Source: an uncultured Sphingomonadales bacterium
GTDB taxonomy: Bacteria > Pseudomonadota > Alphaproteobacteria > Sphingomonadales > Sphingomonadaceae
Length of the DNA: 64,000 nucleotides
Direction of reading: 5' to 3'
NCBI GenBank assembly: GCA_903821605.1
Contig: CAIJLZ010000013.1
Coordinates: 186,001 to 250,000, forward strand
The notes beneath the pieces are model-generated. The model saw only the letters and a program-made list of their open reading frames with translations, was not told the DNA's origin and did not search any database. Each line of letters starts with the position of its first letter. The first letter of the stretch is position 1. The translations under genes and the position numbers were made by a program. Positions 1 through 64,000 of this stretch are shown piece by piece.

Positions 1-9
1 CTGTCATAT

Positions 10-31
10 TAGTTCGATATTTACCGAACTA
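10..31. promoter_or_regulatory. Likely ArsR operator (inverted repeat)
   Basis: Arms TAGTTCG and CGAACTA, perfect 7-bp inverted repeats separated by 8 AT-rich bases. The layout matches the short palindromes that ArsR-family repressors bind in front of their own operons. The right arm ends on the first base of the arsR start codon, so a bound repressor would cover the start of the message. Seen: the repeat. Known: ArsR autoregulation. Inferred: that this repeat is the operator. Confidence 0.7.
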
Positions 32-360
32 TGGAATCGATAATTGCCACTGACGCGCTGGGCGCGCTCGCGCAGGTGACGCGGCTGGAGGTGTTTCGCC
101 TGCTTGTGCGCCATGAGCCGGATGGCTTGGCGGCAGGCGATATTGCGCGCCAGATCGGCGTGCCGGCCAATACCCTATCGACCCATTTGGCGATTTTGGC
201 GCGGGCCGGGCTGGTGACATCGGTTCGGCAAAGCCGATCGATCATCTATCGTGCGCAGATCGATAGCTTGCGTGACCTAATGCTATTCCTCGCGAAGGAC
301 TGTTGCGGCGGTCGCGCCGATTTTTCCAACTCCCTTGTCGCGCAACTTGCCTGTTGCTGA
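31..360 (+). CDS. arsR: ArsR-family arsenite-responsive repressor
   Basis: A 109-residue winged-helix repressor, the usual length for ArsR/SmtB proteins. The helix-turn-helix lies at about residues 34-62 (DIARQIGVPANTLSTHL). It has Cys91-Cys92 and Cys108-Cys109 near the C-terminus and no CxC pair in the DNA-binding helix. This suggests an As(III) site in the C-terminal region, as in Acidithiobacillus-type ArsR rather than the plasmid R773 type. It is the first gene of arsR-arsC-acr3-arsH. The chosen ATG lies directly behind a palindrome and has no visible Shine-Dalgarno, so a leaderless transcript is possible. Expected role: repression of the operon until arsenite binds. Family assignment is firm; the metal-site placement is inference. 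Confidence 0.9.
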   Translation: MESIIATDALGALAQVTRLEVFRLLVRHEPDGLAAGDIARQIGVPANTLSTHLAILARAGLVTSVRQSRSIIYRAQIDSLRDLMLFLAKDCCGGRADFSNSLVAQLACC

Positions 361-380
361 TCTTCTGTCCGGAGAATGTG

Positions 381-902
381 ATGACCGATCGTGTGTATAA
401 TGTGCTGTTCCTGTGCACTGGCAACTCTGCCCGCTCCATTCTTGGCGAGGTGTTGTTGAACCATGATGGCGGCGGCCGATTCAAATCTTGGTCTGCTGGC
501 AGCCAACCCAAGGGCGCGGTCCATCCGATGGCGCTTGACGTTTTGTCCGGTCTTGGCTTTGCAACCGAGGGGTTAAGGTCAAAATCTTGGGACGAATTTG
601 CCGCGCCGGGTGCACCGGTGTTCGATTTCATCTTCACCGTTTGCGATAATGCCGCAGGCGAGGCCTGTCCGGTGTGGCTTGGTCATCCGATGACCGCACA
701 TTGGGGCATTGAAGATCCGGCGGCGGTTGAAGGCGAGGGGCAGCGCGAGGCGTTCATGACGGCCTTGCGCTACCTACGGCGGCGGATCGAGCTTTTTCTC
801 GCCTTGCCACTCGATAGCCTCGACAAGATGGCCACAGAGCGCAAGCTTAAGGAAATCGGGCGGTCTGAAGGCGCGACCGGCACGGCGGAGCAGGGCGCAT
901 GA
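381..902 (+). CDS. arsC: Arsenate reductase, low-molecular-weight phosphatase type
   Basis: This 173-residue cytoplasmic enzyme reduces arsenate to arsenite, which the neighbouring Acr3 pump exports. The P-loop CTGNSAR (Cys12-Arg18) is the LMW-phosphatase CX5R motif. The Cys88/Cys96 pair in CDNAAGEAC fits the redox relay of thioredoxin-coupled ArsC enzymes, and the Asp112-Pro113 pair fits the catalytic acid. An upstream in-frame ATG at 303 would overlap arsR and add residues unlike the family. The start at 381 follows GGAGAATGTG, a good ribosome-binding site. The 3' end overlaps acr3 by 4 bp (ATGA), indicating translational coupling. Confidence 0.92.
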
Positions 903-1984
903 ACGCCGATCTCGCCGCTCTCCCGCACCTTGAAAAGCGCCTATCCTTTCTTGATCGCTATCTCACCTTGTGGATTTTTGCGGCGATGGCGCTCGGCATT
1001 TTGCTGGGATACTTCGTGCCTGCGGTGCCGCTTGCGCTTGACGCGATGTCGGTAGGGAATACCAGTATCCCGATTGCGATTGGCCTGATCTTGATGATGT
1101 TCCCGCCGCTCGCCAAGGTGCGATATGAGGAGTTGGGGCAGGTTTTTCGGGATCGCCGCATTTTGCTGCTGTCCTTTGTCCTGTGCTGGATCATCGGTCC
1201 GGCGTTGATGTTTAGCTTGGCGATCACCCTGTTGCCGGGCGAACCACAATATATGACCGGGCTTATCTTGATCGGCATTGCGCCCTGCATCGCCATGGTG
1301 CTGGTGTGGAACCAATTGGCCGGGGGTAGCCCGCAATATGTGACCGGGCTGGTGGCGTTCAACTCGCTGTTCCAGATCTTCTTCTATACCCCTTATGCGT
1401 GGCTGTTGCTGACCGTGCTGCCGCCGCTGTTCGGGCTGGAGGCACATGTGATTAATGTCAGCTTCCTGACCATTGCCAAGGCCGTGCTGACCTATCTTGG
1501 CATTCCCTTTGTCGCCGGATATTGCGTGCGGCGCGTGCTCATCGGGCGCTATGGCGCCACTTGGTATGATGGCCGTTTCATCCCGGCGATCAGCCCGATC
1601 ACCTTGGTCGCGCTACTGTTTACGATCATCGCGATGTTCAGCCTTAAGGGCGGGGAAATTCTGGCGCTGCCGTTCGATGCCTTGCGGGTCGCGGTGCCGC
1701 TGGTGATCTTCTTTGTGGTGATGTTCCTGTCGAGCTTCGCCCTCGCCAAGGCGGTTGGTGCCGATTATCCGCGCGCGGCGGCCTTGTCGTTCACCGCAGC
1801 ATCCAACAATTTTGAGCTGGCCATTGCGGTCGCCATTGCATCATTCGGACTTGCGTCACCCGTGGCGTTCGCCGCCGTGATCGGCCCGTTGGTAGAAGTG
1901 CCGGTGCTGATCAGCCTGGTTGGGGTCGCGCTGTGGATCGGGCGGCGGTGGTTCGCGGACACGATGCCATCGTCGGGGCGCTGA
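899..1984 (+). CDS. acr3: Acr3-family arsenite efflux permease
   Basis: A 361-residue inner-membrane protein with about ten hydrophobic segments and BASS/Acr3-type architecture. The conserved cysteine in the segment [20 protein letters not shown] is Cys130, the residue needed for arsenite transport in studied Acr3 proteins. It exports As(OH)3 produced by ArsC. The gene overlaps arsC by 4 bp and is followed 3 bp later by arsH. The N-terminal cytoplasmic tail (about 24 residues) is typical. It is sometimes named arsB, but the sequence is of the Acr3 type, not the 12-helix ArsB type. Confidence 0.93.
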
Positions 1985-1987
1985 GCG

Positions 1988-2737
1988 ATGGACCATCAAC
2001 GTCTTCGTCCACTTGCTGACCCTGACCATTTTCCAGCGCTTAAGCCGGACTATCTCTATGCGCGCCCGGCGTTCGGCTTGGGCGATGATCAGTCGCCGCC
2101 GAAGTTCCTGCTGCTTTATGGCTCATTGCGGGAGCGCTCTTATTCGCGGTTGGTCGTGGAAGAGGCGGCGCGGCTGCTCCGGCTATTTGGGGCTGAAACG
2201 CGGATATTCGATCCGTCAGACCTGCCACTGCCCGATCAAGTGTATCAAGACGACCATCCTGCCGTGCGTGAATTGCGTGAACATTCGATCTGGTCTGATG
2301 GCCAGATTTGGTGCAGCCCCGAACGCCATGGCCAGATCACCGGCATCATGAAGACCCAGATCGACCATCTGCCGCTTGAACTGAAGGGGGTGCGCCCGAC
2401 GCAAGGGCGCACGCTTGCGGTGATGCAAGTGTCGGCCGGGTCGCAATCGTTCAACAGCGTCAATACGTTGCGCGTGCTGGGGCGCTGGATGCGGATGTTC
2501 ACCATCCCCAATCAATCAAGCGTTGCCATGGCCTATAAGGAATTTGACGAGGCAGGCCGCATGTTGCCGTCGAGTTATTATGACCGGATCGTCGACGTGG
2601 TCGAGGAATTGTTCCGTTTCACAATCCTGTTGCTGCCGCACCGCGAACAACTGGTTGATCGCTATTCCGAACGCAAGGAGCGTGGCAATCCCGTCCCGCG
2701 CGAAGATCATGTCGCCGCGGTGCGCGGCAATCGCTAA
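1988..2737 (+). CDS. arsH: ArsH NADPH-dependent FMN oxidoreductase
   Basis: A 249-residue flavodoxin-like enzyme. The FMN phosphate loop [15 protein letters not shown] is at residues 42-56, and the ArsH signature [10 protein letters not shown] starts near residue 110. ArsH proteins use NADPH and FMN; oxidation of methyl- or phenyl-As(III) and H2O2 production have been reported for relatives. It is the last gene of the ars operon, 3 bp after acr3. Its stop overlaps the stop region of the convergent LuxR-like gene by 4 bp, so the two genes run tail to tail without a spacer. Confidence 0.93.
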
Positions 2738-3243
2738 GCGGGCAGGGGGTCGAGCAGGTCTTCGAAGAACAGGCTGACCAACCCAGCTTGGCTCGTGACA
2801 TGGGCCTTGGCATAAACCCGCGCCAATTGCGCGCGGACCGTGCCTTCGGCGGTGCCCCGCAACTCGGCGATCTGCGTGATGGAGCAGCCCTTAAGCGCAA
2901 ACAAGGCCACATCCGCTTCCCCCTTGGTGAGCTTCCATGTGGCGAAACGTTGGTGGATCAGATCGGCCAGCGCGCCCGATGCAATGGCGAGCGCCTCATT
3001 GCGCTGTCTGGCTTGAACAAGCATGAAGCGGACCGCCCGCGCCCCGAAGATGACACCCGCAACAAGCGCGAAGGATATGACGCACTCGACCATGATATGC
3101 GCGCCAAAGCCATCGGTGAGCAGGTCACCGATGGCATCTGCGACAAAAAAGATCGCGCCTATGGCTTGCAGCACCACAATCGCCGCGACCGCCATGGTTT
3201 GACGGTCGCGGCCTTGGGGCTGGCGGGGGTCCGCTCCGCTCAT
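2734..3243 (-). CDS. Membrane-anchored LuxR-type HTH regulator
   Basis: A 169-residue protein. Two hydrophobic helices are at about residues 17-42 and 50-73, followed by a short linker and a C-terminal LuxR/GerE-like HTH at about 104-160 ([26 protein letters not shown] is the core, cut here). There is no receiver or ligand domain, so a signal would have to come through the membrane or a partner. It starts inside the end of the b561-like gene (ATGA overlap at 3240-3243) and is translated after it. Such pairs suggest a regulator working with a membrane redox protein. Target genes are unknown. Confidence 0.75.
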
Positions 3244-3932
3244 GAACGCGGTCGATTGCCGCCGGGGATCATCGCGCCAACGGTTTCACGCCCGCTGCGC
3301 CGCGTTTCGAACATGACACCCGCTAGATGGAGTGCGATCAGGAGATAGAGCAGGTTGACGGCCACTTCGTGCACCTCGCCCATGATTTCCTCTTCGCCTT
3401 CGCCTTTGCCCTCATGGCCCTCGCGGGCTTCAGACGCTTCCTCGTCACGCTCATTGCGCTCATCACGCGCCACCACTTGGCGTTCTGACGGCGCAACCGC
3501 CGTTACCGGGGCCTCGCGACCTTCATCATGTTCCCGCTTTGCCGTAGGATCAGCAGGCGGCGGCCCGGACATGGTGATGCCGCTAGCGATGATGACGGCA
3601 AGGCAGGCCCAAATGGCATACACCATCAATGCGCCAAGCGGGTTATGCGACTTGTGCCGCGCCGTCTCGCCACGCCGAATTTCCGCGATATGGGCAAGGG
3701 CGCGGGAAGGGCTGGGTGGAAAGGCACTGAAGCGCGCCTCCGCCGGGCCAACCAACCCCCATAGCAGGCGCAACGCCAAAAGCGCCGCCAGCCCATAGCC
3801 GACCCAGACATGCCAGCCGGAACCTTCCTCGGTCACCAGGGCATTGCCAATAATCGCGGTCACGATCCCCCAATGGGTCAATTTGACGATGGGATCCCAA
3901 CGACGCGGTGTTTGATCGATCGTTTCGGCCAT
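3240..3932 (-). CDS. Cytochrome b561-like membrane protein with charged insert
   Basis: A 230-residue inner-membrane protein of the bacterial b561 / Ni-Fe-hydrogenase b-type cytochrome group. The start KLTHWGIVTAI is a typical first helix with a heme-ligand histidine. Another His is in SGWHVWVGYG and a third in the last helix (LLIALHLAGVMFETRR). Between the third and last helices lies an unusually long, highly charged segment (about residues 133-180) rich in Arg and Glu, absent from typical family members. A strong ribosome-binding site AAGGAGG precedes the ATG. It leads a two-gene unit with the LuxR-like gene. Role inferred: diheme electron transfer in the membrane; the partner is unknown. 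Confidence 0.75.
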   Translation of the reverse strand: MAETIDQTPRRWDPIVKLTHWGIVTAIIGNALVTEEGSGWHVWVGYGLAALLALRLLWGLVGPAEARFSAFPPSPSRALAHIAEIRRGETARHKSHNPLGALMVYAIWACLAVIIASGITMSGPPPADPTAKREHDEGREAPVTAVAPSERQVVARDERNERDEEASEAREGHEGKGEGEEEIMGEVHEVAVNLLYLLIALHLAGVMFETRRSGRETVGAMIPGGNRPRS

Positions 3933-4068
3933 AATGCCTCCTTACATACACAACAGCCGCGTGTTGAGCCGGTGCCGATAGCAAGACAATGAACCAATGG
4001 CTTATCAAGGGCGATATAAGCGATTGCTTAGCGCCCTCATCATGGCGCTTTTGCCGGAAATCCGTGCT

Positions 4069-4578
4069 TCACGCGCTGGGTGGCTGGCCTTCCTTGTCGC
4101 GGGCAGTTTGCGCAAATGTGGCGGCCAAATTGGCCATGGCGACCGCTTCTGCGGCGGCTTGGGTTGCCAGCCGGGTCGCTTCAGAAGCAATGTTGGCGGC
4201 TTGGGCCGAGGCGTCTTCGGCATGGGTTGCGACGGCAAGGGCTGCGGCCGCCGCCGCTGAGGCCGCAGCAGCCGCTGCTTCAATCGCGGCCTGAGCGGCG
4301 GCATTGGCGGCCTCTGCGGCGGCATGAGCCGATTTACTGACGGGGATCGACGCCGCCTCCCGCGCTGCCTCTGCGCAGCATTTGGATGCCGTGGCCGCAT
4401 TTTCTGCCGCCTTGGCTGCCTTTTGCGCGGCTTCAGACGTGTGCGCCGTCATCTCGGTCAGCGATTTGAGCGTTCCGATATAGGTGGTATTGAGATTAAG
4501 ATGGCTTTTTTTCAGCAGATCAATGTCGACCGCCATCAACGCCATTTTTTTTAATATTTCAGTCAAGGTTTCTGCCAT
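4069..4578 (-). CDS. Alanine-rich helical protein of unknown function
   Basis: About 169 residues. The N-terminal 50 residues look like ordinary helix (MAETLTEILKKMALMAVDID). The rest is dominated by Ala with regularly spaced Glu, Ser and Thr, predicting a long amphipathic helix or coiled coil like phasins or apolipoprotein-like proteins. There is one Cys pair near residue 66 (KCCAE). An ATG 21 bp upstream is in frame, but its codons contain the purine-rich GGGGGG that serves better as ribosome-binding site for the ATG chosen. An inverted repeat lies 42 bp upstream. Codon use is biased by composition, so the reading frame is likely but not certain. I do not recognise a family. Confidence 0.55.
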   Translation of the reverse strand: MAETLTEILKKMALMAVDIDLLKKSHLNLNTTYIGTLKSLTEMTAHTSEAAQKAAKAAENAATASKCCAEAAREAASIPVSKSAHAAAEAANAAAQAAIEAAAAAASAAAAAALAVATHAEDASAQAANIASEATRLATQAAAEAVAMANLAATFAQTARDKEGQPPSA

Positions 4579-4599
4579 CGTCGCCCCCCTGCGCACCAA

Positions 4600-5036
4600 A
4601 TGCCGCCTTGGTCAGCCGTGATATTCGATGGGAATATCAGCGACCTGCGGTAAAATATCGACTATCGATACGCCCATCCGATTTCAAATTCGAGAAAAAT
4701 TAGATCCACGGCGATAATAGGCGGCAGCTCATTTCCGACTCGCTGCCGGACCAATATTTTCATTTCGACTCTCAACTGATGTTGCCACAACCATCTGAAA
4801 TCATATATGAATATTAACACATCAATGGCGTATTGATCAATTTTACCGAAGAAAAATCCGAATGACTTTAAAATTAGGAGTCATTTTGGGATAAGGCCCC
4901 AACATGCGCGGTGACGCGGGAGAAATGCAGCGTGGACATATTCATCATTTCTTGGGCTCATGGAACAGTGGTGCACATATATCGAAACGGTTCAGCACTC
5001 GGGAACTATCACTGCTATTAGCAAGCGGGTGTCAGC
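4600..5036. other. AT-richer gap without a recognisable gene
   Basis: About 440 bp of visibly lower GC content than the surrounding genes, with several AT-rich tracts (near 4690 and 4800-4890). No convincing reading frame with a ribosome-binding site was found on either strand. The only structured element noted is the inverted repeat listed separately at its left end. The stretch probably holds the promoter of the alanine-rich gene and remnants of transferred DNA. Confidence 0.5.
4620..4638. promoter_or_regulatory. Inverted repeat upstream of the alanine-rich gene
   Basis: Perfect 7-bp arms GATATTC and GAATATC around a 5-bp spacer. It sits 42 bp before the start of the minus-strand alanine-rich gene, a position suited to an operator. 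The repeat is seen directly; its use as a binding site is a guess. Confidence 0.3.
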
Positions 5037-5363
5037 ATGAGGGACGATAAATGTAAGCGCAAGCAAGCTTTGTTCGACCTGCTGATGAAGCCTGACCTCG
5101 AAAAGGCGGACATCAAGCGGTTAAAGGCTGTGGCTGTGGGCCTCTATGAAACTCTCCAGGCTCAAATCGAAGCCACGCAGGATTCCGCCGCCAAGCAGGG
5201 CACGCGCGATCAGATTCGCGTAACCATTCGGGACTACCTGTGGGACGAAAATAAGGGCCTTCCGGTTAGCTATGGTGTACCGGAAATTGAGGCAAAGACC
5301 GACGCCGTGCTGGCAGATCTGATGATGCAGGCCCGCCAGGCGAGCGGGAGCGTTCATCGCTGA
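5037..5363 (+). pseudogene. Remnant of type I restriction subunit HsdR (C-terminal domain)
   Basis: The 108 codons resemble only the C-terminal helical domain of type I restriction R subunits. The match runs from DIKRLKAVAVGLYETLQAQI, through TRDQIRVTIRDYLWDE and GLPVSYGVPEIEAKTDAVL, to the end. A complete HsdR has about 800-1100 residues with endonuclease and helicase domains; none is present upstream. An in-frame TAG lies 15 bp before the ATG, and no good ribosome-binding site is visible. No hsdM or hsdS lies nearby. The fragment stands in an AT-richer stretch beside tRNA-Ser, a favourite integration site, so it is most simply the left-over of a lost island. The family call is from memory of the motif pattern and is moderate. 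Confidence 0.55.
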
Positions 5364-5473
5364 TAGTGAGCGAGTTACATCAAACGAGCAAATTACTATG
5401 TATACCGGAGCTGTGGGTCCCATCTACAGAAAGCGGGGGGTGCCACCCCGGTGGGGTCTCGCTTGCCGGAAAA

Positions 5474-5498
5474 TCGATAGGGGGTGGGGGGGTATCGA
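5474..5498. repeat. Hairpin with all-purine G-rich loop
   Basis: Six-base arms TCGATA and TATCGA enclose 13 bases that are all G except one T. It lies in the gene-free 240 bp between the HsdR remnant and tRNA-Ser. It could be a hairpin, part of an att-like site or chance. The same gap also has C- and G-rich tracts near 5435-5455; nothing else is recognised in it. Confidence 0.3.
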
Positions 5499-5603
5499 AT
5501 CGAGAGGCGGCACCCGTCTATAATGAAGCGCTGCTCTGATGGTGGGTGCATAGGTGGGTACGGCGCGCTAGGCCCGCATAACTATATGATTTTATGTGGG
5601 TCG

Positions 5604-5693
5604 TGGCGGAAGAGGTGGGATTCGAACCCACGGTGAGCGTAAACCCACGACGGTTTTCAAGACCGTTGCCTTAAACCACTCGGCCACTCTTCC
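5604..5693 (-). tRNA. tRNA-Ser (anticodon TGA)
   Basis: On the minus strand the acceptor stem GGAAGAG pairs with CTCTTCC, followed by discriminator G and an encoded CCA (5604-5606). The anticodon stem-loop GGTCTTGAAAACC gives TGA. A long variable arm is present, as expected for a class II serine tRNA, and the T arm contains GGTTCGAATCCC. Length is 90 nt with CCA. Its 3' end faces the island-like stretch with the HsdR remnant, which is the orientation expected if elements had integrated at the tRNA 3' end. Confidence 0.97.
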
Positions 5694-5840
5694 TGTCTGA
5701 TTTCCCGCCACTTAGAGAACTGCCCCGTTCGGGTCAAAGGCAAATTCGCGGCTTACGCGATGCGGTGGGCGGGTCGGACCGTGGCGAGCAGAAGGTGAAA
5801 GGGGTTTCACCTTTGCGCCCCGCTGTGGCATCACTTGGCC

Positions 5841-6971
5841 ATGATAGGATTGCACCGGCGGATATTGACTTTGGCGGGCGTTGCGCTTGGGCTGGCCATG
5901 ATCTGTGGTCAGGCGGCGTCAGCGCAGGAGGCGGCTCCGATGACGGTGCCTGCCGCCGTTGCCGCGACCAATGCCGAACCGGCATCAGCGACAGGGCCAG
6001 CACCGTTGGAAGCGCCGCGCATCGGCTTTCATGCCTTTGTCGAAGATCTCGGCCGCCGCGCATTGGCCGAAGGCGTATCGGCGCGCACAGTTGACAGCGT
6101 GATCCCCTCGCTCAGCTTCAATAGCCGGGTGATCGCGCTTGATCGGAATCAGCCCGGCGCGTCCGATCCCCAAGCCCCAATCCCCAAATTCGAACCTTAT
6201 CGCCTGCGCCATGTCGATTCCGAACGGATCTGGCGCGGGCGTGCGGCCTATCGGCGGTTGCGGCCATTGCTGACAAATTTCGAGGCGCAAACCGGCGTCC
6301 CCGAGTCTCTCATGATCGCCATCTTCGGTCATGAGACCAATTATGGTGCCTATACCGGGGATTTCGACCTTGCACGCGCGCTGGCCAGCCTTGCCTATGA
6401 AGGGCGGCGCCGCGCATTGTTCAGTGCGGAATTTATCGCCACGCTGCGGCTGATGGATCTCGGTTTTCCGCGCCACAAGCTGGTGGGGAGTTGGGCCGGG
6501 GCAACAGGCTATCCCCAATTTCTTCCGAGCGTGTATCTCCGCATGGCTCGCGATGGTGATGGCGATGGCCGCGCCGATATCTGGGCAAGCGAAGCCGATG
6601 CCGTCGCATCGATCGGTAATTATCTGCGCCTTGCCGGCTGGCAACGCGGACTGGCTTGGGGCGCGCGGGTGACGGTTCCATTGGCGCTTGATCGTGCCAG
6701 TATCCGATCACTGACTACCTCGCCGCGGTGCGAGCGGGTCCACGCGCGCCACAGCCGTTGGCTGACCATCGCGGAATGGCGCGCACTGGGCGTCGTGGAG
6801 ACGGGCGCAAAGCGCTTGCCAGATCGCGCAATGGCAACGCTGATCGAGCCAGATGGGCCGGGGGCGGCCGCCTATCTCACAACGATGAACTATCGTGCGA
6901 TTCTCGATTATAACTGCTCGAATTTCTATGCGCTGTCGGTTGGCTTGCTTGCGGATGAGGTCGGGGGCTGA
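5841..6971 (+). CDS. MltB-type lytic murein transglycosylase
   Basis: A 376-residue exported enzyme that cleaves peptidoglycan glycan strands to 1,6-anhydroMurNAc ends. The signal peptide is MIGLHRRILTLAGVALGLAM, with a cleavage region after ASA (about residue 28). No lipobox cysteine is seen at that position, so it is probably soluble in the periplasm. The SLT_2 core has catalytic Glu165 in GHETNYGAYTGDFD and the family motif GATGYPQFLPSVYLR followed by an acidic loop DGDGDGRADIW. A TTG two codons upstream is possible but less likely. It is followed by a DacC-type carboxypeptidase, so two cell-wall remodelling genes are neighbours. Confidence 0.88.
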   Translation: MIGLHRRILTLAGVALGLAMICGQAASAQEAAPMTVPAAVAATNAEPASATGPAPLEAPRIGFHAFVEDLGRRALAEGVSARTVDSVIPSLSFNSRVIALDRNQPGASDPQAPIPKFEPYRLRHVDSERIWRGRAAYRRLRPLLTNFEAQTGVPESLMIAIFGHETNYGAYTGDFDLARALASLAYEGRRRALFSAEFIATLRLMDLGFPRHKLVGSWAGATGYPQFLPSVYLRMARDGDGDGRADIWASEADAVASIGNYLRLAGWQRGLAWGARVTVPLALDRASIRSLTTSPRCERVHARHSRWLTIAEWRALGVVETGAKRLPDRAMATLIEPDGPGAAAYLTTMNYRAILDYNCSNFYALSVGLLADEVGG

Positions 6972-7145
6972 TCCTGCCGCACCAGAACCGACCGAATTCG
7001 GCTTTTCATCTCACAACAGGCATTGGCAGATCAGGAGGCGGGCGGCTATGCTCCGGCGCGGATTCTCCTATTGTCCGGTTTCAGGGCAGGGTATTCGCGT
7101 GCGCGTTCACCTGATCATCAATTAGCCACCTCTGGCCCGCCTGAA

Positions 7146-8342
7146 ATGGAAAGACCGAAAATCTTGAAACAGCCTGTTCGCTCGCTTGCTTTGTTGTCAG
7201 TCCTCGCGCTGGTCGCCAGTTCGACCGTTGTCGCCGCACCGACCATCGACACCGCCGCGCCTGTCGCGCTGCTGGTCGATCAAACGGCCGGGGCCACCCT
7301 GTTCGCGCGCGATGCTGACCGCTTGATGCCACCCGCTTCGATGGCCAAGATGATGACGACCCATGTGGCCTTTTCGCTGATCAAGCAGGGCAAGCTGAAG
7401 CTGGATCAGATGGTGACGGTGCGCCCGGAAACCTGGCAGAAATGGCACGGCCCGGCGGCGGGTTCGACCATGTTTCTGTCTGCTGGTGAACAAGTCAGTG
7501 TGGAAAATCTGCTCCATGGCATTGTCACCCTGTCGGGCAATGACGCGTGCGTCGTACTGGCCGAGGCGGTTTCGGGCACCGAGCAGGCCTTTACCGATTT
7601 GATGAATGCGGAAGCAAAGCGGCTCGGCATGACGAACAGCCATTTCGGCACCAGCAATGGCTGGCCGGACGAAGGCGTTACCCATGTAACCGCACGCGAT
7701 CTGGCGAAGCTCGCGGCGAGCACAATCAATGACTTCCCCGATCTTTATGTGAAATTTTATCAACAGACGAGCTTCACCTGGGGCAAGACCATGGGCGGTG
7801 AAGCGATCAGCCAGGGCAATCGCAACCCGATCTTGGGCCGTGTCGCCGGTGCCGATGGGTTGAAGACCGGCCATACCGAAGAGGCTGGCTATGGCTTCAC
7901 CGGTTCGGCGGTGCAGAACGGTCGGCGGTTAATCATGGTGGTCGCCGGTCTCGGCAGTATGAACGAGCGGATCAGCGAGTCCGTGAAGTTAATGGAATGG
8001 GGCTTCAAGGCATGGGAAGCCAAGCCGCTGTTCGCCAAAGGGGCGCAGGTCGGCAAGGCCAAGGTCCAGCTTGGTGACGAGCCAGAGGTGGGATTGACCG
8101 CGCCGCGTGATCTTGCCGCCGTGATTCCGCAGGGCACAGGCGGTTCGGTCAAGATGACGATCCGCTATGATGGCCCGATCAAGGCGCCAATTGCGGCGGG
8201 CCAGCATGTGGCCGACCTGATCGTGACCACCAGCGACACGCCGCCACAGGTGATGCCCTTGGTCGCGGCCACTGCGGTTGGTGAAGCGAGCTGGCTTGAT
8301 CGCGTGATCGCCGGGCTCAAGGCCTTTTTCGGGCTCGCGTGA
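7146..8342 (+). CDS. dacC: D-alanyl-D-alanine carboxypeptidase (PBP5/6 type)
   Basis: This 398-residue enzyme trims the terminal D-Ala from peptidoglycan stem peptides in the periplasm. The three catalytic motifs are present: Ser65-x-x-Lys68 in ASMAKMM, Ser130-Gly-Asn132, and Lys240-Thr-Gly242. A signal peptide (about residues 1-31, ending VVAAP) precedes the domain. The C-terminal PBP5_C region ends in an amphipathic helix (WLDRVIAGLKAFFGLA) that would tether the protein to the membrane. The in-frame extension back to 7023 lacks signal-peptide character, so the ATG at 7146 was chosen. The 3' end overlaps tmk by 4 bp. The gene symbol is by similarity; dacF or dacA would be equally defensible. 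Confidence 0.88.
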   Translation: MERPKILKQPVRSLALLSVLALVASSTVVAAPTIDTAAPVALLVDQTAGATLFARDADRLMPPASMAKMMTTHVAFSLIKQGKLKLDQMVTVRPETWQKWHGPAAGSTMFLSAGEQVSVENLLHGIVTLSGNDACVVLAEAVSGTEQAFTDLMNAEAKRLGMTNSHFGTSNGWPDEGVTHVTARDLAKLAASTINDFPDLYVKFYQQTSFTWGKTMGGEAISQGNRNPILGRVAGADGLKTGHTEEAGYGFTGSAVQNGRRLIMVVAGLGSMNERISESVKLMEWGFKAWEAKPLFAKGAQVGKAKVQLGDEPEVGLTAPRDLAAVIPQGTGGSVKMTIRYDGPIKAPIAAGQHVADLIVTTSDTPPQVMPLVAATAVGEASWLDRVIAGLKAFFGLA

Positions 8343-8968
8343 CACGCGGACGCTTCATCACGCTGGAAGGCGGAGAAGGGGTCGGGAAATCGACCCAACT
8401 CCGCCTGCTGGCCGACGCGCTTAGCGCGCAAGGTCATAGCGTCATCACGACGCGAGAGCCGGGCGGCAGCGCGGGGGCGGAGGCGATCCGGACGCTGATC
8501 TTGTCGGGCGACAAGGATCGTTGGGACATGCGGACCGAGGCCATGTTGTTCGCCGCTGCCCGCGCCGACCATTTGCGCCACGTGATCAAGCCCGCGCTGG
8601 AACGCGGGCAGTGGGTCGTCTGCGACCGCTTTCTGGAGAGCAGCCGGGCCTATCAGGGCATGGCGGGCGATTTGGGCGATGAGTTTGTGCTGGCGCTGCA
8701 CCAACTGGGGAGCGAGAGTTTTCTGCCCGACCGCACGTTGGTGCTCGATCTGCCAGATGAGGCGATTAACGTCCGCGCCGAAGAGCGGGATCACGGGCGG
8801 GAAAGCGACCGGATCGGGGGCCGTGCCCTGGCTTATCATCGGCGCGTGGCACAGGCCTTTCGCGAATTTTCGGCGCAGGATCCGGCGCGTGTGCGCCTGA
8901 TTGATGCGAGCGGCGAACGCGAAGAGGTGACGGCGCGGTTACTGGCTGCTGTGAACGACCTCGCATGA
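8339..8968 (+). CDS. tmk: Thymidylate kinase
   Basis: A 209-residue cytoplasmic enzyme phosphorylating dTMP to dTDP. The P-loop GGEGVGKST is at residues 11-19. The DR motif is in VVCDRFLESSRAYQG, and the lid region is DLPDEAINVRAEERDHGRES. It starts with GTG in a GTGA overlap with dacC and overlaps holB by 4 bp. The pairing tmk-holB is common in bacteria. Length is normal and all key residues are visible. Confidence 0.96.
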   Translation: MTRGRFITLEGGEGVGKSTQLRLLADALSAQGHSVITTREPGGSAGAEAIRTLILSGDKDRWDMRTEAMLFAAARADHLRHVIKPALERGQWVVCDRFLESSRAYQGMAGDLGDEFVLALHQLGSESFLPDRTLVLDLPDEAINVRAEERDHGRESDRIGGRALAYHRRVAQAFREFSAQDPARVRLIDASGEREEVTARLLAAVNDLA

Positions 8969-9981
8969 CGACGCTGGTCGGGCATGATGACGTCATGGCG
9001 ACATTCCGCGCCGCGTTGGATGGGCCGCGCCTGCATCATGGCTGGATTTTTGCGGGGCCCAAGGGCGTCGGCAAGGCCCAACTCGCCGAACAGCTAGCGA
9101 TTTTCCATCTCGCCCGCGCAGCAGGCCCGGCTTTTATCGAGCATGGGCTGGACGTGCCCGAAGACCATGAGATCCGCCAAGCGATCGAAGGGCAGGTTCA
9201 TCCCGATTTCATCCGCATGATGCGTCTACCGCGCAAGAGCGAAAAGGGCGAGGTCACGGACGAGACAAAACTGGCGCGCAATATCTCGGTGGAGCAGATC
9301 CGGACTTTGCGCGAACAATTGCATCGTACCCCGTCGCTCTCGCCGCAGCGGATCGTCATGATCGATGCGGCCGAGGACATGGAGGCGGGCGCGGCCAATG
9401 CGCTGCTTAAAATTCTGGAAGAACCACCCGCCAACACGATGTTTTTCCTGATTAGTCACATGCCGGGGCGATTGTTGCCGACCATCCGTTCACGTTGCCG
9501 ATTGGTGCGGCTGCGGCCCCTTGGTGATGAACAGGTCGCCCGCATCGTGGCGGAAGAATTGCCGGAACTCGACATGGAAAGCTGCATGGCGCTGGCGCAG
9601 GCGGCGCAGGGATCGCCCGGCCAGGCGCTGCAATATGCCGATCTTGACGTTGCGGGGATCGAAGCCGTGTTGCTCAAGGTCGAAAGCGGTGATCCGCAGG
9701 CGGCGGCGGGGCGCTCCACATTGGCACGGCAAATGGCAAGCAAGGGGGCGCAACCCCGGTTTGAGCTGTTCCTCGACTATTTCCCGTCCCGCCTGGCACG
9801 CGCCGTGCGCCAGTCCAGCGGCGAGGCGCTTGCAGAAGGCATCACCCTGTGGGAAAGGGCATGCGAACTGGCCAACAGCGCCCGGCGGTTGTCGCTCGAT
9901 CCTGAATCGACGGTCTATGAACTGACGGGCTATCTCGCGGCCTTCACCGCATCCCGCCTGAATATGTCCAGGAAGCCGTAA
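8965..9981 (+). CDS. holB: DNA polymerase III delta-prime subunit
   Basis: A 338-residue AAA+ clamp-loader subunit. The P-loop-like GPKGVGKAQ is at about residues 31-39, and the SRC motif is in IRSRCRLVRLRPL. The lid and collar domain follows. The zinc-binding cysteines common in delta-prime and gamma are not obvious near residues 55-80, where the sequence reads LDVPEDHEIRQAIEGQVHPDF. It lies in tmk-holB-metG-tatD order, as in many bacteria, 6 bp before metG. Confidence 0.92.
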   Translation: MTTLVGHDDVMATFRAALDGPRLHHGWIFAGPKGVGKAQLAEQLAIFHLARAAGPAFIEHGLDVPEDHEIRQAIEGQVHPDFIRMMRLPRKSEKGEVTDETKLARNISVEQIRTLREQLHRTPSLSPQRIVMIDAAEDMEAGAANALLKILEEPPANTMFFLISHMPGRLLPTIRSRCRLVRLRPLGDEQVARIVAEELPELDMESCMALAQAAQGSPGQALQYADLDVAGIEAVLLKVESGDPQAAAGRSTLARQMASKGAQPRFELFLDYFPSRLARAVRQSSGEALAEGITLWERACELANSARRLSLDPESTVYELTGYLAAFTASRLNMSRKP

Positions 9982-9987
9982 CGCATC

Positions 9988-11541
9988 ATGTCCGAACCTT
10001 ATTACATCACCACCGCGATCAGCTATCCAAATGGTCGGCCGCATATTGGCCATGCCTATGAGGCGATTGCCGCCGATGCCATTGCGCGTTTTCACCGCAT
10101 GGCGGGGCGTGACGTGCGTTTCCAGACCGGCACCGACGAACATGGCCTGAAAATGGCGCAGACAGCACGTGATCGGGGCATTACGGCACGCGCGCTGTGC
10201 GATGAGATGTCGTCCTATTTCAAGGTGATGTGCGATACTCTTCATATTTCATATGATCGCTTTATCCGCACCACGGATGACGATCACAAAATCGCCTGTC
10301 AGGCCCTGTGGAAGGGCATGGTGGCGCGTGGCGACATTTATCTTGGCCGTTATGAGGGCTGGTATTCGGTCCGTGATGAAGCGTTCTACGACGAAAAGGA
10401 ACTGACCAAGGGGGAGGGTGAACAGCGCCTGTCTCCTCAGGGCACGCCGGTCGAATGGACGGTGGAGGAAAGCTGGTTTTTCCGCCTTTCGGCCTATCAG
10501 GACAAGCTGCTTGAGCTGTATCGTTCGCATCCCGAGTTTATCCAGCCGGAAAGCCGGCGTAACGAGGTGATCCGGTTCGTCGAGGGCGGGCTGTCAGACC
10601 TTTCGGTCTCGCGCACCAGCTTCGACTGGGGCATTGCGGTGCCGGACAGCCCTGGCCATGTGATGTATGTCTGGGTCGATGCGTTGACCAATTATCTGAC
10701 CGGCATCGGCTATCCGGCGCTTGATGGCACATTGGGCCGGTTCTGGCCGGCGGACGTCCATGTCATTGGCAAGGATATCGTGCGCTTTCACGCGGTATAT
10801 TGGCCCGCCTTCCTGATGAGCGCCGACGTGCCACTGCCCAAGCAAGTGTTCGGCCATGGCTTTCTGCTCCACAAGGGGGAGAAAATGTCGAAGTCGGTCG
10901 GTAATGTCGTCGATCCGATTGAACTCGCCAGCGTATTTGGCGTGGATCAACTGCGTTATTTCCTGCTGCGGGAAGTGAGCTTTGGTCAGGATGGCAGCTA
11001 TTCGGAAGACGCGATCGTCACCCGCTGCAACGCGGATCTTGCGAATAACCTTGGCAATCTTGCGCAGCGCAGCTTGTCGATGATCGCCAAAAATTGTGGC
11101 GGCAAGGTCCCACAGCCGCATGACGCCAGCGCAGCCGACACGGCGCTGTTGGCGGGTATTGCTGCCGTGGAGCAAGTCGCGCGCCAGCACATGATGGGCG
11201 GGCAATATGCCATCCACCACGCGTTACAGGCGATTTGGGAACAGATGAGCCTGACCAACCAGTATTTCGCCGAACAACAGCCTTGGGCGGTGCGCAAGAC
11301 CGATCCGGCGCGCGCCGACACGATCCTTTATTACACCGCAGAGGCCATCCGCCAGCTCGCGATTTTGGCGCGCTGGGTGATGCCCGTAAGTTGCGACAAG
11401 CTGCTCGACATTCTGGCCCAATCACCGGATGCGCGTGACTTTGCCGCACTTGGCCAGCAGCTGGAACCGGGCATCGACTTGCCGCCGCCAGCCCCGATTT
11501 TTCCCCGTCTCGAACTGGCCGCCGACGCAAAGGCAGATTGA
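9988..11541 (+). CDS. metG: Methionyl-tRNA synthetase
   Basis: A class I aminoacyl-tRNA synthetase of 517 residues that charges tRNA-Met. The HIGH signature is PHIGH at residues 18-22, and the KMSKS signature is [10 protein letters not shown] near residue 300. It is of the short type: there is no C-terminal tRNA-binding EMAP-like domain, and the zinc-knuckle insertion is reduced (around residues 115-150). The stop overlaps the tatD start as TGATG, suggesting coupling. Confidence 0.96.
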
Positions 11542-12317
11542 TGCTGATCGATTCCCATTGTCATCTAAATTACAAGGGGTTGGTCGAAGATCAGCAGGCC
11601 GTCATTGAACGCGCACGCGCGGCGGGGGTGACGGCGATGCTCAACATCTCGACCCGCGAACGCGAATGGGCGGATATTATCGCCACCGCCGAGCGTCACC
11701 CGGATGTCTGGGCATCGGTCGGCATTCATCCGCATGAAGCGGACGATCATGGCGATCTCCAACTTGAGCGGCTTATCGCGGCAGCATCCCATCCGAAGGT
11801 GGTGGCGATTGGCGAAACCGGTCTCGATTATTATTATGAACATAGCGACCGCAGCCGCCAGCAGGAAAGCTTCCGCCTTCATATCGCGGCAGCGCGCGAA
11901 ACGGGCTTGCCGCTGATCGTCCATACGCGCGATGCGGAAGAGGATAGCGCGGCCATTTTGCGCGATGAGATGGGGAAGGGGCCATTTACGGGCGTCATCC
12001 ACTGTTTCACCGCATCCGCAGCATTCGCCGCCATTGCGTTGGAATTAGGGTTTTTTATCTCGATTTCGGGTATCGTCACCTTCAAAAACGCCCATGATTT
12101 GCAAAACACGGCATCGACCCTGCCGCTGGACCGGCTGCTGGTTGAAACCGACGCGCCATTTCTTGCGCCGGTGCCGCATCGCGGCAAAACGGGAGAGCCC
12201 GGTTTTGTCGCTGATACGGCGAAATTTCTGGCCCAATTGCGCGGGGAGGGGATTGGCGATCTCCATGCCGCGACCAGTGCCAATTTCTACCGCTTGTTCA
12301 GCAAGGCCAAGCCATGA
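11541..12317 (+). CDS. tatD: TatD-family metal-dependent hydrolase
   Basis: A 258-residue TIM-barrel hydrolase. The metal ligands are visible in [10 protein letters not shown] (HxH), in GIHPHE, in GETGLDYYYEH, in VHTRDA and in ETDAPFLAP. TatD proteins are 3'-5' DNases or generic metallohydrolases; the exact substrate here is unknown. The ATG overlaps the metG stop (TGATG), and its own end overlaps the next gene by 4 bp, so metG, tatD and the following two genes look like one translation unit. Confidence 0.93.
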   Translation: MLIDSHCHLNYKGLVEDQQAVIERARAAGVTAMLNISTREREWADIIATAERHPDVWASVGIHPHEADDHGDLQLERLIAAASHPKVVAIGETGLDYYYEHSDRSRQQESFRLHIAAARETGLPLIVHTRDAEEDSAAILRDEMGKGPFTGVIHCFTASAAFAAIALELGFFISISGIVTFKNAHDLQNTASTLPLDRLLVETDAPFLAPVPHRGKTGEPGFVADTAKFLAQLRGEGIGDLHAATSANFYRLFSKAKP

Positions 12318-13078
12318 AACTCCGCATCCTGGGGTGTGGCACCTCGTCAGGCGTGCCGCGGATCGGCAATGATTGGGGCGATTGCGACCCCGCCAATCCG
12401 CGCAATCGGCGGATGCGGTCCTCGATTCTGGTCGAAACCAAGGACAGCCGTGTGCTGGTCGATACCACGCCGGATATGCGGGAACAGTTGCTCGCCGCCC
12501 ATGTCAGCGATGTCGATGCAGTGATCTGGACCCATGACCATGCTGATCATTGCCACGGCCTGGATGATTTACGGCAACTCTTTCACGCACGAGGGCGTCC
12601 GGTTCTCGGCTATGGCCGCCGCGAAACACTCGATACGTTGCAGCGGCGGTTTGACTATGCCTTTGCCGGTAAACATGGCTATCCGCCGACCGTCGAGGGC
12701 CGGTTATTGCCCGATCGGCTGGATCTTGGCGAGCTGGTGATCACCGTGGTGGATCAACCGCATGGCCTGACCAGTTCCACCGGGTTAATCTTCGAATCTG
12801 GTGGCAAGAAACTGATCTACTCAACAGATTTTAATGAGATCACGCCCGAGATGGAGGTCGCCTTTGCCGGGGCAGATTGTTGGGTTATCGACGCCTTGCG
12901 GCGGCGCCCACATCCGACCCACTGCCATCTTGAACAGTCGCTTGCGATGATTGCCAGCGTCAGGCCGCATCGCGCCTTGTTGACCCATATGGATCAAAGC
13001 ATGGACTATGCCACGCTTTGCGCCGAACTGCCGGCAGGGGTCGCACCCGCTTATGATGGGCTGGAGGTCGCATTCTGA
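12314..13078 (+). CDS. MBL-fold phosphodiesterase-like protein (PhnP-related)
   Basis: A 254-residue metallo-beta-lactamase fold hydrolase. The metal motif HxHxDH is residues 74-79 (HDHADH). The N-terminus MKLRILGCGTSSGVPRIGNDWGD is typical of the PhnP/YcbX-like group of cyclic-phosphodiesterases, cut short here. Further ligands are in VDQPHGLTSST, YSTDFNEI and HPTHCHLEQ. In alphaproteobacteria it commonly follows tatD without any phn genes nearby, so a role in phosphonate breakdown is not implied. The substrate is unknown. Confidence 0.82.
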   Translation: MKLRILGCGTSSGVPRIGNDWGDCDPANPRNRRMRSSILVETKDSRVLVDTTPDMREQLLAAHVSDVDAVIWTHDHADHCHGLDDLRQLFHARGRPVLGYGRRETLDTLQRRFDYAFAGKHGYPPTVEGRLLPDRLDLGELVITVVDQPHGLTSSTGLIFESGGKKLIYSTDFNEITPEMEVAFAGADCWVIDALRRRPHPTHCHLEQSLAMIASVRPHRALLTHMDQSMDYATLCAELPAGVAPAYDGLEVAF

Positions 13079-13677
13079 TGGGCACGGACCAGACCGCCCA
13101 GCTGGTCCAGACCGCGCTGGTGATGATCTTGGTGGTGAGCGCGCTCTTATCCCGGCGCTTGGCCTGGCGGCAGGTGCTGCGCATGGCGCTCGCCTGGTTG
13201 GCGATTTTCGCTCTCTTGTTGTTCGCCGTCGCACAGCGCGATCAGCTGGTCAGCGCGGTGCATGGATTATCCGCCCGAATGGGGCTGGCTGAGCAGCAGG
13301 CGAGCGCCGATGGGCGCGAGGTGGTGTTGCGGCGTGCGACGGATGGCCATTTTTGGGCGGAGGCGCGGATCAATGATCGTCCTTTGCGCATGATGATCGA
13401 CAGCGGGGCAAGCATCACCGCCATTTCCGAACAAGCACGCCTCCAACTCGGTTTAACCTCGCAATCGGGCTTCGGCGCTTTTGTCGAAACCGCCAATGGC
13501 CCGGTGAAGGTAGATCGCCTTCGGTTGCGCGAATTGGCCGTCGAGCAGATCGTCGCGCGCGATCTTGCGGCGGTAACATCACCCAACTTTGGCAACACCA
13601 ACGTGCTGGGGATGAACTTTCTCGACGGGTTGCAGAGTTGGACGGTCTCGGGGGACCGCATGACACTGCGGCCATGA
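13078..13677 (+). CDS. Retropepsin-like aspartic protease, membrane-anchored (TIGR02281 type)
   Basis: A 199-residue protein with two N-terminal hydrophobic helices (about residues 9-25 and 36-52), a linker, and a retropepsin-like fold. The catalytic Asp108-Ser109-Gly110 is in MMIDSGASITAIS, and the flap and the closing NVLGMNFLDGLQSWTV follow. The family would act as a homodimer on the periplasmic side. The start overlaps the preceding stop as TGATG. The physiological substrate is unknown. Confidence 0.82.
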   Translation: MGTDQTAQLVQTALVMILVVSALLSRRLAWRQVLRMALAWLAIFALLLFAVAQRDQLVSAVHGLSARMGLAEQQASADGREVVLRRATDGHFWAEARINDRPLRMMIDSGASITAISEQARLQLGLTSQSGFGAFVETANGPVKVDRLRLRELAVEQIVARDLAAVTSPNFGNTNVLGMNFLDGLQSWTVSGDRMTLRP

Positions 13678-13718
13678 GCTTTTATTTACATAATATATAT
13701 TATCGGGATTATCTCTAG

Positions 13719-14516
13719 ATGGCCGACAAGACCCCCCTGACGCCGAAATCCGCGCTTCTTGACCATGTCATGACGCATGACGGGATCGAGCGTTTGCGAG
13801 TCATCATGGCGGCACTGCGTCATCCGGACCATGGCTGTCCGTGGGATCGCGCCCAGAGCTTCGCGACGATTGCGCCTTATACGATTGAGGAAGCGCATGA
13901 GGTCGGCGATGCCATTGCGCGTGACGACATGGACGCGCTGTGCGATGAGCTTGGCGATCTGTTGCTCCAGGTCATTTATCACAGCCAAATGGCCAGCGAG
14001 GCTGACGCTTTCTCGCTGGATGACGTCATCCTTGGCATCTGTGCCAAGATGATCCGTCGTCATCCGCATGTGTTTGGCGATGGCGTGTCACCCGGTTGGG
14101 AACAGATTAAATCCGAAGAACGCGCACACAAGGGCGCAGATGATAGCGCCGTGGCTGGTGTGGCGCTTGGTCTGCCGGCACTGTTGCGCGCTGAAAAACT
14201 ACAACGACGTGCCGCCCGCACCGGATTTGATTGGCCGGATGCCGATGGCCCACGCGCCAAAGTTGCCGAGGAAATAGAAGAAATTGCAGCGGCTAGCTCT
14301 CATGGAGAACGAGAGGAAGAATTTGGCGATCTGCTCTTCTCGGTGGTCAATTGGGCGCGCCATGAAGGCGTCGATGCCGAAGCCGCGCTGCGCAATGCCA
14401 ATCTGAAATTTGAACGCCGTTTTCGCTTGATGGAGGAAATCGCAGGAAAACAGGCTTTTGCATCGGCCAGCCTCGATGAAAAGGAAGGCTATTGGCAGCA
14501 GGCAAAGCGGCGTTAG
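13719..14516 (+). CDS. mazG: Nucleoside triphosphate pyrophosphohydrolase MazG
   Basis: A 265-residue enzyme hydrolysing NTPs to NMP and pyrophosphate, with two MazG domains. The first has the metal-binding EExxE-type helix in YTIEEAHEVGDAIARDD and DELGDLLLQVIYHS. The second is in VAEEIEEIAAA and EEEFGDLLFSVVNWAR. The 41-bp gap before it is almost pure A/T in the middle (13682-13703), unlike the surrounding GC-rich DNA, and probably holds its promoter. It converges on hflX with 24 bp between the stops. Confidence 0.93.
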   Translation: MADKTPLTPKSALLDHVMTHDGIERLRVIMAALRHPDHGCPWDRAQSFATIAPYTIEEAHEVGDAIARDDMDALCDELGDLLLQVIYHSQMASEADAFSLDDVILGICAKMIRRHPHVFGDGVSPGWEQIKSEERAHKGADDSAVAGVALGLPALLRAEKLQRRAARTGFDWPDADGPRAKVAEEIEEIAAASSHGEREEEFGDLLFSVVNWARHEGVDAEAALRNANLKFERRFRLMEEIAGKQAFASASLDEKEGYWQQAKRR

Positions 14517-14540
14517 CCCCCTACCCGCGCTGCCGCGCGA

Positions 14541-15845
14541 TCATCCGCCGATTTGCCGCCGCTGCCAGCGATCCCAGTCAACTTCGTTCAAACGCACGGC
14601 GACATGAATTTCTTCATTTTCACTATCTTGTGAAATAATATTCCCATGACGATGGAGCCATGAAAGCCCGGCGCCATCGCTCATATCGAGCACAAGATCA
14701 TGGATCCGCGCCCCTCCAAGCAGGCGGCTGGCAAGCATGTCCCGCAGCGCGTCGACCCCCTCGCCATTCAGCGCGGAGACCAGCGCGACATCGTCCCGCC
14801 GCTGCGCTTCCGCAATCGCATGGGTTGCCGCCTCTACGTCGAGCAGATCGATCTTGTTCCAAATTTCGATAATCGGCGCGCCATCAGGGCCGCCAACACC
14901 GATTTCACCCAGAACCGTCTTCACATCCTCCGCCTGCGCATCGCTATCAGCATGGGCGATATCGCGCACATGCAGGATCAGATCGGCCGAAATCACTTCT
15001 TCAAGCGTCGCCCGAAAGGCGGCAACCAGCTGGGTCGGGAGATTGGAGACGAAACCCACGGTATCCGACAGGATCGCCTTGTTGATGCCCGGCAAGGTGA
15101 CGGCCCGCATGGTCGGGTCGAGTGTCGCGAACAACAGATCTTCCGCCAGCACGTCGGCCTGCGTCATGAGGTTGAACAATGTCGACTTGCCAGCATTGGT
15201 ATAGCCGACCAGCGCAATCACCGGCCAAGGGGCCTTGTGTCGCCGGGCACGGTGCAGCGCGCGGGTTCGGGTCACCTGTTCCAATTCGCGCCGCAGCTTG
15301 GCCATGCGGTCGCGGATCAGGCGGCGATCGGCCTCAATCTGGGTTTCGCCGGGGCCGCCGAGAAAGCCAAAGCCGCCGCGCTGGCGTTCAAGGTGGGTCC
15401 AACTGCGCACCAGTCGGCCCGCCTGATAATCAAGATGCGCCAGTTCGACTTGCAATCGACCTTCGGCCGTCGCCGCGCGTTCGCCAAAGATTTCAAGGAT
15501 AAGCCCGGTACGATCAATGACCTTGGCTTCAAGCGCGCGTTCCAGATTGCGTTGCTGGATTGCCGTCAACGAGGCGTCGACAATAATCAGGTCCGCTTCG
15601 TGCATCGTCACGTCAAGCTTGACCATGTCAATCTGGCCAGAGCCGATCAGCGTGCCGGCCTTGGGCGAACGGATCCGAAACGCGTGGCGCGCAACAACCT
15701 CAATCCCAATCGCTTCGGCCAAGCCTACGGCTTCGTCAAGGCGCGCGTCCTGATGGCGACGATCACCGCCAAAGTCGGGGAGCACCAAAATGGAACGTGC
15801 ACCCCGACCGAAGCCATCTTTTTCCGTTCGATTGAAGAGGCTCAA
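14541..15845 (-). CDS. hflX: GTPase HflX
   Basis: A 434-residue ribosome-associated GTPase. The HflX-specific N-terminal domain leads to the coiled linker ([19 protein letters not shown]) and the G domain with G1 [13 protein letters not shown]3 DTVGF and G4 NKIDLL. Relatives split stalled or heat-damaged ribosomes. The start is a TTG that overlaps the hfq stop, with AGGA 7 bases before it inside hfq. No in-frame ATG is available near the N-terminus, so the TTG is likely real. It is the last gene of the ntr-hfq-hflX block. Confidence 0.93.
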
Positions 15846-16330
15846 TCCGCGTCCTGCGCTTCTTCATAGGCCGCAAGATCGATGGTGCGGCTGGGCTGGA
15901 TCGTCGAGATGGCGTGCTTATAGACCAGCTGGACCATGTTGTCGCGACGGAGCAGCATGCAGAACAGATCGAACGCCGCGACCTCGCCCTGCAACATCAC
16001 GCCGTTGACGAGGAACATGGTGACATAGTCCTGTTCCTTCTTGATCGCGCCAAGGAACACGTCTTGCAGTTGCTGCTGCTTACGCTCGCCGATCGTGATC
16101 TTGTCGACATTGTCCATCGGCATCGGCTGGGCCGGCATGATGGTCGAGATCGCATGCTTGTACACCAATTGCGACTGGCCGTCGCGGCGCAGCAGGAGCG
16201 AAAAATTGTCGAACCAGGTGATGATCCCCTGGAGCTTGACGCCCTTCACCAAAAACATGGTGACCGGAATTTTCTGCTTCCTGAGGGCGTTCAGGAACAA
16301 GTCTTGTAAAATATTGACCTTCTCAGCCAT
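15842..16330 (-). CDS. hfq: Tandem-Sm RNA chaperone Hfq (two Hfq domains in one chain)
   Basis: A 162-residue protein made of two complete Hfq modules with a period of 80 residues. The first spans about 7-65 and the second about 86-145. Both carry the Sm1 core ([12 protein letters not shown] and [12 protein letters not shown]) and the Sm2 signature YKHAIST at 57-63 and 137-143. The proximal-face Gln-Asp is at 9-10 and 89-90. The rim patch is RKQK in domain 1 and KKEQ in domain 2. Ordinary Hfq has a single module of about 70-100 residues and forms a hexamer; this one would form a trimer of two-module chains. GGAGG precedes the ATG. It sits between ntrX and hflX. The assembly state is inference. 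Confidence 0.95.
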
Positions 16331-16460
16331 ATTGGCCTCCGGTTCTATTGGCGGAACAATGTCCGCTTTGGCGCCGTTGCCCGGCGTCGTGCGTCCCAGA
16401 GGATTCCCTGAGGTGGCTTAACTGTTACCCGTTTGCCACGCGGTCGTCCACCCCCGAAGA

Positions 16461-17852
16461 TCAGCTGTTGTCGGTCTCGTCGCTGCGAATATCACTCAGC
16501 CCCAACAGCTTGAGCTTGCGATGCAGGGCAGATCGCTCCATCCCGACAAAGGTCGCGGTGCGGGAAATATTGCCCGAAAAGCGCCGGACCTGCACCCGCA
16601 GATATTCGCGTTCGAAACTTTCACGCGCCTCGCGCAGCGGTGACGTCATGATGGTCATCAGCCCCTGATCCATGCGGATCGACCCGGTATCCATCACTTC
16701 AGGCGGCAGCATTTCCGCCTCGATCCGGACATTCGGATCGGTCGGTGCCAGGATTAAAATGCGTTCAACGATATTGCGCAACTGCCGGACGTTGCCCGGC
16801 CAATCATAGGCTTGCAGCGCTGCCATCGCCTCTTCTGTAAAGTTCGGCGGGGCAATCCGGCGTTCCGCGGAAAAACGCGCCGTGAAATGGTCGACCAGTG
16901 CCGGGATATCGCCGCGCCGTTGTTGTAGCGGAGGCAGCAGTACCGGCACGACATTGAGGCGATAGAAGAGGTCTTCGCGGAACACACCCTCGGCAATACG
17001 CGAGGGCAGATCCTGTGCAGTGGCCGATACCACGCGCAGATCAACCTTGACCATGCGGGTGCCGCCCAGCCGGGAAAAGCTCTGGTCCGTCAGCACGCGC
17101 AGGATCTTGGCCTGGGTGGTGAGCGGCATATCCGCCACTTCATCAAGGAACAAGGTGCCGCCATGCGCCTGTTCCAGCAACCCGGCACGGACAAGTTGGC
17201 CATTTTCCTCGACGCCGAATAATTCTTCCTCAACCCGGATCGGGTCCATGCGGGCGGCACTCACCACCACGAACGGCGCCTCTGAGCGATGCGACCATTT
17301 GTGCAGCAGGCGCGCGGCCACCTCTTTGCCAACGCCTGCCGGGCCGGTGATCATGACGCGACTGCCGGTAGCGGAAACCTTCTTGAGCGTGGCCCGCACG
17401 GCGTTGATATGCGCGGACGTGCCGGTGAGTTCATCTTCCTGCCCGACAATCGCCTTAAGCGAGGCATTTTCGCTGCGCAGCCGCTCGGTTTCGGTCGCGC
17501 GTTCGACCATATAAAGCAGGCGTTCGGCCTCAAACGGCTTTTCGATGAAGTCGGTGGCACCCCGACGGATCGCGGCCACTGCCGTATCGATATTGCCATG
17601 GCCGGAGATTACCAGCACCGGCAAACGTGGATCACGCGCCTTCAACTCATCCAGCAAATCCATGCCATCAAGCCGCGACCCATGGAGCCAGACATCGAGC
17701 AGCACCAGCGACGGTCGCCGCTCGGCAATGGCGCCAAGGGCGGCGTCGCTATCGGCGGCGGTGCGGACGGTATAGCCCTCATCCTCCAACACGCCGGAAA
17801 CGAGTTCGCGGATATCAGCTTCATCATCGACGACCAGAATGTCCAAGCTCAT
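16461..17852 (-). CDS. ntrX: Response regulator NtrX
   Basis: A 463-residue regulator. The receiver domain has phosphoacceptor Asp53 in LLDVWLHG. The AAA+ domain has a Walker A variant GPAGVGKE and Walker B GGTLFLDEVADMP. A Fis-type HTH lies at the C-terminus (TATFVGMERSALHRKLKLLG). The sigma-54 contact loop GAFTGA is missing; the corresponding stretch reads LFGVEENGQLVRAGLLEQ. It starts in a 4-bp overlap with ntrY, its cognate kinase. A 130-bp gap separates it from hfq. The family controls respiration, envelope or nitrogen genes in alphaproteobacteria. Confidence 0.93.
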   Translation of the reverse strand: MSLDILVVDDEADIRELVSGVLEDEGYTVRTAADSDAALGAIAERRPSLVLLDVWLHGSRLDGMDLLDELKARDPRLPVLVISGHGNIDTAVAAIRRGATDFIEKPFEAERLLYMVERATETERLRSENASLKAIVGQEDELTGTSAHINAVRATLKKVSATGSRVMITGPAGVGKEVAARLLHKWSHRSEAPFVVVSAARMDPIRVEEELFGVEENGQLVRAGLLEQAHGGTLFLDEVADMPLTTQAKILRVLTDQSFSRLGGTRMVKVDLRVVSATAQDLPSRIAEGVFREDLFYRLNVVPVLLPPLQQRRGDIPALVDHFTARFSAERRIAPPNFTEEAMAALQAYDWPGNVRQLRNIVERILILAPTDPNVRIEAEMLPPEVMDTGSIRMDQGLMTIMTSPLREARESFEREYLRVQVRRFSGNISRTATFVGMERSALHRKLKLLGLSDIRSDETDNS

Positions 17853-20140
17853 GCGTCTGTCCGTTTCCTGGGGTTCATGCTCGGCAGCGGGTCATCATCT
17901 TGATGCACCACCCCGGTTTCCTCATCATCTTCAACATGCAGGCGTTGTAGCGCCGCCGTATCGAACTGCATCATCACGACGGCGCCCTGACCCAATCGGT
18001 CGGTGAAGCGCAGCGTACCGCAATGTTCCTCGACAATCTTGCGGACGATGGCGAGGCCAAGGCCGGTCCCGCCGATCCGCGTTGTCATATAGGGTTCGGT
18101 CATCCGCTCGCGCTCTTTGGGCAGGCCGATGCCGTTGTCGACCACCATGACCGAGAGTTTTTCCCCCTCTTCGATCATCGTCACCTCAATCGTGCCTTGA
18201 TGGCCCGGCTGCTGTTGGACGCGGGACTCAATCGCCTCGATAGCGTTCTTGATGATGTTGATCAGGGCTTGGCTGACCTGCCGACGGTCGCAGACCATGC
18301 TGGGCAAGGTGTCGGGCAAGTCGATCGAAAAATTGATCTCCGGATGACCAACTTCTTGCAGGAATGTCGTCTGGCGCACGATGTCGACAATCGATTCCTG
18401 ACGGAAAAATGGCTTGGGCATGCGCGCGAAGGACGAAAATTCGTCCACCATCCGCCGCAGATCGCCAACCTGACGCACGATGGTCGATGTCAACTGGGCG
18501 AAGACCGTATCGTCTTCGGGCATGTTACGTCCATAGCGCCGCTGGAGCCGTTCCGCCGCGAGTTGGATCGGGGTTAGCGGGTTTTTGATTTCGTGCGCAA
18601 TCCGCCGTGCAACGTCGGACCAGGCGGCCGTGCGCTGATCGGCGAGACGTTGGGTAATGTCGTCAAAGGTCAAGACCGCACCCGTATCGGTCTGGCCGAC
18701 CTTAACCGCCAAGGTGCGTGGCTCCTCATTGACCACCATGGTGACAATGGCATCGCGCTGGTCATTGACGACCACGGCATCAAGTTCCGGCACCGCATCT
18801 TCCAGCCGGGCATCGATCAGCCCCTCTTCGGCGCGCGCCAGCATCGCAAGCGCCGAGCGGTTGACGAGCCGGATTTCACGCTGTTCATTGAGCGCGATCA
18901 CGCCGGCAGACACGCTGGTTAGCACCGCTTCGATCAGCTCGCGCCGACGATCAAGCAAGGCATTCGCCCGCATCAACGCGCCGGTCTGTTCCGAGAGGCG
19001 GCGCGTCATGCGGTTAAACGCATTGGCGAGCGTGCCAATCTCGTCCCGGCTGTTGAGATGGGTGACGCGCGCGTTCAAATCGCCCTCGGCCACGCTGCGG
19101 GCCGCATCGACCAACGCATTGACCGGGCGCACCACACGGTCGGCCACGCGATAGGCGATAAACATCGCAATGCCGACAATGGCGAGCGAAAGCACAAGTA
19201 GCGCTGCGATGAAGCGCAACTGCAACGACCGCGCCCGGCCAAGCAACTGGTGATAGTCGCCAAGCGCGGTCTTGGCGCGGGCAATCTGTGCCAAGACCGC
19301 CGGGTCAACCGCGCGCGAGACATAGAGAAACAGCATGCCCGACCGATCAAGCACGGTAATCGCCTCAACCCGGTCGACTGCATCATGGATCGACACCGGT
19401 CGACCGCTACGCAGCGCGACAAGCGCCGCCTGCGGCATACGTTCCTGCAACCCGCGCGAATCCAGATTGGCCCCGGCCACCAGCCGCCGTGCGCCATCCG
19501 GGCCAATCGAAACGACCGCCGCTTCGGACAGGTTGCGCGCCGCGACCTGCCACGCCAGCCCTTGGGCGAAATTCGGGTCTTCAATGCCGAAATTGCGGCC
19601 ATAGCCAGCGACATCGCCGGCCATCGCCTCGATATCAGCGCCGACCCGGGTGCGATTTTCCGCGACATAGGCCGTCGCGACCTGATCGGCGTTGAGCAGC
19701 ACCGTTCGCGCCTTGTCGGAGAACCAGAAGTCGACGCCATATTGGAACAGCATCGCCGCAAACGCCGCGACGAATAGTGTCGGTACTGCTGACAAGAATG
19801 AAAATAGCGCGACCAGCCGAACATGCAGGCGCCCGCGCCCGTCGCCCGGCATCTCGGAAATGCGCCGTAGCGCAAGCCGTCTGGCGACCAGCACCATCAG
19901 GCAGATCACCGGCACGAGATTGAGAATGAGCAGGAACGCGACTGTCACCGGCGTCAACAGCCGGTCGAGCGATCCATTTTGCCGCACCAGATAATAATAA
20001 GTGAACAGGCCGACCAGAATAGCGGTCGCGACGACCGCGCGTTCAAGCCAAGGGATGAACATCCGCGAGCGCGACAAAGACTGCATCCGGCGGACCAGTT
20101 GCTGCCAAATTGAACCTACCATCGGACCGCTGCGCATCAT
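17849..20140 (-). CDS. ntrY: Membrane sensor histidine kinase NtrY
   Basis: About 763 residues. Hydrophobic helices lie in the first ~100 residues and another near residue 300 after a periplasmic sensor part. HAMP (VADRVVRPVNALVDAARSVA), PAS and HisKA with the phosphorylated His in IAHEIKNPLTPIQLAAERLQ follow, then HATPase boxes NIIKNAIEAI, DNGIGLP and GGTGLGLAIVRK. It phosphorylates NtrX. The open frame extends to a TTG three codons upstream, but an ATG pair is available at 20140/20137. None has a clear ribosome-binding site, so the start is uncertain. The gene follows ntrC after about 50 bp. Confidence 0.93.
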   Translation of the reverse strand: MMRSGPMVGSIWQQLVRRMQSLSRSRMFIPWLERAVVATAILVGLFTYYYLVRQNGSLDRLLTPVTVAFLLILNLVPVICLMVLVARRLALRRISEMPGDGRGRLHVRLVALFSFLSAVPTLFVAAFAAMLFQYGVDFWFSDKARTVLLNADQVATAYVAENRTRVGADIEAMAGDVAGYGRNFGIEDPNFAQGLAWQVAARNLSEAAVVSIGPDGARRLVAGANLDSRGLQERMPQAALVALRSGRPVSIHDAVDRVEAITVLDRSGMLFLYVSRAVDPAVLAQIARAKTALGDYHQLLGRARSLQLRFIAALLVLSLAIVGIAMFIAYRVADRVVRPVNALVDAARSVAEGDLNARVTHLNSRDEIGTLANAFNRMTRRLSEQTGALMRANALLDRRRELIEAVLTSVSAGVIALNEQREIRLVNRSALAMLARAEEGLIDARLEDAVPELDAVVVNDQRDAIVTMVVNEEPRTLAVKVGQTDTGAVLTFDDITQRLADQRTAAWSDVARRIAHEIKNPLTPIQLAAERLQRRYGRNMPEDDTVFAQLTSTIVRQVGDLRRMVDEFSSFARMPKPFFRQESIVDIVRQTTFLQEVGHPEINFSIDLPDTLPSMVCDRRQVSQALINIIKNAIEAIESRVQQQPGHQGTIEVTMIEEGEKLSVMVVDNGIGLPKERERMTEPYMTTRIGGTGLGLAIVRKIVEEHCGTLRFTDRLGQGAVVMMQFDTAALQRLHVEDDEETGVVHQDDDPLPSMNPRKRTDA

Positions 20141-20194
20141 TGTGGCCAAACTAACACAATGTCGCGAAACTGCAACAGCTATGACCCGTCACAG

Positions 20195-21639
<1,445 letters not shown>

Positions 21640-21643
<4 letters not shown>

Positions 21644-22767
21644 GCGCCTTTTCCTGACTTGCCCTCGACACGCGGTAGCAGCATGCGGAACACCGTCTGC
21701 CCCCGATCCACATCGCGCGTATATTCGATCATCCCACCAAGGTCGCGCACCAGCTTGTCAACCAGCGCCAGCCCCAATCCGCCGGGCCGATCCGTGCGGG
21801 TCGAGACGAACGGCTCAAACAGATGGTCGGCAATATCGTCGGCAACGCCGGGACCATTGTCGATCACACAGACCTCAATCGGGAGCGACCGCCGTTGCTG
21901 CCGCCCATTACGCCGCTCGGCCAGCATGACCCCGGTCCGATAGGCCGTGGTCAGCGTGATCTGGGGATTGGCCGTATGTTCAAGCGCCTCGGCCGCGTTC
22001 TTGACGAGGTTCAAGACCACCTGCACCAACAGATCATGGTCGCCCAGCACATCGGGCAGGCTGGGATCGTAAATCTCGCGAAATTCGACATGCTGGCCGA
22101 AGCCATGTTGCGCAATTTCGATGGCGTGGCCCAATACGGCGTGGATATTAACCGGCTGCGGGGTAAAGGCGCGGGTGTCAGTAAAGCCTTCCATCCGGTC
22201 GATCAGCGCGGTGATGCGGTCGACCTCGTTGCAGATGAGCCGGGTCATCGCGGCTGCGCTGTCATCTGCATCGCTTTGGATCAACTGCGCGGCACCACGA
22301 ATACCGGAGAGCGGGTTCTTGATTTCATGTGCCAGCATGGCCGCTGCGCCCACCGCTGTGCGGCTGACGCTGCGGCGATTGCCCGCAACCGATAGATAGG
22401 GTGTCGAGCGATTATGCAGGCAAATCAATAACCAGCCGGGCCGATCCGGCATCGGGGTGGCCATCAGATCAACCCGAATAGTGCGTTGATCCTGCCGCAG
22501 CAAATCAATGTCATAGGCCGCAATCGGGGTTTCATCCGACAGTTCCTGATCGAACAGCTCTCCGCCATCCGGCTTACGCAGCACATCGACCAAATCGCGG
22601 CCGAGCATTGTTGTGCGACTTTGATTAAACAGCGATTCGGCGGCGCTATTGGCTTCGGCGATCTGGCGTTCCGGGTTGACCAGCACCACGGCACTCGGCA
22701 GCGCCGCGATCATTTCTGCCGTATCCGGCGTCGGCGTCGCGGCCGCCCTCCATTTGCCGAACACCAT
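21640..22767 (-). CDS. ntrB: Nitrogen sensor kinase NtrB
   Basis: A 375-residue soluble histidine kinase. The N-terminal PAS domain is at about residues 18-125. HisKA has His147 in MLAHEIKNPLSGIRGAAQLI, and the HATPase boxes are VVLNLVKNAAEAL, DNGPGVAD and GGLGLALVDKLV. In related bacteria PII controls its kinase/phosphatase balance according to nitrogen status. The ATG overlaps the dusB stop by one base (TGATG), so dusB-ntrB-ntrC are co-translated, as in many alpha- and gammaproteobacteria. Confidence 0.94.
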
Positions 22768-23765
22768 CAGGCGGCGATCTGCTGTCGCCAGGGCCGATAG
22801 AATTCATCCAGCATGGCAAGCACCAATTTCGGGTCATTCTCGAAATTGACCTTGTTCCGGAATTCAGCGGAACCCGGCAGGCCGCGTGTGTACCAACCGA
22901 TATGTTTACGCGCGAGACCGACCGCCGTATGGTCGCCATACAGGTCCAGCATATCGCGATAATGCTCAACGATCAGGTGATATTGTTGCTCAATCGTCGG
23001 CGTCTCAATCGCCGGTCGACCGGCCAGCGCCGCCATCACCTGCCCCAGCAGCCAAGGCTTGCCATAAGCCCCGCGCCCGATCATCACGCCATTGGCACCT
23101 GATTGGGCCAGCGCCGTCTGGGCATCCTCGATCGAACAGATATCGCCATTGACGATAACCGGGATCCGCACCGCATCTTTGACTTGGCGCACGAAGTTCC
23201 AGTCGGCCGTGCCCTTGTACATCTGGTTGCGGGTCCGCCCATGTACGGTGACCAACTGCGCGCCAAGATCTTCGGCAATCCGGGCTAATTCTGGGGCATT
23301 CAAGCTGTCATGACACCAGCCCATGCGCATCTTGACCGTCACCGGCACCTTCACGGCCTTAACCGTCGCATCGATAATCGCACCGGCCAATTTGAGGTCG
23401 CGCATCAGGGCCGACCCAGCATCGCCATTCACGATCTTTTTGACTGGGCAGCCCATGTTGATGTCGATAATCGCTGCGCCGCGATCTTCATTGAGCTTTG
23501 CCGCTTCCGCCATTTCATGCGGGGTGCAACCGGCCAACTGCATCGATACCGGCTCTTCGGTCGGGTCCCATGCGGCCTTTTGGAGCGACTGGCGCGTCTC
23601 GCGGATCATCGCTTGACTCGCGATCATCTCGGTCACGTTCAACCCCGAGCCGAAGCGCCGGACAAGCCGACGGAACGGCCGATCCGTCACCCCCGTCATC
23701 GGGGCGAGAATTACCGGTTCTTCGATCCGCACGGGACCGATCTGGATGGGGCCGTAATGGGTCAT
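22767..23765 (-). CDS. dusB: tRNA-dihydrouridine synthase DusB
   Basis: A 332-residue FMN enzyme reducing specific uridines in tRNA. The TIM barrel starts [20 protein letters not shown]. The catalytic cysteine is Cys106 in [10 protein letters not shown], and FMN-phosphate binding is in [10 protein letters not shown] and [13 protein letters not shown]. The open frame continues 20 codons further upstream, but those residues do not look like DusB and would run towards ispDF, so the ATG at 23765 was chosen. It heads the dusB-ntrBC-ntrYX-hfq-hflX block and is divergent from ispDF with 80 bp between starts. Confidence 0.94.
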
Positions 23766-23845
23766 CGCTACCTGCCTAAAAATCAGGCAGCCCCTATATG
23801 CCCAAAGAGGCTGACAGGCAAGCAAAGCGTGGCTATGGGGGCTTT

Positions 23846-25018
23846 ATGACATCCGTGCCCCCACATGTCGCCCTGATCGTCGCAGCCGGGAGCGGCCAGC
23901 GGTCTGGCCTTGATCGGCCCAAGCAGTTCCAGCCCTTTGCGGGTAGGTCTGTGTTGGCGCATAGTGTGACCGCATTCCTTGCCCATCCCGCCATCTCGGC
24001 GGTCTGGATCGTGACCGGGGCCGACCAAATGGCCGATTGCCGGGTGGCCTTGGGGGCATTGGCAGCCGATTGCCAATTGGTCGCCGGGGGCGCGTCACGC
24101 CGGGAATCGGTTGCCCATGGGCTGGCCGCCATCGCGGCGGCTGGCGGGTGCCAGCATGTTCATATCCATGATGCCGCTCGGCCCGGGCTGAGCGCGCCGG
24201 TCATCGATCGGTTGATCGCGGCATTGGCAGATCATGGCGGCGCTATTCCGGTCATGCCGGTTGCCGATAGCCTGTCGACCGGCATGGATGGTGTGCTCGG
24301 CGCAGCCGTATCGCGCGACGCCCTGTGGCGGGTGCAAACGCCGCAATCATTCCGCTTTGCCGATATTTGTCACGCCCATCGCGCTTGGGATGTGGCGCAA
24401 GAGGCCACTGACGACGCCCGCATGTTGCAGGCCATCGGCGGAACCATCGCGCTGGTTGAGGGCGATGCGCGGCTCGACAAATTGACCTATAATGCCGATT
24501 TTGACCGCATGGAGGCGCTTTTGACCGCCGATTGGATCAGCCGCACTGGCATGGGCTTCGACGTCCACAAGTTCGAACAAGGCGATACCGTCCATCTGTG
24601 TGGCGTGTCGATCCCGCACAGCCACCGGCTCGCGGGCCATAGCGATGCCGATGTGGCGCTGCACGCCCTGACCGACGCGCTGTTGGGTGCGATAGCGGAT
24701 GGCGATATCGGCCAGCATTTCCCCCCATCCGATCCGCAATGGAAAGGAGCCGCCTCACACCGCTTTGTTGAATTCGCCCGCGACCGGATCGCCGCGCGCG
24801 GTGGGATGATTGACCATGTCGATGTCACCATCATCTGCGAAGTACCCAAGGTCGGCCCCCATCGGGAGGCGATGCACGCGGCCTTGGCCGCGATGTTGCG
24901 GCTTGACTTGGACAGCATAAGCGTCAAGGCAACGACCACCGAACAACTGGGCTTCACCGGGCGTCGCGAGGGTATCGCCGCGCAGGCCGTCGCCACGGTT
25001 CGGACAAGGAGACGTTGA
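23846..25018 (+). CDS. ispDF: Bifunctional IspD-IspF enzyme of isoprenoid synthesis
   Basis: A 390-residue fusion. Residues ~1-225 are IspD (2-C-methylerythritol 4-phosphate cytidylyltransferase) with VALIVAAGSGQRSGLDRPKQ and HDAARPGLS. Residues ~232-390 are IspF (MEcPP synthase) with the metal-binding GFDVHKF, GHSDADVALHALTDALLG and ATTTEQLGFTGR. The fusion skips the IspE step in between, as in other alphaproteobacteria and some epsilonproteobacteria. The ATG 48 bp further upstream is in frame but less likely; the chosen start follows TGGGGG. The 3' end overlaps a small open frame as TGATG. Confidence 0.95.
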   Translation: MTSVPPHVALIVAAGSGQRSGLDRPKQFQPFAGRSVLAHSVTAFLAHPAISAVWIVTGADQMADCRVALGALAADCQLVAGGASRRESVAHGLAAIAAAGGCQHVHIHDAARPGLSAPVIDRLIAALADHGGAIPVMPVADSLSTGMDGVLGAAVSRDALWRVQTPQSFRFADICHAHRAWDVAQEATDDARMLQAIGGTIALVEGDARLDKLTYNADFDRMEALLTADWISRTGMGFDVHKFEQGDTVHLCGVSIPHSHRLAGHSDADVALHALTDALLGAIADGDIGQHFPPSDPQWKGAASHRFVEFARDRIAARGGMIDHVDVTIICEVPKVGPHREAMHAALAAMLRLDLDSISVKATTTEQLGFTGRREGIAAQAVATVRTRRR

Positions 25019-25131
25019 TGATTTCCCGCCGTTCGCCGCTGATCACCATTGGCACCATGCGCGATGGCCATCTTTCCAACCGCAAATCGGGCACGCCAGC
25101 CGCGCGTTGTCCGTTCAGCGCACAGGGTTGA
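25018..25131 (+). CDS. Candidate 37-residue protein coupled to ispDF and pncC
   Basis: A short reading frame that exactly bridges ispDF and pncC. Its ATG overlaps the ispDF stop (TGATG). A consensus AAGGAG lies 6 bases before the ATG, inside the end of ispDF. It stops 4 bp before the pncC ATG. The product is Arg/Ser-rich and basic (it begins MISRRSPLITIGTMRDGHLS) with one Cys and no hydrophobic helix. No family is recognised. It may be a real microprotein, a translational coupler that feeds ribosomes to pncC, or the residue of a deleted gene. Seen: spacing and ribosome-binding site. Function is unknown. Confidence 0.45.
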   Translation: MISRRSPLITIGTMRDGHLSNRKSGTPAARCPFSAQG

Positions 25132-25135
25132 TCAC

Positions 25136-25666
25136 ATGCCAGATTCAGGATTGAGCCCCGATCTCGTCGCCCAGGCCAAGGCGGTGATTACCGCCAATCG
25201 CCGCTTGGGCCGCACCGTTGCGGTGGCGGAAAGCTGCACCGGCGGTCTGGTATCCGCCGCGCTGACGGAAATCGCCGGCTCGTCGGAAGTGTTCGAGGCC
25301 GGTTTCATCACCTATGGCAATGCCGCCAAGCAATCCATGCTGGGGGTCAATGCCGAGGTGTTGGAAACATTCGGGGCGGTATCCATCGCAACCGCCTGGG
25401 CGATGGCGCAAGGGGCGCTGAAACGCTCGGGTTGTGATGTGGCGGTGGCCATTACCGGCGTCGCTGGTCCCGGTGGCGGGACCGAGAAAAAGCCGGTCGG
25501 CACCGTCGTTTTCGCCCGCGCCTGCAAGGGGGAAGACCCTGAAAATGTCGTCGCGGACATCCGCTATTTCGAGCATAATTCAGGCCGTAGCGACATTCGC
25601 CGTCAGGCGGCGTTATGTGCGCTCGAACTGCTGATGCCAGACGCCTCGCCGCTGGGTACGCCGTAA
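25136..25666 (+). CDS. pncC: Nicotinamide-nucleotide amidase (CinA C-terminal type)
   Basis: A 176-residue enzyme of the CinA C-terminal family, which deamidates NMN to nicotinate mononucleotide in pyridine nucleotide salvage. The signature AESCTGGLVSAALTEIAGSS (catalytic Ser33) and AITGVAGPGGGTEKKPVGTV are present. The longer open frame from 25049 is rejected because its first 29 residues overlap the small coupled frame and lack similarity. The CinA N-terminal domain is encoded separately about 5 kb away. The last 64 bp overlap the convergent ratA-like gene. Confidence 0.92.
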   Translation: MPDSGLSPDLVAQAKAVITANRRLGRTVAVAESCTGGLVSAALTEIAGSSEVFEAGFITYGNAAKQSMLGVNAEVLETFGAVSIATAWAMAQGALKRSGCDVAVAITGVAGPGGGTEKKPVGTVVFARACKGEDPENVVADIRYFEHNSGRSDIRRQAALCALELLMPDASPLGTP

Positions 25667-26088
25667 AGCACGCGCGCGCGTGCTTCAAACGCGTTGACCA
25701 TCTTGTGCACGGCCCGGTCGAACATCTGATTGGCCAGCATATTCAGCACTGATGAGCGAAATTGAAAGTCGACATCGAACTGGACGTGGCAGCCCGCAGC
25801 CGCGTCAGCCTCGAACTTCCAGTGGCTGGTGAGATGCTTCATCGGCCCATCGACATAGGAAATCGCCAGCCCCCGCGGCGGATCGAGTTCGACCCGCGAG
25901 CGATAGCGCTCGGTAAATCCCATGAAGCCGACCACGAGATCGACCAACAGCATTTTCTCCTGCCGTTCCACGACCCGAATGGCCGACACCCAGGGCAGGA
26001 AGTCAGGATAATGTTCCACATCCGCCGCGACGGCGAACAATTGTTCCGGGCTGAAAGGCAGATGCCGCCGGTCGGCAAAGACCGCCAT
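25603..26088 (-). CDS. RatA/Coq10-like START-domain protein
   Basis: A 161-residue polyketide cyclase/SRPBCC protein. It starts with the family pattern FSPEQLFAVAADVEHYPDFLPW and continues with the helix-grip fold to FRSSVLNMLANQMFDRAVHKMV. Members resemble mitochondrial Coq10, a ubiquinone-binding chaperone; E. coli RatA has been described as a toxin that binds 50S subunits. The C-terminal 20 residues are Ser/Ala-rich and are encoded opposite the end of pncC. The gene begins one base into the lipA stop, so the two are coupled. I favour a Coq10-like role. Confidence 0.85.
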   Translation of the reverse strand: MAVFADRRHLPFSPEQLFAVAADVEHYPDFLPWVSAIRVVERQEKMLLVDLVVGFMGFTERYRSRVELDPPRGLAISYVDGPMKHLTSHWKFEADAAAGCHVQFDVDFQFRSSVLNMLANQMFDRAVHKMVNAFEARARVLYGVPSGEASGISSSSAHNAA

Positions 26089-27026
26089 TAGCGCCCCGCA
26101 GCCAGCTTCGCGTTACGAGCGTCCCGCATCTGGGCAAAATCCGCATCCGCATGATAGCTCGACCGCGTCAACGGGCTAGATGCCACCTGCAAAAAGCCCT
26201 TGGCCCGTGCAATCGCGGCATAGCCTTCGAACTGCTTGGGCGTGACGAATTCAATCACCTTCGCATGCTTAGGCGTCGGCTGGAGATATTGCCCCATGGT
26301 GATGAAATCAATGTCGGCGGAACGCATGTCGTCCATCACCTGATGAACCTCCATCCGCTCTTCGCCCAAGCCAAGCATGATGCCGGATTTGGTGAAGATC
26401 GTCGGATCAAGCCGCTTGACCGTTTCCAGCAGGCGCAGCGACGCATAATAACGCGCGCCGGGGCGGATCGTCGGATAGAGGCGCGGGACGGTTTCAAGAT
26501 TGTGATTATAGACATCCGGTCGCGCCGCGACGATCGATTCCAGTGCCTGTTCCCGCTTGTTGCGGAAGTCGGGCGTCAGAATTTCGATGGTCATATCGGG
26601 TGCGGAATTGCGCAGCGCGTTGATCACCTTGACGAACTGGCTGGCGCCCCCATCGGGCAGATCATCGCGATCAACCGAGGTGATGACAATATGCTTCAGG
26701 CCCATTTCCGCGGCGGCATCGGCGACATGCTGCGGCTCCAATGGATCAACCGCGCGGGGCATGCCGGTCTTGATGTTGCAAAACGCACAGGCACGGGTGC
26801 AGGTGTCACCCAAGATCATCACGGTGGCGTGTTTCTTGGTCCAGCACTCACCGATATTCGGACAGGCGGCTTCCTCGCACACCGTTGCCAGATTGAGTCG
26901 CCGCATCAGTTGGCGGGTGTCGTTGTAACCCGCGCTGGTCGGCGCTTTGACGCGAATCCATTCCGGCTTGCGCATGCGCTCTGCCGGGGCTTTTTCCTGA
27001 GCTTCCTGGGTCATGAAAACGGCCAT
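26088..27026 (-). CDS. lipA: Lipoyl synthase
   Basis: A 312-residue radical SAM enzyme inserting two sulfur atoms into octanoyl-lipoyl domains. The auxiliary cluster ligands are Cys50, Cys55 and Cys61 in [12 protein letters not shown]. The radical SAM cluster is Cys76/80/83 in CTRACAFC. The conserved C-terminal SSYHAD is present ([10 protein letters not shown]). The open frame runs 21 codons further, past the start of the divergent carbonic anhydrase gene, so the ATG at 27026, preceded by GAAGG, is preferred. It is upstream of the coupled ratA-like gene. Confidence 0.96.
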
Positions 27027-27079
27027 ACAGCCTTCGGTCGCGACTTGCCACCCGCCAATTTGCGGTCTAATCGGACGGC

Positions 27080-27706
27080 ATGACTTCATTCTCTGACCTG
27101 ATCGACGGCTATCGGCGCTTCCGCCAGAATGGATGGACCAGCCAGCGTGAGCGCTGGAACAGCCTCGCCGCTTCCCAATCCCCTAAAGTGATGGTGATCG
27201 CCTGTTGCGATAGCCGGGTCGACCCGGCCACTATTTTCGATGCCTCACCGGGTGAAATGTTCGTGGTTCGTAATATTGCCAACCTTGTCCCCCCATTTGA
27301 AGCAACGCCGGGCCGTCATGGCGTGTCGGCGGCACTTGAATTTGCGGTGACGCAATTGGAAGTCGAAGAGATCATCGTCATGGGCCATGGCCAATGCGGT
27401 GGCATTGCGGCGGCGATGAACCGGCGTTTTGAAGATGCTGCCCCCGGCGAAGGTGGTTTTATCGCGTCGTGGATCCACATGCTCGACGATGCGCGCGACC
27501 GGGTGACTCATGAACATGGCCCGGACGCGACACATGAGTTGGAACTTGAGGCGATTAAGACCAGCCTCGTCAATCTCCGCAGCTTTGCATGTATCCGCGA
27601 ACGGATTGCCGACGGGCGGCTCAGCCTGCGTGGGGCATGGTTTTCGATCGATGCAGGCAAGTTGCACGTCCTTGATACCGCGACCGGCGAATTTAAACCG
27701 GCTTAA
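27080..27706 (+). CDS. can: Beta-class carbonic anhydrase
   Basis: A 208-residue zinc enzyme interconverting CO2 and bicarbonate. The zinc ligands are Cys42, His103 and Cys106 (CCDSR and MGHGQCGG). The Asp44-Arg46 dyad completes the active site. The length is normal. It is divergent from lipA with 53 bp between the start codons. The last gene before tRNA-Pro. Confidence 0.95.
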
Positions 27707-27770
27707 ACGGCGAGCTCACGCAATTTCGCTTGGCGGCACGCCGGTTCGCGATTAAGGACCAACCACCAGT

Positions 27771-27851
<81 letters not shown>

Positions 27852-27932
27852 TCTTCCAGTTCATTGCCACCCGTCCGCGCCTGCTAGCACGCAGGCTTGC
27901 GTCTATGGCCGTTCATCGGTCAGGAGAGATGG

Positions 27933-28532
27933 ATGACTGACATCCACAGCCACCACCGCACCCCCCGCGCCCTGCCCGGCCTGTTGACCATGGCGGCGGT
28001 GCTGCTTTCAGCCTGCCACTCTATTCATCAAGATCGACTGGATCAGTTTGAGGCTGCGCTGGGCGCAGATGCCAGTGCCACACGCGCGTTGGAAGGTTGG
28101 TGCCGGGATTATGGGCTGGCCACGCCAGCGGTCATCACGGTCGAACATGTTCCGGGCGCAACTAGGCAGCCAACTGCCGAATTGCGCGCCCTGTTGCACG
28201 CGCCGAGCAGCCAGACCCTCCGCTACCGCCATGTCCGGCTGCGTTGCGGGCAAGTGGTGATGTCGGTTGCCCATAATTGGTATGTGCCAGATCGACTAAC
28301 CGCCAAGATGAACCAGCAGCTCGATCACAGCGATGTGCCCTTTGGCCGAATCGTCCAACCGCTCGGCTTTTCGCGCGAACGATTGTCGACTTCCCGCATC
28401 GGCGATCCCGCCTGCGCGCGCGGCACGGTGCTTGTCCAGCGCGCGATATTGCGGCTGCCCAAATCCACCCCATTGGCCATGGTAATCGAATGCTACCCGC
28501 GAAGCGTCCTCAAGGGCCGCCCGGTTCAATAA
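27933..28532 (+). CDS. Lipoprotein with chorismate-lyase-like domain
   Basis: A 199-residue protein. The N-terminus carries a signal sequence ending in a lipobox (VLLSAC, Cys28), so it should be anchored to a membrane in the periplasm. The rest matches the UbiC/UTRA fold pattern: LRYRHVRLRCGQVVMSVAHN, NWYVPDRLTAKMN, DVPFGRIVQPLGFSRERL and a final LAMVIECYPRSVL. Chorismate lyases are cytoplasmic, so an exported relative probably binds another aromatic ligand or has lost catalysis. The ATG follows CAGGAGAG at good spacing. No ubi gene is adjacent. The fold call is by remembered pattern. Confidence 0.6.
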   Translation: MTDIHSHHRTPRALPGLLTMAAVLLSACHSIHQDRLDQFEAALGADASATRALEGWCRDYGLATPAVITVEHVPGATRQPTAELRALLHAPSSQTLRYRHVRLRCGQVVMSVAHNWYVPDRLTAKMNQQLDHSDVPFGRIVQPLGFSRERLSTSRIGDPACARGTVLVQRAILRLPKSTPLAMVIECYPRSVLKGRPVQ

Positions 28533-28574
28533 CGCCTTGATCCGCGCCCCGGACAAGTGCCGGGCGCATCGGGG

Positions 28575-28763
28575 TTATTTCTTGCAGGACGTATTCAGGC
28601 CGACGATCGTATAGGCCGGGCAGAACTTAAAGATGCCGGTCAGCAAGGGAACGATCCCGATCCAGCCCCACGCGGTCTGCGGGCCAACGAATACCAACGA
28701 AATCAGCACCAGACCCAAGACGATCCGGGCGATCCGATCAAATCCACCGACGTTGATTTGCAT
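28575..28763 (-). CDS. Small DUF2892 membrane protein
   Basis: A 62-residue protein starting MQINVGGFDRIARIVLG, the classic DUF2892 N-terminus. Two hydrophobic helices (about 13-30 and 35-52) and the usual FKFCPAY/GLNTSC end, with two cysteines, follow. Such proteins occur alone or joined to rhodanese domains. AGGAG lies 9 bases before the chosen ATG; an ATG two codons upstream is only 3 bases from it. It shares the strand with the downstream-terminated lipoprotein gene. Function unknown. Confidence 0.8.
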   Translation of the reverse strand: MQINVGGFDRIARIVLGLVLISLVFVGPQTAWGWIGIVPLLTGIFKFCPAYTIVGLNTSCKK

Positions 28764-28862
28764 GGTCATTCTCTCCTGTGATGATGGGAGAATGTAACAT
28801 TGTTTTACCGGATAGTTTAGACTTTTCTTATGTAGCTCTGATGTAGCGCCTTGGATGGCACC

Positions 28863-28900
28863 CAAAAGAAAACGGGCGCCCTCCCGAAGGAGAGCGCCCG
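28863..28900 (-). terminator. Rho-independent terminator of the small lipoprotein gene
   Basis: On the minus strand a GC-rich hairpin (CGGGCGCTCTCC - TTC - GGGAGGGCGCCCG) is followed directly by TTTTCTTTT. It lies 46 bp after the lipoprotein stop and before the DUF2892 gene, separating the two. Confidence 0.88.
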
Positions 28901-28946
28901 CCTCTAGCTCGTCTCACTCTAACGAGTGAGGCTGTGCAATCCGAGA

Positions 28947-29180
28947 TTACTCGGCAGCAGCAGCATTGCCTTCGGCCGGAGCGGCAGCGTTGGCATCGAC
29001 AGCGTTGGCGTCGGCCGGAGCAGCAGCGTTGGCGTCGACAGCGTTGGCGTCAACAGCGTTGGCGTCTTCAGCGACGACTTCAGCGGCGTTCGCGTCAGCA
29101 ACGTTAGCTTCTTCAGCCTTGTTGCAGGCGGCGAGGGTCATGAGGCCAGCGGCGGCAACCGCAAAAGCAAACTTGTTCAT
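28947..29180 (-). CDS. Short repetitive Ala/Asp/Asn-rich lipoprotein
   Basis: A 77-residue precursor. The signal peptide with lipobox TLAAC has Cys19 as the expected lipidation site. The mature part is almost only Ala, Asp, Asn and Val, built on a DANAV/DANA repeat with two DANAAAPA units. The DNA shows the same short tandem repeats (around GTTGGCGTCGACAGC), so copy number may vary by slippage. GGGAG precedes the ATG, and a strong terminator follows, so it is probably a well-expressed single gene. Function unknown; the design suggests a surface or periplasmic spacer. Confidence 0.75.
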   Translation of the reverse strand: MNKFAFAVAAAGLMTLAACNKAEEANVADANAAEVVAEDANAVDANAVDANAAAPADANAVDANAAAPAEGNAAAAE

Positions 29181-29360
29181 TGGTCAGCTCCCAAGAATAT
29201 GGAGAACCGGCCCAGCGCCGTCTCCTAAAGTCCCCCATAATGATAGGGATTAAGGCTTGCAACGGGAAAATGATGCGGCGCGGCATTATTTCGTCGCAAT
29301 TTTAAGCTTTCCCCGATGTTTGGCGCGCAAACTGTCAAGCCGTGACGCATGGCCGCCAAG

Positions 29361-30596
29361 CTAGATTCGTGGCGCGAATAACTTCTCCGCCGCCCCCATA
29401 TAGTCGCGGGTGATCGGCAGGGCATGGCGATCCCGCACATATTGCAGCTGAAAATTGACAAGCCCGCCATAGCGGAACGCGCTTGCGGCACCGGCCAGAT
29501 AAAATGCCCACATGCGATAGAAGCGCTCGTCATAAAGCGCCGTGATCTCGGCCCGATGCGCCACTGTCCGCTCAAACCACTGATCTAGGGTCATGGCATA
29601 ATGCAGCCGCAATATCTCGACATCCGTCACGATCATGCGCGTTGGCTCAGAAGCCTTCACGATTTCCGACAGCGCCGGATTATAGCCGCCCGGAAAAATA
29701 TATTTCATCGTCCAGGGATCGGTGACACCGGGCTTGCCCATCCGGCCGATGGTGTGGAGCAGCATCACCCCGTCGGCGCTGAGCAGCGCGCGGCACTGGC
29801 GGAAGAAGGTGCCATAATGCTGCGGGCCGACATGTTCGAACATGCCCACCGAGACGATTCGGTCGAACTGTCCCGTCATGGCGCGATAGTCGATCAGTTC
29901 GAACTTCACCCGATCAGCGACCCCCGCCGCCGCCGCCCGCTGCCGCGCCACTTTCAATTGTTCTTCCGATAAGGTGATTCCCAGCACGTCGACATCGGCC
30001 ACGCGATTGAGGAACAGCGCCATGCCACCCCAGCCGCAACCGATATCCAGCACCCGCTGGCCCGGCGCGAGATGCAGCTTGGCCGCAATATGCGCAAGCT
30101 TCGACGACTGCGCCTCGTCGAGCGTTTCCTTGCCGGTCGCGAAATAGCCGCAGCTATATTGCCGGTCGGTGTCGAGAAACAGGCTGTAGAGCCGATCATC
30201 AAGGTCATAATGATGGGCGACGTTGCGGCGTGACCGCAATTGCCAGTTGAGACGATCCACCCGCCCCTGAACATAGCCCAAAGCCTGGCGCAGCACGCCT
30301 TTGGCCTTGAGGCCGTTATTGCCATCTTCCCACCGGCCATTACCACGGAAAATGGTGAGCAGATCGCGGATGTCGCCCTGCTCGACCACCATCCTGCCGT
30401 TCATATAGGCCTCGCCCGCGCCAAGCCTGGGATTGCGGGCCACAAAATTGGGGGCCGCCTTATCGGTGAAGCGCACCACCACATGGGGCATGGCAGGATC
30501 AGGCACACCAAAGACGCGCGTCTTACCCCGATGGTCGATGAGGGTAAGTTGTCCACGCTTGATGATGCGTTTAAGCAACTTCGACAGCAACCACAT
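29361..30596 (-). CDS. cfa: Cyclopropane-fatty-acyl-phospholipid synthase family protein
   Basis: A 411-residue SAM-dependent methyltransferase. An N-terminal lipid-binding part of about 100 residues is followed by the methyltransferase domain. The SAM motif is VLDIGCGWGGMAL, and EHVGPQHYGTFF and the C-terminal active-site Tyr/Glu region (FYLAGAASAFRYG) are present. The enzyme methylenates unsaturated acyl chains of membrane phospholipids. The exact product could also be another methylated lipid. The gene ends 20 bp before the CinA-N gene on the same strand begins its own 3' end, so they may be co-transcribed. Confidence 0.88.
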   Translation of the reverse strand: MWLLSKLLKRIIKRGQLTLIDHRGKTRVFGVPDPAMPHVVVRFTDKAAPNFVARNPRLGAGEAYMNGRMVVEQGDIRDLLTIFRGNGRWEDGNNGLKAKGVLRQALGYVQGRVDRLNWQLRSRRNVAHHYDLDDRLYSLFLDTDRQYSCGYFATGKETLDEAQSSKLAHIAAKLHLAPGQRVLDIGCGWGGMALFLNRVADVDVLGITLSEEQLKVARQRAAAAGVADRVKFELIDYRAMTGQFDRIVSVGMFEHVGPQHYGTFFRQCRALLSADGVMLLHTIGRMGKPGVTDPWTMKYIFPGGYNPALSEIVKASEPTRMIVTDVEILRLHYAMTLDQWFERTVAHRAEITALYDERFYRMWAFYLAGAASAFRYGGLVNFQLQYVRDRHALPITRDYMGAAEKLFAPRI

Positions 30597-30617
30597 CGGG
30601 CAAGGCTCCCCTTGATG

Positions 30618-31388
30618 TCAGCCGGTTGGCGAAATACCTCCCGGCTCGCTGGCATAGCCGAGTTCCGCCAGTCCTTCAGTCAGTTGAACTACGCACTTGC
30701 TTAACTGCTCATGATCGGTCGAACGGATCACGAAATTGGCCCCCACCTTGCCGGCGCGGAAAAAGGGGTAGCTACCAATCTGGCAGCCATCATGGGCCTG
30801 CTCGGTCCGCCGCAGCAGATCGGCCACCTCACTCTCGGCCACCCAACAGCCAAGCGATTCCGACATCATCGGACGGCCGCCTTCGATCTTGCCGCTCAAC
30901 CCGTCGAGCATCATCGCCGTGATCGATGGCACACCGGCCATGATGAAGATGTTGTCAAAGCGGATGCCGGGCGCACCCGATACCCGATTCTCGATCAACT
31001 CGGCCCCTTGTGGCACGCGCGCCATGCGCAACCGGGCCTCGGTCAGGCCGCCGCGCGTCTCATAATAATCGCGCAATATCTGTTCGGCTCGGGGATGGAC
31101 AATGACCGGAACGCCCAATGCCACCGCAATCGCATCGACCGTGATGTCATCATGGGTCGGCCCAATGCCGCCGGTCGTGAACAGATAATCATGCCGGACA
31201 CGCAGCGCGTTGACCGCCTCGACAATCGCACTCTCGACGTCCGGCACCACCCGCACCTCTGACAGGCGGATACCTTGAATGTTGAGCCAGATGGCAATCT
31301 GGCTGATGTTCTTGTCCTGCGTGCGGCCCGAGAGAATTTCATCGCCGATGATCACAAGGGCGGCCGTCCAGATACGATCTTCTATCAT
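30618..31388 (-). CDS. CinA N-terminal (molybdopterin-binding/ADPR-phosphatase-like) domain protein
   Basis: A 256-residue protein of the COG1058 group, the N-terminal half of CinA. The MoaB/MogA-like fold carries IIGDEILSGRTQDKN, TTGGIGPTHDDITVDAIA and GAPGIRFDNIFIMAGVP. It lacks the amidase half, which is a separate gene (pncC) about 5 kb away. In studied CinA proteins this domain hydrolyses ADP-ribose. The open frame extends 91 codons further, over map; those residues are not family-like, so the ATG at 31388 was chosen. It is divergent from map with 46 bp between starts. Confidence 0.85.
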   Translation of the reverse strand: MIEDRIWTAALVIIGDEILSGRTQDKNISQIAIWLNIQGIRLSEVRVVPDVESAIVEAVNALRVRHDYLFTTGGIGPTHDDITVDAIAVALGVPVIVHPRAEQILRDYYETRGGLTEARLRMARVPQGAELIENRVSGAPGIRFDNIFIMAGVPSITAMMLDGLSGKIEGGRPMMSESLGCWVAESEVADLLRRTEQAHDGCQIGSYPFFRAGKVGANFVIRSTDHEQLSKCVVQLTEGLAELGYASEPGGISPTG

Positions 31389-31434
31389 CAGAAAGACATA
31401 GCGATAATGCGAGGCCTTCGCTATAGGCACGACC

Positions 31435-32256
31435 ATGGCCCAATACGAATTTGTCACCGACGAAAGCAAGCCGAGCCGTTCCGGCGCGATCAAGCTGCAT
31501 GATGCCCCCGCATTTGATGCGATGCGCCATGTTGGACGGATTTCCGCCGATATTCTCGATGCACTCGTCCCCTTCATCGTTCCCGGTGTGACGACCGAGG
31601 AGATTGACGCCCTGGTGTTGCGCATGACGTTGGAGGCCGGGGCAACCCCCGCCACCCTCAATTATCGTGGCTATACCCATAGCTGCTGCACCTCGATCAA
31701 CCATGTGATCTGCCACGGTATCCCCGGCTCCAAGGCGTTGAAGGATGGCGACATTGTCAATGTTGATGTCACCTCCATCGTTGATGGTTGGCATGGCGAC
31801 ACCAACCGCACCTATCTCGTTGGCGATGTACCGATCAAGGCGCGCCGATTGGTCGAAGTGACCTATGAGGCATTGATGCTGGGGATCGAACAGGCCAAGC
31901 CGGGCAATCACATGGGCGATATCGGTTTTGCGATCCAGACCTACGCCGAAAAGCATCGCTATGGCGTCGTGCGCGATTTTTGCGGCCATGGCATTGGCCG
32001 ACTGTTCCATGACGCGCCGGAAGTGTTGCACTTCGGGCGTCCGGGCACAGGGCCGGAAATCAAACCGGGCATGTTTTTCACAATCGAACCGATGGTAAAT
32101 ATCGGCCGCCCGGATGTGAAGGTGCTGGACGATGGCTGGACGGCCGTCGCCCGCGACCGTTCACTGTCGGCCCAGTTCGAACATACGATCGGTATCACCG
32201 AGACTGGCTGCGAGATTTTCACCAAGAGCCCGAAGGGCCTCGACCGACCTTTTTAA
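31435..32256 (+). CDS. map: Methionine aminopeptidase, type I
   Basis: A 273-residue metalloprotease removing the initiator Met. Metal ligands are visible in NVDVTSIVDGWHGDTNRT (two Asp), GHGIGRLFHDAP (His), FTIEPMV (Glu) and SAQFEHT (Glu). The substrate-pocket Cys is in YTHSCCTSINHVICHG. The N-terminal extension is short, typical of type Ia. It is followed by a repeat-filled gap of about 290 bp. Confidence 0.95.
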   Translation: MAQYEFVTDESKPSRSGAIKLHDAPAFDAMRHVGRISADILDALVPFIVPGVTTEEIDALVLRMTLEAGATPATLNYRGYTHSCCTSINHVICHGIPGSKALKDGDIVNVDVTSIVDGWHGDTNRTYLVGDVPIKARRLVEVTYEALMLGIEQAKPGNHMGDIGFAIQTYAEKHRYGVVRDFCGHGIGRLFHDAPEVLHFGRPGTGPEIKPGMFFTIEPMVNIGRPDVKVLDDGWTAVARDRSLSAQFEHTIGITETGCEIFTKSPKGLDRPF

Positions 32257-32337
32257 TGTGGGGGCGGGCTGAGGCGAGGCGTTGAACTGCGTTTGGGACA
32301 TTTGTCCGCTTCCTCTGCGCCTCTCTCCCCAATTCGC

Positions 32338-32522
32338 CAGGCTGAACTTGTTTCAGCATCCGGCTGTGGGTGCGTGTGGGCGGATGGACCCTGAAACAAG
32401 TTCAGGGTGACGAAGGGTGGCGGGGAATAGGGTGACGACGCGTGGGGAGACGCGGGTCGCATACCCACCTTACAATGCCCCCGCCCTCAAAAAAACTTGT
32501 CATGCTGAACGGGTTTCAGGGG
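32338..32522. repeat. REP-like repeat locus 1 (one composite copy and one half unit)
   Basis: CTGAACTTGTTTCAG (from 32342) and its exact reverse complement CTGAAACAAGTTCAG (from 32391) face each other across about 35 bp, followed by GGGTGACGA. A further half unit, CATGCTGAAC plus GGGTTTCAGG, begins at 32501. The two facing halves can fold into one long hairpin. The rest of the gap between map and the EF-hand gene holds nothing recognisable. Confidence 0.85.
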
Positions 32523-32550
32523 CCACCGCTCCCCCACTTTTCCTTGCCGA

Positions 32551-33021
32551 TCACGCCCCATCATCGGCAAGCGCCCCACGCCCGGGTTGGCAATTGTCGG
32601 CGCGCGTCGGCGCATCGTTTCGTTTCACCGCCGTCGTGGCGAACTCCTTTGGGGCCAAATTCCCCGACCTATCCGCATCGGCCAGCGTGAATTTCGTCAC
32701 CGCCTTGGCCGCATATTCGTCGAGGCTGAGGCGACCGTCATGGTTGAGATCGAGCTTCGCAAACGCCTTTTCCCGCCCGAGCAGATATTCGCCCCGGCTG
32801 ACCTGCCCGTTGCGGTCGCGGTCATAGCGTTTGAAGCGGCGCTGTTCCCGGCTTTGGGGACTGGCCTCGGGCGAACGGGCCGGTGCTGCCCCAGCAAGTG
32901 AAAAGTCCGGCGATTGATGGCCCGTATCGGGGACAACCGGCCCTGCCCGCCCTTGGTTCCAGAGTGAGGCCGCCCCGATGAGACACAGGGCGCCAAAGGC
33001 CCCGGCAAGATAACGCCACAT
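32551..33021 (-). CDS. EF-hand calcium-binding protein, exported or membrane-anchored
   Basis: A 156-residue protein. An N-terminal hydrophobic helix (about residues 4-20) serves as signal or anchor, followed by a Pro/Ser-rich linker and three EF-hand-like loops: DRDRNGQVSRGEY, DLNHDGRLSLDEY and DADRSGNLAPKEF. All have the 1-3-5-12 acidic pattern, though the third has weaker ligands. It probably binds calcium outside the cytoplasm. GGGAG lies 7 bases before the ATG. No partner is evident; the repeat-rich gap lies directly behind it. Confidence 0.8.
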   Translation of the reverse strand: MWRYLAGAFGALCLIGAASLWNQGRAGPVVPDTGHQSPDFSLAGAAPARSPEASPQSREQRRFKRYDRDRNGQVSRGEYLLGREKAFAKLDLNHDGRLSLDEYAAKAVTKFTLADADRSGNLAPKEFATTAVKRNDAPTRADNCQPGRGALADDGA

Positions 33022-33096
33022 TACGCAACTCCCTGAGTCGAAGGGACAACAGTCCCCGCCACCGAAAGTTAAGCGACAGCGTCACGCAGCGCAATA

Positions 33097-33765
33097 TCAC
33101 CGCCCCGAAAGTCGGTGCCACGCCATTCGGGCAATACGCGCCAATGCAGGACGGTGGGTGCCACTCACATCCCAGCGCGCCAGCCAGGCCAGCGCCCCCG
33201 CCGCGCGGGCCGCACGCGCAGTCCCAACCGGCCCGGTCAGTGGCATCATCCGGGCCGCGAGCGCCAGCGTGCGTGTCCGCAATCCGCCTGCTGGCAAGAG
33301 CGCCGCAACGTCCGCCAGCGCCCAGGTCGGGCCATGGTCGATCAGCACAGGCTGCGCCGCTTGGTCATCGCCGGTCATCAACCGGAACATCGCCCGCCCG
33401 CGAAAATCGGCATAAGCGGCAAGTTCGGCATCGTCCGGCTCGCCATCCTGCACCAGTTGCTGCCAGCCGATGGCGAGTTCCGATAAATCGTCTTGCGCGG
33501 CGGTCGTCTGCGCCATGGCGGCGGCGAGTGCCTGCAACAACGGTTCGGCAGGAGGGTGCAGCGGGTCAAGCTGGGCCATTTGATCCGCCCACCATTGCAG
33601 CCTGATCCGGCCCAGCATCGCGTCCTTCGCCGTCATCGCCAATTCGCGCAGCCGCAGGTCGAGACGCCAAATCGCGATGACCATTTCCCGACGCGACGCC
33701 GGGAGATAGGTCAACGCCAGCGCGCGTTCAGGCCCAAATTGCTGGCTACTCTCGGCAAATTCCAT
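33097..33765 (-). CDS. Squalene/phytoene synthase-like protein
   Basis: A 222-residue all-helical protein of the squalene/phytoene synthase superfamily: FGPERALALTYLPASRRE, RELAMTAKDAMLGRIRLQWW(AD) and a helical C-terminal half. The Asp-rich DxxxD motifs needed for farnesyl-PP condensation are not clear in the first half, so it may be nearer to NDUFAF6-like assembly proteins than to true synthases. An ATG two codons upstream is too near the ribosome-binding site GGGAG. No other carotenoid or hopanoid gene is adjacent. Function uncertain. Confidence 0.65.
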   Translation of the reverse strand: MEFAESSQQFGPERALALTYLPASRREMVIAIWRLDLRLRELAMTAKDAMLGRIRLQWWADQMAQLDPLHPPAEPLLQALAAAMAQTTAAQDDLSELAIGWQQLVQDGEPDDAELAAYADFRGRAMFRLMTGDDQAAQPVLIDHGPTWALADVAALLPAGGLRTRTLALAARMMPLTGPVGTARAARAAGALAWLARWDVSGTHRPALARIARMAWHRLSGR

Positions 33766-33904
33766 CCACATGCTCCCATTGCCACAAACGCACGCCCCGC
33801 CGCACCGGCATGAATCTTTGCCCCGGTTGGTTACGCGGGCTTAACCCTTAAGCCGTATAGCGGCCAGTGTTCTTGTAGTTGTTGCGTAGCGGGAGCAGCG
33901 TCGC

Positions 33905-36079
33905 GTGTCGTCTGATCAATGTTCTTTCCATCGTGTGCGAGCGCGCATCGGCGATGGCTTGTCCAGTGCGTGGAGCCGCCTGTCCCAATTGTTGGGGGAC
34001 AAGCGTGGCGGCACCCTTCCCTTTATCGCGCTGGCGATTTTACCCATGTTGGCGGTGGCGGGAAGCGCAATTGATATCGCCCGCGCCTATGTGGTCCAGT
34101 CGCGCATGCAACTCGCTTGCGATTCTGCGGTGCTAGAAGGGCGCCGGATCATGCGGGATGACAGCTTCACCCAAGCCAATATTGAGGATGCAAACGGCTA
34201 TTTCTACTTTAATTTCCCGGCAGGCACGCTCGGCTCTACAACTGCAATCCCGCAATATAGCGTGCGCAAAGATAGTGCGGACGACGGGACGATCCTGCGC
34301 GCAGATGCCTCCACCAGCATGCCAAATCTTTTTATGCAGATATTCGGCAATGCGTCGACACCGGTTGGTGTACACTGCGAGGCGCGATGGGATAATCGCA
34401 ACCTCGACATCATGTTCTCGTTCTCGGCGGCTCACAACATGGATTCGCCGGTCGACAACAGCTATTATCTGACCGCTGGCAAGACATCGAAGACACAGGC
34501 GCTGCGCACCGCCATCAAGTCTTTTTACGACACGATTGGCACGGGGAATAGCCATAGGCGCATCCGTTATGGCTTCGCGCCTTTCAGTTCCGACATCAAT
34601 GTCGGCTACATTCTGCCATCCAGCTACATCTCCGACCAGTTGACGGTGCCTTCACGCGATGTGCTCTACCTCGATTATTACACATCACCCTCACATCTCG
34701 GCGGTGCAAAACGCGGGGTAAGTGGCACCACCACCTACACCAATGAACCCGCAATATATCGCTCGATGCCGAGCGCATTGAGTATCGATATTGGCGGCCG
34801 CACCTACATCATGAGGCTGGACAGCACGACCTTTCCACCCGGCAATAGCAGCGCCGACTGCGCCGGCGTTGATCTCCGATTTACCGGACTGAAAATGGTC
34901 GGCGATGTCCAGATAACCGAGACACCTGAGAAGGCCGGCGCCGGCACTTATTATTCCTATACGTTCAGCCAAGCCTATAGTGGGGGCACGATTTTTCGCT
35001 ACGCTTGGGACGGCAGTGGCTGCCAAATGCAATATGGGGAGGTCAGCGGGGCCGGCATCCGCACCGTCCGCGTCAAGACCGATTACCAGATCAGCAACTG
35101 GAGCTTTGGCCATAGCTTCAACCGGTGGTTCTATCATGATTTGGTGCATGATGTGTCCCGCTTCAAACTCGGACAAATCGTGCCGACACCAACCTATGAA
35201 AGCGGCCACGCCAGCGACGAATTCAGCATGCCTGAGTTGCCTGCCACATCATCGTGGGACGGCTGTATTGGCGAACGTCAAACCGTGAATAGCATCACGG
35301 GCAGTTCTGCGATCATGATCCCAGAAGGGGCTTATGATCTTGACGTCGATCTCACCCCTTCTAACGACGCGACCCGCTGGAAAGCGCGATGGCAGCATGT
35401 TTCCTATATGCGCTACACATCCAACAAGAGCTTCGTCCAAAATGAACTGATGACGCGCGACGCGACCTTCATCGGCATCAATGCCTATGGAAAATGGAAG
35501 GCGATTAGCGTCGATACCTGCCCGCCCCCTGCCCGGCGGCTTTACAGCTATGACTCACGATCCTCCAGCCCGACCGAAGCGTCTGGCGGATTAAGCTCGT
35601 TCGACAAATATGTTGACAGTCTCTGGACCGCAGATGGCCTCTATGGTGATCTTGGGATGTTATGGGCGGGCCGACTGATATCGCCGACCGGGATCTTCGC
35701 GGCCGATAATAATTCCGCCCCCAATGATCTGCCCATCCATCGCCATATCATCTTCCTGTCAAACGATCGGACCTCCGATATTGAATATGAGAACCATAGC
35801 TATGGCTACACCTATCTCAGCGAGCTCATTGCGCCTTGGAACACCCATACAGATGGCTTGATCGCGCTGCATGATCGACGACTGCAAATTGTGTGTAACC
35901 AGTTGAAGGGCAAGGGTGTGATAATCTGGGTGGTTGCGTTCGCTGTAGAACCAACAACGGCCATGAAATATTGCGCCACCGATGCCAATCATCTGTCCAC
36001 CGTCGATACTGCCGATAGCCTGAACAACCGGTTCAAGGCCATCGCAGCCTCGATCGGCGGCTTAAGACTGTCGAAATAA
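33905..36079 (+). CDS. TadG-like pilus-assembly protein with degenerate vWA domain
   Basis: A 724-residue protein. After ~35 residues a TadE/G-type membrane helix follows (GGTLPFIALAILPMLAVAGS, then AIDIARAYVVQSRMQLACDS). From about residue 165 there is a von Willebrand A-like region (RWDNRNLDIMFSFSAAHNMD, TQALRTAIKSFYDTIG). In related TadG proteins the LDIM is followed by a DxTGSM metal site; here it is FSFSAAHNM, so the Asp and both Ser/Thr ligands are lost. The later LMTDG-like strand is also changed (IIFLSNDRTSD). It starts with GTG after GGGAGC. It heads a three-gene unit with two TadE-like genes. It is probably extracytoplasmic and linked to Flp/tight-adherence pili. Confidence 0.78.
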   Translation: MSSDQCSFHRVRARIGDGLSSAWSRLSQLLGDKRGGTLPFIALAILPMLAVAGSAIDIARAYVVQSRMQLACDSAVLEGRRIMRDDSFTQANIEDANGYFYFNFPAGTLGSTTAIPQYSVRKDSADDGTILRADASTSMPNLFMQIFGNASTPVGVHCEARWDNRNLDIMFSFSAAHNMDSPVDNSYYLTAGKTSKTQALRTAIKSFYDTIGTGNSHRRIRYGFAPFSSDINVGYILPSSYISDQLTVPSRDVLYLDYYTSPSHLGGAKRGVSGTTTYTNEPAIYRSMPSALSIDIGGRTYIMRLDSTTFPPGNSSADCAGVDLRFTGLKMVGDVQITETPEKAGAGTYYSYTFSQAYSGGTIFRYAWDGSGCQMQYGEVSGAGIRTVRVKTDYQISNWSFGHSFNRWFYHDLVHDVSRFKLGQIVPTPTYESGHASDEFSMPELPATSSWDGCIGERQTVNSITGSSAIMIPEGAYDLDVDLTPSNDATRWKARWQHVSYMRYTSNKSFVQNELMTRDATFIGINAYGKWKAISVDTCPPPARRLYSYDSRSSSPTEASGGLSSFDKYVDSLWTADGLYGDLGMLWAGRLISPTGIFAADNNSAPNDLPIHRHIIFLSNDRTSDIEYENHSYGYTYLSELIAPWNTHTDGLIALHDRRLQIVCNQLKGKGVIIWVVAFAVEPTTAMKYCATDANHLSTVDTADSLNNRFKAIAASIGGLRLSK

Positions 36080-36083
36080 CAAG

Positions 36084-36698
36084 ATGAGCGCGCACCTCTC
36101 CCTCCGGTCGATCGCTCACGCTGGTCGCGCCATGTGTCGCGATCAGCGGGCCGCCACCGCCATCGAATTTGCGATTATCGCCCCGGTGATGCTGCTACTG
36201 ATGATCGCATCGATGGATCTCGGCTATCACATTTTCATGAATGCGGTCGTGCGCGGTGTCCTCAACCAAGCATCCCGCATGGTCGCAACCAACCAGCTCG
36301 ATCAGGACTCGCTGGCCTTTTACATCAACGCGGAACTGGCCCCGATCAGGATCGGCGATGCCAAGGTCACGACGATCACGTCGAGCTATTACAGCTTCTC
36401 GCGGGTCGATACCGCTGAATTGATCACATCCGATACCGAACCATTGGGCACCTACAATCTTGGCGACTGTTTCGAAGATGCGAACAGCAACGGGCGATAT
36501 GACTTCACCAGCGGCAAAGGCGGTGTTGGCGGCTCGGAAGATGTGGTGCGCTATGTTGTGACACTCGATATTCCCCGCCTTTTCCCAATGGATAGCATGT
36601 TGGGATGGGGTAGTCGGCAGACCACGACGATCGCATCGCACCTCCGCAATGAGCCTTGGGGTTCACAATATGAACCGGCAACCATATGTTCCAGCTAA
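36084..36698 (+). CDS. TadE-like pseudopilin-type protein (first)
   Basis: A 204-residue protein. The TadE motif DQRAATAIEFAIIAPVMLLL is at about residues 20-39 and runs into a single membrane helix, with the typical Glu in position 5 of the mature helix. The C-terminal ~150 residues are extracytoplasmic, with conserved Cys in GDCFEDANSNGRYD. TadE proteins are minor pseudopilins processed by the TadV/prepilin peptidase. It begins 4 bp after the tadG-like gene and overlaps the next gene by 13 bp. No tadV, flp or ATPase gene is present in the window. Confidence 0.82.
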   Translation: MSAHLSLRSIAHAGRAMCRDQRAATAIEFAIIAPVMLLLMIASMDLGYHIFMNAVVRGVLNQASRMVATNQLDQDSLAFYINAELAPIRIGDAKVTTITSSYYSFSRVDTAELITSDTEPLGTYNLGDCFEDANSNGRYDFTSGKGGVGGSEDVVRYVVTLDIPRLFPMDSMLGWGSRQTTTIASHLRNEPWGSQYEPATICSS

Positions 36699-37333
36699 GC
36701 CCGATCACCCGCCTAATCGGGATATGCGCCGACCGCTCGGCCATCGCAGCGCTGGAATTTGCCATTGCCGCGCCGGTCTTGATGTTTCTCGGTCTTGGCG
36801 GCATCGAGGCGGCGAATGAGTCGATCACAAATATGCGTCTTTCGATGATCGCCATGCAGGTCGCGCAAAATCTGGCGCGCGTGCCGGCATCAATTGATGA
36901 GACCGATGTGGTTGATGCGCTCAAGGCGGCCGAATTGAGCGGGCAAACAATGTCCTTCCAAACGCGCGGCCGATTGATCGCGTCGAGCGTTGAGGAAAAT
37001 GAGACATCCACCGGGCAATATATCCGTTGGCAACGCTGCATCGGCTCGAAGATCGCCGACTCTGCTTATGGCAATGAGGGGGATGGAAAAACCGACGCCC
37101 GTTTTGTCGATGGCGTCGGGGCCACGGGACGGAAAATATCGGCCCCGGCTGGATCCGCCGTCATCATGGTGGAGGTGTTGTATGATTATCACCCGATCAT
37201 CCCATGGGATCTATGGAATGTGGCGACCCTATCCTATGAAGCCGCGTTCAATGTGCGCGAACGTATTGCTCAAGATATTTCCAACAATTCGGACTTGGCC
37301 GATCATGAGCGCAACCTGTGTACCGCAAGCTGA
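36686..37333 (+). CDS. TadE/TadF-like pseudopilin-type protein (second)
   Basis: A 215-residue protein with the same architecture: CADRSAIAALEFAIAAPVLM at about residues 12-31, one membrane helix, then a helix-rich exported part (LSMIAMQVAQNLARVPASID) and a beta-rich tail with several cysteines. The first 13 bp overlap the preceding gene. With the tadG-like gene it forms a typical TadG-TadE-TadF trio. It converges on cca with 23 bp between the stops, where a small GC-rich hairpin without a T tail is seen. Confidence 0.78.
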   Translation: MFQLSPITRLIGICADRSAIAALEFAIAAPVLMFLGLGGIEAANESITNMRLSMIAMQVAQNLARVPASIDETDVVDALKAAELSGQTMSFQTRGRLIASSVEENETSTGQYIRWQRCIGSKIADSAYGNEGDGKTDARFVDGVGATGRKISAPAGSAVIMVEVLYDYHPIIPWDLWNVATLSYEAAFNVRERIAQDISNNSDLADHERNLCTAS

Positions 37334-37356
37334 TCAGCACGGCGTGCGGGCGAGCG

Positions 37357-38565
37357 TCACAGCTCGCTCGGGCCGACCGCATCGCGCATCATCTCGTCCA
37401 GTCGCGCCTGTGGTGGAAAACCTTCCACCACCCATTGGCGTTCGACCGCCTGTAACAGCCGCGCGACCTCTGGACCGGGCCGAATGCCATGGGCGATGAT
37501 GTCTTTGCCGGATAAGGGGAAGACGGGCCGCTCCCATGTGTTGAGCAATGCAACCGCCGCCAGCGCGCTTTGCCCGCCTGTGATCAGATAGCGGTCGACT
37601 GCGCCTTCCGTGCCAATGGACCACGCAATGGCGCGGGGATCGTTCGGCGCCATGTCCGACCAGCCAGCGGCAACCATCATCCGCTTGCGGTTGGCATTGG
37701 ACATTTTCAGCCGCTGCGCGACCTGTTCGGCCAGCATCGGTAAAGGTGGCAACAACGCCGCCAATCGCCGGATCGGATCGGGCTGGATGCCGCTTTCCAC
37801 TTCGCTGGTGATGGTCGCGCGCAACCGTATCACGCCGTCCGCCGTCACTTCAGGAATGACCGGACGGAAAATGCCCTCGCGCTCCATCAGCGCAACGGTC
37901 AGGCCGGGATCAGGCAGGTTGAGCAGGTGAACCAGCTCCGCCGCGATCCGTTCCCGCGACAATGCCATCAGGTCATTGGCCCGCGCGATACAGGCCGCGA
38001 GTGCTGACGGATCGGGCGCGCCTGCGGCGAAACGCGCATGGAAACGGAAGAACCGCAGGATACGTAGATGATCTTCGGCAATGCGGGTGAGCGGGTCGCC
38101 GATAAACCGCACGCGATGAGCCTCAAGATCGGCCAGCCCGCCAAAGAAATCGGTGATTTCCAGCGTCAAGGGATCGGCATACAGGGCGTTGATGGTGAAA
38201 TCGCGCCGGGATGCATCCTCCTGCCAGTCATCGCTATAGGCAATGGTTGCCCGGCGGCCATCGGTTGACACGTCGCGACGCAAGGTGGTGACCTCTACCG
38301 GGCCGGATGGCAGGACAGCGGTCACCGTGCCATGTTCGATCCCGGTCGGGACCACCTTGATCTGCGCTGCTCGGAGCCGCGCCATCACGGCGTCTGGCAA
38401 TAATAATGTGGCGCAATCGATATCTGCCACGCGATGACGCAGCAAGCCATCACGCACCGCGCCGCCGACAAAACGGATCAGCCCTTCGCCCGCCCCCAGC
38501 ACGTCGAGCAATTGCGCCAGGCCGTCATGACCATCAAGAATTTCACGCGGCAACCGCATCACCAC
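37357..38565 (-). CDS. cca: CCA tRNA nucleotidyltransferase
   Basis: A 402-residue class II nucleotidyltransferase. The head has GGAVRDGLLRHRVADIDCAT (GGxVRD and the DxD metal pair), TLRRDVSTDGR and RRDFTINALYADP, then the RNA-binding part with DHLRILRFFRFHARF. The enzyme adds or repairs the 3' CCA of tRNAs; a poly(A) polymerase function cannot be excluded. Both tRNAs in the window encode their CCA, so here it would act in repair for these. It overlaps the Nudix gene end by 7 bp. Confidence 0.9.
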   Translation of the reverse strand: MVMRLPREILDGHDGLAQLLDVLGAGEGLIRFVGGAVRDGLLRHRVADIDCATLLLPDAVMARLRAAQIKVVPTGIEHGTVTAVLPSGPVEVTTLRRDVSTDGRRATIAYSDDWQEDASRRDFTINALYADPLTLEITDFFGGLADLEAHRVRFIGDPLTRIAEDHLRILRFFRFHARFAAGAPDPSALAACIARANDLMALSRERIAAELVHLLNLPDPGLTVALMEREGIFRPVIPEVTADGVIRLRATITSEVESGIQPDPIRRLAALLPPLPMLAEQVAQRLKMSNANRKRMMVAAGWSDMAPNDPRAIAWSIGTEGAVDRYLITGGQSALAAVALLNTWERPVFPLSGKDIIAHGIRPGPEVARLLQAVERQWVVEGFPPQARLDEMMRDAVGPSEL

Positions 38566-39161
38566 AACCCCCGCAGCCGATGGCCGATATTGACCAGCAT
38601 GGCTGCCGTCGCGCCCCAGATGCGCTTATCCTGCCACTGCAGCTCATAAAATTGACGATCCATGCCCTTCCAATGCGCCTGTTGGAGGGTGAAGCTGGCC
38701 GGGTTAAATACGACATCCACCGGCACCTCGAATATCTCGGCCACCTCACCCGGATGGGCCTTGACCGTCAACTGGGACGACACGGCCGCTACCACCGGCG
38801 TCACGAGAAAATTCGTGCCGGTCTGATAGGGTTCGACCATGTCGATTACCGTCACATGATCGCGCGATAGGCCGACTTCCTCCTCGGCCTCGCGCAGCGC
38901 GGCGGCGATCACATCGGCGTCATCCGGATCAACCCGCCCCCCGGGAAAGGCGACCTGACCAGCATGGTTGGTCAGATGATCCATCCGCTGGGTGAGCAAA
39001 ACCGTCGGACGCGGTCGGTCGATCAGGCCCACCAGCACCGCCGCCGGTGTGGGGGTGATATGTTCCCGACGATGAACCAGCACACCATCGCCGGGCCAAA
39101 TCTGGCTGGCGTCATAATCTTGGCGCGCCAATGCTGTCCGGATCCGATCAGCAAGCGTCAT
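38559..39161 (-). CDS. Nudix hydrolase, CoA pyrophosphatase type
   Basis: A 200-residue hydrolase with the Nudix box GGRVDPDDADVIAAALREAE running into EEVGL, preceded by VLLTQRMDHLTNHAGQVAFP, the pattern of NudL/CoA diphosphatases. It probably cleaves CoA or other nucleotide diphosphates. The longer open frame is rejected; the ATG at 39161 overlaps the DUF1285 stop by 4 bp (ATGA). It belongs to the DUF1285-nudix-cca unit, a conserved order in alphaproteobacteria. Confidence 0.88.
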   Translation of the reverse strand: MTLADRIRTALARQDYDASQIWPGDGVLVHRREHITPTPAAVLVGLIDRPRPTVLLTQRMDHLTNHAGQVAFPGGRVDPDDADVIAAALREAEEEVGLSRDHVTVIDMVEPYQTGTNFLVTPVVAAVSSQLTVKAHPGEVAEIFEVPVDVVFNPASFTLQQAHWKGMDRQFYELQWQDKRIWGATAAMLVNIGHRLRGLW

Positions 39162-39727
39162 GCGGCAGGCTCCAGCGGGAAGAAGGCGCCGTCGCTCCAT
39201 AGCCCAACCGGGTCACCGCCCTCATCAAGCGCAAGCTGTGCGAGTTCATAATATACCGGGCGCGCCATCCGTGCCTCCAGCCCAGCGCGCACCATGAGAT
39301 AGGGGCGCGGACCATCCTCAAACTGGACAAAGCGCAGAGGATGGTCTGGCCCGGCAATCACGACATCACCGACATTGGTCCGGAAAGCGAGCCGGCGATC
39401 CCGTCCCTCGCCCTCGCTGTTCACCTCCACCGCGATGAACGGCACGTCGTCCACATCGATGTCGAGCTTTTCAACGGGGGTGACCAGCACATAGCCGCCA
39501 TCCGCCTCACGCCGCAAAATGGTCGAAAACAGCCGAACCATGGCCGGGCGGCCAATCGGGCTGCCTTCATGGAACCATGTGCCATCAGCCTTGATCTGCA
39601 TCGCGCTGTGCCCACAATGCGGTGGGTTCCACTGCGCAACCGGCGGCAGACGCTTGTCGGCCACCGCTTGGGCGATTTCCGCCAGCGTCATGGAGGAAAT
39701 ATCGATCGGGTCCGCGTTCTTCACCAT
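39158..39727 (-). CDS. DUF1285 family protein
   Basis: A 189-residue protein recognisable as DUF1285: NPPHCGHSAMQIKADGTWFH, SPIGRPAMVRLFSTILRR, PVEKLDIDVDDVPFIAVEV and LWSDGAFFPL. Crystal structures of relatives exist, but the function is not established. The open frame continues 41 codons upstream into repeat DNA; those residues are not family-like, so the internal ATG was chosen. First gene of the DUF1285-nudix-cca unit. Confidence 0.85.
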   Translation of the reverse strand: MVKNADPIDISSMTLAEIAQAVADKRLPPVAQWNPPHCGHSAMQIKADGTWFHEGSPIGRPAMVRLFSTILRREADGGYVLVTPVEKLDIDVDDVPFIAVEVNSEGEGRDRRLAFRTNVGDVVIAGPDHPLRFVQFEDGPRPYLMVRAGLEARMARPVYYELAQLALDEGGDPVGLWSDGAFFPLEPAA

Positions 39728-40112
39728 TGGCCATGCCCTCGCACGAGTGGCCGCAAATGCCAAGCCCCCGGACGCCGCACCGGTCGTCGTCATGCTGAGT
39801 TGGTTTCGGCATCTCCCCCACCACCGCCCGCCCCCACAGAGCATCGTCATGCTGAACTCGTTTCAGTATCTGCCCGCAGCCGGTGGCTCTGCCTGATGGA
39901 CCCTGAAACAAGTTCAGGGTGACGAATGGGGAGATGGATGGCGTGCGAGGGCAGGCACCGGCGCTCACGCTCGCACCGAGACCACCGTCTCCCTCGCCAC
40001 CATCCCACCCTGCAAAGAGCGTCGTCATGCTGAACTCGCTTCAGCATCTCCCCGCAGCCCGCATCCTCTCCCCTCTTGACCCTGCCGGGCGTTCCACGCA
40101 TCAGCATCCATC
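39728..40112. other. Gene-free gap with REP-like repeats upstream of gmk
   Basis: 385 bp between the divergent DUF1285 and gmk genes. It contains the repeats listed separately and, between them, GC-rich filler with no recognised gene. Promoters for both genes must lie here. Confidence 0.6.
39785..40055. repeat. REP-like repeat locus 2 (one composite copy, two half units)
   Basis: Half unit CATGCTGAGTTGG (from 39791). A composite copy with CTGAACTCGTTTCAG (from 39853) faces CTGAAACAAGTTCAG (from 39903) across about 35 bp, followed by GGGTGACGA. Another half unit CTGAACTCGCTTCAG begins at 40030. The facing pair repeats the layout of locus 1 closely, including a TGATGGACC just before the right half. 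Confidence 0.85.
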
Positions 40113-40751
40113 ATGACCGACACCAGCTCTCCAATCCGCCGCCGTGGCCTTTTGTTCGTCCTGTCCTCCCCTTCCGGGGCCGGAAAATCGACGATTTCAA
40201 GAATGTTGCTGGAGTCGGATGCCGAAATCCGCATGTCGGTGTCGGCCACCACACGGCCGATGCGCCCCGGCGAGGTCGATGGCGTCCACTATCATTTCCT
40301 GACCCATGAGCAGTTTGAGAAGATGGAGCAGGCCGAGCAGTTTCTCGAATGGGCGCATGTCTTTTCCAACCGCTATGGCACCCCGCGCGCCGGGGTGGAG
40401 CAGATTGTGTCCGATGGTCGGGATGTGTTGTTCGATATTGACTGGCAGGGCACGCAGCAGTTGCACGCCAAGATGCGCGATGATCTGGTGCGCGTCTTCA
40501 TCCTGCCGCCCAGCATGGATGAGCTGGAACGCCGGTTGCGCGGGCGTGGCACCGATAGCGCGGACGTCATCCAGGGCCGGATGGATCGTGCCGCGAGCGA
40601 AATCAGCCATTGGGCGGAATATGACTATGTCTTGGTCAACGATGATGCCACCGCCTGTCTTGAACAGGTGAAGAGCATCCTCGCGGCCGAGCGGCTCAAG
40701 CGCGCGCGCAATGTCGGGCTTGTCGATTTCGTGCGCGGGATGATCGGTTAG
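40113..40751 (+). CDS. gmk: Guanylate kinase
   Basis: A 212-residue enzyme converting GMP to GDP with ATP. The P-loop SSPSGAGKSTISRML is near residues 18-32. The GMP-binding region SATTRPMRPGEVDGVHYHFL and EWAHVFSNRYGTP is complete. It lies next to trmB on the opposite strand, 17 bp from its stop. Length is normal. Confidence 0.95.
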   Translation: MTDTSSPIRRRGLLFVLSSPSGAGKSTISRMLLESDAEIRMSVSATTRPMRPGEVDGVHYHFLTHEQFEKMEQAEQFLEWAHVFSNRYGTPRAGVEQIVSDGRDVLFDIDWQGTQQLHAKMRDDLVRVFILPPSMDELERRLRGRGTDSADVIQGRMDRAASEISHWAEYDYVLVNDDATACLEQVKSILAAERLKRARNVGLVDFVRGMIG

Positions 40752-40768
40752 CCCGATCCTCGTCGGGA

Positions 40769-41446
40769 TCAGACCCGCTTATAGCGGAAATACCAGACTT
40801 CATGGCCAATACGCCGCGCCTTGCGCTCATAGCGTGTCTCGGGCCAATCATCTGGCCGGACCTGAAAATCCCGGCAGTCCGAGACTTGCCACTCGAAATC
40901 CTTGTGCTTGCCCATCTGCATCATCGCCCAGCGGACATAGACCGGGTGATCGGTCCCAAACCGAAACTCGCCACCGGGTTTAAGCTTGGCGGCAATACGG
41001 TCGAGCGGACCTGCGTTCATCATCCGGCGCTTGGCATGGCGCGCCTTGGGCCAAGGATCAGGGTGGAGCAGATAAGCGCGATCCAGCGAGGCATCGGGCA
41101 GGCGCGACAATACATCAAGCGCATCGCCCATGTGCAGCCGGACATTGGTCAGCTCTTGCTCGTCAATATGCAGCAGCGCGCCGACCACGCCATTCAGAAA
41201 TGGTTCGCAGCCAATAAAACCATGGTCGGGCCGCATCATCGCCTGACCAGCGAGATGCTCGCCCGCGCCGAAGCCGATTTCCAGCTCCAAGGGGCGATCA
41301 TCGCCAAACAGCACGCGGGCATCAAGCGGCCCTTCCGGCACCGCCACTTCGGGGAGCAACTCATCGATCAGCTGTTGCTGACCCTTGCGGAGTTTGTGCC
41401 CGGCACGGCGGCCATAGAGACGATTGAGGGTGGTAGGGTCTTTCAT
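40769..41446 (-). CDS. trmB: tRNA (guanine-N7)-methyltransferase
   Basis: A 225-residue SAM enzyme making m7G46 in tRNA. The SAM motif is LELEIGFGAGEHLAGQAMM, and the characteristic LLHPDPWPKARHAKRRMMN and HPVYVRWAMMQM follow. It is preceded on its strand by a repeat locus and by metK, which supplies the methyl donor, although separated by a terminator. Confidence 0.94.
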   Translation of the reverse strand: MKDPTTLNRLYGRRAGHKLRKGQQQLIDELLPEVAVPEGPLDARVLFGDDRPLELEIGFGAGEHLAGQAMMRPDHGFIGCEPFLNGVVGALLHIDEQELTNVRLHMGDALDVLSRLPDASLDRAYLLHPDPWPKARHAKRRMMNAGPLDRIAAKLKPGGEFRFGTDHPVYVRWAMMQMGKHKDFEWQVSDCRDFQVRPDDWPETRYERKARRIGHEVWYFRYKRV

Positions 41447-41546
41447 GGCGGAGGGCCATGCCTCGCACCGGGCAAGAGATCAAGGGCGATCCGGTTGGTT
41501 TATACGCTTCCCGCAACTATCCGCCTTCGTCACTCACTCCCCCGTT

Positions 41547-41630
41547 TCGTCATGCTGAACTCGTTTCAGCATCTCCCCGAAGCTGGTGCCTCTCCCGGCT
41601 CGGCCCTAAACCAACTTCAGGGTGACGACT
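41547..41630. repeat. REP-like repeat locus 3 (one composite copy)
   Basis: CTGAACTCGTTTCAG (from 41555) faces a diverged right half CTAAACCAACTTCAG (from 41606), followed by GGGTGACGA. Spacing and outer sequence match loci 1 and 2. It fills most of the gap between trmB and the metK terminator. Confidence 0.8.
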
Positions 41631-41651
41631 GTCTGGCCCCAACACCCGCAC

Positions 41652-41681
41652 AAAAAAGGGGGCAGACCGAAGCCCACCCCC
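41652..41681 (-). terminator. Rho-independent terminator after metK
   Basis: On the minus strand GGGGGTGGGC - TTCG - GTCTGCCCCC pairs over ten positions (with G-U pairs) around a TTCG tetraloop and is followed by TTTTTT. It lies 28 bp beyond the metK stop. On the plus strand the pairing is broken, so it works in one direction only. Confidence 0.88.
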
Positions 41682-41708
41682 TCATTCCCTTCAACCCGGA
41701 GCAGCAGC

Positions 41709-42914
41709 TTACAGCGCCGCCTTCAGCGCCTCGACCAGATCGGTGCGCTCCCACGGGAAGAAGTCCCCGTCCGGCTTGCGGCCGAAATGGCCATATGCGG
41801 CGGTGCGGCGATAGATGGGCTTGTTCAGCCCCAGATGCACGCGAATGCCACGCGGGGTCAGACCGCCAAGCGCGTCGATCGACTTGATCGCGTCTTCCAG
41901 CTTGTCATCGGCAACCTTACCGGTGCCATGGGTATCGACATATAGCGACAGTGGCTTGGACACGCCGATGGCATAGGCCAACTGGATCGTGCAGCGCGTG
42001 GCAAGGCCTGCCGCCACGATGTTCTTCGCGAGATAGCGGGTGATATAGGCTGCCGAGCGGTCGACCTTGGTCGGGTCTTTGCCGCTGAACGCGCCGCCGC
42101 CATGCGGGGCTGCGCCGCCATAGGTGTCGACGATGATCTTGCGCCCCGTCAAGCCAGCATCGCCGTCCGGGCCGCCGATTTCAAAGCTGCCGGTCGGGTT
42201 GATGTGATATTCGGTGTCACCCGACAGCAGGCTGGCGGGCAGAATATCCGCCACCACGCGCTTCACATAATCCTTCAATTCTGCCTCATTCGCGCCTGTG
42301 TCATAGCCCGGCTTGTGCTGGGTCGACACCACGATGGCAGTGGCCGCCACCGGCTTGCCGTTCTCGAAGCGCAATGTCACTTGGCTCTTGGCATCCGGCT
42401 CCAGAAACGGTGCCGCGCCCGAATGGCGGTCGGCGGCCATGCGTTCGAGAATTTTGTGGCTGTAATAGAGCGTCGCCGGCATCAAGTCGGGCGTCTCATC
42501 ACAGGCAAAACCGAACATGATGCCCTGATCGCCCGCGCCTTCATCCTTGTTACCGCTGGCATCCACGCCCTGCGCGATATGAGCCGACTGGCCATGCAAG
42601 TTATTTTCGAAGCGGAAGGTCTTCCAGTGGAAGCCCGCCTGCTCATAACCGATATCCTTCACGACGTTGCGAACGGTCGCCTCGATCTCATCAAGCGCGC
42701 CCGGTGCCCATGCGCCGTTCTCATACACGCCCTTGCAGCGGATCTCGCCCGCCAGCACGACCAGTTGTGTCGTCGTCAGCGTCTCGCAAGCGACGCGCGC
42801 TTCCGGATCCTTGGAAAGGAACAGGTCGACAATCGAGTCTGAAATCTGATCCGCGACCTTGTCCGGATGACCTTCCGAAACCGACTCGGAGGTGAAGAGA
42901 TAATTGGCACGCAT
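41709..42914 (-). CDS. metK: S-adenosylmethionine synthetase
   Basis: A 401-residue enzyme making SAM from methionine and ATP. The signatures are [52 protein letters not shown] and KIIVDTYGG. The gene is closely followed by a terminator and preceded by a 22-bp palindrome that may be an operator. The 51-bp leader is too short for any known SAM riboswitch class together with an expression platform. It is downstream of lnt on the same strand. Confidence 0.97.
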
Positions 42915-42937
42915 CGCGCAAATCCTCGTGAGTTGAA

Positions 42938-42959
42938 GATATAAAGAAGTCCTTATGTC
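42938..42959. promoter_or_regulatory. Palindrome upstream of metK, candidate operator
   Basis: GATATAAAGA and TCCTTATGTC separated by AG; 8 of 10 positions are complementary. It lies 24 bp before the metK ATG, in an AT-rich 51-bp gap. ArsR-family SAH sensors (SahR) are known to control metK, metH and ahcY through AT-rich palindromes in Proteobacteria. This could be such a site, but I cannot check the consensus here. Confidence 0.5.
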
Positions 42960-42965
42960 CGCCCT

Positions 42966-44477
42966 TTAGCGTTTCCACCAACGCAAGGCAATCGCAGCCA
43001 GCAGCAAAATGCTTGCGAGCGCGAAAGCCAGGCTATTGCCATAACGCGCAAAGGGCGATGGCGGTTGCGACAGCGGCAGACGGGCGTCAATCGAGGCGGC
43101 GGCATGGAAGGCGAGGCTCTTCACGACATGGCCATGGCCATCAATCACCGCCGAAATGCCGGTTGGGGTCGACCGCAGGATCGGCATCGCTTCCTCGATA
43201 GCCCGCAATCGGGCCTGGGCGAGATGCTGCGGCGGGCCCCATGATCCAAACCATGCGTCATTCGATGGGTTGAACAGGAAGTCAGGGCGATGCGCCGCGT
43301 CAACCACATGGCCCGAGAAGATGACCTCATAGCAGATCTGCCCGCCCATACGGCCAAAGCCCGGCAGGTCAATGCTGCGCGGTCCGGGACCGGGCCAGAA
43401 ATCGAAATCACCCGGCACCAGTCGCGACAGGCCAATGGCCGACAATATCGGGCGCATCGGGAGATATTCGCCATAAGGCACGAGATGCGCCTTATCATAG
43501 CGCCCCCGCAACTGTCCGCGACTATCAAGCACGAACAGGCTGTTTCGGGCAGCAAGCGCACGATCGTCCTTGCCCCAGATAATCGCCACGCCCCCGGTCA
43601 TCAGCAGATCACGCGGACCGATCAGCGCCGCGATCCGGTCGCGAGCCCAAGCTTCATCCTCCAGATAATCGGGCACGGCCGCCTCGGGCCAGAAGATAAG
43701 CCGGGGTTCTGCCTGCGGGCGACCGCTCAATCGGGCGAGGCGTTGGAAATTTTGCGCGGCATAGTCCGTGCGCCATTTGTCTTGCTGACCGATGTTCGGC
43801 TGGACGATATGCACCAGCGGTTGGCGCGCCAGCTTGGTCGGGTCATCGCCGATCGGGTCGCCCAGCCCATAGGCCAGCGCCAGCAATGGCAGCAGGGCGG
43901 CGCCAGTCGCGGCCCGTGGATCGCGCCGCGCTAATAACCAGACGGCCCCCGCCGCCAATATCACCAGTGCGCCAAGTCCATAGGTGCCGACCAGCCGCGC
44001 CGCGCCAGCGATATCGACCGCGATTACGCCAAGCGGATTCCACCCAAAGCCAGTGAACAGCACCGCCCGCAGCCATTCCGCGACCAACCAGAAACCCGCG
44101 AAGAAAAAGACAAAGCCAAGCCGCCACCCCTGCCCCAGCCGCGATGCCGCCAGCGCGACAAGCCCGGGATATAGCGCAAGGTAAAGCGACAGCAGCACCA
44201 CCGCGATCCAGCCGAACCATGTCGGCATTTCCTCTTGGAATTGGAACGCACCGGCAATCCAATTGAGGCCGACGATGAAATGGCCAAGCCCGAACAGCCA
44301 GCCCCGCCCCAACGCCTGTTTCCAACTGGCCGAGACGAACACGGATTGCAGCAAAAGCGCAAAGCCGATCAATGTTAGCGGCCACCAGCCCAAGGGGGCA
44401 AAGCCAAGCGCGGACAGGCCGCCCAGCATCGGCAGCACCCACCAGCCGCGCACGCGCTTCAGATCAGGCAACAACAT
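42966..44477 (-). CDS. lnt: Apolipoprotein N-acyltransferase
   Basis: A 503-residue inner-membrane enzyme adding the third acyl chain to lipoproteins. Several N-terminal hydrophobic helices are followed by the nitrilase domain with the triad Glu (FWPEAAVPDYL), Lys (RYDKAHLVPYGEYLP) and Cys (GQICYEVIF), and a final helix (NSLAFALASILLLAAIALRW). The start at 44477 was chosen because the 63 upstream codons lie in metC sequence. It overlaps the end of metC by 14 bp. Confidence 0.92.
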   Translation of the reverse strand: MLLPDLKRVRGWWVLPMLGGLSALGFAPLGWWPLTLIGFALLLQSVFVSASWKQALGRGWLFGLGHFIVGLNWIAGAFQFQEEMPTWFGWIAVVLLSLYLALYPGLVALAASRLGQGWRLGFVFFFAGFWLVAEWLRAVLFTGFGWNPLGVIAVDIAGAARLVGTYGLGALVILAAGAVWLLARRDPRAATGAALLPLLALAYGLGDPIGDDPTKLARQPLVHIVQPNIGQQDKWRTDYAAQNFQRLARLSGRPQAEPRLIFWPEAAVPDYLEDEAWARDRIAALIGPRDLLMTGGVAIIWGKDDRALAARNSLFVLDSRGQLRGRYDKAHLVPYGEYLPMRPILSAIGLSRLVPGDFDFWPGPGPRSIDLPGFGRMGGQICYEVIFSGHVVDAAHRPDFLFNPSNDAWFGSWGPPQHLAQARLRAIEEAMPILRSTPTGISAVIDGHGHVVKSLAFHAAASIDARLPLSQPPSPFARYGNSLAFALASILLLAAIALRWWKR

Positions 44478-45657
44478 GCTCCAGCGATTGGCGAAGATCG
44501 GCGATGAGATCGGCGGGATCTTCCAGCCCGATATGCAGGCGAACGAGCAATCCCCGCCCTTCCCATGTGGTGGCGCTACGGATCGTCGCCGGGTCCACCG
44601 GCAGCGCAAGGCTTTCAAACCCGCCCCAACTGAAACCGATGCCAAATAACCGCAAGCGATCAACAAAGGCGCAGCGCTCGGCGTCGGTCACATCCGGGGT
44701 GAACTCAAAGCTGAACAGGCCGGATGCGCCCTTAAAGTCGCGTTTCCAAATTTCATGACCGGGGCAATCGGCAAATGCCGGGTGCAATAGGGTGCGGATC
44801 TTGGGCTGGGTCTGTAGCCAGCGCGCGACGGTGAGCGCGCTGTCGCCCTGTTGCTGCAGCCGCACCCCCATGGTTCGCAACCCCCGCGCCGCGAGCGCGG
44901 CATCATCGGGCGAGACCACCTGCCCATAGATTTGAGCGGACTTGCGCAGATCGTTCCAATAAGTGTCGGTTGTCGTGACCGAACCCATCATGACGTCAGA
45001 ATGGCCAACAACATATTTGGTGCAGGCGAGAATGGTGAAATCCACGCCATGCGCGATCGCCGGAAACAGCAACGGCGTGGCCCAAGTGTTGTCGATCATC
45101 GTCACCACGCCACGCCCCCGCGCAACGGCGCAGATCGCCGGGACATCCTGCACTTCGAACGTCAGGCTGCCCGGGCTTTCGATAAAAATCACCCGCGTAT
45201 TATCACGAAACAGGGCAGATATCCCGGCCCCGATCAATGGATCGAAAAAAGTCGTTTCCACCCCCATCGGGGCGAGCACCTGACGGCAGAACACTCGGGT
45301 CGGATCATAGACGCTGTCCGCGACCAACACATGATCGCCCGGCTTGATCACCGACAGCAGCGCCCCCGCAATAGCGGCTACCCCCGAAGGGTAAAGCATC
45401 GTCCCCGCTGCCCCCGGCTCAAGTCCGGTCAGCGCGTCGGCGAGCGACCATTGCGTCGGTGTCCCGCGCCGCCCGTAATAGAAATCGCCGTCCTGATTGC
45501 GCTTCACCGCCGCGCGCAATTGCGCAACGCTATCGAACAAGATGGTCGATGCGCGCCAGACCGGCGGATTGACCACCGCGCCTGTCCACGCCTCGCGTCG
45601 CCCGCCTGTGACCAGCCGGGTAAACGGCTGGTCCTGATCATGTTTCGAACCGCTCAC
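44464..45657 (-). CDS. metC: Cystathionine beta-lyase / trans-sulfuration PLP enzyme
   Basis: A 397-residue PLP enzyme of the Cys/Met metabolism family. PLP lysine is in ACTKYVVGHSDVMMGSV, and the conserved YPSGVAAIAGALLSV and YYGRRGTPTQWSLADALTGL are at the N-terminal side. Cystathionine beta-lyase fits best (the trans-sulfuration tail GIGFSWGGFESLALP), but gamma-lyase cannot be excluded. A GTG start overlapping the sseA stop (GTGA) is preferred over the upstream ATG that lies in sseA. Together with sseA, metK and lnt on one strand it forms a sulfur-oriented stretch. Confidence 0.85.
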   Translation of the reverse strand: MSGSKHDQDQPFTRLVTGGRREAWTGAVVNPPVWRASTILFDSVAQLRAAVKRNQDGDFYYGRRGTPTQWSLADALTGLEPGAAGTMLYPSGVAAIAGALLSVIKPGDHVLVADSVYDPTRVFCRQVLAPMGVETTFFDPLIGAGISALFRDNTRVIFIESPGSLTFEVQDVPAICAVARGRGVVTMIDNTWATPLLFPAIAHGVDFTILACTKYVVGHSDVMMGSVTTTDTYWNDLRKSAQIYGQVVSPDDAALAARGLRTMGVRLQQQGDSALTVARWLQTQPKIRTLLHPAFADCPGHEIWKRDFKGASGLFSFEFTPDVTDAERCAFVDRLRLFGIGFSWGGFESLALPVDPATIRSATTWEGRGLLVRLHIGLEDPADLIADLRQSLEHVVA

Positions 45658-46496
45658 GCCGCCCCGGTGGCCTTGGGCGTCTGCGGGTCGACGCCCCATT
45701 CGCTCCACGACCCGTCATATAAGGCGATGTCCTTTTTGCCGGTCAGCGCCGCGGCGAAATATAGCACCGCTGCCGTGATGCCGGAACCGCAGGTCGTGAT
45801 CAGCGGCTTGGATAAATCGACGCCTGCCCCATCAAAAGCAGCCTTGATCCCTTCGGCGGACTTGTAGGTGCCGTCGGCGTTGAACACCTGATCATAGGGC
45901 AGATTGCGCGAGGCCGGGATATGGCCCGATGCGCAGCCCGGGCGGGTTTCTGGTTCTTCGCCGGTAAAGCGGGCCGCCCCGCGTGCATCAACCACGACCG
46001 CCGCGCCCGATGTCAGATTGGCGAGCACGTCCTCTTTGCTGCGCACTGGTTCCGGATCGGCCCAGACCGTGAAATGGCGATGGCGCAGCTTGGTGACACC
46101 CGCTTCAATCGCGCGACCTTCGGCCTGCCATTTGGCAAGTCCGCCATCGAGGATCGCAACGTCATGCGCGCCGAACATGCGCAGCATCCACCATGCGCGG
46201 GCTGCGGTCTTGTGTGGTGCATTGTCATAAAGGACGATACGGCTGCCATCGCCAAGGCCGAGCGCCTGCATCCGGCTGGCAAATTTTTCCGCCGTGGGCG
46301 CCATGTTCGGCACCGCATTGCTTGGGTCGGCCAGTTCGGCAAGGTCCATGAAGATCGCGCCCGGAATATGAGCTTGCTCGAATTCGGCTCGGGCATCGCG
46401 ACCGGCTTCTGGCAAAAACTGGGTCGCATCGACAACGCGCAGGTCGAATGCGCCGAGTTCTCCGGCCAGCCATTCGGTTGAAACAAGTGCGTCCAT
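45654..46496 (-). CDS. sseA: 3-mercaptopyruvate sulfurtransferase
   Basis: A 280-residue protein with two rhodanese domains. The active-site loop CGSGIT (in [13 protein letters not shown]) is the form typical of mercaptopyruvate sulfurtransferases, not thiosulfate rhodaneses (CRKGVT-like). AGGAG lies 8 bases before the chosen ATG. An in-frame ATG 78 bp upstream overlaps the divergent queF region and is rejected. Coupled with metC by a 4-bp overlap. Confidence 0.9.
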
Positions 46497-46608
46497 GGCG
46501 AATCTCCTAAGTTCAGATCTTGCGAGCGCCATTCCTACCGCGCCGGCCTGCACCCGTCGAGGGGAGCGGTGCATTGTATTTCAGGTCAGGATTGCCTATT
46601 TGCGGGCC

Positions 46609-47052
46609 ATGCAACCGAAATTCCTTGGCCAGACCAGCCCGCTCCCCGCCACGCCAGAAGAGGCGCAGCTCGACTATGTGCCGAACCCGCGCAAGGGGAC
46701 GCTTTACATGGCCCGCTTCAGTGCGCCGGAATTTACCTCGCTCTGCCCGGTGACGGGCCAGCCGGATTTCGCCCATCTCGTCATCGACTATGCGCCGAAT
46801 GAGACGATTGTCGAATCCAAGTCGCTCAAGCTGTTTCTTGGCTCGTTCCGCAACCATGCGGCGTTTCACGAGGATTGCACCGTCGGCATCGGCCAGCGGC
46901 TGTTCAACGAGATGCAACCGCAATGGCTGCGCATCGGCGGATATTGGTATCCGCGCGGCGGCATTCCGATCGATGTGTTCTGGCAATCTGGTCCGCCACC
47001 TGCCGGGCTGTGGCTCCCTGATCAGGGCGTGCCGGGTTATCGCGGCAGATAA
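46609..47052 (+). CDS. queF: 7-cyano-7-deazaguanine reductase (short QueF)
   Basis: A 147-residue tunnelling-fold enzyme reducing preQ0 to preQ1 in queuosine synthesis. The catalytic Cys is in [11 protein letters not shown] and the substrate-binding Glu in [16 protein letters not shown]. The short YkvM-like form matches this length. An in-frame ATG at 46495 exists, but its first 38 residues are not family-like. No preQ1 riboswitch was recognised in the 112-bp divergent gap. The last 16 bp overlap the convergent dedA gene. Confidence 0.93.
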
Positions 47053-47705
47053 TCGTCGTCGGGAATATGGTGGACGTGACGCACCTTGCGGTTATGCGTC
47101 TTGTCGGACGCTTTCGGCTTCCACGTCACCACCCGCCAAAGATAGAAGAACAGCAATAGGCCAATCACCGCGTTCCCGACCGGGCCGAGGATCGCATCGA
47201 CCTGTCCATATTGCTTGCCCATCGTCCAGCCGACAATGGCCAGCATCGCGGTCCAGGCGGTCGTGCCAATCGATGACCAGAGGGTAAAGCTCTTCAGGCT
47301 CATGTGCAGAAAACCGGCAGGCACCGACACCAACGAGCGGATCGTCGGTACGATCCGGCCGATCCCGACAAAGGCATTGCCATGGCGGCGGAACCATTTG
47401 TCGGCGCGTTCAACTTCATGCCAGTCGATGGTCAGCCAACGGCCCCAGCGGTTGATGAACGGATGAAAGCGTTCCAGCCCCAGCGCGCGGGCGAGGAAAT
47501 ACCAGAATAAATTACCGAACATCGCACCTGCCGCCCCCGACAGGATGACGAGCGGCAACGACAGGCCGCCATTGGCCGCCTGCAAGCCCGCGACCGACAT
47601 GATGACCTCTGACGGAATCGGAGGAAACACCGTTTCCGCCAACATCAGGAACGCGATACCCAGATAACCCGTTTGCTCGATCAGTTGAACAACCCATTCA
47701 GCCAC
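47037..47705 (-). CDS. DedA family membrane protein
   Basis: A 222-residue protein of the DedA/VTT family, thought to move lipid carriers or phospholipids across the inner membrane. The core has [20 protein letters not shown], the family Glu and Arg in a [13 protein letters not shown] helix, and [24 protein letters not shown] with AAGG 9 bases upstream is preferred over the TTG three codons before it; either overlaps the gshB end. A basic C-terminal tail ([18 protein letters not shown]) is at the end. Confidence 0.87.
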
Positions 47706-48651
47706 GAGCGGCAACCTTGGCTTCGATCGTGTCCCAAATCAGGGCGGGCGTATCCGTCCCGTTAAAGCGGTCAATGGCGACAATGCCGGTGGGCGATGTC
47801 ACGTTGATCTCGGTAAGATAGCCCGCAATCACATCGATGCCGACAAACAACAGGCCGCGCTTCGCCAGTTCCGGGCCAAGCGCATCGCAAATTTCGCGCT
47901 CGCGCGGGGTCAAATCGGTCGCGTCCGCCCGCCCGCCTGCGGCCAAGTTGGAACGGATCTCGCCCGCCTTGGGGAGGCGATTGATCGCCCCCGCGACCTT
48001 GCCATCCACCAGTACGATGCGCTTGTCGCCCTTGGATACATCGGGAATGAACGCCTGCACCATGAACGGCTCGCGCCAGACTTGCCCGAATAATTCGGTC
48101 AGCGCCGCAAGATTTGCATCGTTGCGGCCCACATGGAAGACCGCCGAACCGGCATTGCCATAGAGCGGCTTCACCACCACTTCGCCATGCTTGGCGTGAA
48201 AGGCGCGCGCATCTTCCAGTCGACGCGTGATCATCGTCGGCGGCATGAACTGCGCGAAATCCAGCACAAACACCTTTTCCGGCGCATTACGGACCGATGC
48301 CGGATCATTCACGACCAAGGTGCGGTGTTGGATACGCTCCAGCAAATGGGTCGCGGTGATATAGGCGAGGTCAAAGGGCGGGTCCTGCCGCATCAAGACG
48401 ACATCAACATCCTCGGCCAGATCAAGTTCGACCCAATCGCCGAATTGGAAGTGATCGCCATCCACGCGCTGCACGCTGACGGGGCGTGCCGGCACGACAA
48501 CACGGCCATCACGATAGCAAAGGTCACCCGCCTGATAATGATAAAGCTGATGGCCGCGCGGTTGAGCGCCCAGCATGATCGCGAAGGTCGAATCCCCGGC
48601 AACGTTGATGGTTTCCATCGGGTCCATCTGGACCGCCACGCGCAATGTCAT
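47698..48651 (-). CDS. gshB: Glutathione synthetase
   Basis: A 317-residue ATP-grasp enzyme joining gamma-glutamylcysteine and glycine. The N-terminus MTLRVAVQMDPMETINVAGD is the family start; EVVVKPLYGNAGSAVFHVG and IDVIAGYLTEINVTSPTG are the ATP-grasp and metal sites. The chosen ATG avoids a 31-codon extension without similarity. It overlaps the dedA start and follows yraN after 50 bp. Confidence 0.94.
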   Translation of the reverse strand: MTLRVAVQMDPMETINVAGDSTFAIMLGAQPRGHQLYHYQAGDLCYRDGRVVVPARPVSVQRVDGDHFQFGDWVELDLAEDVDVVLMRQDPPFDLAYITATHLLERIQHRTLVVNDPASVRNAPEKVFVLDFAQFMPPTMITRRLEDARAFHAKHGEVVVKPLYGNAGSAVFHVGRNDANLAALTELFGQVWREPFMVQAFIPDVSKGDKRIVLVDGKVAGAINRLPKAGEIRSNLAAGGRADATDLTPREREICDALGPELAKRGLLFVGIDVIAGYLTEINVTSPTGIVAIDRFNGTDTPALIWDTIEAKVAARG

Positions 48652-48701
48652 ATTGTCGACGCCTTGTGCTTGATTGCGTGAATAATTGCGCTGGCGTCCT
48701 A

Positions 48702-49052
48702 TCACCCGTGCCAGACATTGACCAGATGGCGGGGGCGGTTCCACGGCGAAATCAGTATCACATCGATCCGCAGTTCATCTTGCGGCCCCAGATGCCGATC
48801 ACAGATCAGCCCTGCCGCCGCCGCCACCCGCCGCAAACGGGCGCGATCGATCGCATGATCAAGCTCGATCACCGTCTCGCGATATTTCACCTCGATACAG
48901 GCCACCACTCGGCCCCGACGCGCGAGAATATCGATTTCCCCGACCGGCGTCCGCAACCGTTGCTCAAGAATGCGCCAGCCATGCAGCCGCAACCACCATG
49001 CTGCCCAAGTCTCGGCGCGCCGCCCTTGACGCTCGCGCGCCGCGCGGTTCAT
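48702..49052 (-). CDS. yraN: YraN family (UPF0102) putative endonuclease
   Basis: A 116-residue protein with the restriction-endonuclease-like core. GRRAETWAAWWLRLHGWRIL, GEIDILARRGRVVACIEVKYR (Asp, then Glu-x-Lys) and the terminal ISPWNRPRHLVNVW are as expected. It may process Holliday-junction or nick substrates; function in most bacteria is undetermined. The order rsmI-yraN with the divergent LpoA-like gene is the same cluster as yraL-yraM-yraN of enterobacteria. Confidence 0.87.
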   Translation of the reverse strand: MNRAARERQGRRAETWAAWWLRLHGWRILEQRLRTPVGEIDILARRGRVVACIEVKYRETVIELDHAIDRARLRRVAAAAGLICDRHLGPQDELRIDVILISPWNRPRHLVNVWHG

Positions 49053-49900
49053 AGCTGTTGCCGGATCGCCTCGGCGAGGCTGGTGAGTTCCGCTTTGTCG
49101 ATGCCGCTTTCGCGCGCCACCAGCCGCACGGCTTTGGCCAGCGGGTGATCAACCAGCGCTGCACGCAGCATCGCATCTAGATCGGCGCCCGCCGGACGCA
49201 GCGATTCCGCATCAGGCGGCGCCACCACCAGCACAATTTCCCCTTTGGCCGGATGCGCCGCGTAATGCGCCGCAAGGCTGGTCAGCGATCCCGTCTGACA
49301 TTCTTCGAATCGCTTGCTGATCTCGCGTGCGACAGCCGCCTCGCGATTACCAAGCCCGGCGGCCAGTGCCTCCAGCGCAGCGACCAGCCTTGGCCCCGAT
49401 TCGTAAAACACCAAGGTCGCCCGAATCGTCGACAATTCGGCGATCACATCGTCGCGCGCCTTCGCCTTGCTGGGCAGAAAGCCTTCGAACAGAAAGCGAT
49501 TCGTCGGCAGGCCCGCCAAGGTGAGTGCCGCCACCGCCGCGCACGGGCCGGGAATGGTGGTGACCATCATCCCGCGTTCGCGTGCCTCGCGCACCAGCTT
49601 ATAGCCCGGATCGGAGATCAACGGCGTCCCGGCATCCGAGACCAGCGCGACCACCTCATTTGCCATCCGCGCCAGCAATTGCGGGCGAACCTGATCACCC
49701 ACATGATCATCATAGCGCACCATCGGCACCTTTGCGCCGATATGGCGCAGCAAGGTTGCGGTGACGCGGCTATCCTCCACCGCGATCACATCCGCCCGAC
49801 GCAGCACGTCAGCCGCCCGCCCCGACAGATCAGAGAGATTGCCGATTGGCGTTGCAACGATATAAAGGCCCGAGGGCAAGGCGTCATTCACAGGAATCAT
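49049..49900 (-). CDS. rsmI: 16S rRNA (cytidine-2'-O)-methyltransferase RsmI
   Basis: A 283-residue tetrapyrrole-methylase-fold enzyme methylating C1402 of 16S rRNA. Signatures: LYIVATPIGNLSDLSGRAAD, VIAVEDSRVTATLLRHIG, VSDAGTPLISDPGYKLV and the GPCAAVAAL loop. The open frame continues 250 codons upstream, antisense to the LpoA-like gene, and is rejected. The ATG lies only 3 bp from that of the divergent gene, so its promoter must be inside that gene. It overlaps yraN by 4 bp. Confidence 0.94.
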   Translation of the reverse strand: MIPVNDALPSGLYIVATPIGNLSDLSGRAADVLRRADVIAVEDSRVTATLLRHIGAKVPMVRYDDHVGDQVRPQLLARMANEVVALVSDAGTPLISDPGYKLVREARERGMMVTTIPGPCAAVAALTLAGLPTNRFLFEGFLPSKAKARDDVIAELSTIRATLVFYESGPRLVAALEALAAGLGNREAAVAREISKRFEECQTGSLTSLAAHYAAHPAKGEIVLVVAPPDAESLRPAGADLDAMLRAALVDHPLAKAVRLVARESGIDKAELTSLAEAIRQQL

Positions 49901-49903
49901 CTC

Positions 49904-51079
49904 ATGGTAAGCAATACAGCCCTTCTGCAACCCCGCCGCACCTTTGCCAAGGCGTCGGCCACATTGTTGTTGGCGCTGCTGGCTGGTTGCCAGACGATGG
50001 TGCCCAAGGGACCGGTCGCCCCGCCCCCGCCCAGCGATGCGGTCGGGACAAGCCAATTGCCGACGGATAGCGAACGGCATCGCATCGCGCTGCTGGTTCC
50101 CACCTCGGGCGAAAATGCCGGTGTTGGCCAGTCGATTGCGGATGCTGCCAATCTTGCGTTGCTTGATACCGGCACCACCAAATTGCGCGTGACCACCTAT
50201 GATACCGCAACCGGTGCGGCCGCTGCCGTCAATCGTGCGCTGGCTGATGGCAACCGGCTGATCCTCGGGCCATTGCTCGCCGATGATGTCCGCGCCGTAT
50301 CGACCATCGCCGCCAAGGCCGATGTCCCGGTATTGAGCTTTTCGAACGATATTTCGGTCGCGGGTAAAGGAACCTATGTGCTGGGCTTCACGCCGGGCCA
50401 ATCGATCAGCCGCGTCGTCCGTTACGCCAAGGCACAAGGCAAGACCCGCTTTGCCGGGCTGATCCCGAACGGCGCTTATGGCAAGCGCGCGTCTGCCATT
50501 CTGATCAGCGCCGCAGAACAGACCGGCGCCACCGTGGTCGCGATGCAAAGCTATGATCGCAGCCCGGCCTCGCTCGCCGTCGCGGTCAAGAAACTTCAGG
50601 CCAATCAGGGCTATGACGCGGTGTTGATTGCCGACAGCGGCCGCTTTGCTGTTCAAGCCGTACCGTTGATCCGCAAAAATGGCGGGGCCAATGCCCAGAT
50701 TCTCGGCACGGAATTATGGAACACCGAGACCGGTCTCGCGGCCAGCCCGGTGATGCAGGGCGCAATGTTCGCGTCGGTGTCCGATGCCATGTTCAACCAG
50801 TTCAGTGCACGCTACAAGGCGCGCTTCGGCCGTTCGCCTTATCGTCTGGCGAGCCTTGGCTATGACGCGGTGCTGCTGACGATCCGCATTGCGGGCAATT
50901 GGAAGCCGGGCACCAACTTCCCATCGCAGGCTCTCACCGATCCGGGTGGCTTTGCCGGGGTCGACGGCGCGTTCCGGTTCCGGAGTGGTGCCGTCGCCGA
51001 GCGGGCACTTGAGGTGCAGCAGATCGAGGCTGGTAAGTTCACGATTATCTCCCCAGCCCCCCGGAAATTCGACGAGTGA
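49904..51079 (+). CDS. Penicillin-binding-protein activator, LpoA-like lipoprotein
   Basis: A 391-residue lipoprotein. The signal peptide ends in lipobox LLAGC (about residue 30). It continues in a periplasmic-binding-like fold (PBP1 type I): HRIALLVPTSGENAGVGQSI, ANRLILGPLLADDVRAV-like segment and GVDGAFRFRSGAVAERALEV. In gammaproteobacteria LpoA activates PBP1a; here it lacks the N-terminal TPR domain. AGGAA lies 9 bases before the ATG. It overlaps the following oxidoreductase gene (GTGA). Confidence 0.85.
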   Translation: MVSNTALLQPRRTFAKASATLLLALLAGCQTMVPKGPVAPPPPSDAVGTSQLPTDSERHRIALLVPTSGENAGVGQSIADAANLALLDTGTTKLRVTTYDTATGAAAAVNRALADGNRLILGPLLADDVRAVSTIAAKADVPVLSFSNDISVAGKGTYVLGFTPGQSISRVVRYAKAQGKTRFAGLIPNGAYGKRASAILISAAEQTGATVVAMQSYDRSPASLAVAVKKLQANQGYDAVLIADSGRFAVQAVPLIRKNGGANAQILGTELWNTETGLAASPVMQGAMFASVSDAMFNQFSARYKARFGRSPYRLASLGYDAVLLTIRIAGNWKPGTNFPSQALTDPGGFAGVDGAFRFRSGAVAERALEVQQIEAGKFTIISPAPRKFDE

Positions 51080-53328
51080 GCATCGGCGACAAGCTGCCTT
51101 CGATTACCCGCCGCCAATTGCTGATTGGTGGCGGCGCGGGTGCGGGACTGGTCTTGGCCTGGAGCCTTTGGCCGCGCAGCTATCGCCACAATCTCCACGC
51201 CCGACCGGGTGAAGAGATTTTCAACGCCTTTCTCAAGATCGATCAGGCGGGCCATGTGACCATCATCGTGCCGCAGGCCGAAATGGGTCAGGGCGTTTAT
51301 ACCAGCCTGCCGCAGATCCTTGCCGATGAACTGGGTGCCGATTGGCGGACGATTGCGGTCGAACCCGCGCCGATCAACCCGCTTTACGCCAATGATTTTC
51401 TGCTGCGCGAACAGGCCGAACATAGCTTGCCCGGCTTTTTGCAAGGCGCGGGGCAATGGACCGCGCGCGAGATTGCCGTGCGCTCGAACTTGATACTGAC
51501 CGGGGGATCGAGTTCGATCCGTGGCTTTGCCCAGCGCTATCGCGAGGCCGGGGCAGCAGCGCGCGCGCTATTGTGCATGGCAGCCGCCGAACGCTGGGAT
51601 GCCGACTGGCAGGCTTGTGACACCGGCGAAGGTTTTGTCACCCGTGGCGCGCCGGGTCTCCGGCAAGATCGGCTGCGGTTTGGCGAACTCGTCACGGCGG
51701 CGGCCCAGTTGACGCCGCCCAAGCATATTGCGCTGCGCGAGCCGAAGGATCGCCATCTTGTCGGCCAGTCGGTGCCCCGGCTTGATCTGCCCGCCAAGGT
51801 CGATGGCACGGCGGTCTACGCGGCCGATATTCGCCTGCCGGGCATGGCCTTTGCCTCGGTACGCCATCCGCCTTTGGGTGGCGGCACGTTGCAGGCGCTT
51901 GACCGCAAGGCGATGGAGCAGGTGCCCGATGTCCGGCTGCTGGTTGAGCACAAGCTGTTCATCGCGGCGGTGGGCGAAAGCTGGTGGGCAGCAGAACGGG
52001 CGCTCCAGATGGCGGCACCAAGCTGGAAGGTCGATCAGCCGCAGTTGAACGATGCACTCATTACCCAGCGCCTCAAGGCCGCGCTTGACGATGCGAGCGG
52101 TGGTGCGGTGATGTCACGCGGCGATGCGGATGCGGTGCCGGACGGCCCGGGCACGCTCGCCGCCGAATATCGCGTCGGCTTTGCCCCCCATGCCGCGATG
52201 GAACCGCTGACCGCCACCGCCCGGTTCGAAAATGACCGGATCGAAGTCTGGATGCCGACACAGGCCCCGGCGGTCTCGCGCGCGGCCATTGCCCGCGCGA
52301 CCAATATTGATGAGGCCATGGTGACGGTGCACCCGACCCTTGTGGGCGGCGGTTTCGGGCGGAAAATTGATAATGACGCCGCGATCGAGGCGGCCATCGT
52401 CGCGATGAAGGCCAAACGCCCGATCCAACTCACATGGCCGCGTGAGCAGGACCTTGGCCAAAATCGCTGTCGCCCGCCGGCCATCGCGCGGATGCGGGCG
52501 CGGATCGAGCCGAACAGCGGCACGCCCTATGCATGGCAGGCGCGCATTGCCTGCCCCACCACCTCGCTCGAATTGGCTGCCCGGCTGAACCCCGGCACGG
52601 CGTGGGCGATTGACACCGGCGCCGCCAATGCGGGCGATGTCGATGGCGCCATGCCGCCCTATAGCGTGCCCTCGGTCCGGATCGAACATCATCCAGCCGA
52701 TGTGGGGGTACCCACCTCGATGTGGCGCAGCGTCGCCAACAGCTACACCGCTTTTTTCACGGAAAGCTTTATCGACGAACTGGCCCAGGCACGGCAAATG
52801 GACCCGATGTCCTACCGCATGCAGTTGCTCGGCAATGCGCCCCAGCTTGCCGAATGTCTGTCACTGGCCGCTACCCATGCGGGCTGGCAAGGTGGCACCA
52901 TCGGTTCGGGCCAAGGCATTGCCTGCCACAGCAGCTTCGGCAGCCATGTTGCACTCGTTGCGGATGTGCATGTCGGCACCGATCAGCGCATCGTCGTCGA
53001 CCGCATCACCGCCGTGATCGACTGTGGCGAGGTGATCCATCCCGATATTGTCCGCCAGCAGGTGGAAGGCGGCATCATCTGGGGCATGGCCGCCGCACTC
53101 GGCAATCGCATGGGCTATGACAAGGGCATGGCGACCGCGACCAATTTCGATGCCCTGAACCTGCCGCTGCTTAGCGACTGTCCCGAAATCAATGTCCATA
53201 TTCTGCCCAGCCGCCGTCCATCGGGCGGCGTCGGCGAAATTGCGGTGCCACCGGTCGCCCCGGCCATCGCCAACGCCTATTTTGCGACCACGGGCCATCG
53301 CCTGCGCAACCTTCCCCTCACCGCCTGA
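51076..53328 (+). CDS. Molybdopterin-binding aldehyde/xanthine oxidoreductase large subunit
   Basis: A 750-residue protein of the molybdenum hydroxylase family (IorB-like type). A twin-arginine-like N-terminus ITRRQLLIGGGAGAGLVLAW suggests Tat export. The cofactor-binding segments PQAEMGQGVYTSLPQILADE, GGGFGRKIDNDAAIEAAIVA and GQGIACHSSFGSHVALVADV are present. The catalytic Glu is in GVGEIAVPPVAPAI. The 2Fe-2S subunit (IorA/CoxS) that normally accompanies it is not encoded next to it. It starts with GTG in an overlap with the LpoA-like gene. Substrate unknown. Confidence 0.85.
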   Translation: MSIGDKLPSITRRQLLIGGGAGAGLVLAWSLWPRSYRHNLHARPGEEIFNAFLKIDQAGHVTIIVPQAEMGQGVYTSLPQILADELGADWRTIAVEPAPINPLYANDFLLREQAEHSLPGFLQGAGQWTAREIAVRSNLILTGGSSSIRGFAQRYREAGAAARALLCMAAAERWDADWQACDTGEGFVTRGAPGLRQDRLRFGELVTAAAQLTPPKHIALREPKDRHLVGQSVPRLDLPAKVDGTAVYAADIRLPGMAFASVRHPPLGGGTLQALDRKAMEQVPDVRLLVEHKLFIAAVGESWWAAERALQMAAPSWKVDQPQLNDALITQRLKAALDDASGGAVMSRGDADAVPDGPGTLAAEYRVGFAPHAAMEPLTATARFENDRIEVWMPTQAPAVSRAAIARATNIDEAMVTVHPTLVGGGFGRKIDNDAAIEAAIVAMKAKRPIQLTWPREQDLGQNRCRPPAIARMRARIEPNSGTPYAWQARIACPTTSLELAARLNPGTAWAIDTGAANAGDVDGAMPPYSVPSVRIEHHPADVGVPTSMWRSVANSYTAFFTESFIDELAQARQMDPMSYRMQLLGNAPQLAECLSLAATHAGWQGGTIGSGQGIACHSSFGSHVALVADVHVGTDQRIVVDRITAVIDCGEVIHPDIVRQQVEGGIIWGMAAALGNRMGYDKGMATATNFDALNLPLLSDCPEINVHILPSRRPSGGVGEIAVPPVAPAIANAYFATTGHRLRNLPLTA

Positions 53329-53333
53329 TCCGG

Positions 53334-54356
53334 ATGATGTTTAGCCCTATGAAACTGCCTGCCAACCATCCGCCCGTCGCCCAGCCCAAAATCGGCGTGA
53401 TTGTCATCAATCTGGGCACCCCCGATGCCCCGACACCAAGCGCGGTCAAACGCTATCTCAAGCAATTTCTGTCCGACCGCCGCGTGGTCGAAATTCCGCC
53501 AATCATCTGGCAGCCGATTCTGCGTGGCATCATTCTCAACGTGCGCCCGAAAAAGTCCGCCCATGCCTATCAACAGGTCTGGACCGACAAGGGCTCACCG
53601 CTTGCCGCGATCACGACCGCACAGGCCGAAGCCTTGCAGCAACGCTTCGGCGACCGCGTGCTTGTCGTCCATGCCATGCGCTACGGCCAGCCCGCGATTG
53701 GCGATGTCATCCGCGACCTCAAGGCCAAAGGCTGCCAGCGCATTCTGCTTGCCCCCCTATATCCCCAATATTCAGGTGCGACGACCGGCACCGCACAAGA
53801 TGAGGCCTTTCGCGCCCTGATGGACATGCGTTGGCAGCCGGCAATCCGGACCTTACCGGCCTATCATGATGACCCCGCCTATATCGCCGCGTTGAAAACC
53901 TCGGTGGAAAAGCGGCTCGCCACGCTTGATTTTGAGCCGGACGCGATTCTTGCGAGCTTTCATGGCATGCCGCAACGCACGCTGGAACTCGGCGATCCCT
54001 ATCATTGCCATTGCCAAAAGACGGCGCGTTTGTTGTCGGAAGCCTTGGGTCGCCCGCTTACCATCTCCTTTCAGTCGCGCTTTGGCCGGGCCAAATGGCT
54101 GGAGCCATCGACCGAGGATAGCTTCGTCGCGCTAGCGCAAAAAAATATCCGCAAGCTGCTTGTCATCATGCCCGGCTTTGCGGCAGATTGCCTTGAGACG
54201 GTCGAGGAAATCGGCCTGCGCGGCAGGGATGTGTTTCTGGCTGCTGGTGGCACGCATTATGCCATGGTAGATTGTCTCAACGATAGCCCTGAATCCATTG
54301 ATTTTCTGGAACAAATGATTCGCCGAGAGCTTGCCGGATGGATCGCTTCCCGCTAG
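53334..54356 (+). CDS. hemH: Ferrochelatase
   Basis: A 340-residue enzyme inserting Fe2+ into protoporphyrin IX. The family start is KIGVIVINLGTPDAPTPSAV; the catalytic His is in ILASFHGMPQRTLELGDPYH, and FQSRFGRAKWLEPSTED follows. Cys residues in HCHCQK could bind an Fe-S cluster, but this is not certain. Three ATGs (53334, 53337, 53349) are possible starts; no clear ribosome-binding site selects one. It lies 5 bp after the oxidoreductase gene. Confidence 0.94.
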   Translation: MMFSPMKLPANHPPVAQPKIGVIVINLGTPDAPTPSAVKRYLKQFLSDRRVVEIPPIIWQPILRGIILNVRPKKSAHAYQQVWTDKGSPLAAITTAQAEALQQRFGDRVLVVHAMRYGQPAIGDVIRDLKAKGCQRILLAPLYPQYSGATTGTAQDEAFRALMDMRWQPAIRTLPAYHDDPAYIAALKTSVEKRLATLDFEPDAILASFHGMPQRTLELGDPYHCHCQKTARLLSEALGRPLTISFQSRFGRAKWLEPSTEDSFVALAQKNIRKLLVIMPGFAADCLETVEEIGLRGRDVFLAAGGTHYAMVDCLNDSPESIDFLEQMIRRELAGWIASR

Positions 54357-54389
54357 GTTCAAGACTCGTTGAATCGAGGGAGAGTATTC

Positions 54390-55112
54390 ATGTCTCGCAT
54401 TGCTGTCGTCACCGGGGGAACGCGTGGAATTGGCGAGGCGATTAGCCTTGCACTCAAGGACACCGGCGTGACCGTTATCGCAAATTACGCCGGCAATGTC
54501 GCGAAGGCCAAAGAGTTCGAAGAGCGCACCGGCATCCGGACCGCGCAGTTCGACGTCTCCGACCATGAAGCCACCCTCGCCGCTTGTCATCAGATTGAAG
54601 CCGATATCGGCCCGATCGACATCGTCATCAACAATGCCGGTATCACGCGTGACGGCACCTTGCTCAAGATGAGCTATGAAGACTGGAAGAAGGTCATCGA
54701 TACCAATCTTGGCGGTTGCTACAACATGGCCAAGGCCACCTTCCCCGGCATGCGCGCCCGCAATTGGGGTCGGATCGTCAATATCGGATCGGTCAACGGT
54801 CAGGCCGGGCAATATGGCCAGGTCAATTACGCCGCTGCCAAATCCGGCATTCACGGCTTTACCAAGGCATTGGCGCAGGAAGGTGCCAAGTTCGGCGTCA
54901 CCGTCAACGCGATTGCGCCGGGCTATATCGATACTGACATGGTCGCCGCCGTGCCAGAGGACGTGCTGGCTAAGATCGTCGCGAAAATCCCGGTGGGTCG
55001 CCTTGGCCATGCCTATGAAATCGCGCGCGGCGTGACCTTCCTTTGCTCCGAAAATGGCGAGTTTATCACCGGGTCGACCTTGTCGATCAACGGTGGTCAG
55101 CACATGTATTGA
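54390..55112 (+). CDS. phaB: Acetoacetyl-CoA reductase
   Basis: A 240-residue SDR enzyme, NADPH-linked, making (R)-3-hydroxybutyryl-CoA. Signatures: VVTGGTRGIGEAISLALKD, NNAGITRDGTLLKM, the Ser-Tyr-Lys triad with GSVNGQAGQYGQVNYAAAKS, and NAIAPGYIDTDMV. The match is to PhaB rather than FabG by GGCYNM and the IGSVNGQ pattern. AGGGAGAG precedes the ATG. No phaA or phaC is close. An in-frame ATG 7 codons upstream is rejected. Confidence 0.88.
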   Translation: MSRIAVVTGGTRGIGEAISLALKDTGVTVIANYAGNVAKAKEFEERTGIRTAQFDVSDHEATLAACHQIEADIGPIDIVINNAGITRDGTLLKMSYEDWKKVIDTNLGGCYNMAKATFPGMRARNWGRIVNIGSVNGQAGQYGQVNYAAAKSGIHGFTKALAQEGAKFGVTVNAIAPGYIDTDMVAAVPEDVLAKIVAKIPVGRLGHAYEIARGVTFLCSENGEFITGSTLSINGGQHMY

Positions 55113-55128
55113 ACTGAACGACATTTCG

Positions 55129-55374
55129 ATGCCCGGCGATTCCGACTGGCTGGCTGGACCAGCCAAGCACAGCGTCATGATCGCCGGGCATTCCACCTCC
55201 ATCACCCTCGAACCCTTATTCTGGGACGCGCTGTGCGTTGCTGCCCGTGCGCGCACGCTCCCCATCAATGCCCTGATCGCGCAAATTGATGTGTTGCGCC
55301 TTGAACATGACGACCCGCCAAATCTGGCCAGTGCGATCCGGCTTTGGCTGTTCCGCGAACTAGGCCGCGAATAG
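55129..55374 (+). CDS. Ribbon-helix-helix domain protein (RHH_4 type)
   Basis: An 81-residue protein. The sequence KHSVMIAGHSTSITLEPLFW, DALCVAARARTLPINALIAQ and IRLWLFRELGRE fits the RHH_4 family, found widely in alphaproteobacteria. It likely binds DNA as a dimer through the beta strand at HSTSITLEP. It lies 16 bp after phaB, so it may be co-transcribed with it and could regulate PHB genes. That link is inference. The start was chosen because the phaB frame overlaps longer versions. Confidence 0.75.
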   Translation: MPGDSDWLAGPAKHSVMIAGHSTSITLEPLFWDALCVAARARTLPINALIAQIDVLRLEHDDPPNLASAIRLWLFRELGRE

Positions 55375-55450
55375 CAGGCGCCTCGCCCATCGCTGCACCC
55401 GAGCAAAGGCCAGAGTTGTAAGGTGCGATGCAAAGGCCTATCTGAGACTG

Positions 55451-55792
55451 ATGACCGATACAGCCACCGCCGATATCATGCTCACGCCCTCCGCCGCCAA
55501 GCGGGTTGCCACGATTGCCGCCAAGCAGGGCAAGCCTGCCATGCTGCGCCTTGCGGTGGATGGGGGCGGCTGTTCTGGGTTCCAATATCGTTTCGAACTG
55601 GCGGAAGATCCGCAGGACGACGACACGATTGCCGAAACCGAGGGCGTCAAGTTGCTGGTCGACAGCATCAGCCTTGATCTGGTGCGCGGTAGCGCGGTCG
55701 ACTATGTCGAAAATCTGGGCGGTGCAGCGTTCCGCGTGACCAATCCCAATGCCGCATCGGGCTGTGGCTGCGGCTCCAGCTTCTCGGTCTGA
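55451..55792 (+). CDS. erpA: Iron-sulfur cluster insertion protein ErpA
   Basis: A 113-residue A-type Fe-S carrier. The three conserved cysteines are Cys41 in GGGCSGFQ and Cys105/Cys107 in SGCGCGSSFSV. N-terminal ITLTP-like pattern is IMLTPSAAKRV. It passes clusters to target enzymes such as LipA, encoded elsewhere in this window. IscA/SufA is the alternative name; the C-terminal pattern and isolation from isc/suf genes favour ErpA. Confidence 0.88.
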   Translation: MTDTATADIMLTPSAAKRVATIAAKQGKPAMLRLAVDGGGCSGFQYRFELAEDPQDDDTIAETEGVKLLVDSISLDLVRGSAVDYVENLGGAAFRVTNPNAASGCGCGSSFSV

Positions 55793-55808
55793 ACCGACAG
55801 TTCACCGC

Positions 55809-56585
55809 ATGAAAATCGCGACATTCAACATCAACGGGATCAAGGCCCGCCTTCCCCGTCTGCTCGAATGGTTGGAAGAAACCCGGCCCGACATCGCGTG
55901 CCTGCAAGAAATCAAATCGCAGGATGAAGGCTTCCCCGGCGATGAATTTCCCGCAGTCGGTTATCAGGCGATCTGGCATGGGCAAAAGGGGTTCAATGGC
56001 GTCGCCATCTTGGTGCGCGACGGCTTGTCGTTCCAGCTCCGCCGCAAGGGCCTGCCCGGCGACGATAGCGACGAACAGTCCCGCTATATCGAGGCCGAGG
56101 TCGAAGGCCATATCATTGCCTCGATCTACCTGCCCAATGGTAACCCGCAGCCGGGGCCAAAGTTCGATTATAAGCTGGCATGGATAGAACGGCTGCGTCG
56201 CCATGCGGCCGGCCTATTGCCTGAAGAAAAGCCGGTCATTCTGGCGGGCGATTATAATGTCATCCCAACCGATGATGACATCCAAGACCCCCGCGCGATG
56301 CGCGATGATGCCTTGATGCAGCCGGAGAGCCGCGCCGCCTTCCGCGCGATTGTCCATCAGGGCTGGTGCGATGCCATTCGTCAGATTCACCCCGAGGGTC
56401 ATGTCTGGACCTTCTGGGATTATCAGGCGGGTTGCTGGCCACGCGATGCGGGATTCCGGATCGATCATCTGCTGCTCAGCCCGCAGGCGGCGGACCGACT
56501 GGTCAATGCCGGGGTCGACCGCGCCGCACGAGGCAAAGAAAAGGCGAGCGACCACGCCCCAACTTGGTGCGAGCTTCGGGACTAA
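55809..56585 (+). CDS. xthA: Exodeoxyribonuclease III
   Basis: A 258-residue endonuclease/exonuclease/phosphatase-fold enzyme of base-excision repair. MKIATFNINGIKARLPRLLE, CLQEIKSQDEGFP, GDYNVIPTDDDI, TFWDYQAGCWPRDAGFRIDH and ASDHAPTWCEL show the metal and catalytic residues. An in-frame ATG 60 bp upstream overlaps erpA and is rejected. It is 16 bp after erpA, and so possibly co-transcribed. Confidence 0.94.
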   Translation: MKIATFNINGIKARLPRLLEWLEETRPDIACLQEIKSQDEGFPGDEFPAVGYQAIWHGQKGFNGVAILVRDGLSFQLRRKGLPGDDSDEQSRYIEAEVEGHIIASIYLPNGNPQPGPKFDYKLAWIERLRRHAAGLLPEEKPVILAGDYNVIPTDDDIQDPRAMRDDALMQPESRAAFRAIVHQGWCDAIRQIHPEGHVWTFWDYQAGCWPRDAGFRIDHLLLSPQAADRLVNAGVDRAARGKEKASDHAPTWCELRD

Positions 56586-56739
56586 GCGCGCCCACGTACC
56601 TGCCAAACGCCGGATGGGCGCAGCCATGGGTGCGATGAGTTGTTGTGACGGGGCTAGACTTGGGACACGCGGCCGCTAATCTCCGCTCAGCCCGTGCGCG
56701 GGCAAATGCGGTTGCAGCAGATAATGGAGACCACGTCGC

Positions 56740-57201
56740 ATGGCCGGTATCAACGAGCATCTTATCCTGGTCCTTGTCGGGATCATCCTTCTGGCCGTGA
56801 TGCTTCTCTTGCTCCGTCGTATCAAAGCCCAGCGTGGTCAGAAGATCATTCTCGCCATTGATACCAGCACCCATTCTGGTTTAGCCGCGCGCCCCAGCAA
56901 AAGCTTTCGGGTCGATGAACCTACACCGGCAGAAATCGCCCAAATGGCCACGGCGGGGGACGATCTGACCCGGATCAAGGGCGTTGGCCCGAAAATCGCG
57001 GGTCTGTTGCACCGTCAAGGCGTGCATCACTTCGCCCAGATCGCCGCGTGGAATGATAGCGACATCACCGCCGTTGATGCGACGCTCGGCAGCTTCGCCG
57101 GTCGCCCCCGCCGCGACCAATGGGTCGAACAGGCCAAGTTGCTTGCCGCAGGAGACAGCACCGGGTTTGAGACCAAGTTCGGCGCGCTCGGCCCGCGCTA
57201 A
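56740..57201 (+). CDS. Membrane-anchored helix-hairpin-helix protein
   Basis: A 153-residue protein. A single N-terminal membrane helix (about residues 8-25, LILVLVGIILLAVMLLLLRR) is followed by a polar linker and a helix-hairpin-helix domain (DLTRIKGVGPKIAGLLHRQG, ITAVDATLGSFAGR, WVEQAKLL). The same HhH domain occurs at the end of many alphaproteobacterial NADH-quinone oxidoreductase E subunits and small ribosomal-like proteins. GGAGAC precedes the ATG. The 154-bp gap before it holds nothing recognised. It ends 4 bp inside the convergent SDR gene. Role unknown. Confidence 0.75.
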   Translation: MAGINEHLILVLVGIILLAVMLLLLRRIKAQRGQKIILAIDTSTHSGLAARPSKSFRVDEPTPAEIAQMATAGDDLTRIKGVGPKIAGLLHRQGVHHFAQIAAWNDSDITAVDATLGSFAGRPRRDQWVEQAKLLAAGDSTGFETKFGALGPR

Positions 57202-57995
57202 AATGCGGTCTTGCCGGTTTCCTGACGGGTCACCGGCAATGAGGTCGACAGACCGCCATCCACCACCAAGGCATGGCCGTTGATGTAACTGGCCGCATCT
57301 GATGCCAGAAACAGCACCGCGCGCGCGACTTCCTCCGCTTGGGCCGCCCGGCGGAGCGGGTTGAGCCGACCGATCTTATTCTCCACACCCTTTTCGCGCG
57401 CATAGGTGAAGGTCGCCTCGGTCATACCGGTTTCGACCAGCCCCGGACATACCGCGTTGACCCGCACACCCGAGCCAGAAAATTGCTGCGCCGCGACCTG
57501 CACCAGATTGATCAGCCCTGCCTTGCTTGCGCTATAGGCCGGACAGCCAGCGCCTGATCGCAGCCCGGCCACGCTGGCGGTGCAGACGATCACCCCCTGC
57601 CCCTGCGCCATCATCACCGGCCCGACATGCTTCATCATGATCGCCGGGCCGATCAGATTGGTGCGCAAGATCCGGGTCCAATCATCGACCGTATGATCGA
57701 ACAGGCTCGTCATGCCGCCCAGGATACCGGCATTGGCGTGGACGATATCCACCCGGCCATGCAGCGCCATCGCCCGGGCGACAATCGCCTTGACCGCCTC
57801 TTCATCGCCGGCATCCAGCACCGTCGCATCGGCCCCGAGTGCCATTGCGACATCATGGATTTTGTCGTCATAATCGCCCAGCACCAGCTTCGCGCCCGCA
57901 GCCGCCAGCAGCCGCGCCGTCGCCCGACCGATCCCGGATGCCGCCCCCGTGACAATCGCAACCCGGCCCGCCAGCGAAGTTTCCTTGTTTGCCAT
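57198..57995 (-). CDS. Short-chain dehydrogenase/reductase
   Basis: A 265-residue classical SDR. The cofactor site is AIVTGAASGIGRATARLLAA; NAGILGG and the catalytic Ser/Tyr/Lys (ASVAGLRSGAGCPAYSASKA) are intact, and VDGGLSTSLPV is at the end. Asp in LGDYDDK at the second strand suggests NAD preference. Substrate unknown. Two in-frame ATGs, at 57995 and 58001, both follow AAGGGG; the former has the better 9-base spacing. It is divergent from acs and convergent with the HhH gene. Confidence 0.85.
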   Translation of the reverse strand: MANKETSLAGRVAIVTGAASGIGRATARLLAAAGAKLVLGDYDDKIHDVAMALGADATVLDAGDEEAVKAIVARAMALHGRVDIVHANAGILGGMTSLFDHTVDDWTRILRTNLIGPAIMMKHVGPVMMAQGQGVIVCTASVAGLRSGAGCPAYSASKAGLINLVQVAAQQFSGSGVRVNAVCPGLVETGMTEATFTYAREKGVENKIGRLNPLRRAAQAEEVARAVLFLASDAASYINGHALVVDGGLSTSLPVTRQETGKTAF

Positions 57996-58104
57996 GATCA
58001 TTTGCCCCTTCGTGCGCGCCGAACGCCTAATTAAACTTGCTTTATTCATTCTCCTTTCGCCATGAGGGACGCAATGGTAAATTCGCCAAAGGATGAGGAC
58101 GTTC

Positions 58105-60045
<1,941 letters not shown>

Positions 60046-60079
60046 TCACTTTGTCGCTTCTCATCGATGGACTGAACTG

Positions 60080-60535
60080 ATGATTTCCCAGACGATCCAA
60101 CTGTCCCTGACTCCGGTCTTTGTCCTGGTCGCCATTGGCAATTTCATGGGCATTTTGACCGGACGGTTGGCGCGTATCGTCGACCGTTCACGGCGGTTGC
60201 AGGACGAGCACGGCGCGACCGAGGCAGCGGCGCGTGAAGCCATTGTCGAGGAACTGACGCAACTCAGCATCCGCATCGACCGGATCAATCGGGCGATCCT
60301 GTTATTGGTGACCGCCGCCATCCTGATCGGCACAACGGTTGCCTTGTTGTTCATCGACAAGATGCTGGGCATCAACATGGATGGCATCATTGCGTCATGC
60401 TTTATCGCGACCATGGGGTTGTTCCTATCGGCACTGGTGCAATTCCTGCTGGAAACCCGGCTTGCGACCGCCACGTTGCGCGTCCCGGCCCATTATTTGC
60501 AGTCATCTGGCGACCAAGCCACGGGTCGCGAGTGA
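60080..60535 (+). CDS. DUF2721 family membrane protein
   Basis: A 151-residue protein with the DUF2721 layout: an N-terminal helix (IQLSLTPVFVLVAIGNFMGI), a polar part LTGRLARIVDRSRRLQDEHG, and two further helices (INRAILLLVTAAILIGTTVA; IIASCFIATMGLFLSALVQF). The family has no established function. The longer frame inside acs is rejected. It lies 34 bp after acs. Confidence 0.82.
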   Translation: MISQTIQLSLTPVFVLVAIGNFMGILTGRLARIVDRSRRLQDEHGATEAAAREAIVEELTQLSIRIDRINRAILLLVTAAILIGTTVALLFIDKMLGINMDGIIASCFIATMGLFLSALVQFLLETRLATATLRVPAHYLQSSGDQATGRE

Positions 60536-60647
60536 TTGCATCCCACGCATGACGGTGCTAAATGCCAAGAAACGGCTCCGGCTTCCCTTTTCTGTCTCTG
60601 AAAAGCGGTTCCGGGGCCTCCTCTTTTCATGAAGCCGGAGTGTTGCC

Positions 60648-61430
60648 ATGTCCCGCCGTCGCCAAATCTATGAAGGCAAGGCCAAGATCCTCTATGAAGG
60701 CCCGGAACCCGGCACCCTGATCCAATATTTCAAGGATGACGCCACCGCCTTTAATGCCCAGAAAAAGGGCACGATCAACGGCAAGGGTGTGATCAACAAC
60801 CGGATTTCCGAGCACATCTTCACGATGCTGTCGCACATCAATGTGCCGACCCATTTCATCCGTCGCCTCAACATGCGCGAACAGCTTGTCCGTCAGGTCG
60901 AGATCATTCCGATCGAAGTGGTGGTGCGCAATGTCGCCGCCGGTTCGATCTCCAAGCGCCTCGGCATCGAGGAAGGCACGCAGTTGCCGCGCACGATCAT
61001 CGAATATTATTTCAAGGACGATGCGCTCGGCGATCCGCTGATTTCGGAAGAACATATCGCGTGTTTCGGTTGGGCCAGCCCGGAAGAAATGCACGACATT
61101 GCCGACATGGCGATCCGCATCAACGACTTCATGTGCGGCATGTTTGCCGGCATCGGCATTCGGCTGGTCGACTTCAAGCTTGAATTCGGTCGCTTTTGGG
61201 AAAATGATTTCAGCCGCGTCATTCTCGCGGACGAAATCAGCCCGGACGGCTGCCGCCTGTGGGATATGATCACCGGCGAAAAGCTCGATAAGGACCGCTT
61301 CCGTCGCGATCTCGGCGGCGAGGTCGAGGCTTATCAGGAAGTCGCCCGTCGGCTTGGCCTGCTGCCTGACGGCAGCGAGGAAAGCGATGTGCTCGATCTC
61401 GATACCCATCGCAAGAAGCGCGGCAAATAA
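60648..61430 (+). CDS. purC: SAICAR synthetase
   Basis: A 260-residue enzyme of purine synthesis. [60 protein letters not shown] and the acidic active site [10 protein letters not shown] and [15 protein letters not shown] are intact. A terminator follows 25 bp after the stop. The 112-bp gap before it holds no recognised riboswitch. Confidence 0.96.
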
Positions 61431-61454
61431 GCCCTGCTTCAACCGATTGAAGTC

Positions 61455-61491
61455 AAAAAAAGCGGCGTCCCATCGGGGCGCCGCTTTTCTT
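61455..61491. terminator. Bidirectional terminator between purC and trxB
   Basis: An 11-bp perfect stem (AGCGGCGTCCC and GGGGCGCCGCT, with one G-U pair) around a 3-base loop. It is followed by TTTTCTTTA on the plus strand and by TTTTTTT on the minus strand. It lies between the two convergent stops and can serve both genes. Confidence 0.92.
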
Positions 61492-61523
61492 TATAGGTTT
61501 ATGCGCTCGCCTAACGGACGAAT

Positions 61524-62468
61524 TCAGCCCGCATGGCTAAGAAACCGCTCGGCATCGAGTGCCGCCATGCAGCCGGTGCCCGCCGCCGTAACGGCCTGAC
61601 GATAAATGCGGTCGGCCACGTCGCCCGCGGCGAATACACCCGGCACGCTTGTCATTGTTCGCCCCGCTTCGACCACGAGATAGCCCTCATCATCAAGCGC
61701 CAAATGGCCCTTGAAAATCTCTGTCGCCGGCTGGTGGCCAATCGCGACAAAGCCGCCATCCACATCAATCGTCTGAAGCGCGCCCGAATGAACGTCGCGC
61801 AACTCCATCGCGACCAACCCCTCTGGCTGGCCACCACCGATGAAGCGGCTGACTTCATGGTTCCAGATGACCTTGATATGCGGATGGGCAAATAGCCGTT
61901 CCTGCAAGATCTTCTCCGCGCGCAGCGTATCGCGCCGATGAATCAGCGTCACGTCCTTGCTGTGATTGGTAAGGTAAAGCGCCTCTTCAACCGCCGTATT
62001 GCCGCCGCCGATGACAGCGACCTTCTTGCCGCGATAGAAAAAGCCGTCACAGGTCGCACAGGCGGACACGCCCTTGCCGCGCATCAGGGTTTCGCTCTCG
62101 GTGCCCAGCCACCTCGCCTGCGCACCGGTCGCGATGACCAGCGTTTCGCCTTCATAGACGGTGCCGCCATCGCCGATCAGCTTGAACGGGCGGCTCGACA
62201 AATCGACGCTGGCGATATGATCATACATCATCCGCGCGCCGACATGCTCGGCCTGGGCCTGCATTTCCTGCATCAGCCACGGCCCCTGAATGACTTCACG
62301 GAAACCGGGATAATTTTCCACTTCGGTGGTGGTGGTGAGCTGTCCGCCGGGCTGAATGCCCTGCACCACAATCGGGTTCATGCCGGCACGAGCCCCATAG
62401 ATCGCCGCCGACAGGCCAGCCGGGCCAGAACCGAGGATCAACATTTTGGTGTGATGGACGTCAGCCAC
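61524..62468 (-). CDS. trxB: Thioredoxin reductase
   Basis: A 314-residue FAD/NADPH enzyme. FAD site MLILGSGPAGLSAAIYGARA; redox-active Cys137/Cys140 in ACATCDGFFY; NADPH site VAVIGGGNTAVEEALYL; final GVFAAGDVADRIYRQAVTAA. It starts with GTG with AAGGA 6-7 bases upstream; a GTG start is more consistent than the ATG 22 codons earlier. It would supply reduced thioredoxin to ArsC, metC-related sulfur metabolism and repair systems. Confidence 0.95.
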   Translation of the reverse strand: MADVHHTKMLILGSGPAGLSAAIYGARAGMNPIVVQGIQPGGQLTTTTEVENYPGFREVIQGPWLMQEMQAQAEHVGARMMYDHIASVDLSSRPFKLIGDGGTVYEGETLVIATGAQARWLGTESETLMRGKGVSACATCDGFFYRGKKVAVIGGGNTAVEEALYLTNHSKDVTLIHRRDTLRAEKILQERLFAHPHIKVIWNHEVSRFIGGGQPEGLVAMELRDVHSGALQTIDVDGGFVAIGHQPATEIFKGHLALDDEGYLVVEAGRTMTSVPGVFAAGDVADRIYRQAVTAAGTGCMAALDAERFLSHAG

Positions 62469-62559
62469 GCGAATTCCTTCTGAGCCTGCAATGGGTCGAG
62501 AAGCGCAGATAGGACGCCCCCAAACCCCTTGCAAGCATCAATAACAGGCTCGCCGCCTG

Positions 62560-64000
62560 TCAGAAGCTGATCGCGGCCCCGACCCGGATATCCCGCCCGG
62601 CCATGGGCGCAACGTCCTTGAGCAGGCTTGAATGGCGGCGTGCCGTTACGTCGAACAGGTTATTGACTGAGAGACGCAAGCTAACCGGCGCATCTTGGCC
62701 CCAAGGCCGCCATGCTGACGAAAGGTTGACCAAGGTGAAATCACTGGTCGCCGTTTCCGCCGGCGCGCTGCGGTTGGCGGCTGTCACCCGTTCCACCTCG
62801 GCGCGCAAATCGACAAGATCGGACTTGGCCGATAGCCCGGCAAGTACCCGCAGCGGCGGGATTTGCGGCGCGGGGCCATAGCCTTTGACGGTCGCACGGA
62901 CATAATCCGCCATGACGTCGGTCGACAGCGCGAAGTGCCCAATCTGGCCCCATTGGCGTTCCACCTCGACTTCAAAGCCTTGATGCACCGCCCGGCCCTG
63001 CAACACCTGATACACCGGCAAGCCCTCGATCTCGGCCCCGGTCGGTGCCTGATAAATGAAGTTGCGATAGCGGTTGTAATAGGCCGACACATCAACCTTG
63101 AACCCGCCCGCCCGGCCCCGCAGCGTCAATTCCGCGCCATTGCTCTTTTCCAACCCGAGGTCGCGGTCGCCAATCTCAAAGGCCAATGTGCCGGCATGTG
63201 GACCGTTCGCGAATAATTCCTCGGCATTCGGGGCGCGTTCCGCATGGGTCAGGTTCAGCCCCAAGCGCCAGTCGGATATGACCTCATATTGCATCCCCGC
63301 AGACCCGCTATAGGCAGTGTAGCGCCGACGATCCGCCAGCGTGGCAAGATCGAGATCAGCCTGTGCCTTGGCATTGCTCCGTTCGATCCGGCCACCAAAT
63401 TCGGCGCGCAAGCGACCAAGATCGAGCTGTTGCAGGCTGAACAATCCCCATTGGGTGACATCGGTGGCGGGGAGAAATTTCTCGGCACCGACCACGTTGA
63501 ACTTGCGATTGAACAACTGGGCGCCTGTCACGCCCGTCCATGCGCCGCGCTTCGCCTGTATCAGGTCAAACCGCACTTCCTTGCCCTTGTTGAAAAATTG
63601 CGTGCCGATCGCGCCATCCGATTCCAGTTCGGCATGGCGGTAATCAGCATAGCCCGCGCGCAGGGTAAGACGATCAACCCAATCGCCCCCGGCCGCGATT
63701 TCGGCGCGGAAATCATAGCGCCATTGGCGCATGTCGATCCGGATATTGCCTTCCGCTTCCGGCGCATCGGGATCGGGTGCGGTGGTGGGCCAGCGATTGG
63801 GAATGCCATAGAGGCTGTCATGCCGACTGACCGACACGCCGATATTGCTGCCATTGTCGGCAATCCACGCAAGGCCTGCCGCCGCGCTCCACGTCCTGAC
63901 CGCGCTATTGGCGAGCTTGCCACGCAGCGCAGCATTGGCCGCCACCTCGGGATCACCGGAGTTGAGCGCCGCTGCCCGCAGCGGGTCACTCAATATATAT
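62560..64000 (-). CDS. TonB-dependent receptor, C-terminal part (runs off the window)
   Basis: The C-terminal ~480 residues of an outer-membrane receptor: repeated amphipathic beta strands, the conserved block ERAPNAEELFANGPHAGT, and the final Phe (RVGAAISF) needed for outer-membrane assembly. The N-terminal plug and TonB box lie beyond the window; the frame stays open to the edge. The pattern VSRHDSLYGIPN, RQWRYDFRAE and TLRAGYADYRHAELESDGAI resembles the ZnuD-like group of zinc/heme receptors, but the His-rich loop of ZnuD is not visible in this part. Substrate uncertain. The gap to trxB is 91 bp. Confidence 0.85.
   Translation of the reverse strand, partial: YILSDPLRAAALNSGDPEVAANAALRGKLANSAVRTWSAAAGLAWIADNGSNIGVSVSRHDSLYGIPNRWPTTAPDPDAPEAEGNIRIDMRQWRYDFRAEIAAGGDWVDRLTLRAGYADYRHAELESDGAIGTQFFNKGKEVRFDLIQAKRGAWTGVTGAQLFNRKFNVVGAEKFLPATDVTQWGLFSLQQLDLGRLRAEFGGRIERSNAKAQADLDLATLADRRRYTAYSGSAGMQYEVISDWRLGLNLTHAERAPNAEELFANGPHAGTLAFEIGDRDLGLEKSNGAELTLRGRAGGFKVDVSAYYNRYRNFIYQAPTGAEIEGLPVYQVLQGRAVHQGFEVEVERQWGQIGHFALSTDVMADYVRATVKGYGPAPQIPPLRVLAGLSAKSDLVDLRAEVERVTAANRSAPAETATSDFTLVNLSSAWRPWGQDAPVSLRLSVNNLFDVTARRHSSLLKDVAPMAGRDIRVGAAISF

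Follow-up and report, generated by a model that had tools for sequence, protein, structure and literature searches.

The window, a stretch of 64,000 nucleotides, carries on its minus strand an hfq gene whose single uninterrupted frame, opening with ATG, encodes two Hfq domains in one chain. Hfq is an RNA matchmaker and normally forms a ring of six identical subunits. The parts of the gene and its nearest neighbours are listed below, with single residue positions (28, 31, 63) in E. coli numbering and the basis of each assignment in brackets.

14541..15845, minus strand: hflX, directly downstream of hfq, its TTG start overlapping the hfq stop (ORF list, loci comparison)
15842..16330, minus strand: hfq, a single chain of 162 aa with two Hfq (Sm-like) domains (ORF list, PF17209, NF010691)
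15845..15892, minus strand: acidic tail of 16 aa, following domain 2 at the C-terminus (charge computation)
15893..16069, minus strand: domain 2 core, residues 88-146, acidified, with weakened rim, N28/M31 and Q63 (profile, alignment, AlphaFold2 Sm fold)
15995..16006, minus strand: distal-face NGVM of domain 2, residues 109-112 (alignment)
16031..16042, minus strand: rim KKEQ of domain 2, residues 97-100, a weakened basic patch (alignment)
16070..16132, minus strand: linker, residues 67-87 (21 aa), basic near its end (charge computation)
16133..16309, minus strand: basic core of domain 1, residues 8-66, carrying K28/K31 and the rim RKQK (profile, alignment, AlphaFold2 Sm fold)
16235..16246, minus strand: distal-face KGVK of domain 1, residues 29-32, with K at positions 28 and 31 (alignment)
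16271..16282, minus strand: rim patch RKQK of domain 1, residues 17-20 (alignment)
16336..16340, minus strand: GGAGG, the likely ribosome-binding site of hfq, five bases upstream of its ATG (read from sequence)
16461..17852, minus strand: ntrX, upstream of hfq (ORF list, loci comparison)

The protein was matched by PF17209 (Hfq) in two stretches (189.3 bits, E 7.3e-57; cut-off 27), by TIGR02383 (177.9 bits; cut-off 61.7) and by NF010691, the NCBIfam model of two-domain Hfq (PRK14091.1, RNA chaperone Hfq, 176 positions), with 290 bits against a cut-off of 270 over profile positions 16-175. It is a member of NF010691 with no difference found and, judged from its sequence, an ordinary representative of the known two-domain architecture. 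The first-pass annotation had described two full Hfq modules in one frame, each with the QD and YKHAIST motifs, and rims that differ between them. All of this was recovered: the two QD pairs (residues 9-10 and 89-90) and the two YKHAIST motifs (57-63 and 137-143) are each spaced by exactly 80 residues, and the rim is RKQK at residues 17-20 and KKEQ at 97-100. The core residues Q8 and Y55-K56-H57 are present in both domains, and domain 2 retains both arginines before position 48. A PF17209 search of the 19 contigs of the same genome returned two matches (16121-16309 and 15881-16069), both within the hfq frame, and no second Hfq locus.

The stop codon of hfq overlaps the TTG start of hflX within the bases TTGA (15842-15845), and this overlap suggests that translation of the two genes is coupled. 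In all 138 loci compared, the gene immediately following hfq on its strand is hflX, with an estimated gap of at most 247 bases. The ntrX gene was present in 109 of the 138 examined stretches around hfq, the 29 misses comprising 27 single-domain loci and the loci L003 and L004. Upstream of hfq in the window, three genes stand in a row on the hfq strand (16461-21643), namely ntrX, ntrC and, at the place of ntrY, a gene for a histidine kinase; for the kinase, no model exceeded its cut-off among the 25 NCBIfam models listed. Genes for a TatD-family nuclease and an MBL-fold hydrolase, together with mazG, occupy the plus strand at 11538-14516 and are convergent with hflX.

Distribution and origin of the two-domain form

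Tandem Hfq is reportedly mentioned in a survey of 2002. The only description of it that we found in the open-access literature is that of Yang et al. 2010 (PMC2877685), whose available text reports two Sm-like domains in the Hfq of Zymomonas and of six other Sphingomonadales, and asks whether three chains suffice to make a ring. The first-pass annotation mentioned a fused Hfq from a relative of Novosphingobium; Novosphingobium loci do encode the two-domain form, but the printed source that we located concerns Zymomonas (PMC2877685).

In total, 138 Hfq proteins were read at the level of domains, namely that of the window and those of 137 other genomes, with low scorers deliberately included, and 94 of them contained two domains in one open frame. 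This excludes a sequencing error or lost stop codon, the event named in the first-pass annotation as able to overturn its reading, as the source of the tandem frame. The domain count across Sphingomonadales that it had proposed was based on an order draw of 296 genomes, 213 of the window's family and 83 of other families. Each of the 213 family genomes contained exactly one Hfq match. The NF010691 cut-off was exceeded in 172 of them; of the 41 below it, 11 were single-domain proteins, 27 proved on direct reading to have two domains, and three scored like two-domain proteins. The tandem form therefore occurs in 202 of the 213 family genomes (94 read at domain level, including the window, and 108 assigned by score), which bears out the earlier suggestion of a lineage trait. 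Outside the family, no protein exceeded the cut-off among the 83 genomes of the order draw, the 380 of the class draw (best about 147 bits) or the 379 of the phylum draw (best 145.7 bits), draws that overlap one another and all lie within one phylum. The best 80 named loci were two-domain without exception (80/80), and because of the genera among them (Sphingobium, Sphingomonas, Novosphingobium, Erythrobacter, Sphingopyxis, Blastomonas, Porphyrobacter, Qipengyuania and others) the family of the window is taken to be the Sphingomonadaceae in the wide sense.

A tree built by a quick method from HflX and NtrX (79 rows) united the 54 two-domain rows in one clade with support of 100, and a single change between single and double Hfq is sufficient to explain the distribution on it. 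The family has 11 single-domain members on this tree, of which ten branch before the two-domain clade and one groups with the outgroup. By this evidence the two-domain Hfq has one origin, inside the family of the window. The opposite course, in which the single-domain members of the family are products of a loss of domain 2, is not favoured, both on account of these branching positions and because all 11 carry N28, K31 and M63 and none has the K28 of domain 1.

The tree of domains 1 and 2 recommended in the first-pass annotation was computed from 62 columns, with 44 domains of each kind and without the genus g13, whose 22 two-domain proteins are fast-evolving. It was informative in part: domains 1 formed one clade (95) and domains 2 another (100), but the relation between the two clades was left unsettled, since a topology test rejected neither the grouping of domains 1 and 2 together (p 0.67) nor that of domain 2 with the outgroup singles (p 0.82). 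Domain 2 was nearer to single-domain proteins of the family (0.639) than to those of other alphaproteobacteria (0.617) or to E. coli (0.519). A foreign origin of domain 2 is thus not favoured, although the domain tree is undecided. Most likely, a single hfq gene was duplicated in place in an ancestor inside the family and the copies became fused; the fused protein is the sole Hfq of the cell.

Residue and charge differences between the domains

The comparison of residues and charges covered 72 two-domain proteins, those of genus g13 being set apart, and 44 single-domain proteins. The claim that the two modules are non-identical was substantiated by differences that are fixed, or nearly so, across the whole set. 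Position 28 is K in 72/72 domains 1 and N in 72/72 domains 2, position 31 is K and M, respectively, in the same proportions, and position 63 is M in 69/72 domains 1 and Q in 72/72 domains 2. Since N28, K31 and M63 are each present in 44/44 single-domain proteins, the change at position 28 is assigned to domain 1 and those at positions 31 and 63 to domain 2. Further differences are less strict: position 38 is W but A in 64/72 domains 2, position 41 is N but L in 68/72 domains 2, and the first of the two arginines before position 48, which aligns with R49 of Caulobacter Hfq, is R in 72/72 domains 1 and E in 57/72 domains 2. The residues Q8, Q33, Q52, Y55, K56, H57, S60 and T61 are kept in 72/72 proteins in both domains.

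The two-domain architecture as such is known. What appears to be new is the lineage-wide division of residues and charge between the domains, for which we found no earlier description in the open-access literature (subscription papers lay outside the search). The exceptionless distal-face contrast at positions 28 and 31, the sharing-out of basic rim and acidic tail, and the NCBIfam model all go beyond the first-pass annotation. The Zymomonas mobilis protein ZMO0347 resembles that of the window in having two Sm-like domains per chain within the Sphingomonadales; it was compared by its description, and the available text of PMC2877685 mentions neither differences between its domains nor a partition of rim and tail.

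The partition of charge is equally consistent. The mean net charge of the core is +4.83 in domain 1 (range 4 to 5), -1.54 in domain 2 (-4 to +1) and +3.98 in single-domain proteins. The contrast between the rims noted for the window extends over the family, the mean charge of positions 16-19 being +2.83 in domain 1 and +0.29 in domain 2, with +2.93 in the singles. A basic residue occupies each of positions 16, 17 and 19 in 72/72 domains 1 and 44/44 singles, as against 1/72 domains 2, where none of the three is basic in 10 proteins, one in 37 and two in 24. One or two basic positions are thus kept in 61/72 domains 2, and as R16 is still R in 52/72, the rim of domain 2 is, to judge from the alignment, weakened rather than erased. 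The linker has 20-24 residues in 72/72 proteins, a mean charge of +0.21 and, in 72/72, a positive charge over its last six residues; it stands where single-domain Hfq has its acidic tail (mean -3.75, negative in 44/44). The tail after domain 2 averages -5.58 and is negative in 72/72. A second computation, on 62 of the best 80 named loci (overlapping the first set), gave +0.02 for the linker, -6.03 for the tail, and +2.90 versus +0.65 for the rims of domains 1 and 2; in this named set the charge of the domain 2 rim spans -2 to +3. Whereas single-domain Hfq has its rim and acidic tail on one subunit, each tandem chain has, by its composition, a single full basic rim and a single acidic tip, located on different domains.

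These data bear on the reading that domain 2 has been released from constraint and simply takes up room in the ring, so that the asymmetry would reflect decay without function; we regard this as unlikely. Domain 2 does evolve faster (dN/dS 0.193, compared with 0.093 for domain 1, from 662 non-independent pairs), mean identity is 0.75 among domains 2 and 0.89 among domains 1, and the rim positions of domain 2 vary widely. Both ratios nevertheless lie far below 1, and by this measure both domains are under purifying selection. Moreover, N28, M31 and Q63 are fixed in 72/72 domains 2, the core residues Q8, Q33, Q52, Y55, K56 and H57 are retained there without exception, and the gain of K28 in domain 1 (72/72) is no sign of decay in domain 2.

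A possible ring with two kinds of subunit

The AlphaFold2 model of the window protein contains two Sm folds, each with a helix and five strands (pLDDT 88.2, pTM 0.83), joined by a linker of low confidence (residues 82-84 under 50). The pTM value points to a confident positioning of the two domains relative to each other and is not proof that they are placed in this way in a ring. Domain 1 superimposes on the Caulobacter crescentus Hfq 6GWK with an rmsd of 0.4-0.7; this entry headed the Foldseek list and tied for best in another fold search. The fold searches were filled by matches of domain 1 and have no bearing on domain 2 or on the arrangement of the domains. No solved tandem Hfq structure was present among the 35 matched PDB sequences, whose chains have at most 114 residues.

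Caulobacter Hfq is also the best sequence match of domain 1, and has a basic rim and an acidic tail tip in common with the tandem protein; by alignment it has the single-domain state N28, K31 and M63. It has one domain per chain, so that rim and tip are found on every subunit (PMC6561178). As reported in the same source, the acidic tip of its tail packs on the basic rim of the adjacent protomer, and annealing varies with how many arginines the rim has (PMC6561178). It is this packing on a neighbour that suggests an alternating ring for the tandem protein. The first-pass annotation had itself put forward a trimer and, as a possibility, asymmetric sRNA annealing, both at the level of prediction.

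The most likely assembly would be a pseudo-hexamer of three chains, with domain 1 and domain 2 taking turns around the ring. Both domains keep the core residues known for binding U-tails on the proximal face and purines in the pockets of the distal face. Annealing would be concentrated on domain 1, the sole keeper of a full basic rim, and the acidic tip, which in single-domain Hfq inhibits the rim and here follows domain 2, would dock on the domain 1 rim of the next chain. With one full rim and one inhibitor per chain, such a ring would display three full rims instead of six. The former tail of domain 1, which would have faced the weakened rim of domain 2, would have become the linker to domain 2. 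That basic annealing domains alternate with acidified domains bearing inhibitory tails, the full rims being halved in number and each being regulated by the adjacent subunit, is proposed tentatively, and we rate its chances at slightly under even. We lean, by a modest degree, towards the joint explanation that combines fusion in place, a three-chain alternating ring, annealing rims on domain 1 and inhibitory tails on domain 2.

With its 20-24 residues the linker leaves room for many arrangements, and an improbable one is that six chains form two separate rings, one of domains 1 and one of domains 2, joined like beads, the former being a basic ring that works on RNA and the latter its acidic partner. 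In its favour, either kind of domain is consistent in itself, and domain 1 is close to single-domain Hfq (identity 0.81). Against it, the pTM value suggests a fixed placement of both domains within the chain, and a ring of domains 2 would combine a net negative core (-1.54 per domain) with retained RNA-binding core residues; neither point is decisive. Cleavage of the chain in the cell into two Hfq proteins of about 80 residues that mix freely is very improbable, for despite the low predicted confidence of the linker its length stays within 20-24 residues in 72/72 proteins.

Certain observations speak against the alternating ring. R16 persists in most domains 2, and in the window itself domain 2 has KKEQ together with both arginines. 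In addition, the partition of charge is weaker in genus g13 (linker -1.41, tail -2.59), even though K28 is found there in 22/22 domains 1 and N28 in 21/22 domains 2. Nine of the 22 g13 genomes (L062, L068-L075) have lost the acidic tail, of which 1-5 residues are left, and the rim of domain 1 averages +1.89 in these nine proteins versus +3.00 in the other 13. Their domain 1 also shows W38 replaced by G (9/9), K31 by R (9/9), K19 by G (5/9) and H57 by Q (4/9), and the function of Hfq is possibly shifting in this lineage. The joint loss of the tail and of rim charge in domain 1 fits the alternating ring but may represent one event.

Some indication of what the individual changes might cost is provided by E. 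coli Hfq, in which, according to a preprint (PMC12262471), R16A is the costliest rim change and abolishes nearly all sRNA-mRNA chimeras, while K31A reduces chimeras almost four-fold and yet is mild in reporter tests. As K31A is mild in those tests, the effect of the changes at positions 28 and 31 may be subtle. Further rim and distal-face mutants of Hfq are found in PMC5348863. In Zymomonas, an hfq mutant is reported to be more sensitive to several inhibitors (PMC2877685), and in Sphingopyxis granuli TFA repression of thnR by the sRNA SuhB is Hfq-dependent, as stated in a review (PMC6563040). The Sphingopyxis loci among the best 80 named ones encode two-domain Hfq, which is genus-level evidence for S. 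granuli. On the strength of the mutant phenotype and the SuhB-thnR case, tandem Hfq probably works as an sRNA chaperone.

The six-fold symmetry of the Hfq ring makes the effects of single subunits hard to separate. A chain that covalently fixes two kinds of subunit would render the number of rims, the inhibition by tails and the charge of the distal face testable subunit by subunit. The questions of 2010, namely whether three chains make up a ring and why there are two domains, can now be reduced to tests at the level of residues.

Eukaryotic Sm/LSm hetero-rings are composed of non-identical Sm subunits in a fixed order, as seven different proteins. If the alternating ring is right, tandem Hfq would resemble them in its non-identical subunits and differ from them in that its subunits are repeats in one chain. 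Should the proposed ring prove true, the bacteria concerned, which include an ethanol producer and pollutant degraders, would possess a fixed, family-wide division of labour within Hfq, following a logic like that by which Sm rings passed from homo-oligomers to hetero-oligomers.
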